Shown: piece after piece, positions 1 to 64,000 of the stretch
Layout of the letters: each line of letters begins with the position of its first letter
How positions within the stretch are numbered: position 1 is the first letter of the stretch
Source: Dromiciops gliroides
Taxonomy: Eukaryota; Chordata; Mammalia; Microbiotheria; Microbiotheriidae
Length of the DNA: 64,000 nt
NCBI RefSeq assembly: GCF_019393635.1
Contig: NC_057867.1
Span: 53,195,643-53,259,642 of the forward strand
Direction: 5' to 3'
Program-made: the position numbers and the translations under genes
The notes under the pieces: generated by a model
Databases searched by the model: none
The model's input: only the letters and a program-made list of their open reading frames with translations
What the model was told of the DNA's origin: nothing

Positions 1-530
1 TTTCTCTTGGTTACTGAAACAATTTGTTGTTTATCATGGGAATTGTTACACACACTATATATCTTAGGATGACTGCATAGATTTTTTTCTTCTGTAGACA
101 ATCTCTGGATTTTTTTTCAATTGGCAATTTGTTTTCTATGTTCTGAAGTTCTACACAGTATGTCTGTATTTTTTCTTGCCTTACTGTATTGTTTATTGAC
201 TCATCAGGTTCTCCTGGGAGACCTTGGGTCCTTAGGTTGTCTCAATGCATCTTGTTTTTGTGATCATTAGGTTTTGCTTAGATACAGATCACATACCCTT
301 CTAACATGATTTCCTTTCACTTTGCTTCTTTCAGACTGTCCTTCACCTCTGTATACTTGTATTTCCAATCATTTATTCTTTCGTTTCCTTTGTCACCAGA
401 TTTGCCATGATACTTCACACCTTTCTTTCTGTCACTGTACTCTCATGAATTTGTTAATTGAACCATTTAGTAGCATCCTATTGCTACCAAGTTCTGCTCC
501 TCTGGATCAGTCTACATGGGAAGGTTATTG
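1..530. other. AT-rich non-coding sequence, no supported gene
   Basis: The stretch around 300-460 ('tttcagactgtccttcacctctgtatacttg') is weakly similar to 23.68-23.76 kb ('tttcagattgttcttgatttcagtatatttg'), suggesting a shared old retroelement, perhaps antisense L1. Short ORFs here look fortuitous. Confidence 0.4.
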
Positions 531-1140
531 AAACCCCAACCCTGGTCAAGAACCTATTGAGCTCAGACCAGGAGGGTAGTGATCAGACTTTCCCTGGATC
601 ACACCACTTTGGGAGCACTGAAAGTTTTCAGGTCCCCAGTTTGAGCTGTCCCAGAGATCCTGGAATAGCATAACATTCAATACCGCAAGAAAGCAGCTGA
701 AGGATCCAAGAGTACAAAAACAGCCTAAATGTGAAATCCAATGTAAAGAAGAAAGCTGGATGAATGAACAAACAAAAAAGAATCCAAATATAAAGATCTA
801 TTGTGATAATGGGAATAACCAAGGTAAAAAACTCAGAAAGAAAAAAAAATACTCTTCTGCATTTACAAGCAGAGCCTCAGAGAAAAACACAGCTTGGGCA
901 CAAGTTGAACTAGAATTCCTTGAGGAAGAAGTAAAAGATTATTAGGCACTATTTCATCCAATTATATATCAGCAAAACTGACAATCTAAATGAAATGGAT
1001 GAATATTTGGGAAAAAACATAAAGCACTCAGATTAACAGAAGAGGAAATAGAGGACTTCCATAACCCAGACCTATAAAAGGAAATTGAATAAGCTATAAA
1101 TTAATTTCCCCAAATCCTAAGAACCAGATCAGTCAATAAA
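530..1140 (+). mobile_element. decayed L1, ORF1 start joined to ORF2 fragment
   Basis: Positions 760-945 translate to an ORF1-like piece (SRASEKNTAWAQVELEFLEEE), comparable to the ORF1 copy at 3.7 kb. About 960-1140 reads as ORF2 ('aacagaagaggaaatagagg'). Most of ORF2 is missing. Confidence 0.65.
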
Positions 1141-1149
1141 CATTTATTT

Positions 1150-1345
1150 TTTAAAATAATAAACACTTTTATTCAAAGTCTTGGGTTCCAAATTCTATTT
1201 CTCCTTCCCTCCCTCCCTCCTCCATGAGATGGTAAGCAATCAGATATAGGTTATACATGTGCAACTATGTAAAACATTGTCATATTAGTAATTTTGTATA
1301 AGAAAACTTGAATAAAAGAAAATAAAATGAAAGAAAGTGAAAGCA
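1150..1345 (-). mobile_element. 5'-truncated L1 3' end
   Basis: Antisense L1 3' UTR: 'gttccaaattctatttctccttccctccc...aagcaatcagatataggttatacatgtgcaa', the same motif as at 1420, 14200 and 27100. Confidence 0.7.
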
Positions 1346-2628
1346 TGCTTTAGTATATTTTCGTTTAGAATTTTATTTTCCAAATTATATGTAAAAGCAA
1401 ATTTTTACATCAATTTTTAAAACCTTGTGTTCCAACTTCTCTTCCTCCCTCCCTTCCCATCCCCACCCCAAGAACTCAAGCAATTCAACATAAGTTATAC
1501 ATGAGGAGTCATGGAAAACATCTCTACATTAGCTACGTTGTGAGAGAAAACAGATAAAAACAAGCCTTCATATTAAGGAGTTGTCAAAAAAAAAATGTGT
1601 CTCAATCTGTTTTAAGATACCATCAGTTCTTTCTCTGTAGGTGTATTGTAATTTTCATAAGTCCTTCATAGTTATATTGGATCATTGCCTTGCTGAAAAT
1701 AACCACATGCTTCCCAGAAGATCATCTTACACTATTGCTGTTATTTTGTATACAGCATATTTCTCTCTGCCTCAGTTCATGTGGGTCTTTCCAGCTTTTT
1801 CTGATAACATCCTTTTCATCATAACTTTAATACAGTACCTTAAACTTGATAAAGAATTTTCTTCACAATAGCCCAGCAGAGTAGGTACCATATGTTTTGC
1901 CTTTGTAGTCAATCATCATAGCTATTTCCCTCCATCCTATTCCCTTCCAATGATATTTACTATATTTTCTATCTTATTTTGCCCTATTCCTCCTCAAAAG
2001 TGTTTTGCTATTGACTGCCCCCTCCCCCACTCTACCCTTCCTTCATTCACCCTTCCCTCCTTATCCTCTTCCCCTCCTACTTTTCTGTAAGGTTAAATAG
2101 ATTACTTCTCCCAATTGGGTGTGTATGTTATTCCCTCCTTGAGCCCACTCTGATGAGGTTAAGGTCTTTGAGCTAATTCTGTTTTCTTAAATTTTTCTTC
2201 CTCCCCCCCCTCCTCAACTCTCCCTATGAAATCAAGCAATTCATTATATGTCATACATGTACTGTTATGCAGAACATCTTCACCTTCCTTGAAAGTCTTT
2301 TGCTTTTTACAGCTCCCTCCCCCAAACTTCCCTTCCTTCCTTCCCCTCTTCTCCTACCCCTCCCCCTTTATCTCCTTCCCCACCCACTTTTCCACAGGGC
2401 AAAAATATATTACCATACCCACTTGACTATGTATGTTATTCCCTCTTTCAGCCAATTCTGATGATAGTAATATTCACTCACTGCCCTATTTCTTCCCCCT
2501 CTTCCCCCCTCCATAAGCTTTTTTCTTCTTTCCTTCATGTGGGCTACCTCTCCCCAGTATACCTCTCCCCTTTCCCCTCCCCCACTCTATTCCTCCTACC
2601 CCTCAACCCTATTTTAAAGATGTCATCA

Positions 2629-2712
2629 TGGATTATCTAGGTGGCACAGTGGACAGAGCACCAACCCTGGACCCAGGAGGCCCCAAGCCCAAATATGGCC
2701 CCAGACATAAGA
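2629..2712 (+). mobile_element. degenerate tRNA-SINE fragment
   Basis: 'atctaggtggcacagtggacagagcacc' followed by an altered second half ('aggccccaagcccaaatatggcc'). The 3' third is missing. Confidence 0.6.
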
Positions 2713-2923
2713 TACTCCACCCTGTTTGCCCCACAAAGAACAAGGATAAACAAAAAAGAATGCTTTACAGGCATCATCCCTTCATATTTAGTTCAGACCT
2801 GTGTCCTCTGTGTATTCCTTACTGAGAAAGTTCTTATGAGTTGGAAGTATTATCTTCTCATATAAGAATGTAAACAGTTTAACCTTTTAATGTCCCTCAT
2901 GGTTTCTTTTTCCTGTTTACTTT

Positions 2924-3898
2924 TTATGCTTCTCCAGGGTCTTGTATTTGAAAGTCGAATTTTCTAGTCAGTTCAGGTCTTTTCATCACAAATGCCTGAA
3001 AGCCCTCTTTTTCATTGAAGTCCCATTTTTCCTCTGAAAGAGTATACTCAGTTTTTCTGGGTACATGATTCTTGGCTGTAGTCCCAGTTCCTTTGCCCGC
3101 TGGAATATCATATTCCATGCCCTTCGGTCCTTTAATGTAGATGCTGCTAGATCTTTACTTATAAGAGTTCCACAGTATTTTAATTCCTTTTTTCTAGTTG
3201 CTTGTAATATTTTCTCCTTGACCTGGGAGCTCTGGAATTTGGCTATAATATTCCTGGAGGTTTTCCTTTTGGGATCTCTTTCAGGAGGTGATTGGTGGGT
3301 TCTTTCAATTTCTATTTTACCTTCTGCTTCTAGAATATCAGGGCAATTTCCCCTTACAATTTCTTGGAAGATGATGCTCTTATTTTGGTCCTGGTTTTCA
3401 GGTAGTCCAATGATTTTCAAATGATTTCTCCTGGATTTATTTTCCAGTTCAGCTGTTTTTCCAAGGAAATATTTCACATTGCCCTGTATTCTTTCATTCA
3501 ATTGGATTTGCTTTACTGTGTCTTGATTTCTCATAAGGTCACCAGCTTCCATTTGTTCAATCCTAATTCTTAGGCAATTATTTTCTTCAAACAGCTTTTT
3601 TATTTCCTTTTCCATTTGACTTTTCAAGCTATTGACTTTTTTTCTCATGACTTTCCTGCATCGCTCTCATTTCTTCTTCCATTCTTTCCTTCCTCTCTCT
3701 AAATCTTCCTTCTATTTCTCCTACTTTCTCTTCAAATTCCCTTTTGAGAGCTTCCATGGCCTGAGACCAGTTCATATTTTTCTTGGAAGCTTTAGATGTA
3801 AGGGCCCTGAGGTTGTTATCTTCTTCTGAGGCTGCACCTTGATCTTCCTTGTCACTGAAGAAACTTTCTATAATTCTAAACTTTCTTTGCTTGCTCAT
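2924..3898 (-). pseudogene. L1 ORF1p pseudogene
   Basis: The protein is the L1 RNA-binding chaperone. The N-terminus (MSKQRKFRIIESFFSDKEDQ) is followed by a charged coiled coil (about residues 60-140), an RRM start (NHLKIIGLPE) and the C-terminal domain (SRNIIAKFQSSQVKEKIL, RRAWNMIFQRAKELG, MYPEKLSILF). The frame is broken in a run of seven A on the coding strand (3643-3637) and again near 3040-3010, after which the tail (EGFQAFVMKRPELTRKFDFQ) continues in another frame. Few other defects, so fairly young but not coding. Confidence 0.85.
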
Positions 3899-4537
3899 CT
3901 TGCCCTCTTTTACTTGACTTTTAACTTCTCACTGGGGGGCTGTGCTTCTAGGCTACACTACTGTCCCCACCTTCAGAGGGTCCCAGGTGTTTTGGTTTGA
4001 GGGAGGGCAGGTTTTTCTCTTGTCTGGCCTGTTCTCTGGTCTGAAGATAACCTCAAGCCTACTTATTAAACAATCAACCAGCAAAGCTTTCTGTGGTGTA
4101 GTTTTTAGCTTTGACGAGTCTGCACCCCTCCCCCACCTGCGCCTCCTGCCACTCAGGATTTCTTCCCGGTTCCCTGCTGGGGAGGGACAGCTGAATTCCT
4201 TCCTAGGTCCTGCTGACACCCCTGCACTCCCCCCGCCCCGACCAGCCGTTCAGCCCTCTCATGCGACCGCAAGCTCAGTTCCAGAAGATGCTGGTGCTGC
4301 AGCTTATTTGGAGGCTTAGGGGTTAAGTTCCTCTGGTGTGGCATGCCTGGGGTCTCTGTTGATATGATTGTGGGGTTGGACTTTCCTGGTAGCTCAGCAT
4401 GGACCCCTTTAATCTGTCTATGGCTGGAAAATAATCTCAGCCCACATTTTTGTGGGGTTTTCTGCTCCAGGGGTTCTTTTATTGCTGTTTTGGGGGTAAT
4501 TGTATCAGGAGCTCTGTGCGTTTAATGTCTCTCCTCT

Positions 4538-4547
4538 GCCATCTTGG
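4538..4547 (-). promoter_or_regulatory. YY1-type site at L1 5' end
   Basis: The minus strand reads CCAAGATGGC about 13 bases inside the L1 5' end, the position where L1 promoters of other mammals carry a YY1 site that sets the start of transcription. Confidence 0.5.
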
Positions 4548-4567
4548 CTCTGTGCCCCCACTTCAGT

Positions 4568-4648
4568 CTTTTTTTTTTTTTTTTGGTGAGGCAATTGGGG
4601 TTAAGTGACTTGCCCAAGATCACACAGCTAGTTCACATAGCTGCCCCC
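4568..4648 (-). mobile_element. tRNA-SINE, internally deleted
   Basis: T run, then 'gtgaggcaattggggttaagtgacttgcccaagatcacacagctag', jumping straight to 'tagctgcccc'. The middle of the element is lost. Confidence 0.8.
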
Positions 4649-4649
4649 C

Positions 4650-5192
4650 CCAGTCTATTTTCAATCAATATTAGTTCTTTCTTTGGAGGTGGATAGCATG
4701 CTAGATAAAGCATGCTTTATCATTAGTCTTTTGGCATTGTCTTGTATCATTGTATTGCTGAGAAGAGTTAAGTCATTCACAGTTCTTCATCAAACAATAT
4801 TGCTGTCACTGTGCACAATATTCTCCTGGTTCTGCTCACTTCACTATATATTAGTTCATACAAGTTTTTCCAAGTCTTTTTGAAATCATCCTATTTGTCA
4901 TTTCTTATAGCACAATAATACTCCATCACAATCATTTACGACAAGCTTGTTTAGCCATTCCCCAGTTGATGGTTATTCCTTTGATTTCCAATTCTTAGCC
5001 ACTACAAAAAGAGCTGCTATAAATATTTTTGTACAAATAGGTCTTTTTCTCTTTTGTGGGATGTCTTTGGGATATAAACCTAGCAGTGATATTGCTGGAT
5101 CAAAGGGTATGCACAGTATGATAACCCTTTGGGTATAATTCCAAATTGCTCCCCAGAATGGTTGGATCAGTTCACAATTCCACCAAAAGTAG
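4650..5192 (-). mobile_element. L1 ORF2 C-terminal fragment
   Basis: Translating 5227-4973 on the minus strand gives WWNCELIQPFWGAIWNYTQ, IPFDPAISLLGLYPKD and KIFIAALFVVAKNWKS, the conserved cysteine-containing ORF2p C-terminus. It continues as decayed ORF2/3' UTR to about 4650. Confidence 0.88.
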
Positions 5193-5417
5193 ATTAGTGG
5201 TCCCAGTAATAAACATTTACTAGGCACCTACTATATGCACTAAGCACCTGCTGTATGTGCTAAGTTCCAGGGATACAAAAAGAAGCAAAAGACAGTCCCT
5301 GCTTTCAAGGAACTCATAATCTAGTGGGTGGGGGGAGACAAAAAGCAAACAAATACATACAAAACAAACTATAACCAGGATAAAAAAAGAGGGAAGGCAT
5401 TAGAATTAAGAAGGATT

Positions 5418-5568
5418 GGGGCAGCTAGGTGGCACAGTGGATGGAGCACCGACCCTGGATTCAGGAGTGCCTGGGTTCAGATCTGGCCTCAGACACTTGA
5501 CACTCACTGGCTGTGTGACCCTGGGCAGGTCACTTGACCCCCATTGTCCCGCAAAACCAAAAAAAAAA
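5418..5568 (+). mobile_element. tRNA-SINE
   Basis: Full-length plus-strand copy. Target duplication aaggattgg at 5411-5419 and 5569-5577. Confidence 0.92.
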
Positions 5569-5770
5569 AAGGATTGGCAAATTTCCCCATATAATGGGTT
5601 TAAATTGGGACTTAAAGGAATCCAGGGAAGCCAGTAGGTAGAGATAAAGGAGAACATTCTAGGAGTAGAGGACAAACAGTGAAAATGCCCAAAGTAAGGA
5701 AATGGAATGTCTTGTTTGAGGAAAAGCAAAGAGGTCAGTGTTCCTGGATCAAGAGTGTGTGTTGGGGGAG

Positions 5771-5917
5771 GGGTGCGGCTGGGTGGCACTGCAGTGGATA
5801 AAGCACAGGCCCTGGATTCAGGAGGACCTGAGTTCAAATCCAGAATCTGACACTTGACACTTACTAGCTGTGTGACCCTGGGCAAGTCACTTAACCCTTA
5901 CTACTCTGAAACAAAAA
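5771..5917 (+). mobile_element. tRNA-SINE
   Basis: Full length, slightly diverged start (ggtgcggctgggtggcactgcagtgg). Flanked by agagtgtgtg on the left and agagtatgtg on the right. Confidence 0.9.
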
Positions 5918-5928
5918 AGAGTATGTGA

Positions 5929-6083
5929 GGGGCAGCTAGGTGGCGCAGTGGATAGAGCACCGGCCCTGGAGTCAGGAGTACCTGAGTTCAAATCCGGCCT
6001 CAGACACTTAACACACACTTACTAGCTGTGTGACCCTGGGCAAGTCACTTAACCCCAATTGCCTCACTAAAAAAAAAAGAAAA
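5929..6083 (+). mobile_element. tRNA-SINE, second insertion at the same target
   Basis: Nearly consensus copy flanked by agagtatgtgagg on both sides (5918-5930 and 6087-6099). Confidence 0.92.
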
Positions 6084-7268
6084 AAAAGAGTATGTGAGGG
6101 GGAGTAAGGTCTCAAATGACTGGAAAGGTAGAAGGGGGCTAGGGTATGAATATCAAACAAATAATTTTGTATTTGATTCTGAAGGTGATAGGGAGCTACT
6201 GGTATTCCTTGAGTAGGGGGTAACATAGTCAAGCCTATGCAAATCTCTTTGGTGACTGAATGGAAAATGAACTGGAGTGGGGAGAGAGACTTGAGGCCCC
6301 ATCAACAAATTATTGTAATAATTCAGAAGTGAAATAAGGGCCTATACCAGAATGGTGGCAGTATTAGAAGAGAGAAGGGAATGTACTTGAGAGATGTTGC
6401 AAAGGAGACATCAACAGACTTTGGCAACAGATTGTATAAAGGGAGTGAAAGACAGTGAAGAGTTGAGGGTAACATCTAGGTTGTGAGCCCCAGGGATTAA
6501 GAGGATGGTAGTACTCTACATCGTAATAGGGAAGATAGGGAGGGGTTTTTTGGGAAATGAGTTCTGTTTTGGATGTGTTGAATTTAAGATGTCTCCTGGG
6601 CATCCAGTTTGATATGTTTGAAAAGGCACTTGGGGTTGGGAAACTGGAGGTCAGCAGAGAGGTTGTGGGTAGGATAGGTTGACTTGAGAATCATAATCTT
6701 AGAGATGACAATTGAATCCAGAGGAGGTGATGAAATCACCAAGTGAAGTTATACAGTGGTAGAAGAGAAGAGGGCTCAGGATGGAACCACAGGCTTTACC
6801 AGATGAATTTACAAGTGAATTCTAGAAAACATTTAAAGAACAATTAATTCCAATACAATATAAATAGTTGGGGAAAAGATGAAAATAAGGAGTCCTATCA
6901 AATTCCCCTGTTACAAATATAGTCCTAAACTAGGAAAAGTCAAAGCAGTGAAAGAAAACAATAGACCAATATCCCTAATGAATATTGATGCAAAAATTTT
7001 AAATAAAATATTAGTAAGTAAACGCCAGTAATATATCATAAGCATATAGAACATAAAGATCATATGCTATGATCAAACTTGATTCAGAACTGGAATGCAG
7101 GGTTTAATATTAATAAACTATAAAAATAATTGACCATATTAATGAAAAAAGAACAATAATTATAGGATTATATCAATAGATGCAGTCAAAAAGCTTTTGA
7201 CAAGACATGACATCCAATCCTATAAAAAACACTAGAATGCATAGGAATAAATGAACCTTTTTTAATAT

Positions 7269-7776
7269 TGTCACGGGGGAAACGGGTGGTATGGGGTCCG
7301 TAAGTATTCCTCTTTAAAGAATTACACCTCTTACACACAATCCAATTAGAATAAAATGGTCTTTTATTTGGGCACTTAGAGAAAGTGACCAAGAGGGAAG
7401 TCAAAGACTTTGCCTCAAGAGGAAAAAATAGCTTAGAGACAAGATTCTCTGAGACACCTTTCTGCTCCAACAGAAGAAGGGCAAAAGCTTTTATAGATGG
7501 TAGATGGGATGTCCACTTGACAATAGAAAGTTCCCTTTGGGAGTGGTGTGGGAGAAAGATTCCTGAGAGTCAGGGAGAATTTTCTTTTGGAATGATAGTC
7601 CTGACCTCTGGAGTTCTCTCTGTCTCCTACCTCAGGTAGTAGCCACTCCTAACTGACTTTCCTGCTATAGAATATAATCTCCCCTTACTTCTTAGGTATC
7701 GCTGTCCTGATAGCTAGTTGGCCAGTTTAAACTTTAAAAGTCCCTTAATTCTTCAATATGTCCCAACCCCATATCA
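7269..7776 (-). mobile_element. solo LTR of an endogenous retrovirus
   Basis: 508 bp bounded by TG...CA and by a 4-bp duplication atat (7265-7268, 7777-7780). It sits in L1 RT sequence that resumes directly after it. In minus orientation it has a TATA-type box CTATAAAAGC (around 7495-7490) and AATAAA 127 bases later (7368-7363), the order expected for U3 then R. No internal retroviral sequence remains. A 4-bp duplication fits ERV class I. Confidence 0.85.
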
Positions 7777-8000
7777 ATATGATAGCTATCTCTAATGGCA
7801 ATAAACTAGAGACCTTTCCAGCAAGATCATAGGTAAAACAAGAAGCCTATTATCACCATTACTTCTTTATAAAGTGCTAGAAATGCTAGCACTAGCAATA
7901 AGACAAGGAGAACAAACTGAAGGAATAAATAGAGGCCAAGAGGAGACAAAATTATCACCTCATACAAATGATATGATAGCTTACTTAAAGAATGCTTAGA

Positions 8001-8059
8001 AGTTGAGAACTATCTTTACATGTAATGGAAAAAATAAAATACCTCATACATTAAAAAAA
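8001..8059 (+). mobile_element. tiny 5'-truncated L1 3' end
   Basis: About 59 bp matching the L1 3' end ('gagaactatctttacatgtaatggaaaaaataaaat') with a poly(A) tail, between perfect 14-bp copies of aaagaatgcttaga (7987-8000, 8060-8073). Confidence 0.88.
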
Positions 8060-8537
8060 AAAGAATGCTTAGAGAGTCAAGTCAAAACGAGACTAAGTAA
8101 ACCAATCATAAACTTCAGCAAAGTCATAAGATATAACAATACACTCATATAAGTCATCAACACTTCCGTAAATTACCGAAAAAATCCAGCAGAAAGAAAT
8201 AGAGAAATTCCATTTAAAATTATTATAGGAAATATAAAATACTTGGGAGTCTACCTGCCAAGACACATGAAGGAGCTTTATGAATACAATTATAAAACAT
8301 TCTTTATACAAATAGAGATCTTAATAACTGGAAAATATTAATTGTCCATGGGTAATGTAGGCCAATATAATAAAATCAAATACTACTTTATTCAGTCCCA
8401 TCAAATCAAACTATCAAAATATTACTTTATAGTGCTAAAAAAACCAAAATTCATCTGAAACTTTAGCAAAGGGGTAATATAATGCACCTCAGATACAAAT
8501 GGTCCTTTTTTGTTTGCTGTTTTATGGAGTTTGTATT

Positions 8538-8590
8538 AGGTAATAATAATAACAACAACAAAAACAACAATAACAATAATAATAACTAGT
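8538..8590. repeat. AAT/AAC simple repeat
   Basis: Mixed 'aataataataacaacaacaa' tract. Confidence 0.9.
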
Positions 8591-8599
8591 AATCTTCTG

Positions 8600-11090
8600 G
8601 GTCACTTGATCAAGAAAATAGAGGGCTCGACACTTTCTCTGTTCTCTATGACCTCAAAACCTTCCCCAAACAGAAATGATATACCAAAGATAAAGCAACT
8701 TCAGCTGTCTCCAAGGTATATGAGAGCAGAAACACAAAAGATGAAAAAATTATGAACTGATGCATGCCTTGAGCTCACTCAGTGTCCTTCCCTCCACTGC
8801 CCACTATACTGCTGACAATAAGGCTGTACTAGGTGACCCAAAGACCTGATCCATGGAGTTGTAACAAAACAGCCCTATACCCTGGTCCCCTCAGTCTTTC
8901 CAGTGCCAGGCAGAATCTTGCTGCAGGAAATGGCCGTGCCACAAAAACATTCTGTGCTGCCATAGATTTTCGCAGGAGAGCAGAGGAATGGAGGGAGAGG
9001 GGCTTGAAATGGAGCTCAACACCAAACCCTGAAACCAACCCCACAGAGCCTCAGAGACCCAAACTACAGAAATCAACCCCCTAGCACCAGTGTGGCAGCT
9101 TTCAGAACTGCTGGTGTCGTGCCAGAAAAATGAGGAAGAAAAGGAATGGGATAGGGCATCTAGACAGGACACTGTGTATGTGTGTGTATGGTGGAAGGGG
9201 CTGGGGTGCTATGTGACATTACTAAGCCTGAAAGAAATAACCCAATATCCATTTGGGACCAGTTCTGATCAACCAAATGTCAAGTGGGCAGACCTAGGCT
9301 GCTGAATCATGAATTGTTCAGCCTGGAAGGAGGCTGAGATGCTTTGAGATCCAGACCCCAGGAGAACTAACATTAGAAGGGAGTCAGAAAGTGAGAAATA
9401 GGGGAAAGTAATGGAATAAAACCACTGAAAGTACCAAAGATTTCAGGAATAATAAATCTCAAAGACCTTAAACATAAACATATAAATAAATAGAAAAAAA
9501 CAACATTAACAGCAAAAGAAAATATGGCCATCAGACCTAGTAAATTAGTTCAGGCATCTGAATGAATACTGCAAAACAAAAGAAAATGATTAAGCACTTG
9601 ATGAGATGAAGGACTCTGTGGATCTTGAGAACATGGAACACAACACACTGTTTCTGAGAGGTTTAAAAGAGAAAAGAGAATTGGGAGAGCAGAATTTATG
9701 GCCTGAACAGCAAAAATAATCGGCAAAATAGAAAATCTGGAAGCTGTGATGGCAAGTCTCACTAAAGACACAAAAGAGAGAACAATGGATTTGGGATGCA
9801 AATACACAAAAGTGAAGGACGATCTAGAAGAAGAAAAGGAAAATAGAGTAACATTATATTCACCATTCAAGCAAAATATACTGATCATGAAGACAGGATG
9901 TATAAAGATAACAAAGATGATGTCATAAAAAAACTCAAACATGACCAGACAAAAGAACCTCAATGCTCTAATGCAAGAAATAATTCCAGATCTTTGGACC
10001 ATAGAAAAATAAAATATGAATCAAAAGAACTTGTAGATTATGTTCACAAAATTAACATGGAAGAACAAATATTAAAAATATCAAGAAAATTAATGATAAA
10101 ATGGGAAGGGTAGGAAACAATCTATATCAGATATGAAACTATACTACAAGTAGTAATCATGAAAATAATTTGGTACTGGTTAAAAAATAGAGAGGTTGAT
10201 CAGTGAAATAAATGAAGTACACAATGTCCAGATGCATAGAAGCTTAGCGTCTAATAGATCCAAGATCCCAGCTACTAGAACAAGAACTCACTATTTGACA
10301 AAAAATGTTGGGAAATGGAGAGAAGTCTGGCAGAGATCAGGAATAGACCAACATCTCACATTATATACGAAGACAAGCTCAAATGGGTATATGACAGATA
10401 TAAACAGAGACATCATAAACAAATTTGGGGAGAAAGGAAAAAATTATCTGTCAGATCTATGGATAAGAAGAGAGCTCATGACAAAATAAGACATATAATA
10501 CAATCTTTATTACATAATATTTAAATATTTAAGTTTTAAACCTAAATCTCAAATTTTATTTAATTTTATTTTCCTTTATTTAATTTATTTTTGATTTTCA
10601 TTTTAAAATTTAAATTAAATTTAAATGTTTAAATATGTATTATAAGATATTTAAACTTTTTTGCATAATCAAAACCAATTCAGCTAAACTTAGAAGAGAA
10701 GCAGATAAATAAGAAAATATCTTTGCAGCAAGTTCCGCTGATAAAGGTCTCATTTCTAAGATATATAGGAAATGAATTCAAATTTATAAGAAGAATGATT
10801 CTCAAATTGACAAATGGTCAAAAAGTATCAAAAAGTATTTTTCAGAGGAAAAAAATTCAAGCTATCCTTAACCATATGAAAAATTCTCTAAATCACTAAT
10901 CATAGGAGAAATGTAAATTAACAGAACCCAGCCTTACACTTATCAGATTGGCAAAGTTGACCAAAAAAAAGAAAAAGAAAATGACAAATATTAGAGGGGC
11001 TTGAGGAAAATAGATACATTAATGTACAATTGGTGAGGCCAAACTGGTCCAGTAATTCTGCAAATCGATTTAGAGCCAAGATCTAAAAGT
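8600..11090 (+). mobile_element. decayed L1: 5' UTR, ORF1 piece, then ORF2 C-terminal half
   Basis: 8.6-9.5 kb looks like 5' UTR. About 9.7-10.1 kb is ORF1-like ('gaaaatctggaagctgtgatggcaagtctcactaaag'). At about 10.1 kb it jumps to ORF2 C-terminal sequence: 'aatttggtactggttaaaaaatagagag', 'actcactatttgacaaaaaatgttgggaa', and 10.68-11.08 kb 'gataaaggtctcatttctaag'. EN and RT are missing. An AT island splits it at about 10.50-10.67 kb. Confidence 0.75.
10500..10670. repeat. AT-rich low-complexity island
   Basis: Over 85% A/T by eye, with self-complementary elements such as ttaaatatttaa and tttaaattaaatttaaa. It interrupts L1 ORF2 sequence. No target duplication was found. Confidence 0.7.
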
Positions 11091-12002
11091 TATTAAATTG
11101 TTATCTGTGATGTTTTCCAAGCTGTCATGTGTGTTTAAAGTGCTTCTTTTTGGTCTTCCTTCTGTTCTTTTCTCTATATTTAAAGGGAGATGTTTCAATT
11201 ATTTTTTTTTCCTTTTTTTTTCCTTGTTTCTTCTACCTTACCTAAAATTCCTCATTTCCCTTCCATTCCACCTGTCAGGAGATGGGTAGCATTCTTTATC
11301 ATTAGTCATTAGGAAGTACTCATTACATTTATTAGAGGTATCCATTTTTTAAAACTTGATTTTCCTTGTAATATCTTAGCTATTGTATAAATTGTTCTCC
11401 TACTTTTGGTCATGTCACTCAAGTCCTCTCAGGTTGCTCTAAAATGACTTGTTTTGTCATAACATTTTTAGCCATTCTTTAATAGATGGCCACACCTTTA
11501 GCATTCAGTACTTTACTGAATAAAAAGGGCTGCTATAAATATTTTTTAATATATGGGTTCTTTTCCTCTTTATATGATCCCTCAGGGGGTACAGGTCTAG
11601 TACAGATGGGTCAAAGGTTTAGTGAATTTTAGAAATATTTCCAAAGACTTTCCAGAATGGCTGGACCACTTCATAGTTCTAACAACAATGCATTAGCATG
11701 CCTCAACTTCTCCAACATATAACATTTTCCTTTCTTGTTATCTATGCCAAGCAGATGGGTATAAGGTGAAATTCAGAGTGGTTTTGATTTGTACATTACA
11801 TATCATTTGTGATTTAGAGGTATTTTTCAGATGATTATAGCTTGGATTTCTTCATCTAAAATTACTTTTTTATATCCTTTGACCATTAATATATTAACAT
11901 ATTGGCTAATGGCTCTTATTTTTATATGTCTGAATCAGTTATCTATATTTCTTTTATTATCAGTTATCTATATTTCTTTTATTATTTTTTGCGTGTTATT
12001 TT

Positions 12003-12139
12003 TGGGTGAGGCAATTGGGGTTATATGACTTGCCCAGGGTCACACAGTTGGTAAGTGTTAAGTGTCTGAGGCCGGATTTGAACTCAGGTACTCCTGAATC
12101 CAGGGCTGGTGCTTTATCCACTGTGCCATCTAGCTGCCC
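12003..12139 (-). mobile_element. tRNA-SINE
   Basis: Full-length antisense copy in L1. The likely target duplication is tatatttctttta. Confidence 0.9.
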
Positions 12140-12380
12140 TTATATTTCTTTTAAATGAGACCTTTATTTAGGAAATTTACTGCACAGATTTTTTTTCACA
12201 GTTAACTATTTCCAATTTAATTTTAGCTACATTAAGTGTCTGTGCAAAATTATTTTAATCTTATGTAATAAAATTGTTCATTTTAACTTCTGTAGTTTTT
12301 TCCCCTCTTGTTTGGTTATGAACTTTCTGCCATCTATATATCTGAAAGTAGTTTCATCCTTGTTCCTCTAAATTACTTTT

Positions 12381-12527
12381 TTTTTTTTTACGTGGGGCAA
12401 TGGAGGTTAAGTGACTTGCCCAGGGTCACACAGTTAGTTAAGTGTCAAGTGTCTGGGGCCGTATTTGAACTCAGGTACTCCTGAATCCAGGGCCGGTGCT
12501 CTATCTACCACGCCACCTAGCTGCCAC
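12381..12527 (-). mobile_element. tRNA-SINE
   Basis: Antisense copy. Target duplication ctaaattactttt at 12368-12380 and 12528-12540. Confidence 0.92.
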
Positions 12528-12680
12528 CTAAATTACTTTTTAATGTCACTCTTTATATCTAAGTCATGTGTTCATTTGGAGCTTATGCTGGTATATGATG
12601 AGAGATATTGGTCTATACCTAATTTCAGCCAGATCACTGTCTGGTTTTCACTGCAATTTTTGTCAAATAGTGAGAGTTCT

Positions 12681-12855
12681 GGGGCAGCTAGTTGGCACAG
12701 TGGATGGAGCACCGGCCCTAGATTCAGGAGTACCTGAGTTCAAATCCAGCCTCAGACATTTAACACTTACTAGCTGTGTGACCCTGGGCAATGCACTTAC
12801 CCCCAATTGCCCCGCAAAAAAAACCCCAACCAACCAAACAAAAAAAACCCAACAA
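12681..12855 (+). mobile_element. tRNA-SINE
   Basis: Plus-strand copy with an A/C-rich tail. Perfect 16-bp duplication caaatagtgagagttc at 12664-12679 and 12856-12871. The related sequence at about 16270-16285 is an empty site. Confidence 0.95.
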
Positions 12856-14099
12856 CAAATAGTGAGAGTTCATATGGTGGTAGCTGGAGTCTTTGAAATT
12901 ATCAAATACAATGCTACTGTGTTTGCTTTGTTTCTGTATGTTGTGTAAGTGATCTGTTCCACTGCCAAGGAAAAGTCAATTTGCTCCTATGATTTCTAGT
13001 TTTTATTTTAACAGAACATGCTTAGATTTTATTAAAAGCCTTTTCAGCATCTATGAATATAATTGTGTATCTTCATTATTTTATTATCAATGTGTTCTAT
13101 TATATTTATAGGTTTCCTTATATTGCGTCAACCCTGCATTCCTAGTATAAGTGTATCATGCTCATAAGTGTATACTATTTTAATATATTATTGATTATAT
13201 TATTGAAGGCTACTTGATAAATAAATATATTATTGAAGGCTATTTGATACAATTTTATCTAACATCTCTGTTGATATTCCTTAAGGATGTTGGTCTATAG
13301 TTACTTTCTCTGCTTTTTCTCAAGTCAAGAAAACATCAAGACCATATTTATATCAGAGTTCAGAATGGTTCTTTATTTTCCTGTTTTTTAAAACAGACTG
13401 TATAATATTGGTATTAGATGTTCTTTGAATGTTTGATAGATTTCACTTGCAAATGTAAATCCATGTGATACAGGAGTACTTTTGAGGGGGGAGGGGAGTT
13501 CATTTATAGTACAATCCTTTATGCTACTAGGAGTTTATTTATACCATGCTATTTTTTATGCTATAGGATAATTTAAAGAATGTATTTTTAATCGACCAAG
13601 ATATTTTAATATTTTTGTAACTTGTCAGTTTTGTTGGCATGTAAAAGGGCAAAAAATTTCTAATAGTTTCCTTAATTTCCTCTTCAATTTTTGTGAATTT
13701 TTCTATATAATTTTTGATGTGAACAATTTGTTTTTTTCTTTCTTTTTTGGATCACATCAGCTACTTATTTAGTTGTGTGCCAAATACATTAATTTGCCAT
13801 TTGCTCTTTCTATTGTTTGTTGATGAAAAATTTTAGAGCAATAAATTTTCCCCTAATGACTTTGGCTACAACCCCCAAATTTTGGTATTTTGCTTCATTA
13901 TTTTCATTTTCCTTGATGAAATTTTCCATTGTTTCAATCTTTTGTTCCTTGACTTGCCAGTTCTTTAGAATTATATTATTGTATCTTCAATTAACTTTTA
14001 ATTAGTTTTTCAAATGTTCCCTTATTAAATATAATTTTATTGTACTGTGGTCAATAAATCATGCACTTAGTATTTCTGCTTTTCTGCATTTGTCTGTGA

Positions 14100-15480
14100 A
14101 GTTTATATAGACCAAAACATGGCCATTTTTTCTTTTTTCTTTCATTTTCCCCCAATTACATGTAAAATCAGTTAACATCCATTTAAAAAAATTTTTGTTC
14201 CAAATTCTCTACCTTCCTCCATCCTCCTTTGACAAGGCAAGCAATTTGATATACGTTATACATGTGTAGTCATACAAAATATTTCTATATTAGTCATGTA
14301 GTGAAAGAAAATAGACATAACCCTCAAGAAAAATAAAATAAAAATATGTTTCAATATGTATTCAGACACCATTAGTTCTTTCTCTGGGGATGGATAACAT
14401 TTTTCATCATAAATCCTTCAGAGTTGTCTTGGTTCACTGTATTGCTGAGAATAGCTAAGTCATTCATGGCTGATCATCTTACAATGTTGCTGTTACTTTG
14501 TACACAAGACATTTCATTTTGCATCAGCTCATGTAAGTCTTTCAAGGTTTTGCTCAGAGCATTCTGCTCATCATTTCTTATAGCACAATAGTATTCCAGC
14601 ATAATCACATAGTGCAATGTTCAGCCATTCTCTAAGTGATGGGCATCCTTTTAATTTCCAGTTCTTTGCCACCACAAAAGAGTTCCTATAAACATTTCTG
14701 TATTTATGGGTCCTTTTTATTTTTATTTATCATCTCTCTCTTTTTTTGTGGGGCAGTGAGGGTTAAGTGACTTGCCCAGGGTCACACAGCTAGTAAGTGT
14801 CAAGTGTCTGAGGCCGGATTTGAACTCAGGTCCTCTTGAATCCAGAGCTGGTGCTTTATCCACTGCACCACCTAGCTGCCTCCTATCATCTCTTTTCTGA
14901 CACAGACCCAGAAGTGGTATTGCTAGGTCAAAGAGCATGCATGGTCTTATAGCCCTTTGGGCAAAGTTCCAAATTGCTCTATAGAATGGTTGAATCAGCT
15001 TACCACTCCACCTACAACACTGTTTTGTTGATGTCTCATTTTTCCCATATCCCCTCCAATACTTGTCATTTTCCTCTTCTGTCCTATTAGCCAATCTAAG
15101 AGGTATGAATCAGTACCCCAGAATTGTTTTGATTTGCATCTCTCCAATCAATAGTGAGTTAGAACATTTTTTTCATATGGCTATAGATAACTTTGATTAC
15201 TTCATCTGAAAACTGTTCATACATTTTGATCATTTATCAATTGGGGAATGGCTCTTATTTTTATAAATTTGACTCAGTTCTCTGTATGTTTGAAAAATGA
15301 GGCCTTTATCACAGAAATTTGCTTCAAACTTTTCTTTCAAAGTTACTTTTGCTAACTGTATTTCCCTCCATTCTATTCCCTACCCCCTTATTCTATTCTT
15401 TCTTTCCTTTCACCCTGTCTCTCCTCAAAAGTGTTTTGCTTCTGACTACCCTCTCCCCAATCTTCTTTCCCTTCTATCAA
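14100..15480 (-). mobile_element. L1 3' half, then purine-rich linker
   Basis: 3' UTR at 14150-14340 ('gatatacgttatacatgtg'), ORF2 C-terminus to about 15350 (minus-strand reading KLIQPFYRAIWNFAQRAIRP and MANRTEEENDKYWRGYG), then the same linker as in the copy at 1.9-2.1 kb ('cctcaaaagtgttttgct'). RT and EN are missing here too. Confidence 0.82.
14751..14883 (-). mobile_element. tRNA-SINE
   Basis: Antisense copy in L1 ORF2. Target duplication tatcatctct (about 14739-14748 and 14884-14893). Confidence 0.92.
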
Positions 15481-15595
15481 CAGAGGAACTTACTATAGAC
15501 CAATATCCTTAAGGAATATCAACAGAAATGTTACATAAAAATTTTATCAGAGCCTTCAATAATATAATCAATAATATATTAAAAATAGTATACTC

Positions 15596-15964
15596 TGTTA
15601 AGGGCTAAAATTCTAGCTAAACTGTCTAAAATATCTAATGAGTGGTCGCCAATAAATTATAAGCTTTAGCAAGAGTTAGACTTTTAAGCATTTAAGGAGA
15701 ATAAGTGTTTGGTAAAGAGAGAAGAAAAGGCCTAGATTCCTATCTATTAAAGGGAGAGCACATTTCTAGCTCCGCTCTCCACCAGAGTCCAAAGGAAAGA
15801 GCCCACAACCGAGCGCCAGTCTCTTCCTTCCTCCTCCCACTACTCCGCATCACTTCCTGACGCCAAAGAAAAGACTCCTGGTCTTGCCCTCAAAGACCTT
15901 CGCTTCATGGGCGGAACTCTTCTACAGTAAGTCTCCAGCAGGTGGCGCCATTCCAATCGTTACA
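15596..15964. mobile_element. solo LTR with CTCF-like motif
   Basis: About 369 bp, TG...CA bounded, and absent from the related L1 at 13.14-13.20 kb, which defines the insertion. Flanks actc (15592-15595) and acac (15965-15968) are a probable 4-bp duplication with one change. Much higher GC than the surroundings. Orientation is not certain because both strands start TG and end CA. Confidence 0.75.
15934..15948 (+). promoter_or_regulatory. candidate CTCF binding site in the LTR
   Basis: ccagcaggtggcgcc closely matches the CTCF core CCASYAGRKGGCRS. Motif match only; occupancy unknown. Confidence 0.5.
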
Positions 15965-16659
15965 ACACTTATGATCATGACTATGACTATGACTTATACT
16001 ATGAATGCAGGGTTGATGCAATATAAGGAAACCTATAAATATAATAGAACACTTGATGACAAAATAATGAAAATACACAATTATATTTATAGATGCTAAA
16101 AAGGCCTTTAATAAAATCCCAGCATGTTCTGTTAAAATAAAAACTAGAAATCACAGGAGCAAATTTTTTCTTTGGCAGTGGAACAGATCGCTTACACAAC
16201 ATATAGAAATAAAGCAACACAGTAGCATTGTATTTGATAATCTCAAAGACTCCAGCTACCACCATATGAACTCTCACTATTTGACAAAAATTACAGTGAA
16301 AACTGGATAGTAGTGGCATTGTTGCATCAAAGAGTATGCACAGTTTAGTAATTTTTTTGCATAACTCCAAATTGCATTCTAGATTAACCTATCAATTCAC
16401 AGATCCACTAACAGCACTGATGTATCTGTTTTTCTGAAGTTCTTCCAACACTTGTCTTCTTTTGGGGGGTCAACTTTAACGATCTGATGGATATGAGATG
16501 GAACTCAAAGTTACTTTAAGTTGCACGCCTCTAAATTATTAATGGTTTAAGGCATTTTTTTCATAGAGTTACTGATAATCTGTATTTCTTCCTTTCAAAG
16601 TTGCCCTTTGATTTTTTTTTGGACATTTATCAATTTAGGAAAGCTTATTTTTATAAATT

Positions 16660-16802
16660 TTTTTTTTAGTGAGGCAATTGGGGTTAAGTGATTTGCCCAG
16701 GGTCACACAGCTAGTAAGTGTTAAGTGTCTGAGGCCGGATTTGAACTCAGGTACTCCTGACTCCAGGGCCGGTGCTCTATCCACTGCGCCGCCTAGCTGC
16801 CC
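16660..16802 (-). mobile_element. tRNA-SINE, near-consensus
   Basis: Antisense copy with very few changes. Target duplication cttatttttataaatt at 16644-16659 and 16803-16818. Confidence 0.95.
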
Positions 16803-17859
16803 CTTATTTTTATAAATTGATTCAGATCTCTATATATTTTGGAAATAAGATTTTAATTGGAGAAACTGGCTGCAAAGGTTTTTTCCCCAGTAACCTCTTT
16901 CCCTTCTAACTTTTGTTTGCTCTCAATTTTTAAAAAAATGATGAAATTGTCCATTTTATCTTCTGTGCATTTTTCAGTCCTTTGATTCATCATGAACTCT
17001 TCTCTTATCCACAAAACTTTGCGTAGATTCCCCCCTCCTTTGCCTAGTTTAGATGAAAGTGAGGTTCAGTTGTTACCTACTCCCTCCATTCTCTCTTTCT
17101 TATTGATACAGTTTTGAATACCCCAAATATGTGAGATAATTGCTGACTTTTGTTCTCTCTATTCCACCCCCATCCCATCCCCCCACAACGTGTATTCCCT
17201 TTCTCCTCTATTTCCTTTCCTTTTATAAAGATAATAAATATAACATCAAAATTACTCCCAGGCCCTCTGTCTTAGAGAATTCCCTCTATGACTTTAGTGA
17301 TAACAATGATGTTTTGGATACATCTGTATCATCTTTCTTTAAAAGAATGTAAACACTTCCTCCTCATTTAAAATCCCTTATGTTTACTCACTTGTATTTA
17401 CATTTTTATGTTCCTCTTCATGCTTGTGCATTTCAAAGTTCCTATTCATCTTTAGACTTTTCATCAGGAGTGCTCAGAAGTCCTCTAACATTCAAAATCT
17501 CCCCCCAATATGATTATTTTCAGTTTTTCTGGGTAAATTATTCTGGGTTATAAGCCCATATCTTTTGACTTCTGGCATACTGTATTTCTAGCTCTCTGCT
17601 TCTTCATAGTAGTGACTGCTCAATCTTATGGTATCCTAATTATGACCTTGGTATTTGATTTTTTCTTTCTTTGTGGGTGCTGGCAATGTTTTTTCTTTGA
17701 CCTGGAAGCTCTACATTTTTAACATAACATTCCTATGAATTTTCATTTGGAGGTTTCTTTCAGGAGGTGACCAATGTATTTTTCTATTTTTCATGTTGCC
17801 CTCTGGTTCTAAGAGCAGTTTTATTTCATGATTTCTTAAAATATAGTGTCAAATCAAGA

Positions 17860-18424
17860 TGAGTTTGAAAGATACAAAGATTGAGTTCAGAGACAAAGTA
17901 GCCTAATGTAATGCAAACAAGCAGGTTTAACTGAATATGCTTTCTCACTATCTGTTTGCAGGCATGAGCTAATACACAGGGGTGTCAATCTGTGGAACAG
18001 ATTAGGTATACAATATACTCAAGCAAACCAACACAATAGACTGCTGATGGATAATCCCAAAGACTGCAGCTACTGGGATAAGAACTCATTATTTAATAAA
18101 AATCTACTGGGAAAATTGGAGGTATACTAGCAAAAATTAGGTCTAGAACAACCCTAAATTTCCAAGATAAGCTACAATTAGGTACATAGCTTAGACAGAA
18201 TGGTAATATCATAAATCATTTAGAGGAACACACAAGAATTGGAACTGATCCACCCCAGGGAGTTTTATGCTTAATTTTATCAGGTCTCTTATCTGGGTCA
18301 TTTCTTGGATTAACTATATCATGAGTGTTAGTTGTTAAACCCTGGCTGATGATTAGTGATTGTGGGCACCTAATGCTTTCAGACATAGAGTCATGTGACA
18401 AGGCAATGGAGCAGTCCATGATGC
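17860..18424 (+). mobile_element. sense L1 ORF2 fragment inside antisense L1
   Basis: 17.97-18.23 kb is sense ORF2 C-terminal sequence ('gtggaacagattaggtatac', 'gataagaactcattatttaataaaaatctactggg'). The flanks 17.86-17.97 and 18.23-18.42 kb belong to the same insertion but are unclassified. L1 ORF1 antisense resumes at 18.43 kb. Confidence 0.65.
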
Positions 18425-18790
18425 TATAATCAACAAAAGGTTTTCAAATATGTCTAAGCTCTTTTTTGGTCATGGCTTTCAGGTAGTTCACTAATTCTTA
18501 AGTTCTTTCTCATTGTTCTGTTTCCCAGATTGGTTGTTTAAATATGAGACACTTTATATATTCTTCATTTTTTAAGTCTTTTGACTTTGTTTTAATAGTT
18601 ATTGTTGATTTATGGAGTCATTAAGTTCCATTTTGTCCATTCTAATTGCCAAGGAGTCTGTTGCATAGGCAAAGTTTTGTACTTCTTGTGCTATGTTCTT
18701 AATACTCTTCTCAGTTTTCCCCTTATACTTCTCTTCCCTTTCCCTGGTTTTTCCTGTAATATTTTAATTTCACTTATAAAATTATTTTAA

Positions 18791-20735
18791 CTTTGTTTTG
18801 TTTCATTTTAAATATATTTTTGTTGACGTATTTTCTACATCACCATAGTTTCTCCAATTATCTCTCCCTTTCCCCCTCCTAGAGAGTCAGTCATCCCATA
18901 TAAAAATAGTATTTTTAAAGGCAAAAAAATTGCAAAGAAAAATGAGAGGGAAAAATCAGCATAACTGGTCTATAGATTAACAATCTAAAAATATGACAAA
19001 TGCCTCATGAGGTGATTAATTTTCATTTGTTGTGTACTATTTATTCATAAATGTCTGGGCTCTTTTACTTGATTTAGAGGATTTATTTCCTTCTGATATT
19101 AACATCTTTCATGTTGGTTTATCTGCTTATCCTCAGGATCTTTAATTGCGTTTTCTTCTTCCTGAGACCTTTGGTAAAATCTTTCAGTCCTGCCTCCACC
19201 CCCACCCCTGCCTATTGCCCCCTATTGCTCACTTTATGAGACCTCACAACCTCCTCAGCCTCTTCCCACAATGAGAAATTTACTGTTCACCAACTGGATG
19301 CTGGGTTCTTTACCTCAGACTCACTGGAATGCCATGCAGCCACACATGTGTCTTGTCCCAGATCACTCTGTTTGTTTTCTATTCCCATAACATTGTAAAC
19401 TGCCTAGAACACAGTAAGTGCTTATGGATTGACTGAAATGACTTACCCAGAGTCATGTCAAAGGCAGGTTTTGAATCCAGGTCTTATCAATTCTAAGTCC
19501 AATGCTCTATGATTCCAATATTATTTGAATACTAAGTGGCAATGTAACCGTGTATGAGAACACTTCTGCCCACCCTCTGCTCCACCATGAAAATCTCTCC
19601 CATTTAAAAGACAAGTGGATGTTGGGGTCTCTGACCTTACTGCCCTGAATATTTCCAGCTTCATCTGATCTTGGACATGTCTAATGAAAACTCATGCTTT
19701 CTCACAGTTTAAGCCATATTAAGCCATAGCAAAACTGAATCCTTGGATCCAGAAGCCCTAGACCAATAATAAATCTATCCTGTTTTCTTATATGGAACTA
19801 CAGTTGATAGAATATCTTCCCCACAGCAGCTCTATGAGATAGATGATATAAGGATTATGGTCTTATTTTACCAATGAGGAAACAGAGGCTCAGCACTACA
19901 ATTAATTGGCTCAAGGTCCACCCTGCTCAATCCAAGTTTATTGCTTGTTCTGCTTTACTATGTAAGATTAGGTTAGGTTTATAGGAACTGAAAACAACAT
20001 GGGTGTCATTTGATTAAAGGGTAGCTAATAAACTGATAAATTAATGTAATGAAATATTATTGTATCATAAGAAATTAACAATATAAAGAATATGGAGAAT
20101 TGTGGGAAGATTTGTATAAACTAGTACAGAGCCAAGTAATCAGAACTAAAAGAAAACATATATACACAATTATTACAAAGGAATGAACAACCAAAGTGAA
20201 TGCTCTATGTGTATAATGAAAAATCTTGGTAGAGAAAATTACCACTACTCCTTTCTATGGCGCAGTGAAGGATTGTAGATGTGGAATGTAAAATTTGTTG
20301 TCATGTACAGTTGCCAGATTGGTTAGTTTTGCTTAAGCCACTGTCTTTTGTTATAAGGCAAGTTTCACTGGGGAGGGGGAGGTGGTAGTGCATGTATTTG
20401 GAAATGACTGTGATGTATAAACAAAAGCCAAAGGTAAATCTTTAAAAGAAATCATCACCATCAATGTTTGTCCTTCCCTACTGGCACAGTGACTGGAGTT
20501 CACGACAAACCTTTTAGGAATCCTAGTTAAGTATTGAACAGTAAAAACGTATTCATTTCCAAGTACAGCATTCATCCAATTACTGTTTAATGAACTTTCG
20601 TGTTGCCAAAAGAGCTTCACAGCAGATTTGAATTAAGGGATATTTTTCTTACTCATTTACCAAATGATGGGGTTATGAGAATGTCAGTTCCAGGGTTTAT
20701 TAGAGGGGCAGCTTGATAGACTTTTTTTCATTTGT
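18791..20735. other. non-coding, mostly unique; old repeat scraps
   Basis: 18.82-18.99 kb resembles an antisense L1-type 3' end ('ccccctcctagagagtcagtcatcccatataaaaa'). MIR/L2-like scraps occur at about 19.39-19.51 and 19.86-19.92 kb. I find no gene. Confidence 0.5.
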
Positions 20736-20739
20736 ACTT

Positions 20740-21185
20740 GGGAATTTCTGAACAATTTAATTCACCAAGCATTTGTCAAGTGTCTGCTATGTGACAAGCA
20801 TGAGGAATATGCAGAAAAAAGCCCCTGCCCTCAAGGAGCTTACATTCCACTGTGAGGAGACAACATGTACACAGATAAGAAATAGAAAATATATAGAAAA
20901 TACATATGAAATAATTTCAATGGGGGACTATGCACAAAGTGCAGCAATTTAGAAACATCATTTTTAGGATATGGCACTTGAGCTAAGTCTCAAAGAAACT
21001 ATGGGTTCCATGATGGAGGGTGTGTGTTCCAAGTATAGAGGACAGCCTGTGCAAAGGTATGAAGACAGGAGATGAAATGTCAAGTATGGAGAGTGACAAG
21101 CAGGCCAATTTGTCTAGATTAGAGTATGTGGAGCAATGTGAAATCAGCTTGGAAGCATAAGTAGGAGGTGGAGGAGTTGAGCAGA
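20740..21185 (-). mobile_element. L2/CR1-clade LINE 3' region
   Basis: Antisense pattern 'aagcatttgtcaagtgtctgctatgtgacaagc', 'gcccctgccctcaaggagcttacattc', 'gaggacagcctgtgcaaagg'. Old; no intact frame. Confidence 0.75.
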
Positions 21186-21292
21186 GATGAGATCTCACTG
21201 GGTCCAGCTCAGCAGAGAAAACTGGTAGATGTTTGCGATGTGTAACAGACTGGCTGATACCCTCTCAAATCTGAGTAACCTCTGTCTAAAAA

Positions 21293-21329
21293 AAAGAAAG
21301 ATGGCATCAATAAGATGCCATCTTTCTTT
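21293..21329. other. perfect 16-bp hairpin
   Basis: Arms aaagaaagatggcatc (21293-21308) and gatgccatctttcttt (21314-21329) are exact reverse complements around the loop aataa. No surrounding repeat explains it. Confidence 0.9.
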
Positions 21330-21994
21330 CACATTCTCACCTCCCAATGATATTCTCAACCAATCTCTAGACAGTTAAACAAAACAAATCAACATATTGA
21401 TCAGGCATGGTCTGCCTAGAAGAGGGGGACTTGCTTTTGACCAGCAGTCCCCCTGTAGCCTCCATTGGTCAGTGTTTTTATCAGACTTTTGCTGTTTTTC
21501 ATTATTGTTTTTCTTTGACTTACTGTGGCCATTATGTGAACAAATATCCTGGTTTTACTCACTTTACTCTGCAGTGGCCCATTTGACAGACCCAAATTTC
21601 CAAGAGTACTGCGAGTCTTCAGTGCTGTTGTTCTTCTATCACTACCCCTAAGCCCAGCTGGAACTGTCTGGATGGTATCATAGATGGGGGCAGGACATAC
21701 CCACCTACGGAAACATGGGGGTCCCTTCAGCAGCTCTCCTGGGCATTTGACTCAGCTTCCATCAGTTTAGAGAAAGTCAAGTCCCATTGTCTGGCATTCC
21801 AGCTTCTTCACCTTCGTAGGCTTAGATAACATGACTCTTCTCCATATGCTCACTCTGCACTATTGACAACCCGGAAAACTCTGTGTTTTGAATGTGCCCA
21901 GCACATGTCTGGCCCCTGAGTATTTGCTTGCTCTGTTTCTTCAAGGTACAATGCTCTCTTTCCCTACTGAGTAGGAATACCAATAGGAGAATAT
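21330..21994. other. non-coding, no feature recognised
   Basis: Short ORFs only, without family resemblance. No repeat family recognised. Confidence 0.4.
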
Positions 21995-22315
21995 AGCAGC
22001 TGTTTTCAAGTGTTTGAAGGACTGTCACATGGAGGAAGGATTGGACTGGTTCTACTTGGCCACAAGGGGCAGAACTAGGAGTAAAAGGTAGACATTGCTG
22101 GAGGCATATTTGGGCTCATTGTTAGGAAAATATCTCTTATCCCAAAGTGGTATCAACTGTTTTAGGAGGTAGTGGGTTCACCTTCACTGGAAGTCTTGAA
22201 ACAGAAGCAAGGAGACCACTTATCTGGTATGTTGCAGAAGATGATTCTTGGTCAGGTATGGGTTGGACCAGAAGAACACTATTTCTACCTTTGACATTCT
22301 GAGATTGTCCACTTC
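21995..22315 (+). mobile_element. CR1/L3 LINE 3' end
   Basis: 'ggattggactggttctacttggcc', 'ggaggtagtgggttcaccttcactgg', 'ggtatgggttggaccagaagaac' and 'tttgacattctgagattg' match the CR1-type 3' region, which ends in ATTCT(G)AG-like repeats. Ancient. Confidence 0.8.
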
Positions 22316-22619
22316 TCTTCTAGCATTCTAGTGCCTGGAAAGAACTGAGGCCTCAACACTTGCCTACCTGAAGCCATGTCCCTAGGCAACCTAAAAAACT
22401 CATCTGCATGGCTTTCCTCTGCTAGTCTGTGGGACTTCTTATCATGTTTGGAGGATGCTCCATATACTTTATGAAAAACATCCAGGACTGAGTGTAGAAA
22501 CGATCTTTGTCTCGTGCAATCTCTTCCTTCTTTTCTGATCCATATGGACACCTAGTCTATGGGGAGTGGGGTGGGGTGGGGGTTAACTAATAAACCTCAA
22601 AGGTCTTCATGAGTACACA

Positions 22620-22771
22620 GCATCGTGGAGCAGTTTTCAAGGCTACTCTGTCAATTTAAAGAGGAGGACACAGAAGCCTAGAGAGGTTAAGTGACTATCA
22701 GAGCTGGTATTTTAACTCCCATTAGAGGACTCCAGAATCAGTGTTTTGCCTCTAGATCTGCTAATTAATAA
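22620..22771 (-). repeat. MIR-type SINE remnant
   Basis: 'gaggaggacacagaagcctagagaggttaagtgact' is an antisense MIR core. 22316-22620 is unique, with a GGGGTGGGG tract near 22.57 kb. Confidence 0.65.
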
Positions 22772-22785
22772 CAGGCCTATTCACT

Positions 22786-22926
22786 TTTTTGTGGGGCAAT
22801 GAGGGTTAAGTGACTTGCCCAGGGTCACACAGCTAATAAGTGTCAAGTGTCTGAGGCCGCATTTGAACTCAGGTCCTCCTGAATTCAAGGCCAGTGCTTT
22901 ATCCACTGCACCACCTAGCTGCCCTG
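22786..22926 (-). mobile_element. tRNA-SINE
   Basis: Antisense copy. Perfect duplication caggcctattcact at 22772-22785 and 22927-22940. Confidence 0.94.
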
Positions 22927-23220
22927 CAGGCCTATTCACTCTTGTAGAGCTTTCAGTCTTTACAGGGCTAAGAAGAAAACACAGACAGTTGTGATATACA
23001 GTGTTTCCTGTAAGTGCATTAGCGTTAGGGAGCCAAGTGCTAGGTGAGGTCTTTCCCAACAACAAAGGTTCACAGAAGAATTGGTATTTGAGTTGACCTT
23101 GAAAAGAGAGGTAGGAATTCAATAGCCTAAGAGAAGAAAGGACATAATAACCAGAAAGGCTACTCAATTTCAGTATTCAGTTCTGTCTCACAAGGAACTT
23201 AGATATTATATATTGTGCTT

Positions 23221-23480
23221 GAGCCAGGTAGGTGACTCAGTGCACAGAGGGCTGGACCAGGAGTCAGGAAGACTTGAGTTCAAATTCAGCCTCAAACACT
23301 TACTAGCTGTGTGACCCTGGAAATTCATTTAACCTCTGTCTGCCTCAGACTCCACAAATGTAAAATGGAGATAACAAGAGCACCCCCCCCAACCAGGGTT
23401 GGTGTGAGGATCAAATAAGATAACAGTTGTAAAGTGCTCACCTTAGTGCCTGGCATATAGTAGGCGCTATATACAAATCT
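23221..23480 (+). mobile_element. MIR/MAR1-type CORE-SINE
   Basis: tRNA-like head ('ggtgactcagtgcacagagggctgg'), 'cactactagctgtgtgaccctgg'-type core, 'gtgaggatcaaataagataac' and L2-like end 'agtgcctggcatatagtaggcgctatat'. Almost full length. Confidence 0.85.
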
Positions 23481-23489
23481 ATTTTCTTT

Positions 23490-24235
23490 GGTTCTACTGA
23501 GGACTTTTTTGTCTTCACAACTTCTAGGAAGTTAACTTGTATGGCTTATTTCATTACAATGTTTGAATTTAGGGATCTGCCATAGTCTGAGAGGTCTTTG
23601 ATTCTTAAGCTGTTTTTCTGCACTCTGTCTTTGAGATTTATGGCTTTTCCTTTGATAAAGATAGTGAGTTCTTTAAATGTTATTTCTTTTAGCTTCTCTC
23701 CTTTCAGATTGTTCTTGATTTCAGTATATTTGCATTTCCAATATGGTCTTTTCTTTCAGAAAGCAATACTTAAAATAAGCCATGGGTCACCTCCCAAAAC
23801 ACAAAACAAAACAAAAACTATGCTCAGAAGTCAGACACAGTTGCCAAATGACAAACACCAAATTCTGCCAGGAGAAAGACCTTCAAATATAGAGGAAGGG
23901 AAAATCAAATAGCATAAGACTATTCTATTCCAACTAGAAACTACAAAAGGGAATGGATTAATATATTCTAGAAAGCAAAGAATCTCAAGATGAAACCCTG
24001 CAAACCTTAGCCTAATCATCAACTATAAAAAATATGGAATCATAAAAAAGATGAATTTGAAGTACTCCTACAAAAAAGATAACAGATTAGTCTACTTGCA
24101 AACACTCTAAACAAAAGAAACAGAAGGAAGGTAAATAAATGCAATAACCAAGGAAAATAATTAATGAAATAATTCACCCCAGCTCCAGAAATCATTAAAT
24201 AAAACAAAAACAGGAAAGAACCTATTGAAAATGAA
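23490..24235. other. unclassified old retroelement-like DNA
   Basis: 23.6-23.76 kb resembles 0.3-0.46 kb. 23.85-24.09 kb ('gaggaagggaaaatcaaatagcataag', 'cctgcaaaccttagcctaatcatcaac') looks like a worn coding repeat, but I cannot place the family. Confidence 0.4.
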
Positions 24236-24400
24236 TGAAAGAAAAAAGTGTTCATAAAGTGCATACTTTGTGTAAGGCACTGTGCAAAATGTGGAGGATA
24301 AAAAATATCAAGCACGATAATTCCTTTCCTTGGGGAATTTGCATTCTAATAGATAATGACAATAATACCAAGTGGTTAGAGTTAGAAAGCAGGGAGGGAA
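24236..24400 (-). mobile_element. L2 3' end
   Basis: 'aaagtgcatactttgtgtaaggcactgtgc' and 'ccttggggaatttgcattctaat'. Confidence 0.65.
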
Positions 24401-25436
24401 GGAGGACCTAAGTAATATAAGGTATAAACTAAACAATAAGTGTCTAGAGTCCTAGGATTGAGAGTCCAAGTTCTGACATTAAGAGGAGGAGGAAAAGGAG
24501 ATTAGAGTGTAAGTGGCATAGCATAGAGATGGATAGTAAGTTAGCTGGTATGTGTGGTTCTGTGCACCAGTCATAGCTCTGATTCCTAGTGGTTGGGAAT
24601 CCTAGTGGGAGGAATAGTAAGAGGCTAGAGTATAGTTATCATTGTGGAACTGGAGGCCTGGGTCAAGGAAATGGAAAGGCTAGGCCAGAGTCCAGACAAG
24701 ATGAAGTGAAAGCTTAACAATCACAGAACCCTGGGTCCCAGGGTAGTAGGGATTGGATTGGGTGGATCTGAGCATGTCTGTATTCGGGGGTGAGGAAATC
24801 CAGTGGAGAAGGAGATCTTGAAGATGTATGAGAGAAAATAGATCAGAAAGCAATAATTAATGGCCTTCTATGTCCCAGGCACTGTGGATATAAATGCAAA
24901 GAATGAAACAATCCCTGCTTCAAGGAATATCTCTACTGAGTGATGCAGGAGGGAATTACACCACTCCATCTTGGATTTTGTAATAGAGAACAGCAGGAGT
25001 AGAATCCTCAGATTAAAAATTCTACAATAAAGGCAGCCTAGGAGAGATGAGAAACCCCAAGGCATGCAATCCTGACAATGGAAAGAGAGGCAATTTCTAT
25101 AATGTAGGAGACTGAGTGCTGTCAAAAGAGAGAGATGTGGATGCATAGGGAGTTCACTGATCAACTTAGATATAATGAAGATCCATAAATAAGATGGAAG
25201 TAAGGGCAGATAACAGAGAAATAATCTAAAAGTGTCACATGGTCCTGTAAAAATAGTTCTAAGAGAATGAAAGCTCAGAATGAGTTGATGTATGTAATAT
25301 CAAAAGCAAAGAACAAGAAAAAGTGGTATTTTAAGAGGAGGCTTAAACTAAGCTAGGGCCATAGCTCTGGGAAGATGATAAAAGATGAGGAAGAAAAGAT
25401 AGAATTGGTCAATTCTTATTTTATGACTTCTCTGTC
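24401..25436. other. non-coding; short L2 scrap
   Basis: An L2-like 3' piece lies at 24.85-24.95 kb ('tatgtcccaggcactgtgg'). The rest is unique purine-rich sequence with no gene seen. Confidence 0.5.
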
Positions 25437-25453
25437 AAGAATAATGGTCTTTG

Positions 25454-25792
25454 GGCTAATGATGAGTGAGATGAGCAGAACCAGGAGAACATTGTACACA
25501 GTATCATCAACATTGTGTGTTGATCAACTGTGATAGACTAGATTTTTCTCATGAATCCAACGGTACAAGAAAGTTCCAAAGGACTCATGATGAAAAAGGC
25601 TCTTCAAATCCAGAAAAAAAGGAACTGTGGAATATGGACGCCGATTGGACCATACTATTTCTTTTATTTTTGGTGCTGCTGTTTTTCTTTTTTGAGGTTT
25701 TTCCTTTTTTGCTCTTATTCTTCTCGTATAACCTGACTAATGCAGAAATATGTTTAATGTTATTATATATATATGTGTATATATACATATAT

Positions 25793-25849
<57 letters not shown>

Positions 25850-25975
25850 ATCTATATCAGATTACCTGCTGTCTAGGGGAGGGGGGGAGGGAGAAAAATT
25901 TGAAATTGGAAATCTTATCTAAACAAATGTTGCAAACTAAAATAAATAAATAAATAAATAAATAAAATTAAAAAA
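25454..25975 (+). mobile_element. young 5'-truncated L1 3' end
   Basis: Begins near the ORF2 stop ('gagatgagcagaaccaggagaacattgtac') and runs through the 3' UTR to 'aataaataaataaataaaattaaaaaaa'. Perfect 17-bp duplication aagaataatggtctttg at 25437-25453 and 25976-25992. Contains a TA/CA microsatellite at about 25765-25852. Confidence 0.93.
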
Positions 25976-25992
25976 AAGAATAATGGTCTTTG

Positions 25993-26850
25993 TGGGCCAG
26001 AAACAAACACACAAACAAAAACAAATATCACCAATAGGAAGTTGAAACTTAAGTAGGAATATATAGCACTTTGCTGGTCTTGATGAGAACAAATCACCAG
26101 ATCTAGACAAAGTGTATCCTGGGTACTAAAATGAAACCAAACCAAACCATTGGATGTGACTGATGAGTCACTGCCAATGATTTCAGAAAGATTATGGAGA
26201 GAAGACACCTGCCTAAACAGAGGCAAGCAGCTTGATTCCTTGACATTTACTACAGCAAAACCTAAAAACTGCACCATACTGATTAATTAATGATCAAGAT
26301 ATCCAATAAGAAACTACAGGAAGTCACTTTTTCTAATTCAGAATTGCACAAAAAGTCAGTCAGAAGGCCAATAGCAAAGGGAGCCATCAGACAAGCTAGC
26401 ACATGAGCATAGGCAAGTAAGTCAGCCAAATTCTAGCACAACCAGAGATGAGCCAGAGGTCCCACAAAGCTCTGTATCCAGAAACAGAAGGCAAGCATAT
26501 TTCATTTAGGGGGAGGGTTCAGTGTAGATTTTGTAGTACTCACACTTGGTAACTCCAGCATTCTGAGATCCCTAGCATTGTCTTAAGATTCCATAGAAAG
26601 GTCTTGTCTGGGCTAATGTACAGATATGGAAGCCAGTGCTAGAATCCAAGAAACCAAGCAGGGTAGAGAATTCTACCCAAAAGTAAAGTGGGACTGGAGT
26701 GTTGGACCTGACTCTATCTGAAAGCCCCAGTTCAGGAATTGGGGCTGGAGAGTTGTATAAATCAAAAGAGACACTGATGATTATAAATAATTATATATTC
26801 AGAAATGTCCAACAACACAACCTAGAGAGACTGAGTAATGCCAGAACATG
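25993..26850. other. non-coding, unique
   Basis: No repeat family or gene recognised. Confidence 0.4.
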
Positions 26851-26991
26851 TTTTTTTGGGGCAGGACAATGAGGGTTAAGTGACTTGCCCAGAGTCACAC
26901 AGCTAGTGTCAAGTGTATGAGGCCAGATTTGAACTCAGGTCCTCCTGAATCCAGGGCTGGTGCTTTAACCACTGTGCTACCTAGCTGCCCC
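26851..26991 (-). mobile_element. tRNA-SINE
   Basis: Antisense copy missing part of 'agtaagtg'. Duplication ccagaaca at 26841-26848 and 26994-27001. Confidence 0.9.
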
Positions 26992-27024
26992 TACCAGAAC
27001 AACTTGTTAAAAGGCTCTAACATT

Positions 27025-27350
27025 CTCTATTTTTAATTTATTTTTTCAATTACATGTAAAAATAATTTTAACATCCTTTTAAAAAATTTGAATTTCAAAT
27101 TCTCTTCCTCCCTTCCCCCTCCTTGAGAAGGCAAGCAATTCGCTATAGATTATATGTGTGTAGTCATGAAAAATACATTTCCATGTTAACCATGTCACAA
27201 AAGAAAACTGACCAAAAATCCCAAGAAAAAGAAAGTTAAAAAGTATACTTTGATTTGCATTCAGAATACATCAGTTCTTTCTATGGAGGTGGAAACCATT
27301 TTTCATCATGACTCCTTAGGAACTGCCTTAGATCACTGTATAGCTAAGTC
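27025..27350 (-). mobile_element. L1 3' end
   Basis: Starts at the 3' terminus ('ttttttcaattacatgtaaaaataattttaacatcc') and breaks off in the 3' UTR/ORF2 end ('ccatttttcatcatgactcctta'). Confidence 0.85.
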
Positions 27351-27635
27351 ACAAAACAACTTAAAGTGAAGATTCATGGAAGAAAAATGAATTTCCCAAA
27401 AGACTACATGAACAGCTAGAAAAAAATGATGAGAGACAAAAACAAAAAGATAAAGAAAAACAAGCTCCAGAGGAAAGAATTGGAAGGAGACTTAATAGCT
27501 TTGAAGAGAATGTTATAAATCTCACTCAAGTAATGGAATCCCTGAAAATGAGAATAGACCAAACAGGAATCCGTAACTTAGACAGCAACAAGGTGTTTGG
27601 AACAAAATTAAGACTGTGAAAATAATATATTAATC

Positions 27636-27752
27636 AAGGTATTTATATATATATATACATATATATATATATACGTACATATATATGTATATATACATAC
27701 ATACATATATATGTATGTGTGTGTATATATCTATTTCTATCTCTATATATAG
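27636..27752. repeat. TA/CATA microsatellite
   Basis: Impure 'atatatatacatatatatat...gtatgtgtgtgtatatat' tract adjoining the SINE. Confidence 0.9.
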
Positions 27753-27887
27753 CGGGGCAATGAGGGTTAAGTGACTTGCCCAGGGGTCACATAGCTAGTA
27801 ACTGTCAAGTGTCTGAGGTTGGATTTGAACTCAGGTCCTCCTGAATCCAGGGCCAGTGCTTTATCCACAGCACCACCTAGCTGCCCC
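27753..27887 (-). mobile_element. tRNA-SINE
   Basis: Antisense copy. The T tail is replaced by or merged with the microsatellite. Confidence 0.9.
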
Positions 27888-28589
27888 TTTGATATATATT
27901 AAAAAAAAAACATACCTGGAAAATAGGTCAAGGAGAGAAAATTTAAGAATTCTGGACTTCCTGAAAATAATTTTAAAAATACCTGAATTCCATATGTAAG
28001 ACATATCTCTATCTAATTTATATGATAAACTACCTAGCTCTATTAGAACTAGAGACCAAACTGATGCTAGAAAGATTCCAATGTTCACCTCCTGAAAGAA
28101 ACTCCAAAGGAAAAATCTAAGGAATGTCATATCCTCAACCTAGAGCTTCCACATCAAAGAAAAAGTCCTGTGAGCCTCCAGAAAGGACTTCCCAAGGATT
28201 CCACAGGATCTGGCAGCTTCTACCATAAACAAGAGGCTATTGTGAAATGCAAAATTCCAAAAGGCAAAAGATATAGCCTTACAACAAAAAATTACCTTAC
28301 CCTTCAATGAAGCTAAATGTAATTCTACAGGGAAAATAGAACTATTGTCATCACATAGGGAAAAATGAATCTTTAAAGGAAAGAATGACTTTCAAGCATT
28401 TCTGATGCTAAAATCAGAGCTGAACAAGAACTTCGAAAAGCAAACACAAGAGCCAAGGTAAATATAGAGAGGTATATTTGTTTGAGTAATTGTAAAGGGT
28501 TATATGATGATGCAGTACTAATGGTTTAATTGGAGTAGGAGTTGGGGCTGGTTGGGAAGCAAGTATCCCTTCAGAACCTTAACATTCCT

Positions 28590-28915
28590 AACACATACTT
28601 TTCCATCCAGTGACATTGGCGTCCTAGTTCCATGAACAAGGCGATCCATCTCTTGGCCCTGTGAATTTTTTTCTGGCTATCCTCCATGGGTGGAACACTC
28701 TTCCTCCTCTGCTCTGATTCCTGACCTCTCTGGCTTCCTTTAAGTCCCAACTAAAACCCCACCTTCTACAGGAAGCCTTCCCCAGCCCCTCTTAATCCCA
28801 GTTGCTTCCCTCTGTTAATTATTCCTATTCATCCTGTATATATTTGTTTGCACAATGTCTCCCCCATTGGATAATAAGATTCGGGAGGGCAGGGACTGTC
28901 TTTTGCTTCTTTTTG
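28590..28915 (+). mobile_element. L2 3' end, sense
   Basis: 'ctctctggcttcctttaagtcccaactaaaaccccaccttctacaggaagcc', 'tctgttaattattcc', 'gcagggactgtcttttgc...tttttgtatt': L2 RT C-terminus and 3' UTR. Confidence 0.88.
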
Positions 28916-29670
28916 TATTCTGGAGGTAATAGGGAGCTACTAGTGTTAAATGAATGGGGAGGCGACATGATCAGACCCTGTGCTTTAGAAAGATCACTAA
29001 GATAATTGAGCAGAGAATAAATTAGAATGGGGAGAGACTTGAGGCAGCGCCACCAACTGGCAGGCTATTGAAACAGTACCAGCATGAGGTATGGAGACCC
29101 TGCACGAGGGTGGTGGCAGTGTCAGAGGAGAGAAGGGAGCATATAGGAAAGGTAGAATCAGTGGGACTTGGCAAGTGATTGAATATAGAAGGAGGGTGAG
29201 AGAAGGGGAAAAGTAAAAGAAGAAGCGTTTACTAAGTGCCTACCAAGCATACTATTAAGAACATAATGTTAAAGATGACACCTTAGGATGCCAATCTAGG
29301 TGACTGGGAGGATGGTGGTACTTTCAACAGTAATAGGGAGGACTTGGGAGAGAATGGAGTTGAGTTTTGGACATGCTGAGTTTAACATGTATATGAGATT
29401 TCTAGTTTGAGGTATCCAGAGGGTAGGTGGACACGAGAAACCAGAGATCAGGAGAAAAGTTAGGGCTGGATAAATATGTATGAGAATCATCTGCATAGGT
29501 ATAATAATTTAATTCATAGGAGCTGGTGCAATCACCAAGTTAAATAATACAAAGGGGAAAGAACAAAGGGCCCAGGACAGTCTTAGGAGATATCCATGTT
29601 TAGCGGGAATGACCTGGATAAAGACTGAAAAGGAACAAAGAGAGAACAATGCTGCCGGAACCTATGGAGA
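28916..29670 (-). mobile_element. L2 RT region, antisense, abutting the sense L2
   Basis: 'gaggtaatagggagctactagtg', 'ggcagtgtcagaggagagaaggg', 'gagttttggacatgctgagtttaac', 'gagaatcatctgcataggta'. A short L2/MIR 3' scrap is inserted at about 29.22-29.28 kb. A further antisense L2 piece lies at about 30.20-30.37 kb. Confidence 0.85.
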
Positions 29671-31100
29671 AGATAGTATCAAGTAGAAGAAAGTGATGGC
29701 AACGAAGAACAAGGAGTATTCCAAGGCTCCTCCATGACCAGTGAATCTGGGGTATATGTGATAGTGCAACTATTGCTAGAAAAGGTGGCCAGGGACACCA
29801 TGTCATCAGGAGGATCCATGGAGTCTCAGTGAATACAAGAAGAAAAAAAGAATGAGAAAGGAATAGGTTTAAGATGAAAGCAATTTTCTATGGAGAAGGC
29901 ATTCCAGAGATCTTATTGGAAGAGTTGTGAAGATCTTGATAAGGATGCTGGAGAGGAGAGGTGGGTTGAGGGGGATGGAAATAAAGGAGTGAGCAGTAAG
30001 GGTGGGGGTGGGAAATGGGGCTTGTGTAATGACAGCCAGGGATTATTATCACTGTCACAGGGAGGGTCTGGTGCAGTGAGAATAAGCTAATGATTGAGGA
30101 ATGACTTCAGACAGGTTATCTTCATTTCCAGAGGGTTAGGCATTTGGTGTAGAGGTTCCTGCTTGAACAAGAAGTATGTGAGTAGAGAATCATTGGCAGA
30201 CAGGCTAGTATTTATGGGGCTATTGCAATGCACCAAGCAAGAAGTAGTGAGGGTCTGAACTGGAGTGGTGATAAGAGGGATGGCTGTTAAAGGTATTGTG
30301 GAGGAAGGTTGTGTGGAATGGATAGGACTTGGCAACTGATTATTGGATGGGGAAGGTGAAGGGAGAGAGTGAGATGCATTCTAATCATAACCAAGCGTGG
30401 TAGAAAGAAGTTAGGGTCAAGGATCTTAGAGTCAATTCTTGACTGTGCACTGCCCATGACTCACAGCTAAGTAGGATTTTAATTTTTTGTCTAGGGAAAG
30501 TACCCACAATTTGTACTTGGGAAAATTGGCATGAGTCCTCAGTTCAGGGAAAGGAAAATGCTAGTTTATAGGTTAGGGGGATAGAGACTATGAGTCATTA
30601 ACTCAAACCACCACTGGGAAAGGTACTACATAGAGGAGAGATTGGTATCGGATAGGCGTCCACCCCAGCCTACCATCTGGGAGCTTGCTATTTTAATGAA
30701 TTATCCTTGCTAAGTTGATAAAAGCTGAGATTGAAATATAAGAACTGACAGTTGACCAGTGGTTGGCAACCTTGTGATATCTGTCAGCCTTTGGCAGGGG
30801 AAGGAATTTTGCCTGGGCAAGTTGCCCTTGTCCCTCTCCCCTGGGGTCAGTGATAAGGAGACAGGAGTTCACTGTCACTATTGCTTTTGCTAAAAGGTAA
30901 CACCAAACTCAGAGGCCCAGGAAGGGCCTACCATAATGTAGGGTCTGGTCTTTCACATATGTAGGTACTTTTGTGGTGTGATGGTGGGGGACTTTAGGAA
31001 GGCCTCCTTCCCCTTCCCCCACAAACTGTGCTTCTCATGCCTGAAATATTCCCATGATCCATGGAGTCCTTTTGCTTATGCTTTACCTGTCTTCTGGTAT
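29671..31100. other. non-coding with an L2 piece (30.20-30.37 kb)
   Basis: 'gggctattgcaatgcaccaagcaagaagtagtgaggg' marks the L2 piece. The rest is purine-rich with no gene recognised. Confidence 0.5.
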
Positions 31101-31102
31101 TA

Positions 31103-31315
31103 AGGAGACAGCTAGTGAACGGGCCTGAAGTCAGGAAGAGCTGAGTTCAAATCTGGCCTCAGATACTAGCTATGTGGCCCTAAGCAGGTCACTTAATCTC
31201 TGCTTTCTTTAATCCACTGGAAAAGGCAGTGGCAAACCACTCTAGTATCTTTGCCAAGAAAGCCCCATAAGGGGTCACGAGGAGTCAGATATGACTGAAG
31301 AACAATAACAACAAA
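31103..31315 (+). mobile_element. RTE-tailed tRNA-SINE
   Basis: 'gaagtcaggaagagctgagttcaaatctggcctcag' then 'ggcagtggcaaaccactctagtatctttgcc' and 'aggggtcacgaggagtcagatatgactgaa', the RTE-like tail. Confidence 0.88.
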
Positions 31316-33640
31316 ACTAGTAATGGGTACCAAGGACCATGGCTGAAGCGAATGGGCTGAAATTCATCAAATGTAACCAAAGGACAGGACAAAAATGAAC
31401 AGCCAGGAAGCAACCAAATAAATCATTCTTGTAGGGTACTATTGGCTGGAGTAGCAAGGGATTGAGGTTTGGATGAGCTACCTGATCAGGGCTGAATAGC
31501 AAGTTGTTAGAATAATGGATGGAATGAAAGTCACTCTGAGTATTATTAACTAACACTTGTAGGAATTAAAAGAAGCTGGGCCTATAAGGTTAAAAAAATC
31601 TAACCTTGAGCTTTGGCAGAGAAAGAAGCAAGATATTTTAAAAGGTACACAACATTTGCCAATACCTTCTGGTGCCTCTGACTGCTTTGTTTCCTCTCCT
31701 GGAACTCTTCCTCCTCTTCCCCTTTTCCTCCTGAATTTCTACCTGTTGAAATCTTAATCATCTTTCAAGTGAGCCTTCTTTGCTCCCCAATCATGAATAA
31801 TATTTCTTTCCTTCCTAGAAACACAGGGGTGCTGTTTACCTCTTTTGTGCACTGAGACTATTGCAGAATATAGATATTGCAGAATTACCAACTTCAGTAC
31901 TTCAATGGCTCCTTTATGTCATCCAAGCAAATGCTCCCTCTACTGGTATACATCACACACAGTCCTTTCATGCCTTCTCCTAAGGGATTCTTCTGCACAT
32001 CCTTCCAGAAATCCTCCACAGAGGAACGTTCTAATCTACTGCAGGACTTCTTTCCTCTGAGTCTTTGAATAATTCTTGAGTATTACAAAATTATCATAGC
32101 TGCATACATCCCCTCTACCCACCTACTACTAGGTAGCTCCAAGGGGGCAGGGATCATGTCTCCATTATCTTCCTAACTCCCCCAGATTATCACAAAGCAG
32201 GCGTCCAAATGATTATTGAATGAATGAATGAAAAGGAGACGCTCAGTCGATAAACCCCAGATGAAATGTCACTCCCTTTCCTTGCTATGGACGAGAGAAC
32301 ACATCCTGGAGGATTTAATGCTTTAAGCTCTGAAACTTCTGACCTGTGCCCCTTTTGCCTTGATTGGTGAGTACCTCGTTTAGTCCATTTTTATTTTGGC
32401 AGGATTAAACCATGCTTCAACATACTTCAATTTACTCGCTAGCTTCCTTGCTTCCCAACCCACCCCATCTTGGCCGAACAAAGCCCCTTCCCATTTTGAC
32501 CTATAGTCAAATCAATATTGCTATTGCTACTGCAAAGGGTATAATCACTATAATCCCCAAGAATTCCACTCATCATTCCTAAAACTTTCCAAATCAAAAT
32601 ATTCTTTTATTTCCCCCATTAGAATATAAGATTATCTAGGGAAGGGAATTTACTTGTGTATTTCTATTCCCAGAACTTGTCACAGTTCTTGGCACACAGT
32701 AGGTTCTTATGAAGGCTATTTCATTCATTTCATTCATTTACAGTCTGAAATTGGAGAAGAGGCTATATGTTTTGAGGAAAGATCATGAGATCATAGATTT
32801 AGTGCTGGAAAGGACCTCAGAAATCTAATCCAGCCCCCTCAATTTATAGAAGAGAAAATGAGCTTCAAAAAAAGTTAAATGATTTGCCAAAAGTCACATA
32901 GGTGGCAGATACTAGTCAGAATTTGAATCCAGTCTTCTGACCCTAAACCGATTACTCATTCCTCACCACCATATACTCAGTGAAACTTGAATACATGGAA
33001 AAAGCCTTTGTGGCTAAACATATCCAATAGTCTGGAGGTTGGCAGGATGGTGAGTAGGATGGGGACCTGGCACAATTTGTGACTGAGGTTGGTTTTATTC
33101 GAGTTATGCAGGTTGAAACAAATCCACAGAAGGCAGGCGGCCTAAAGCTCAGCTGGCTGCACTATCTGAGGCTAGTATATGTAGGAAGGATGCAAGGGAC
33201 ATGTCAGCTCCAATCTAGAAGACCCCCAATTCAAAGACACTCCAGAGAGAGAGACAGAGGGAGCAGGACAGAATGGGAGAGATCAGGACTAATGAGCCAT
33301 AGGCAAGGATGAGAAAGGGCATCCATTGACAGTGTAGGAGGGCATTGCTGACTCGAGGGTAGGTCAAGGCTCAGCTCAGGTTCCCCCTTCTATGTGAAAA
33401 ATGTCTTGATTCCCTCCATGGTTAGTGCTCTTACCTTCTTCAAATGATCACGGATTTGGACACCTATATACATGTTGCATTAGATCTTCCCCATTAAAAT
33501 GGACGACCCTTGAGAGCAGAGACCGTTTCCTTTCTGACTGTGTATACCAGGATACCAGCTGAGTACAAGACTGAAGAGTAAAAGCTTGCTTACTTGCTTG
33601 CTGAATGAATGTGTGATCGTTTCTCCAGGAAGTCTGCACC
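31316..33640. other. non-coding with L2/MIR 3' ends and an old SINE
   Basis: L2-type 3' ends lie at 32.14-32.24 kb ('gggggcagggatcatgtctcc'), 32.61-32.73 kb ('ggcacacagtaggttcttatga') and 33.48-33.61 kb ('cccttgagagcagagacc'). An old SINE-like repeat lies at 32.79-32.96 kb. No gene recognised. Confidence 0.5.
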
Positions 33641-36313
33641 TGGGAGTCTGTGCAAGCCCTTGAGAGAGCTTTGAGAGGGTGGTTTCATAGGGCCCAGAAC
33701 ACGAGAAACTGAGGTGGTCATTCAGATGCCCAAGCTCAACTTCAGTGCACTCAGTTTCCTCAGTGTGCTCCCCTTTCCTCTGTGATATTACATTCTGCCT
33801 CCCTTCCCTCCCCTCTTCCCCTCCCATCCCGACCCTGGCCTAGCTCCTCTGAGATCTCCAGCCTTCATCCCCCAGAGAGAAAATGAGGTGAAGACATTTG
33901 AAAACATACCCTCTGATGTGTGAGACAACCTAGGCTGCTGCCTTCTCTGGAATTGGAGAATTCAAGGGCATGAACCGCGTTAGTTTTAGGCAGCAGGTGA
34001 GGGACACCTTAGGAAGTCAGGAAGCCATCTGAGCCAGAATAAAGGTGTTTTGTACCTAAAGCATCACAAATCACACCTGAGCCAAGAAAAGAGGCCTCCT
34101 CTGAGGAGGTGGGGCACTGGGACACTGCCCCACAGAAGGCAACTACTGGTGAGGAGTGGGCCTCATTCTAGGATATCATTGGGCAGCTTCCTCTTTGAAC
34201 TGCTTTTCCTTATTCAGCTCTGTTATTTCTCCATGGCTAAAAGACGGTAAGCTCTGCAATTGGCCTCTAAATTAAGCACTGTCATCCTGCCCATGGTTAG
34301 TGTCACTGGCCACAAATCCTATGTATGCTCAAAGCTGGCTCTACAGCTAGATCTGCTTTAGTCTGGGTGGAGGGGTTAGTGTTCTTCTACGTCTCCTCCT
34401 GTTCAAGACTGTCCCCCCTTCATTCCTCATGGGGAAAAGGCCCAGTTGTATTTGTTCACATCTTACTCTCTTCTTAGCAGATGGATGCCAAGGAATATAC
34501 TTACTGACCAATCCGCTCCCCATCCTGTCTAATCCTTAACTGTAACTTTAACCCATTTCATTTCCTCTCCTTTGCCCTAAGAGTCCTGGATGCTGATGAT
34601 TCTGAGTTCATTCTCCATATATACCACCCCTATCCCCACCTCAACTTGGTCCAGAGTTCCTGCTGTCTAAAGCCCTCTGGCATTCAGGACATGTGTTTTG
34701 AAGAACAGAGAGCAGTTGGTCATGTTACCCAGGTTTCCTAGAGTGTGGCCAGGAGTGGTCATGAGAGGAGGAAGGGTGGGATTGGAATTTGTGAGGAGCA
34801 CAGGCATGGGGATGACAGTAGGGTTAAGTGTGCCCCAACTATCAGGATGTGGGTTTAGGATATTGGTGAGGGATTATAAGGACTCATGAATTATTCATAC
34901 TTGATCATGGGATAAGTGATTTGGAGATGGAACAAAACCTTAGAGGCTACAGAGTCCAACCCCCTCATTTTATGAAGGAGGAAAAACTGAGGCCCATTAG
35001 GTGAAACTACTTTCCATAGGTTCCACAGCTAATTCATGTTTGAAGCAGAATTTGAACTGAGGATTCCCTTGCTCTAAGTCCAACATGCTATCCATGATAC
35101 CACTTGGCTACCACTTCCACAGAACAGGGGAAAGAAGGAAAGGAGCATGACTTAGTAACAGAGATTGTTTGAATATTAAAAACAGTAAGAAATCAGGACT
35201 GAGGTTACTACTTCATTCATTGGAAAACCTCCCTCTGGCTTCGGTTATTAAGGATAAACTTTCTGAACTGAGGTAATATAGTGGGAGGGAAAAGAGCTCT
35301 CAGTAAGAAACCCACAGATTCCCCACTGTAGGATGAAAGCCAGGCTCTGTTCCTCTTCTTGTTAACTGTTCATATGTATATTTTTACATAATTATTTACT
35401 GGACAAAAAAAAAAATCTATGATTCTGGGCAAGATTTATTTAGGCCAGGGGAGGGGGAAAAACCCTGTTAAACCCAAGAGGAGGCTTTAAGACTGACGCA
35501 GACTAATATGCCAAGTTGGGAATACTCATCTGCTTATAGGGAGGATCTTATATATTGGATTTATAAAGAGATTCGTAGAGATATACATATATTGCAATAG
35601 ATTCTGAGCACAGAGACAATACAACAATCCAAGCATCTGGACTAGAAGTTCCAGGCACCATATGGTCTCTTAGAGGCCTAACTGCAATTAAACAGGCTGG
35701 TGTTTGGTTAGAGAGACAAGGCCATTTACCAATGTCAGAGGGCTCAATTTTGGGCTCTGCCACTTGTTGGTTTTGTACCTTTGTCTAAGCTCCAGCCTCA
35801 GTTCCCTCCTTTGAGAGATAGTGACAGAAGGTAGGGAGGAATGCCCTAGCTGCCAGCATAGTGTTGTGAGGCTCAATGCACCAAGGATGGGAGATTTCTA
35901 TCCAAGTGTCCTACACATGGAGGGGATGGTGAGTATCTATTTGCCAAGTACCCTTTCCCCTTATGGACTGGTGACTGATGGCTCCAATTCTCTTCAATAT
36001 GATTCCAAGGGGGAGGGGCTATTCCTCCCTGCCCGAAGAAGAGATGTTCAAACATGAGATGTACTGAGGAATGTTCCAGAGACTCAGGAAATCCAGCCTG
36101 TAGTGAGGTTGAGGGGGTAGCCCAGTGTTTGGAAGGAAAGGTGCATGGCACAGTGGTCATAAGTAGAGGAAGCCAATAATGCCTTGTGGTAGTTAATTAT
36201 CTGGTTTGTACACAGGACTCTATGGTGGGTATTACTGCTAAGCAGGAGATGTGGGACTGAATGAAGTCGGCTTTGTAAATGCATTGGTACTTTATTAATC
36301 ATGCTAAAGCAGA

Positions 36314-36353
<40 letters not shown>

Positions 36354-36384
36354 TTGCAGCATTGACTCAGTCACACAACGAATG
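33641..36384. other. downstream flank of FGF13, mostly unique
   Basis: An old SINE-like repeat lies at 34.92-35.12 kb ('ccaaccccctcattttatgaagg'), a MIR scrap at about 35.75-35.83 kb and a (TG)n tract at about 36316-36351. The rest is unrecognised. Confidence 0.5.
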
Positions 36385-36399
36385 CCTTTGAATGAATGC

Positions 36400-36405
36400 T
36401 TTATT
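36400..36405 (-). promoter_or_regulatory. candidate distal poly(A) signal of FGF13
   Basis: The minus strand reads CCTGAATAAAGCATTC, a canonical AATAAA. It is followed 20-35 bases on by TTCGTTGTGTGACTG, a GU-rich downstream element. Another AATAAA lies 109 bases further at 36296-36291. Proximal candidates at 37060-37055, 37687-37682 and 39327-39322 would give shorter UTRs. Confidence 0.55.
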
Positions 36406-36583
36406 CAGGCTGCTGTTACTCACTGCACAACATGGACAGTAGAAAGTCATACAATCAGAGCCAACAGGCCAGGCCATTAACCAACAACAGTTGAGCTTTT
36501 TACTAGCCTGGATGCATTTTTTTCTTACTGTATTTGATAACATTACAGATTTGAAAACAAGTTCTTACAAGAGTACACACAAC

Positions 36584-36591
36584 TATTTACA
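36584..36591 (-). promoter_or_regulatory. Pumilio-type element in the FGF13 3' UTR
   Basis: The minus strand reads TGTAAATA, an exact match to the PUM1/2 consensus UGUANAUA. It lies about 180 bases upstream of the distal poly(A) signal, so only long-UTR transcripts would carry it. An 8-mer can occur by chance. Confidence 0.35.
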
Positions 36592-38097
36592 TTACCAAAT
36601 AGACATGGCATGGGCACATGCAGTCGCCCTTTTCCAATACTGGGCACCTTAGAGTACAGGATTACCATAGAGGGAAGGGCATTTTCATGGGTCAGGGAGC
36701 TCTTTCATCTACTTGACCATCCAACACTCCCTTTGGGCTGGTCCTCTGGCCAAATGTTTGGCAGCATTCCCAAAGATCTTGAGCATCCCCTGAACCCCGA
36801 AGGGGGTTGGGGTGGGATGGGATTTTGTGAGTGTGCAGGATCTGTCTATTTTAGGTAGGGTGCAAGAAGAGAAATCAGATTGGAATTTAGTGAATTGGTT
36901 TTGATGCCAGAGATTGAAAACTGGGTCCAGGTTGTGTGTTGTTGAAAACCTTACTGCACCATGACAGAACAAAGGTGTTAACAAACATCCTTGAAACACA
37001 CTCAAAAGAGAAGTCAGAATAATCCATAACAATATAATGTACTCTTCTGGATGCTTTATTAGAATATAGGAGACAAGAAAAATCAAGAACATTAAGCATT
37101 CCTTTGAAGTCAGCATAAGGACTGATTCATTTTGTCCTAAAGAAACCAACACCATATAGCAAGACATACATTTATCAGGTTATCATTTCCACATTATTTT
37201 TTTTTTACAGATTTGAACAAAGTTCTACAAAGCAATAACACATTAGGGAAAAAGACCAGTTGGGATAGATAATGAGATATTTAACACCAAAACACTACTT
37301 CAGCAGGGCTGGGATTCTCTTCATCAATGCCAGGGGGCAGTCGGCAATTAGAAACATCTCTTGTTAATACAGCATGGGCTGGAGAGTTCCCAGCATAACT
37401 TGAAGGGAGTTATGTTGGGGGGGGCACACTGTGGGCTTTGGACAAGAGTCCAGTATGGCAGCCAGATGTTTCTTTCTAGGAGAGTGAAGCTAGGCAAGAC
37501 AGACCATGAGATCTTGCTCTTTGTGGATGGAATTACGGTCACTAATGTGCAAAACTGTGGATTGTAAAAATGTTTATGAATTTTGGCTGCAAATGTCCAC
37601 ACATCTCCTCACTGAGCCACTTGTTTCTCTAAATGGAATTTATAATTACCAAAGCAATATCATAGGCAAGAAGGCCTGGCATTTATTCATTCAAAATGGG
37701 AACTGAAATGCTTTTTGACCACTTGTTTCTTCATGCCATTCCCCCAGGTCTTCTTGCTTTCTAAGATTATCCAACCAGACTGATCTAGTCGGGTCCCATA
37801 AACTCAACTTGTCCACACACCTTTATATATCATACTCCTTCCCAGACCCATTTACAACTAGTACAAGTGGTTAAAGACTCTAAATTTGAATATTTGAAGA
37901 ATGGATGCGTGGAAAGGTTTGGAAACTTTGGGTCAAGGGTGCCTAAATTTGGAACACCCTTTCTTAGAAAAATTACCAGAGCAAATAGTGGACTATGGTC
38001 CTGGGCTGAGGGGGTGTATATGTGTGGGGGTGGCAGCCATAAAACTCTTCTGGACTGAGTAAGTAGTTATGAAAAAAACACTTGTCCTTCCCAGATG

Positions 38098-38136
38098 TTC
38101 CCTCCTCCTCCTCCTCCTCCTCCTCCTCCTCCTCCC
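38098..38136. repeat. CCT trinucleotide repeat
   Basis: About eleven CCT units; AGG repeats on the FGF13 sense strand, inside the inferred 3' UTR. Confidence 0.9.
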
Positions 38137-39342
38137 TTCTGATTCTGCGGCATCCTTCTAGGTGTCACTGGTGATGAGGTGTGCATTCCCACATGGCGCA
38201 AAAACAACTAAGGAACCACAGGAGTGAATGAAAAAGAGCCCGAACTCTGGACATTTGTGTTGACTTCATAGATATGAAAGGTACTTGAAGGAAGCAATGG
38301 GGTTTTTTGTTGTTTGTTCTTTTTTTTTTTTAACTATTTTGTACAGTGCTTAAGACAGTACCATGCACATGAAGTGGTTCACTATGGTGATGATGAAAGC
38401 AGATGATGAGCATGTTGTTGTAGACTATCGTATGTGAGTGTGTGTGCCCACAGTGTGTTGGTCAGAGTTTTGGAAACCTTGGTGAGAAAGACAGTAGCCA
38501 AGCTTCAGTACTGTCACCTTTGGAAGGGTCTTCCAAAGGAGGCCTTCTTTTTGAAGCACTGGGCCTGGGGATTCTGTATTACAAGACTTGCACTGAGCCA
38601 GAAGAATACCTGGCTTACTCAAACCTTTACACTCAAGCTACTCTCAGTACTAGCACTTACTGACTGAGAGGCAGCAACAGCCTAATAGAGGGCAGATAGC
38701 TTCGGCCTTCAAATTCCTGTTTTGTGGGGAGAGGAAGTGGGCCACTTCCCTCAACCCATCTAAATCCAGGTAGAAACAAAAGCAGGCTTATGCATCCACT
38801 GGTTGATTTCAAAAGTCTTGCAGATGCAGAGCAGCTCCAGGGTGATTGAGCAGGTTAGCTGTCTAAGCTTGTCAGGCTGCTCCAAAGAGCCCCTCCACAT
38901 GTCTCCTAGCCAGACTCAAGGAGACCAAGAGCTCCAGGCGGCTGATTGAGCAGGTTAGCCAGCCGGCAAACCTGCAAAGTGAGCTAAGTGGGTAGGCCAG
39001 GAGGCACTGAGATTAGGCCCCCTCCCAAATGTGCCTGCATGGGCACACTGCCTGGGCCCTTTACGGAGCCCTGAAAAGCTTGCCTACATCTCCATTCCAT
39101 CTCTCTAGTTATTTGCCATCTTCCCTTCTTACAGCAGAAGCTGTTTCCAGGTAAGAAGTACTCTTACACCCATTCACAAAGGGGGGGATGGTCTCTTTCC
39201 CCCTTGCCTTACATGACTAAAACTCCAAATGTGGTTACAGACTAGTTTCCAACCTAGAATCCAAATAGAGCATTTGCTCAATTAACTAGTTGTTTAGAAA
39301 AGGATATCTTAATAGAAACAGTTTATTCAGAGCATGTGTATA

Positions 39343-39386
39343 AATATATATATATATATATGTATGTATGTATATATGTATATAAT
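39343..39386. repeat. TA/TG microsatellite in the 3' UTR
   Basis: 'aatatatatatatatatatg' followed by 'tatgtatgtatatatgtata'. Confidence 0.88.
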
Positions 39387-40656
39387 AAGGGATAACACAT
39401 GCCTCTTTTGCACAAGACAGACAGCTGCCTGTCTAGAGATGCTCCAGTTTGGGAGCACAAGAATCAACAAGGATTAATACACATAAATCAGACATGTCAT
39501 GCAACTTGATGCCAAGACTCCCACTTTCTCCCATGCAACAGATAGGGCGAGCTAAATGGACATCTAACTAAACGGCAACACTTTTCCAGTAGCAATATAA
39601 GTATATGCATTTTAGAGCTAACCTGTCCTAACACTGCCATAGACACAATATTCATACATTGACAGGAGGACTTCTACAAGTAAGACAGTTCTCATCAAAA
39701 GAAAAAAAATAACAACAACACAACAACACGATAAACGACACCACTTCATTCCACAGTTCCTGTCTTTAGAATAGAAGCCACAATAATACTTTTGCACATG
39801 TTTACATATGTCTACACTGGCGGATTGCTGTTAACCTTAATGTTATCTTCCACTGACCAGGGGGTGACAAGATTTCTACACATGAGGGTCAACACAAAAA
39901 CTTGACCAGGGGGCTAAACAAACCTATAAAAATGTATTGATCATCATGTGTCAAAATCACCACAGAAAACTTAAGCCTGAGATGCCGACTCAGTTCCAAC
40001 CCTGAAGTAGAGTTTGATTTGAAAGACGCAGAGCGAGAGAACCATTTGAATTGGGAAATTAAAAAAAAAGGTTGCGCTATTCTAAATTAAAGAAAGAGTT
40101 TTATCAAGCTTAGATATAAAACAGTAAGCAAAGAAAAAAGACAAGATAACTGATTAATGGTTGGATTGATTGGTTTGACCCAATAAAAGTGGAAAGTTTT
40201 GAGATTCCCCTTGAAGAATGAAAGTGGTCGTTTTTTCCCCCTTGGTTACAAAGCAAATTCATATCAGCAGTGTGTGCTGTTAAGTGTTGTTTGGTTTGGT
40301 TTGGTTTCCACCAAGCATAGGCAACCCCCTGGGGGGGGGATGGGACCAGAGGCTATGGGAAAAGGGGATTTGGATACTGACTGTCCAATTTTTTTTTACC
40401 CAAAGATTGGGTTTTGTTGGCTAATCTGGGCCTTGTGATATGCATGAGCACATCATATTCTCTATTACTAAGGTATATCCACTGCTATCCAGTGGATATA
40501 GTAACTGATAAAAGGGAAGGGGAGGGGGGAAACCTATGCATATTTGGTGGTTTTTATTCTAAAATTGGCCATTTGGATGAAAGACCGCCATTAAGAATTC
40601 AACTGCATCCGGAGGTAAGGTTCCAGTATAGAGCACTTGGACTTGCCTTAACCTGG

Positions 40657-42430
<1,774 letters not shown>

Positions 42431-44499
42431 CTAGAAAATGATATAAATATTAACCAAATAGGAAGCTGGAAAAGCAAAATAAGACAAATAATTTTGTGAC
42501 ACCATGCATCATTGACCATCAACCAGTTGTCTCCCTACTTGATAAGGAGCAATACAATTCCATAGAAATTGAGAAGTACCCACATTCTCTAGAAGTGTAT
42601 GTGGGGAAAATGTCAAAGCTGAGACAAAACATGGAATTCAACACTCAGGGATTGAGCCTGAAAAATGAAATCTATACTTGGATACTTTATTAATTCCGGT
42701 CCAATAAAAGAAACTATAGAGATTCTTAAAGCCTTTTCCCTGATGACCCCAATGTACATTATTCAAGTAGGCCAAAGCCTGATCCAGGGAAAGGAAAGCA
42801 AGATTCAGAGGCCAAGGACCCAACTTCAATCTCAGTTCTGCTACTTTTTGCCTTTCAAGTTCATTGCAGGCCAGGGCTGTCTTTGCATGTCTCAATCTTA
42901 GCAAAATAACTGATATATAGTATAAGCTCAATAAATGCTAGTTGACTTTGGGGGGACACAGGGACCCAGTCTTAGTCAGCTTTCTCTTCACCCCCACTTG
43001 AAGATTTAGTTCAGTAACTCTCTTTCAGGGCCAGTCCAAAGGTGCATAAGACTCCCTTGTGTCTAGATCAGTGAAGTAGAGATTAAAACCACACCTATTT
43101 GAGTGTGCCTTTGCCCTCAGGGTTCTGTCTTTGCCCTAGACCATGACGTCATCACAGTAAGAGCTCATTTTAACATGGACCATCCTCAGGTCATGTCAAC
43201 CAATGGAATTGAATGATTCTAGCCAATTAGCTTTGAGCAGTGTCTAAGAGCCACCTCTATTGAAGGAGAATGGGGACTGGACCACAGGAGGCTTGCTCTC
43301 TTGTTCCTGGGACACTCCTGAACTAGCCCCCTTGCTCTTCTCTCGCTCTTGGTATATAACTGTTCAGGCCTGTAAGGCCTGTAACTAGTAGGGACATCAG
43401 TCAGACATGTGGTCAATACTTTATTAATATGTGATCTTAATTAATAATAAATGCTTACTGCTAAAAATGCTATGTGACTTACTGATCTTAAATTAATCCC
43501 TTACTCCTCCTGGGTCTGTTTCCTCCTGTGTAAAATGCAGAGTTGGACTAGCGGGCCTCTAAGGTTCCTTTTTGCTCTAGACCTAGGACACAAGCTAGGA
43601 TGAGATTCATGACAGAATCTTTAGCAATGAGGTTTTCATTACTTGGGCTGACATGTGAGCCCTGTACACATTCTGAAACATTCAGTGACTACATCATTCT
43701 ATGACACCGTAATAATAACAATAGTATTAGGGCTCCATATTTTGAGCCTCTTTTAAAAGGGAGCTTTTCAATGTAGTTCCCTCTTTGGAGCAAAATTATC
43801 AGTGAGATGGAAAACCGTTTGGTCTAAAAGGTCATGAGACTTGAATGGGAACTTAGTGAACAGAATTACATAAACAAAATTCTGCTTTAGATAAAGCCTT
43901 AGGTTCAAGTCCAGGGCCTTCAATATAGAATCTGAGAACTATTTATAGATGTACCTCCCAGGCTCTCACTATAATAGGTGGCAAAGATAACATGATTTCT
44001 CTACTAAGTTCGAACTTTGGGACAAACTAGACATTCAATAAAAGGTGATCTTCTACTTAATATTCCTCTTCACGGTTTAACTTCCCCTTCTCACCAACCC
44101 AGAAAAAAATTATAAACAGTTCTGCCTCTTTAACTCCTTAGAGAAAATAACTAAGTACTTTCTAATCCAAGAAGAGAGAAGTAGATGGTATAAAAAATAG
44201 GTAGCTTTCTAGTGTCAATAGAGCAGAGTCCATACCATATAGATTCATGGTAATTCTATGTATTTAATGGGTCTAGAGATATTGTGAGGAGAAAACTGCT
44301 GATAAATTAATAAAAAGCAAATACAAGATATTGGTTAGGTCCCTTTCCTAGACTTTAATTTTTAGGGATTAAGATAAAAATTTAGGGGAAAAAAGATATC
44401 CCTGCTAATAATCTAAGAAAGAGAAGGTGTACAAAAAGGATTTGTAACTACCTAGGAGAATGGAAATTCTAGAAATCACTTTGTTACTTACATGGAAAA

Positions 44500-44765
44500 T
44501 GACTGGAATTGGGGAAGGAAGTGACAGGGAGGCCATTGCAATAGTTCAGGCAAGAAGTGATGAAGGCATGAAATAAGGTGGTAGTTGCAGAAGTTGGGAG
44601 ATGGGGATACATACTTGAGATGGCAAAGAGGAAGAAATTGCAGGTTTGGCGGGTGATTAGATATATAGGGGAGAGAGAATTTTAGGGAGACACTAAAGTG
44701 GACAGTAATAAGGAAGGTTAGAAGAGGACAGAGTTTGGTAGAGAAATGTATATCTCTTGTATTCA
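44500..44765 (-). mobile_element. L2 fragment in FGF13 intron
   Basis: 'ggaggccattgcaatagttcaggcaagaagtgatgaaggc' and 'agatatataggggagagag', antisense L2 RT region. Confidence 0.75.
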
Positions 44766-46499
44766 TCATGTAGGTCTTGTTTCACTGAGTAGAATAACAG
44801 CACCTTGAGGCAGGTATAGTTTTTACTTTTTATATTTCCCAGTGCTAGGAATGGCATCTGGCACACAAATGTTTCCTACATGTTCATTCATCGATGGGCA
44901 GAGCTAGGGATAGAATTTTTTAGTCTTGTGGCTCTTTCCCATCTCTGCTGCTGTAAGTAAGTGGTTTCCCATGGACAGATGCTCACGCTATATGAGAAAA
45001 GAACATTATTTTTCTTTCTTTTTGCATCCAAGAATGTGTTAAGTCCAATGGCCTGATCTGAAGATTAACCAATGAGTGGTGTGAGCAAAGTGAAGAGCTG
45101 AAGAGCACCCTGCTCACAAAGTGATGCCAGGTAAATGGAGGGACCCTGAAGATGCTTCCCACACTGAGGCATTCTGGCAAATGTGAGAATGCCATCTCCC
45201 TGCTTCCAGTCAAAATACTTGTTCTGGAACATTCTGCCTATAGCTCTCCTCAGAGCTGATGCTCACCAAATGGACAGGGAAGGTCATATCCTTGGCCACA
45301 CACAGCCACTTTACTCCACAGGTATAGAGGTCTTTGGAGGCCTGTGTACTCTGCCCTGCTTTCCACTGCATCCCCTACGGAGTCAAGTTATGGTCTTAAA
45401 GAACAAGTGTGTGCGTGTGTGTGCATGTGCGTGTGCGTATAAGGTATACACGTGCATGAAGTGTGGGGTACAGCTTGAGATGTGGGATGGAGTCCAAGAA
45501 GAGTAGGAGTCTGGTGAGGGTCACTTGACGAACACCTAGGAGTATGCTCTATATTTAGTAGGCTCTCACTAAATACTTGATTCAAGTAATGAATGAACAC
45601 ACACCCAAACCTCCAGCATTTCCTGAGCCACAAAGAAAGAACTTGGCAGGACTTAAGAAAACAAAAAAGACAATAAAGATGTTTATTATTAGGTGATCAT
45701 GAGAAGTACATTTCTGTTCTGCATTTCTTTCAGAGGAAAGAAGTCTAATTTCTAGAGTGATAAATCTTTCTCTTTCTTGTAGTCAAGTCTATTGCCTTTT
45801 AAACTTTTATCATTTCTTTTTGAAATATATTGAATATTTTATCCAAGGAATCCATGCAAGTTCATATTTTAGATAGGAAAATGGAAGGCCTAACATGCTG
45901 GTTAATCTAAGAACAAAACCTAACATTCCCCCTTCCTTGTTTATGGGATAACAGTTGTTCTGAGTTTGGAATCCTGTGATCCAATAGAAAAAAAGGTGGC
46001 AGCTCTATAAGGAGGAAGCTGAGACTGTGAAATGAGAGCAGAAAGTATAGGACTTGAGCTTTTTCTAACTGGAGATTTTCAAGGCTAGTTGGATGTCCTT
46101 GATTCAGTGAGTCCATATTCATTCATCACCAATCACTTGCCTACTTAGAAGATAAGAGTATGGAAAATGATGGCAGTATACATGGCAGTTAGCATTACTA
46201 GGTAGAGCTAAAGAAGAAGGAAGATGTGAAGACAAAGGAAAGGAAGTAGAACATAACTGTTAATGTGCTGAGTAGCAGAGGTGCTGAGATGAGGAGACTG
46301 ATGAATGCCAAGGTTTAAGATTCCCACAAGAGCTACTAACAAGAACAAGAAACTGAAGAAACTACAATAGCATCACAGAAGTGACTGATGAGCCTGACCT
46401 GTATGGGTCTACCCCCTCCAAATAAAAATATAGATTTGTGAATGGACTAACAGTAAGTATAGAGCTTAGTACTTTTCTTAAGGTGGTTAAAATGCTTAT

Positions 46500-46780
46500 A
46501 GAGATCATGGAATCATAGATCTTTGGTGGGAAGGGCCCTTAGCCCACATTGCTTACAACCCCCTCATTTCACCAAGGCAGAAACTGACTTCCAGAAAAGT
46601 AAATTACTTAAGATCATTGATATAGAGCTGGAAGGAATTAGAGAGGGTATGAAGTTCAATCTCAATATTTTACAGATAAGCAAACTGAAGACAGAAGAGA
46701 AAAAGTAACTTGGGAGCACAGGATTAGACTTAGAGCTAGAAGGCTCTCAGATGCTATTGAGTTAAAACCATCATTTTATG
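46500..46780 (+). repeat. old SINE-like remnants, two in tandem
   Basis: Pattern 'atcatagatctttggtgggaagggccctt...cccctcatttcacc' occurs twice with different wear. A third copy lies at about 47880-48060. These resemble ancient mammalian MIR-type interspersed repeats. The array starts immediately after. Confidence 0.55.
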
Positions 46781-47213
46781 TGTAGCAGGAGTTGGAAGGT
46801 GCACAGGAATGGACTTTTTGATGTCACTCTAGGGATCATGCACCGATTGCTCCTGAAAACTTCCGTAAACTCCAAGGACACAGTTGACTTGACGCTGAAG
46901 AGCCATATGACTAGAGATGACGAAGCAAGCCCTTTATTGGCCACTGAGTAAGAAGAGCTAATCACTCAACGGATGAATAAAAGGGACTGACTTGCCATCT
47001 AGTGCTGTCTTCTTTTCTTGTCTGCTGAACGTAGTAAGAATCCTCCCTCTTCTCCTTGGAGGAGTGAAAGATGCCCCATTACTATTTCTCCAAACTGGCT
47101 GAATGGTGAACTATGTGGAAAGTTCCAGAGAAGCTGTATCCTTGGTCACAGATGACTGGTTAAAGGAGTAATTATATGTTTTAAAATATATAAATTGTTA
47201 TTGATGACTTCTT

Positions 47214-47363
47214 TTTTTTTTTTTTTAGTGAGGCAACTGGGGTTAAGTGACTTGCCCAGGGTCACACAGCCAGTAAGTGTTAAGTGTCTGAGGCCGGATT
47301 TGAACTTAGGTACTCCTGACTCCAAGGCCGGTGCTCTATCCACTGCGCCATCTAGCTGCCCCC
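47214..47363 (-). mobile_element. marsupial tRNA-SINE (WSINE1/WALLSI-like)
   Basis: Nearly full-length minus-strand copy with a long T run. Exact target duplication gatgacttctt at 47203-47213 and 47364-47374. Little diverged, so young. Confidence 0.93.
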
Positions 47364-47374
47364 GATGACTTCTT

Positions 47375-47840
47375 AATATTTCTAACTAGATCATTCCTAC
47401 AATCCTTCCCAGAGAACCATCCCTTATAACAAAATGCAAAAGGGGAAGAAAGAGGAAACATTCCATAAAACTAACCAATATATCATAAAAATCTAATGTT
47501 ATATACAATATTTCTTCATAATCCGTGAAAGAAAATGAGAGGAAAGAGAGGTATTCTCATCTATTTTTTTTTCAGGCCAAGCATGTTCATTACAATTTTG
47601 AAGCATCCATTTTTGATGTTGTTGTTACATGTAGTTATATCACTGTGTTGAATGTTTTACTGGTTCTGCATACCTCATTTGGTACCAGCTCATATAAATC
47701 TTGTCATGTTTCTCTGTATTCATCATGTTTGTTGATTCTAACAGCACACTAATATCCCATTAGGTATAAGTCCTACAATTTGTTTAGCTGTTTCCCAAAT
47801 GATAGGCATTACTGCCTTTCTAATTGTTAGATTCAGATGA
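47375..47840 (-). mobile_element. L1 3' fragment, old
   Basis: Antisense L1-like pattern: 'aaccatcccttataa.aaaa...', then 'ttgtcatgtttctctgtattc' and 'gtttagctgtttcccaaatgata', which is an old version of the L1 ORF2 C-terminal region. The SINE at 47214 entered its edge. Confidence 0.6.
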
Positions 47841-48959
47841 AGGAACCAAAATTCTGAGAGACCAAGTGACATAAGTATTAAAGGATCATACATTATTAGC
47901 TAGAAGGGACTTGAAAGCTTACTGACTCCAACAATGACATTTTACAGATTAGGAAATTGAAGTTCTGAGAAAAGAAATTACTTGGGACCACAGGGTCAAA
48001 GAACGAGAGCTAGATGGGTACTAAGTCCACGTAGTCCAGGCTTATTTTGCCCATAGCAGTAGTTTGAACAGAATTGGTAATGTGCCTTCTGGGGCAAGTT
48101 CCTTCTGTATATAACAGACCTCTACTAGGAATTTCCAAAGATATAAAGCACACAAAGAACCCAATGATGCTGAAGAAGCAAGCCCTTTACTGATCAAGCA
48201 CCAAGACCACCGTATTTCAAAATAAAAGGGCTTGATCATCCATTTCCATCTCTTCCCAACAGCTAAGCAGAGCAGAGTAGGAAGCAATAAGTGTCTCCCT
48301 GGGATGGTGGAGGAAAGCTTGGTGTCCTGAACTGACTCAGGCAGGAAAAGGTAACTTGGCATACTTAAAATCTAAAACATTTCTGTGAGCCTTGGTTAGC
48401 CTAAGGAAGCTTTGGAGGAGACCAGAGACAAAGGTTACCACAAGGATGAAAGGTCTTGTGCTTTTAAATAATGATGCAAGACCTTCATTAGTATCAAAGG
48501 AGCATTACTCAAATATTAAAAAAGTATTTCACTTATCTTTTCATGACTTATTTTCTCATCACCTAAGTATAGCAAGAAACTAAGAGCTTCATTCTAGAGC
48601 TATCAAGCAATGGAGATCCCTTTGTACTCCCAAGTAAAAAATGGGGGTTTGTATATTCATGGCATTAATACATGTGCATGCGCCTTGATGATCCTGAAGA
48701 AATTTCTGAGGACACCAGGGACAAGATATCTGTAATGCTTAAGGGCTTTGTGCTTTGAGATGAAGAAACAAGCCTTTAATTAGCAGCAGTTGTGTGAAAT
48801 AACTCAACTACCAAGAAAAAGGGCTTGACCCGCCATCTCTCCATGTTTTCTTTTCCCATAAGCTGAGAAGAGCAGGAATCAATGACAATCTCCCTGGAAT
48901 GGTGGAAGAAAGCATAGCATCTTTTGCTGTCTCAGGCAGAAATAGAGAATTGCATATAC

Positions 48960-49027
48960 GTACATGTATATGGATATATACATATACACACACACATATA
49001 CATACATACATACACATATACATATAC

Positions 49028-49107
<80 letters not shown>
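48960..49107. repeat. compound microsatellite inside an array monomer
   Basis: An impure TACA/CATA tract (48960-49033) is followed by (TA)n to 49066 and (GA)n of about 20 units to 49106. It sits in one diverged monomer and stretches the local spacing by about 145 bp. Confidence 0.9.
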
Positions 49108-49111
<4 letters not shown>

Positions 49112-51635
49112 CATATATGACACACTTGGTGATCTTGAGGAAATGTCTGGGGTACATTAAGGACAAGATGGCTGAGAAGGACCTTGTGCTTTGAGATGAA
49201 GAAGCAAGCCTTTAATTAGCAGCAGTTGTGTAAAATCACTCAACTACCAGAAAAAGGGCTTGACCTGCCATCTCTCCATGGGTTCTTTTCCATAAGCTGA
49301 GCAGAGTAGGAATCAATGAGCATCTCTCCAGAATGGTAGAAGAAGGCATAGAATCCATCAATATCTCAGGCAGAAATAAGGAAATTGATCTATAAGCAAT
49401 ATAATATATATTTCAGGGCCACGTTGAGCTTGAGCAAACTACTGAGAAAAGCAGGGGCCTGACAGCTATAATGCTGAAAGGCCCTGTGTGCTGAGATAAA
49501 GAAGAAAGCCCTTGATTACAACAAATAAAAATCACTCAGTTATTAGTGAAAGGATTTGACTCACTATGTCCCCATTGTTTTCTTTTCCCATTAAATGAAC
49601 ATAGCAGGAATCAATGAACCTCTCCCTGGAATGGAGGAGAAAGACTTAATACCCTTTACTCTCACAGTACGAAATAGAGAACTTCACACACAAGTCGTGT
49701 AATACACATCTGGAGACCTTGGTGAACCTGAGGAAATTTCTAGGGATCCCACTAACATGATGGTTCACATACTGAAGGGCTTTGTGTTTTGAGATAAAGC
49801 AACAAACTTAGTAGTTGTGTAGGATTACTCAGCTATTGACTAAAGGGACATCTCCCAGTGTTTTCTCAGAAGCAGAGTCTCAGCAATCAATAAGTCTCTC
49901 CTAGAAATAGCAGGAAAAGGCCCGATACCCTTCTCTGTTACAGACAGAAATAGGGAACTGCATATCCATGGCATCTCAAAGATGTGAGGAATCTAAAAGC
50001 ATGCTTCTATAGGCTGATGCCCTTCACTAGTCTGGGGTTTAAAAGGAAAATACACCTACGTGGTCTTTTATACACATGAGACTTTGGTGATCCTGGGTTA
50101 AATTCCACAGATGTCTGCGAAAAGATGGTCCCAATGACGAAAAGCATTGTGCTTTAAGATGAAGAAGCATGCCCTTCATTCGTAGCTGAGTAAGATAACT
50201 CACTGCTAAAAAAAAGGGCCTGCCCCGCCATCTTCCACTGTCTTCTTTGCCATCAGCTGAGCAGAGCAGAATATAAGAGCCTCCTTCAGGTGACATCAAG
50301 AAGAGGCTAGTGACCTTCCCTGTCCCATATGGATATAAAGAATTACACATCTATCACAGGGCCCTTGGGAGCCCAAGGAAACTTCAGAGGACCTTATGGG
50401 AATCATTACCCATGTGTGGAAGGGTCTTGTGCCTGAAGATGAAGTAAATCCTTGATTAGCATTGAGTAAGGTAACTCATCTTTTAAGAAAAAGGCTTGAC
50501 CCACTATCTCCCACTGTTTTCTATTCCCAAGAGATGAGCAGAGTATAAATTTAAGGGACTCTCCCTGAAATGGAATAAGAAAGATTGGTATCTTTTCCCT
50601 CTTATGATACATATATGGTACCAAAAATATTTGGGGGCCCAGGTAAACCTGAAGAATGTCAGGGAGAAGATGGCTCCAATGCTGAACAGCCTTAAATATG
50701 GAAGTCAAGAAGGAAGCCCTTTATTAGTGACTGAGTCAAATAAATAAAATAGTAAGGAAAAAGGCTGCCCCACCATACCCCAGTGTCTGAGTTTCCCATC
50801 CGTTGAGTACAGGTTAAACCTCACAGTCACATTCAGGAGGAATTAAGCAGAGGCAGGAGCCTTTCTCTATTCAAGGGGAAGTAGGAAACTATACAAATAA
50901 GGCATAGTAAAGGGCCTTAGAGAGATTAAGGAAACATTCAGGGATGCCAAAGTGAAGATGCCCCCAGAGCTGAAGGGTGTTGTGCTGTGAGATGAAGGAA
51001 CAATCCCTCCCTTTATGTCTGAGTAACATCTCTAAGTAAGAATGGCAGGGGCTTGCCTCGCTTCTCCACATGTCTTCATTTCCCATCACTTGAGCAGAGC
51101 TTGACTATCAGAGCTTCATTTTGGAGGGGGTGGGAAGGGAGAGTTACCCTACCCTGTTCAAAGGAGAAACAGGAAACTGTACATATAAGGCGTGCAACAC
51201 ATATCAGGTGATGGTGAGCCTTAGGAGTCTTTGTGGACGACAGGATCAAGATGCCTCCAAAGCTGAAGGGTGCTGTGCTGTGAAATGATGGAGCAAACCC
51301 TTACTTTCTGCCTTAGTAACATTTCTAAGGCAGAAGGGCAAGGGCTAGCCCCACCATCTCAGTGGTTCTTCTTTTCCCATCAGCCATGCAAAATTTTCAA
51401 CTCAGATCTTCATTCTTGAGGAGCTGGGCAGGAGCAAATGTCTTTTACTCTTCCAGAAAAAAATAAGGAATAACATCTATTAGGCACCTAATACAAGTTT
51501 GGGGGACTGGCAAATCTAAGGACTATTTGGGGATAACAGGGTAAAGATACCTCCAAAGTTGAAAGATGTTGTGCCAAGTCATGGAGGAGCAATCCCTTCC
51601 TTTCTGCTTGAATAACACCTATCATATAGTAGAAG

Positions 51636-51892
51636 GGGCAGCTAGTTGGTACAGTGGATAGAACACCGAGCCTGGAGTCAGAAAGATCTAAGCTAAAATC
51701 TGGCCTCAGACACATACTAGCTGGGTAACCCAGGGCTCCACACAACCCCTATTTACCTCAGTTTCTCATCTACAAAAATGGGGACAACACTGGAGAAGAA
51801 AATGGCAAACCACTCTAGTATCTTCACCAAAAAACAAACAAACAAACAAACAAACCAATAAAACAAAGACCCATGGACATGACTTAACAACA
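51636..51892 (+). mobile_element. tRNA-derived SINE with RTE-type tail
   Basis: It starts 'ggggcagctagttggtacagtgg' and ends with the 'gaaaatggcaaaccactctagtatcttcacc...catggacatgacttaacaac' tail that resembles RTE LINE 3' ends. Target duplication is atagtagaag (51626-51635) and atagcagaag (51893-51902). It is inserted in a diverged array monomer and contains a (CAAA)n stretch. Confidence 0.88.
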
Positions 51893-54800
51893 ATAGCAGA
51901 AGAATCAGATATATAGGTAAGGGCCTTTCCTCATTAACTTAGGATATTTTCAATAGCAAAACCTCATTCTGGAGTTTTGGGGCAGGGGAGGATGTTCTTT
52001 CACAGGGAGATGCATAAGATGGCATCTAATGCATATTTCAGGGTCTTGATGAAACTAAGGAAGCTTTCAATGATTATAGGGAAAGAACAAGTCCTAAGCT
52101 GAAGGGGGCTGGGCTGGGAGATAAAAGCACAAACTGCCCCTTTTGTTCTCAGTAACATTTCTCATTTGGAAAGGAAAAACCTAGTCCCATTAGGTGATTG
52201 GGTCCTCTTATAAGCAGAACATGCCCTGATTATGAGAGACTCATTCTGTTGGGGCTGGGTAAGGGCCTTCTCTTTCTGGAGTTAAATGAAGAACTGGGCT
52301 AAGCATCTAATACAGATCTGGGGACCATTTGTAAATGATGGGGTCAATACATGTCTAAAGAAGAAGGCTGTTGGGCAGGGAAATGAAAGAGTAATCCCTA
52401 CTTTTCTATCTGAGTACTATTGATCAGCTAGACTGGTAAGAGCATTGCTGGCCATCTCAGTGGGTCTTCCGTTCCAATCAACTGAACAAACTCTGCATCT
52501 GAAAGCCACATTCTATGGCTTTAAAGGCAGGGCATAAGCCTTTTACTGATCCAGGGAGAAATGCATACAGAAACTGCATATGAAAGACATATAATACGTA
52601 TTTTAAGAATTCGGCACCTTGGGAACTTTTTGACTGACTCTGGCGCAGACACAGACGATTGTGGGGTTGCGAGATGAAGGAGCACCCCCTCCCTTTATAT
52701 TAGATTTAGAATTATCTAATATATTGGCAAGGGCTTGCCCCGCCATCTCAGAGGGTCTTCCATCTCCATCAGCTGAGCATATCTTCCATACCAAAGCCAC
52801 ATTCTGAAGGTTTTAGGCAGCAGTGGAAGCCTTTCCCTGTACCAGAGGAAAATGTGAAACTACATATACAAGGCATCCAATATATAGTTAGTTTAAGGAA
52901 CTTTTCAGTGATGTCAAAGTAAAGATGACTCCAGAGCTGAAGAGTGTTGGGCTATGAGATGAAGGAACAGTCCCATTCCATTTTATTTGATTAATATTTA
53001 TCAGATAGATGGGTAAGAGCTTTTGCCCCACCAATTCAGGGGGTCTTCCTTTCCCATCAACTGAGCATAGATTTCATCTCAGAGCCTCATTCAGGAGGAT
53101 TTGGACAGGCACAAATGTCCTTTAAAAAGGCAACAGCACATACAAGGCATCTAATACAGGTTTGAGGGTGATGGTGATCTGAAGATATAACTGGGAATGA
53201 GAGGGTAAAAATGCCACCAAAGTTGAAGGGTGTTGTGCTGTCAAATGAAAAGACCAAACCCTTCCTTCATATTAGACTAACATTTACCTAATATTTGGGT
53301 AAGGGCTTGCCCTACCATCTCAGTAGGTCTTTATTTCCCATCAGCTGAGCATACCTTGAATCTCAGAACCTCATTCTGGAGGTGTCAGGGTGGGGCCAAT
53401 AACCTTCATTTTCCTGGGAACTAATGAATAAATTGCACATGCAAAGTATCTAATATAGGTTTGGGGACAGTGGAGAGCCTAAGGACTCTTTGGGGATGAC
53501 AGGGTCAAGAAGGTTTCAAAGCTGAAAAATGTTGTGTTGGGAAATGAAGGAGCAATTCCTTCCACTCTAAGTAATATTTATTAGTTACTTGAGTAAGGGC
53601 TTGCCCCACCATCTCAGTGGGTCTTCCTTTCCCAGACCTGAGTAGATCTTGCATCTCAGAACCTCATTCTGGAGTTGTTGGGCAGGGTCTAATGACCTTC
53701 ATTTTCCTGGGGGAAAATAAGTAACTGCATCTAATATAAGGGGACATTGGAGAGCCTAAGAACTATTGGGGGATGAGAGAGGCAAAATGCCACCAAAACT
53801 GAAGAATATTGTGTTGTGAAATGAAGGAATAATCCTTTTGCACCATAGCAGAAAAATACCTATTAGTTAGATGGGTAGGGGCTTGCCCCTCTACCTCAGT
53901 GGGTCCTTCTTTTCCATCAGCTGAACACTTATTAATGTCATTTTGGAGCTATTGCATGGGGGCTGAAGTCCTCTTTTCTAGGAGGAAATAAGCAACTATC
54001 CATGCAATCAATCTAATACTGATTTGAGGATATCGACAAGCCTAAGAGCTATTAGGGGATGAAAGGGGCAAGATGCCGCCAAAGCTGATGGGTGCTGTGC
54101 TTTGAAATGAAGGAGCAATTCCTCCCCCTCTGACTAAGTAAGGACTAGTAGTTATTTGGGTAAGGGCTTGCCCCGACATCTCACTGGGTCCTCCTTTCTG
54201 ATCAGTGGGGCAGAACTTACATTACAGAACCTTAATTTGAAGGTATTGGATATGGTCAATGTTCTTCACTTTCCTTGATGGAAATGAGTAACTAAATATG
54301 CAAAACATCAAACAGAGGTTTGAGGAAATCAGTGAGCCTAAGAACTGCTAGGGTATTACAGGACGCCATCAGTGAAGCATACTTTGCATTTCAGAACTTC
54401 ATTTTGGAGATGTTTAGTAGTGTGCGACACCCTTCACTGTTCATAATGAATCTATGCTAACTCTGAAGATGGCGGCTATCCTAAGGATTATTCCAGACAA
54501 AAAGATCGAGATGCCTCCAGAGCTGAAGGGTGTTGATCAGGAAAAGGAATAGCTCCTTCATCTCACAGCACAACAGATTAAAACCTATTAATTAGCAGTG
54601 TTAGGGCATGCCCCTCCATTTCAATGGGACCTCCTTTCCCATCAGCTGAGCATTCAACAGCCTCATTCTGGAGGAAATGGGCAGGGTGGGGGGCTGATGT
54701 GTTTCTCTTTTTCGGGAGAAATAAGTTATCACAATGCAATACATTTAATAATGGTTTGAGTATATTGGCAAGCCTAAGAACTGTTTAGGAATGACTAGAG

Positions 54801-55054
54801 CAAGATGTCTCCAGAGCTGAAAGGAGCTGTGTTATGAGATGAAGGAGCTATTCCTTGCCCCCTAACAGATTAATATCTATTAGTTAGGTGGGTAAGGGCT
54901 TGACCCTCCATCTCAGTAGGTCTTCCTTTACCTTCAGCAGACAACATGTTGCCTAAACAGAATTTCATTCTGGAGGCTGATGACCTTTATGTTTCTTGAT
55001 GGAAACAAGCAAATACACATGCAACATACTGACCAACCTAAAAACAATTTGTGA

Positions 55055-58000
55055 ATGATGGGCACAAGATGCCTCAAAAGCAGAAGGGCGATGTGCTATG
55101 AGATGAAGGAGCAATCCCTTCCTCTTGATCTGAGTGACATCTATCAGACCAATTGGGAAAGGGCTAGCCCCTCCATCTCAGTGGGACCTCCTTGCCCATC
55201 AGCTGAGAACCCGAGAACCTCATTCTGGAGTTGTTGGGCAAGGAACGATGTGTTTCTCTTTGCCGGAAGAAAATAAGTTATTATACAAGCAATGCATCTA
55301 ATACCGGTTTGAGCATACTGGCGAGCCTAAGAACTATTTGGTAATGACGGGCGCAAGATGCCTCCAAAGCAGAAGGGCGATGTGCTGTGAGATGAAGGAG
55401 CAATCCCTTTCTTTTGACCTGATTGACATCTATCAGACCAATTGGGAAAGGGCTAGCCCCTCCATCTCAGTGGGACCTCCTTTCCCATCAGCTGAGAACC
55501 CAAGAAACTCATTCTGGAGCTACTGTCCAGGAGTTGATGACCTTCTCTTTGCTGGAAGAAAATAAGTTATTATACAAGCAATGCATCTAATACCGGTTTG
55601 AGCATACTAGCGAGCCTAAGAACTATTTGGTAATGACGGGCACAAGATGCCTCCTAAGCTGGCGGGCGATGTGCAGTAAGACAAAGGAGCAATCCCTTTC
55701 TTTTGACCTGATTGACATCTATCAGACCAATTGGGAAAGGGCTAGCCCCTCCATCTCAGTGGGACCTCCTTGCCCATCAGCTGAGAACCCGAGGACCTCA
55801 TTCTGGAGCTATTGTCCAGGAGTTGATGACCTTCTCGTTTCTGGGAGAAAATATTTTATTACACAGGCAATGCATCTAATACCGGTTTGAGCATACTGGT
55901 GAGCCTAAGAACTATTTGGTAATGAAGGGCGCAAGATGCCTCCAAAACTGGCGGGCGATGTGCTATGAGATGAAGGAGCAATCCCTTTCTTTTGACCTGA
56001 TTGACATCTATCAGACCAATTGGGAAAGGGCTAGCCCCTCCATCTCAGTGGGACCTCCTTGCCCATCAGCTGAGAACCCAAGAACCTCATTCTGAAGTTG
56101 TTGGGCAAGGAACGATATGTTTCTCTTTTCTGAAAGAAAATAAGTTATTACACAGGAAATGCATCTAATAGTGGTTTGAGCATACTGGTGAACCTAAGAA
56201 CTATTTGGTAACGACGGGCGCAAGATGCCTCCTATGCTGGCGGGTGATGTGCTATAAGATGAAGGAGCAATCCCTTTCTTTTGACCTGATTGATATCTAT
56301 CAGACCAATTGGGAAAGGGCTAGCCCCTCCATCTCAGTGGGACCTCCTTGCCCATCAGCTGAGAACCCGAGGACTTCATTCTGGAGCTATTGTCCAGGAG
56401 TTGATGACCTTCTCTTTTCTGGAGAAAATACGTTATTACACGGGCCATGCATGTAATACCAGTTTGAGCATACTGGTGAACCTAAGAACTATTTGGTAAT
56501 GAAGGGCACAAGATGCCTCCAAAGCAGAAGGGCGATGTGCTGTGAGATGAAGGAGCAATCCCTTTCTTTTGACCTGATTGACATCTATCAGACCAATTGG
56601 GAAAGGGCTAGCCCCTCCATCTCAGTGGGACCTCCTTGCCCATCAGCTGAGAACCCAAGAACCTCATTCTGAAGTTGTTGGGCAAAGAACGATATGTTTC
56701 TCTTTTCTGAAAGAAAATAAGTTATTACACAGGAAATGCATCTAATAGTGGTTTGAGCATACTGGTGAACCTAAGAACTATTTGGTAACGACGGGCGCAA
56801 GATGCCTCCTATGCTGGCGGGTGATGTGCTATAAGAAGAAGGAGCAATCCCTTTCTTTTGACCTGATTGACATCTATCAGACCAATTGGGAAAGGGCTAG
56901 CCCCTCCCTCTCAGTGGGACCTCCTTGCCCATCAGCTGAGAACCCGAGGACTTCATTCTGGAGCTATTGTCCAGGAGTTGATGACCTTCTCTTTTCTGGA
57001 GAAAATACGTTATTACACGGGCCATGCATCTAATACCGGTTTGAGCATACTGGTGAACCTAAGAACTATTTGGTAATGAAGGGCACAAGATGCCTCCAAA
57101 GCAGAAGGGCGATGTGCTGTGAGATGAAGGAGCAATCCCTTTCTTTTGACCTGATTGACATCTATCAGACCAATTGGGAAAGGGCTAGCCCCTCCATCTC
57201 AGTGGGACCTCCTTGCCCATCAGCTGAGAACCCAAGAACCTCATTCTGGAGCTACTGTCCAGGAGTTGATGACCTTCTCTTTTCGGGGAGAAAATAAGTT
57301 ATTATACAAGCAATGCATCTAATAAGGGTTTGAGCTGACTGGTGAGCCTGAGAACTATTTGGTAATGACGGGCGCAAGATGCCTCCAAAGCTGGCGGGCG
57401 ATGTGCTGTAAGATGAAGGAGCAATCCCTTTCTTTTGACCTGATTGACATCTATCAGACCAATTGGGAAAGGGCTAGCCCCTCCATCTCAGTGGGACCTC
57501 CTTGCCCATCAGCTGAGAACCCAAGAACCTCATTCTGAAGTTGTTGGGCAAGGAACGATATGTTTCTCTTTTCTGAAAGAAAATAAGTTATTACACAGGA
57601 AATGCATCTAATAGTGGTTTGAGCATACTGGTGAACCTAAGAACTATTTGGTAACGACGGGCGCAAGATGCCTCCTATGCTGGCGGGTGATGTGCTATAA
57701 GATGAAGGAGCAATCCCTTTCTTTTGACCTGATTGACATCTATCAGACCAATTGGGAAAGGGCTAGCCCCTCCCTCTCAGTGGGACCTCCTTGCCCATCA
57801 GCTGAGAACCCGAGGACTTCATTCTGGAGCTATTGTCCAGGAGTTGATGACCTTCTCTTTTCTGGAGAAAATACGTTATTACACGGGCCATGCATGTAAT
57901 ACCAGTTTGAGCATACTGGTGAACCTAAGAACTATTTGGTAATGAAGGGCACAAGATGCCTCCAAAGCAGAAGGGCGATGTGCTGTGAGATGAAGGAGCA

Positions 58001-59850
58001 ATCCCTTTCTTTTGACCTGATTGACATCTATCAGACCAATTGGGAAAGGGCTAGCCCCTCCATCTCAATGGGACCTCCTTGCCCATCAGCTGAGAACCCA
58101 AGAACCTCATTCTGAAGTTGTTGGGCAAGGAACGATATGTTTCTCTTTTCTGAAAGAAAATAAGTTATTACACAGGAAATGCATCTAATAGTGGTTTGAG
58201 CATACTGGTGAACCTAAGAACTATTTGGTAACGACGGGCGCAAGATGCCTCCTATGCTGGCGGGTGATGTGCTATAAGATGAAGGAGCAATCCCTTTCTT
58301 TTGACCTGATTGATATCTATCAGACCAATTGGGAAAGGGCTAGCCCCTCCCTCTCAGTGGGACCTCCTTGCCCATCAGCTGAGAACCCGAGGACTTCATT
58401 CTGGAGCTATTGTCCAGGAGTTGATGACCTTCTCTTTTCTGGAGAAAATACGTTATTACACGGGCCATGCATCTAATACCGGTTTGAGCATACTGGTGAA
58501 CCTAAGAACTATTTGGTAATGAAGGGCACAAGATGCCTCCAAAGCAGAAGGGCGATGTGCTGTGAGATGAAGGAGCAATCCCTTTCTTTTGACCTGATTG
58601 ACATCTATCAGACCAATTGGGAAAGGGCTAGCCCCTCCATCTCAGTGGGACCTCCTTGCCCATCAGCTGAGAACCCAAGAACCTCATTCTGGAGCTACTG
58701 TCCAGGAGTTGATGACCTTCTCTTTTCGGGGAGAAAATAAGTTATTATACAAGCAATGCATCTAATAAGGGTTTGAGCTGACTGGTGAGCCTGAGAACTA
58801 TTTGGTAATGACGGGCGCAAGATGCCTCCAAAGCTGGCGGGCGATGTGCTGTGAGATGAAGGAGCAATCCCTTTCTTTTGACCTGATTGACATCTATCAG
58901 ACCAATTGGGAAAGGGCTAGCCCCTCCATCTCAGTGGGACCTCCTTGCCCATCAGCTGAGAACCCAAGAACCTCATTCTGAAGTTGTTGGGCAAGGAACG
59001 ATATGTTTCTCTTTTCTGAAAGAAAATAAGTTATTACACAGGAAATGCATCTAATAGTGGTTTGAGCATACTGGTGAACCTAAGAACTATTTGGTAACGA
59101 CGGGCGCAAGATGCCTCCTATGCTGGCGGGTGATGTGCTATAAGATGAAGGAGCAATCCCTTTCTTTTGACCTGATTGACATCTATCAGACCAATTGGGA
59201 AAGGGCTAGCCCCTCCCTCTCAGTGGGACCTCCTTGCCCATCAGCTGAGAACCCGAGGACTTCATTCTGGAGCTATTGTCCAGGAGTTGATGACCTTCTC
59301 TTTTCTGGAGAAAATACGTTATTACACGGGCCATGCATGTAATACCAGTTTGAGCATACTGGTGAACCTAAGAACTATTTGGTAATGAAGGGCACAAGAT
59401 GCCTCCAAAGCAGAAGGGCGATGTGCTGTGAGATGAAGGAGCAATCCCTTTCTTTTGACCTGATTGACATCTATCAGACCAATTGGGAAAGGGCTAGCCC
59501 CTCCATCTCAGTGGGACCTCCTTGCCCATCAGCTGAGAACCCAAGAACCTCATTCTGGAGCTGTCCAGGAGTTGATGACCTTCTCTTTTCGGGGAGAAAA
59601 TAAGTTATTATACAAGCAATGCATCTAATAAGGGTTTGAGCTGACTGGTGAGCCTGAGAACTATTTGGTAATGACGGGCGCAAGATGCCTCCAAAGCTGG
59701 CGGGCGATGTGCTGTAAGATGAAGGAGCAATCCCTTTCTTTTGACCTGATTGACATCTATCAGACCAATTGGGAAAGGGCTAGCCCCTCCCTCTCAGTGG
59801 GACTTCCTTTCTTATCAGCCGAGCATCCATGAACCTCATTCTGGAGTTGT
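55055..59850. repeat. homogenised core of the tandem array
   Basis: About 17 consecutive monomers of 288-289 bp are nearly identical. Starts of the 'cgggcgcaagatgcctcc' block fall close to 55338, 55627, 55916, 56205, 56493, 56782, 57070, 57359, 57648, 57936, 58225, 58513, 58802, 59091, 59379 and 59668. Every unit keeps 'tttgacctgattgacatcta' and 'cagaccaattgggaaagggc' with few changes. Such identity next to diverged margins implies recent unequal exchange or gene conversion. Confidence 0.93.
56205..59667. repeat. higher-order repeat: five monomers, 1443-bp period
   Basis: Monomer types recur in register: A at 56205, 57648 and 59091; C at 56782 and 58225; D at 57070 and 58513. All intervals between like types are exactly 1443 bp. 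The order is A-B-C-D-E, A-B-C-D-E, A, then a B/D-like unit at 59379 and an E-like unit at 59668. A and C units share 'gagaaaatacgttattacac' and the 'ttcattctggagctattg' variant. B and E share 'cattctgaagttgttggg'. D carries 'gagctactgtccaggag'. Like types of different copies are almost base-identical, while A, B, D and E differ from each other at many sites. This is true higher-order structure, not simple tandem identity. Confidence 0.88.
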
Positions 59851-62800
59851 TGGGCAAGCAATGATGTATTTCTCTTTTCTGGAAGAAAATAAATTATTAT
59901 ACAAGCAATGCATCTAATAAGGGTTTGAAGCTGACTGTTGAGCCTGAGAACTATTTGGTAATGACAGGCGCAAGATGCCTCCTAAGCTGGTGGGCGATGT
60001 GCTATAAGATGAAGGAGCAATCCCTTTCTTTTGACCGGATTGACATCTATCAGACCAATTGGGAAAGGGCTAGCCCCTCCATCTCAGTGGGACTTCCTTT
60101 CTTATCAGCTGAGCATCCATGAACCTCATTCTGGAGTTGTTGGGCAAGGAATGATGTTTCTATTTTCTAGGAGAAATAAGTTATTACACATGCAATTCAT
60201 GTAATAAAGGCTTGAGTACATCCACGAGCCAAAGAACTCTTTGGGAATAATGGACACAGGAAGTCTTCAAAGCTGATAGGCACTGTGCTGTGAGATGAAG
60301 GAGCAATCCCTTCCTTTTGATCTGAATGATTATCTATCAAACCAATTGGGAAAGGGCTAGCCCCTCCCTCTCAATGAGACCTCCTTTCCCATCAGCTGGG
60401 CCTCCAAAAACCTCATTCTGGAACTATTGTCCAGGGTTTGATAGCCTTCTCTTTTCTGAAAGGAAATCAATTACTACCCATGCAATAATCTAATAGTGGT
60501 TTAAGCAGACTGGTAAGCCTAAGAACTATTTGGGAATGATGGACACAAGATGCATGCAAAGGTGAAGAGCACTGAGCTGCGAGATAAAGGAGCAATCCCT
60601 TCCTTTTGATCTGAGTGACATCTATCAAACCAATTGGAAAAGGGCTTTCCCCTCCCTCTCAGTGGGACCTCCTTTCTTATCAGCTGAGCATCCAACAGCC
60701 TCATTCTGGAGGTGCTGGGAAGGGGTTGATATGTTTCCCTTTTCTGGGAGAAATATGTTATTACTCATGTAATATACCTAATAGCAGTTTGAGCATTTTA
60801 AAGGACGGGCACAAGATGCCTCCAAAGCTGATAGGCGCTGTGCTGTGAGATGAAGGAGCAATCCCTTCCTCTTGATCTGAGCGACATCTATCAAACCAAT
60901 TGGGAAAGGGCTAGCCTTTCCCTCTCAGTGGGACCTCCTTTGCCATCAGCTAAGCATCAGAGAACCTCATTCTGGAGGTGCTGGACAGGGACTGATGTAT
61001 TTCTCTTTTCTGGGAGAAATAAGTTATTACACATCTAATAGAGTTTTGAGCATATGGGCGAACCTAAGAACTATTTGGAAGTGATGGACGCAAGGTGCCT
61101 TCAAACTAAAGGGTGCTATGGTTGTGCTGCCAGATGAAGAAGTAATCCCTTCCTTTTGATTAATGACATCTATCAGACCAATTGGTAAGGGCTTGCCCCT
61201 CCCTCTCAGTGGGACCAACCTCCTTTCCCATCAGCTGAGAGTCCACGAACCTCATTCTGGAGGTAATGGGCAAGGGCTGATGTGTTTCTCTTTTCTGGGA
61301 GGAAATCAGTTATTACACATGCAATGCATCTAAGAGATGTTTGAGTATACTGGTGAGCCTAAAAACTATTTGGGAATCATGGGGAGCAAGATGCCTTCAA
61401 AGCTGAAAGGTGTGCTATGAGATGAAGGAATGGTACCTTCCCATACCTTAATAGATTAACACTGATTAATTAGTAGGTTAAGGGCTTATCCCTCCATTTC
61501 ATTGGGACCTCCTTTTCCATCAGATGAGTGTCTAAGAACCTCATTCTGGAGTTGTTGGTGAAGGGCCATTTTTTTTTTCTTTCTGGGAGGCAATCAGCTG
61601 AACACAGCCTACATCTTAGAGACACATTCTTCAAGTGTTGGGCAGAGGCCAATACCTTTCCCTCTTCCCAGGGGAAATAAGCAAGTATGCATACAAGTTA
61701 TCTAATACAAGTTTGGGGTATCAGCGAGCCTAAATTATCTTTTAAGATGACAGGGTCAAGATGTCTCTAAAGCCGAAGTGTTGTGCTGTGAGATGAAGGT
61801 ACAACCCCTTCCTTTATATTATATTAATGTTTATCAAATATTTTGGGCAAAGGCTTGACTTGCCATCTCAGTGCTTCCTCCTCTCCCATCACCTGAACTT
61901 AGCTTGCATCTCAGAGACATTCTAGGTGTATCTGGCCAGGAGCTGATGCTTTTCCCTTGTCCTGGGGAAATTACTGACCTCACCAAATACCTAACACATA
62001 TTTGGACCACCTGGAGAAACAAAGGTACTTCTTGCTGAAAGAAGAGTAAATATTACTCTGGAGCCCAAGGTTGTTGCTGTGATATGAAGGAGTAATCTAT
62101 TCCTTTCTGAGTAACATCTCTCAAATGGAATGGAATGAACTAATCCCACCATCTCAGTGGGTCCTCTTTTCTCATCAGCTGAGCACACCTTGCATCTCAC
62201 ATCATCATTTTAGAAATGTTAGGCAAGGGTTGATGACCTTCCCTGTCCTGGATAAAAATGAGGAATTGTACATAAAAACCATTTAATACAACTAAGGGGA
62301 TATCAGGTAACCCTAAGGACTCTCTGGGGACAACAGGGTCAAAATATCACTGAAACCAAAAGGTGCTGTGCTGTGAAACAAAGTAGCAGCCTCTTGCTTT
62401 CCACCAATCAGGTCAAATGGTAAGGGCTTGCCCTTCCATTCTTTTCCTATCAGCTGAGCATATCCTGCATCTCAGAACCTAATTTGGAATATTTGGGCAA
62501 GGGAATATAATCTTTCCTTTTTGAGAGGTGAGGTGGGATGGGAGGGGAAGGAGCAATGGCACATGCAAAGCATGTGATATAGGTCTGGGGTTATCAGTAA
62601 ACCAAAGGAGTATTTGGGAACTATGGGCAATATGCCTTCAAAGCTGAAGAAGGTTGTTCTGTGAGATGAAGGAGCAACCCCTTCCTTTCTGATTAAAATT
62701 TATCAGAGAGTTGGATATGGGCTTGTCCCACCATCTCAGTGAGTATTCATTTCTCATCAGCTGAAAATACTTTGTATCCAAGAACCCCATTTTAGAGGTA

Positions 62801-64000
62801 TTGGGCAGGACTCAATGACTTTCAGTTTTCTTGGAAGAAATAAGCAACTATAGATGCAATGTATCTAAAACAGGTTTGAAGTTGTTGTTGAGTCTAAGGA
62901 ATATCTGGGGACTATTGGGACCATATGGCTCCAAAGTTGAAGGATATTGTTGTGTGAGATGAAGAAACAACGCCTTCCTTCATATTGGATTAACATCTAT
63001 CCAATATTTGGGAAAGGGCTTGTACCTCCATTTCAGTGGGCCCCTCTATCCCATCAAATGAATACAGCTTGATTCACAGAGCCTCATTTTGAAGGTTTTT
63101 TAGTAGGAGTGGATGCTCTTCCCTGTTGCATATGGAAATGAGCAACTCCACATGGTTCGAGGAAGTGTTTGATGATTAAAGGATTGAGATGCCTCCAAAG
63201 GTGAAGAGTGTTTGCTGTAACATGAAGGAGCAACCCCTTCCTTTCTATCTGATTAAAATTTTCAGAAAGTTGGGTAAGGGCTTGCCCCGCCATCTCAGTG
63301 GGACTTCATTTCCTATCAGTTTAGCAAAGCATGCACATCAGAGACTCATTCTGGAAGTTTGGGGCAGCAGCAGATCCATTTCCTTTTCCCAGGAAGAAAT
63401 GAACAACTGCACATACAAAACATCTAATAAAGTTTTGGAGACATCAATGAGCCTTTGGAGATGACAGGGTCAAGTTGCCAATGTTCCTCTTACTGCCAGG
63501 GAAGGATGGCCAACTGCATATACAAGACATCTAATATATATGTGGTGGCTTTCATTAGCCTTAGGAAACTTTTGGTGATAGCTATCAGGGTAATAAGGAT
63601 GACTCCAGAGTTGAAGAGATGATGGAACAATCCACTTCTTTTTTTCTGAGTACCATCTCTCAACTGGAAAGGAAAGAGAGTCCCATCCTGTTCCTGGACC
63701 TTCTTTTCCTATCAGCTCAGCATGGCTAGCATCTTAGATCTTCTTTCTGGTGGTTTTGGGATGGTTGAATGTTCCTCCATTTCAAGGGGGAAATGCATAC
63801 GCAGGGCATCCAGTACATGTTTGGGAGTCATTGGTGAGTCTCTGGGAACTTCCACAGATTGTAGGGACAGGATGCCTCCAAAGCTGAAGGCTGTTGGGCT
63901 GTGAGATGAAGAAGCAATCCCTTCCTCTCTATCTGAGTACCATCTATCAGATAGATGGGTAAGGGCTTGCCCCTCCATCTCAGTGGGTCTTTATTTCCCA
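59851..64000. repeat. right, diverged part of the tandem array
   Basis: About 14 monomers are increasingly diverged towards the window edge. The first ones (60.0-61.3 kb) still share 'accaattgg.aaagggct'. Later ones (61.7-64.0 kb) resemble the left-margin units ('gggcttgcccc.ccatctcagtggg'). A displaced duplication of 'tctgggagg' sequence and a T run interrupt the unit near 61.57 kb. The array is not finished at 64000. Confidence 0.88.

Follow-up and report, generated by a model that had tools for sequence, protein, structure and literature searches.

What does a tandem array of ~289-bp monomers do inside an intron of FGF13? In the window, by which we mean the whole 64-kb stretch of DNA analysed here, the array could be structural DNA, or it could encode something in the direction of its host gene. 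The original prediction took it for a satellite-like array of roughly 54 monomers in an FGF13 intron that matched no transposon, and compared it with macrosatellites of the X chromosome. The array and its setting are described below, followed by the hairpin segment of the monomer, the way in which pairing has been kept, and the readings that these observations favour.

Extent, build and setting of the array

Iterated nhmmer traced head-to-tail monomers of ~289 bp from 46,922 to 67,394 (20.5 kb), with the hairpins described below on the minus strand; the copies reach the end of the window, and the tail extends 3.4 kb past it. In the window and the adjoining genome sequence, 72 pieces were found in the plus orientation, with 65 monomer junctions in total, 54 of which have their whole hairpin window within the 64 kb. 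The first piece (46,922–47,072) is a detached fragment, followed by ~1.1 kb without a copy and then by a continuous array from 48,172. No N, and hence no assembly gap, occurs within the 74 kb surrounding the array. Tandem-repeat detection with TRF also recovered the array, though only its core: it reported 55,035–60,796 with a period of 289, 20 copies and 87% matches, together with an overlapping row that ends at 61,325, and by itself it detects just this homogenised part and not the diverged flanks. The core, placed at 55,035–61,422 by TRF, an identity matrix and a lag scan, consists of monomers 69–100% identical to one another and contains a higher-order repeat of five monomers (1,443 bp), with a longest exact repeat at that lag of 657 bp; some copies may be collapsed at this repeat in the assembly. 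The flanks are old, as neighbouring monomers of the left flank are 53–69% identical; at usual neutral rates, this divergence would roughly correspond to many tens of millions of years, an uncalibrated estimate. The GC content across the array is 0.39–0.47 in 2-kb bins.

When one core monomer was used as the query in a search of the whole genome (3.3 Gb), all 34 matches among the best candidates (7/7 scored) lay inside the array, and the array profile found no copies outside it in the 314 kb around the locus. There is thus no sign of a dispersed transposable element for the core monomer, while diverged dispersed relatives may exist. An insertion with an old SINE interrupts one monomer at 51,636–51,903, and elsewhere in the 314 kb this SINE has 69 BLAST matches averaging ~76% identity. 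Because the insertion sits within a monomer, it must postdate the array. A coding function was rejected, since the printed frames (the 45 longest of 608) reach only ~100 aa in the core and 289 cannot be divided by three.

FGF13 lies on the minus strand. Exon 4 (~42,140–42,352), which matches solved FGF13, is the next exon downstream of the array, and exon 5, the last coding exon, follows at ~40,660–40,803 with approximate ends. When the window numbering is extended into the genome, exon 3 is located near 134.3 kb, while 141,034–141,147 holds exon 2 and 143,489–143,674 the first exon of one version, all on the minus strand; a short exact match on the same strand (173,386–173,412; 9 residues, E 0.06) may represent the other first exon. 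In the direction of transcription the order is hence exon 3, array, exon 4, and since it is flanked by exon 4 (42.1 kb) and exon 3 (134.3 kb), the array lies within intron 3 (~92 kb). The original prediction was thus borne out in the unit length and extent of the array, the count of ~54 monomers, the intronic location and the absence of any sign of a dispersed element.

Hairpins on the sense strand of the host gene

The monomer carries one hairpin segment of ~85 nt when it is read on the minus strand, which is the sense strand of FGF13. Its stem is ~30 bp long with a lower stem of UGAGAUGG...CAUCUCA. Under pre-miRNA-like criteria (a folding energy of −25 kcal/mol or lower and at least 25 bp unbranched), 38 of the 65 copies passed, including 21/21 of the core and 17/44 of the others, as compared with 150 of 13,016 control windows; counted on distinct sequences, 32 of 59 passed. 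The stem length in passing copies is 27–35 bp, and the remaining 27 of 65 copies are decayed. In the same hairpin region of the minus strand, the stability z-score was below −3 in 37/65 copies (mean −3.1), a level reached by 2/195 windows elsewhere in the monomers and by 0/177 flanking windows. A single unbranched hairpin of pri-miRNA size is thus present in 38 of the 65 copies, and stability far above that of shuffled sequence in 37.

The 21 core hairpins are spaced at 266–290 bp, from the first at 55,092–55,182 (−45.6 kcal/mol, z −5.1) to the last at 60,839–60,929. The most stable hairpin of the array is located outside the core at 51,274–51,364 (−53.3 kcal/mol, z −8.7, 34 bp), and another flank hairpin at 63,895–63,985 is similarly long (−47.3 kcal/mol, z −7.0, 34 bp). 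At 52,663–52,753, the apical stem is unlike that of the core in sequence yet paired (−42.3 kcal/mol, z −5.9). Further examples are an old left-flank hairpin at 50,148–50,238 (−39.2 kcal/mol, 35 bp) and a right-flank hairpin at 62,948–63,038 (−30.9 kcal/mol, z −4.4), and the copy at 48,457–48,547 exemplifies decay without a hairpin (z +0.7); all of these are given for the minus strand.

The sense strand is the more stable one in 53/65 copies, and in 32 of 44 outside the core (p 0.004). The plus strand also passes the criteria in 27/65 copies, as the hairpin is a near-palindrome, so the strand assignment rests on gene context together with stability. Across the window and 90 kb of sequence next to it, no match to an Rfam family attained the gathering score, which is expected of an undescribed family, and such a score is not required of a microRNA. 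Below that score, three weak microRNA matches (mir-204, mir-642 and mir-3688) overlie monomer hairpins on the minus strand; that of mir-204 (51,281–51,362, E 0.011) falls on the most stable hairpin, and that of mir-3688 (63,902–63,982, E 0.58) on the flank hairpin at 63,895–63,985. A weak mir-491 match on the plus strand (52,181–52,258, E 0.73) overlaps no more than the edge of a hairpin window, the strongest of the weak Rfam matches lie at the microsatellite near 49.0 kb, and 70 kb of intron 3 outside the array gave microRNA matches at one spot only. A basal UG at −14 was found in 42/65 copies and a CNNC at +18 in 38/65; other positions peak as well, and these counts carry low weight because the copies are homologous. 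The predicted 5p seed, AGCCCUU, occurs in 40/65 copies and is the seed of miR-129-3p.

Pairing and conservation among diverged copies

Covariation was evaluated on 35 of the 55 aligned copies, which were kept for having few indels. Paired cells amounted to 81.5% in these copies and fell to 39–53% when the pairing was slid. Double-changed cells numbered 83, a value reached by none of 500 shuffles (39.3 in shuffles), and neither 81.5% paired nor 83 double-changed was reached in any of 600 neutral simulations along the tree of the 35 copies, a model that does not include correction between arms. Double changes were seen at 21 pairs, which 22 of 500 shuffles also reached. Structure is kept under sequence change in this set, that is, pairing outlasts sequence divergence through compensatory changes. 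RNAalifold with RIBOSUM scoring on the 35 rows reached −39.9 kcal/mol on the sense strand, as compared with −29.4 kcal/mol on the opposite one; with default scoring, the sense strand yielded only a fragment and the other strand nothing, and zero pairs were predicted from the unfiltered 55-copy alignment, which includes decayed copies. 

Conservation is also higher in the hairpin than in the remainder of the monomer, both in the core (0.94 vs 0.84, p 1e-6) and in the outer copies (0.63 vs 0.57, p 0.01), and the top-conserved 10-nt bins of old copies, at 0.80 and 0.76, belong to the lower stem. In the outer copies, 17/290 shifted 90-position blocks slightly outscored the hairpin block, which is thus not the single best-conserved one; the best begins 15 positions earlier.

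Since more than half of the copies still encode a microRNA-type hairpin in the direction of the gene, the array is probably a large microRNA cluster and not structural DNA. We put the probability at about 80% that it is an intronic cluster of microRNA genes, grown by tandem duplication and built like C2MC of mouse Sfmbt2. The sense-strand hairpin, which had been overlooked in the original prediction, explains the array better than a satellite does. Transcription, processing, targets and benefit are the parts of this cluster that we infer. FGF13 transcripts containing intron 3 would carry the whole array, Drosha/DGCR8 would excise the hairpins before or during splicing, and Dicer would then yield ~22-nt products repressing other mRNAs, with a dose presumably set by copy number. 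Unequal exchange and conversion would keep the core fresh as the outer copies drift, some of them retaining the hairpin via compensatory changes and others decaying.

An ordinary satellite with a chance inverted repeat is an unlikely alternative, in which the arms would be matched by correction at the DNA level (template switching at quasi-palindromes) and not by selection on RNA. It accords with the satellite-type dynamics of a homogenised core, a higher-order repeat and diverged edges, and with the copies that fail the hairpin criteria; a comparison of G-U pairs with A-C mismatches, which gave no strand signal exceeding column composition, did not tell RNA from DNA causes of pairing. Such correction should erase wobble, yet fixed G-U pairs persist at columns 13–84 in 32/35 copies and at columns 17–80 in 28/35. 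The higher stability of the sense strand, the conservation of the lower stem in old copies, and a hairpin whose size and position suit a pri-miRNA in the sense orientation of its host also speak against it. That the hairpins are real RNA elements of another kind, serving for example as dsRNA for endo-siRNAs, in RNA editing or in FGF13 splicing, appears highly improbable: near-identical core copies could form siRNA-like pools and the hairpins are placed between exons 3 and 4 of the gene, but the 27–35 bp stem, the unbranched shape and the conserved lower stem suit Drosha substrates.

Macrosatellites of the DXZ4, FIRRE and ICCE type on the X chromosome have a CTCF site in each unit. By analogy with them, the array might act in chromatin folding or X inactivation, and we regard this as extremely improbable. 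One CTCF core consensus pattern, allowed up to 2 mismatches, was found 35 times in the window against 35.5 expected; seven matches lie within 46.9–64 kb with just one past 50.3 kb, so there is not one per unit, and a CTCF array was rejected. The monomer is far below macrosatellite size, and this, the GC range and the closing of the array within 20.5 kb in one intron do not support the satellite or macrosatellite analogy. Its remaining support is that the array lies in a gene that is X-chromosomal in human (PMC7854456), and that the contig of 85.16 Mb would be compatible with a small X.

Comparison with known microRNA clusters

Several known systems resemble the array in part. The MIR-506 family is likewise multicopy and fast-evolving, and it is X-linked between SLITRK2 and FMR1, outside FGF13, and derived from MER91C transposons (PMC11031087), whereas no dispersed source was found for the present monomer. 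C19MC of primates, a large cluster whose growth is attributed to duplication, includes members with the seed of an older microRNA family; it differs in its location on human chromosome 19, its host and its sequence (PMC7564603). An intron of human FGF13 hosts miR-504, which is a single microRNA (PMC6697756). It is not evident as the source of the array, as its mature sequence (an approximate query) matched nowhere in the 314 kb with fewer than 6 mismatches. NOVEL-16 of the Tasmanian devil and thylacine (MirGeneDB 2.1, as described in PMC10552650) is a multicopy marsupial family with slight sequence variations; compared by description, it is a lead only for the identity of the array, whose hairpins may already be annotated microRNAs. 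None of the best matches listed, in a literature mostly without subscription papers, linked FGF13 with a marsupial microRNA cluster. 

It is conceivable, though doubtful, that the array is an old, still-growing microRNA factory, in which FGF13 expression would flood cells with dozens of 5p products that carry the predicted seed of the conserved miR-129-3p and so join its existing network, and changing apical stems would supply new 3p seeds. If so, FGF13 would be a repeated birthplace of microRNAs, with miR-504 in human and the cluster in marsupials. If the array is expressed, copy number at this locus would be tied to the dose of regulators sharing that seed.

The closest likeness is to C2MC, the miR-466/467 cluster in intron 10 of mouse Sfmbt2, which has hairpins on the host sense strand, a tandem unit of 296 nt (~289 here) with a pre-miRNA of ~83 nt that is retained in only some of the units, a central higher-order repeat, diverged flank units and a unit confined to that intron (PMC3212979). 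Confinement to one intron, the host sense strand, a higher-order centre and diverged flanks are all found in the present array, a resemblance and not descent. C2MC differs in host gene, sequence and lineage, has 193 units as compared with 65 junctions here, and its hairpins overlap CA/TG microsatellites with B1 fragments (PMC3212979); the array is not a member of C2MC itself, because its hairpins lack such an overlap in the alignments. The C2MC microRNAs have miRBase entries and are expressed from the paternal allele in placenta (PMC7564603), whereas microRNAs of the present array are predicted from sequence. What resembles a satellite can thus be a gene cluster, and the array is likely a second example of C2MC-type architecture, in a different gene and lineage, where copies from near-identical to ~55% identical would display at a single locus how microRNA genes are born, are maintained by compensatory change and decay.

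Extent and genomic setting of the array

TRF gave a single row of 289-bp tandem repeats at 55,035–60,796. An iterated nhmmer search, using a profile from the core units (the homogenised monomers at 55,035–61,422), traced the array, with all units in a single orientation, from 46,922 across the window boundary into the adjoining genome sequence as far as 67,394; 65 monomer junctions were counted in total. No N occurs in the surrounding 74 kb. The array of the original prediction is real, and its estimate of ~54 monomers matches the 54 copies fully inside the window. The first piece is a detached fragment, separated by a gap that contains a SINE match (47,254–47,361) from the uninterrupted array, which starts at 48,172; two further SINE matches within the array (51,636–51,903 and 64,635–64,712) are usable for dating. 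The types of SINE suggest a marsupial genome. Five core monomers make up one period of a 1,443-bp higher-order repeat, which includes an exact stretch of 657 bp. Core monomers shared 69–100% identity; neighbouring monomers of the left flank were 53–69% identical.

FGF13 lies on the minus strand. Its exons 4 and 5 are inside the window, and exons 3, 2, and one first exon were located upstream of them, with a second first exon, a short and weak match only, farther upstream. The array therefore occupies part of the ~92-kb intron 3, between exons 4 and 3, consistent with the predicted FGF13 location. Downstream of the gene, at 2989–3666 on the minus strand, an open frame resembling LINE-1 ORF1 (226 residues from stop to stop) was recognised by eye. 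The 3.30-Gb assembly (17 contigs, with the array on one of 85.16 Mb) was also searched; among the best-scoring candidates, all 34 matches to a core monomer were within the array, and a 601-bp left-flank query matched only itself and three other array segments. This argues against a dispersed element, though distant relatives could escape a search that scores the best candidates only.

A hairpin within the monomer

The array profile matched 72 plus-strand pieces and 53 shorter minus-strand ones, which span monomer junctions and thus reveal an inverted repeat. When folded, many copies formed an ~85-nt hairpin on the FGF13 sense (minus) strand, which others lacked. In 91-nt windows, stability z-scores below −3 were obtained for 37/65 copies on the minus strand and 23/65 on the plus strand, as against 2/195 control windows elsewhere in the monomers and 0/177 in the flanks. 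The minus strand was the more stable in 53/65 copies, including 32/44 outside the core (two-sided p = 0.004). A simple pre-miRNA-like rule was passed by 38/65 copies (core 21/21, others 17/44), corresponding to 34/54 copies wholly within the window and 32/59 distinct sequences, compared with 150/13,016 control windows on both strands. A covariance model, trained on 35 of the array copies that it then scored, gave 115 matches at E ≤ 1 over 114 kb (best 107 bits, minus strand), of which two were outside the array (E = 0.16 and 0.42).

Selected structure or palindromic satellite

A palindromic satellite is the main rival to a microRNA cluster. The alignment comprised 55 copies, with 10 of the core's 21 omitted; a structure-blind indel rule kept 35 rows and dropped 20. 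In the 35, 81.5% of cells were paired and 83 were changed on both sides; slid registers paired 39–53% of cells, and shuffles averaged 74.9% and 39.3 double-changed cells. Double changes occurred in 21 pairs, a count reached by 22/500 shuffles. Because kinship among copies can mislead, neutral evolution was simulated under three settings on a FastTree phylogeny of these monomers, starting from a fully paired ancestor and with divergence kept similar. None of the 600 runs reached 81.5% or 83, and one had at least as many pair types as the real copies. Conservation was higher in hairpins than in the remaining monomer, both in the core (0.94 vs. 0.84, p = 1e-6) and in outer copies (0.63 vs. 0.57, p = 0.01), where the lower stem (0.69) exceeded the apical part (0.52). 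Counting against a selected structure, RNAalifold found no pairs across all 55 aligned rows, the G-U versus A-C comparison was uninformative, and 17/290 shifted blocks in outer copies slightly outscored the hairpin block. A second conserved stretch lies 5′ of the hairpin in the RNA sense, at profile positions 81–100 (e.g., 55,185–55,204; outer-copy majority TCTTCTTTTCCCATCAGCTG, plus strand, identity 0.66–0.70).

Candidate microRNA identity and known systems

We consider a tandem intronic microRNA cluster the best explanation of the array, with a probability of about 0.8; the macrosatellite reading put forward earlier was not supported. The hairpins match primary microRNAs in size, in having a single stem, in lying on the host-sense strand, and in the conservation of the lower stem. 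On the minus strand, three Rfam miRNA matches, all below threshold, coincide with monomer hairpins. A fourth, to mir-491, lies on the plus strand and overlaps only the edge of one hairpin window. Further ones fall near 49.0 kb, at an AC/TA/AG microsatellite within a monomer (48,940–49,106), whose weak matches to mir-297, mir-466, and similar families were taken as low-complexity noise. An array-free 70 kb of the same intron gave miRNA matches at a single spot, on both strands. A basal UG motif reportedly lies at −14, a rule of Fang and Bartel. If the lower-stem UG is this motif, the predicted 5p product would start with AAGCCCUU or UAGCCCUU. The seed AGCCCUU stood in the predicted place in 40/65 copies (19/44 outside the core), and is that of miR-129-3p in the sequence carried by PMC4614026.

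Parts of the array may already be present in catalogues of marsupial miRNAs. PMC10552650 reports NOVEL-16, a multicopy miRNA family of devil and thylacine. PMC6697756 places miR-504 in an intron of human FGF13. The closest build is that of C2MC, the mouse miR-466/467 cluster, for which PMC3212979 gives a 296-nt unit holding an ~83-nt pre-miRNA on the host sense strand, confined to Sfmbt2 intron 10, with longer central repeats and looser flank units. The array is close to these unit and pre-miRNA sizes and shares the strand, the centre-to-flank pattern, and, among the matches scored, confinement to one intron; it is not C2MC, though on paper it would work alike.
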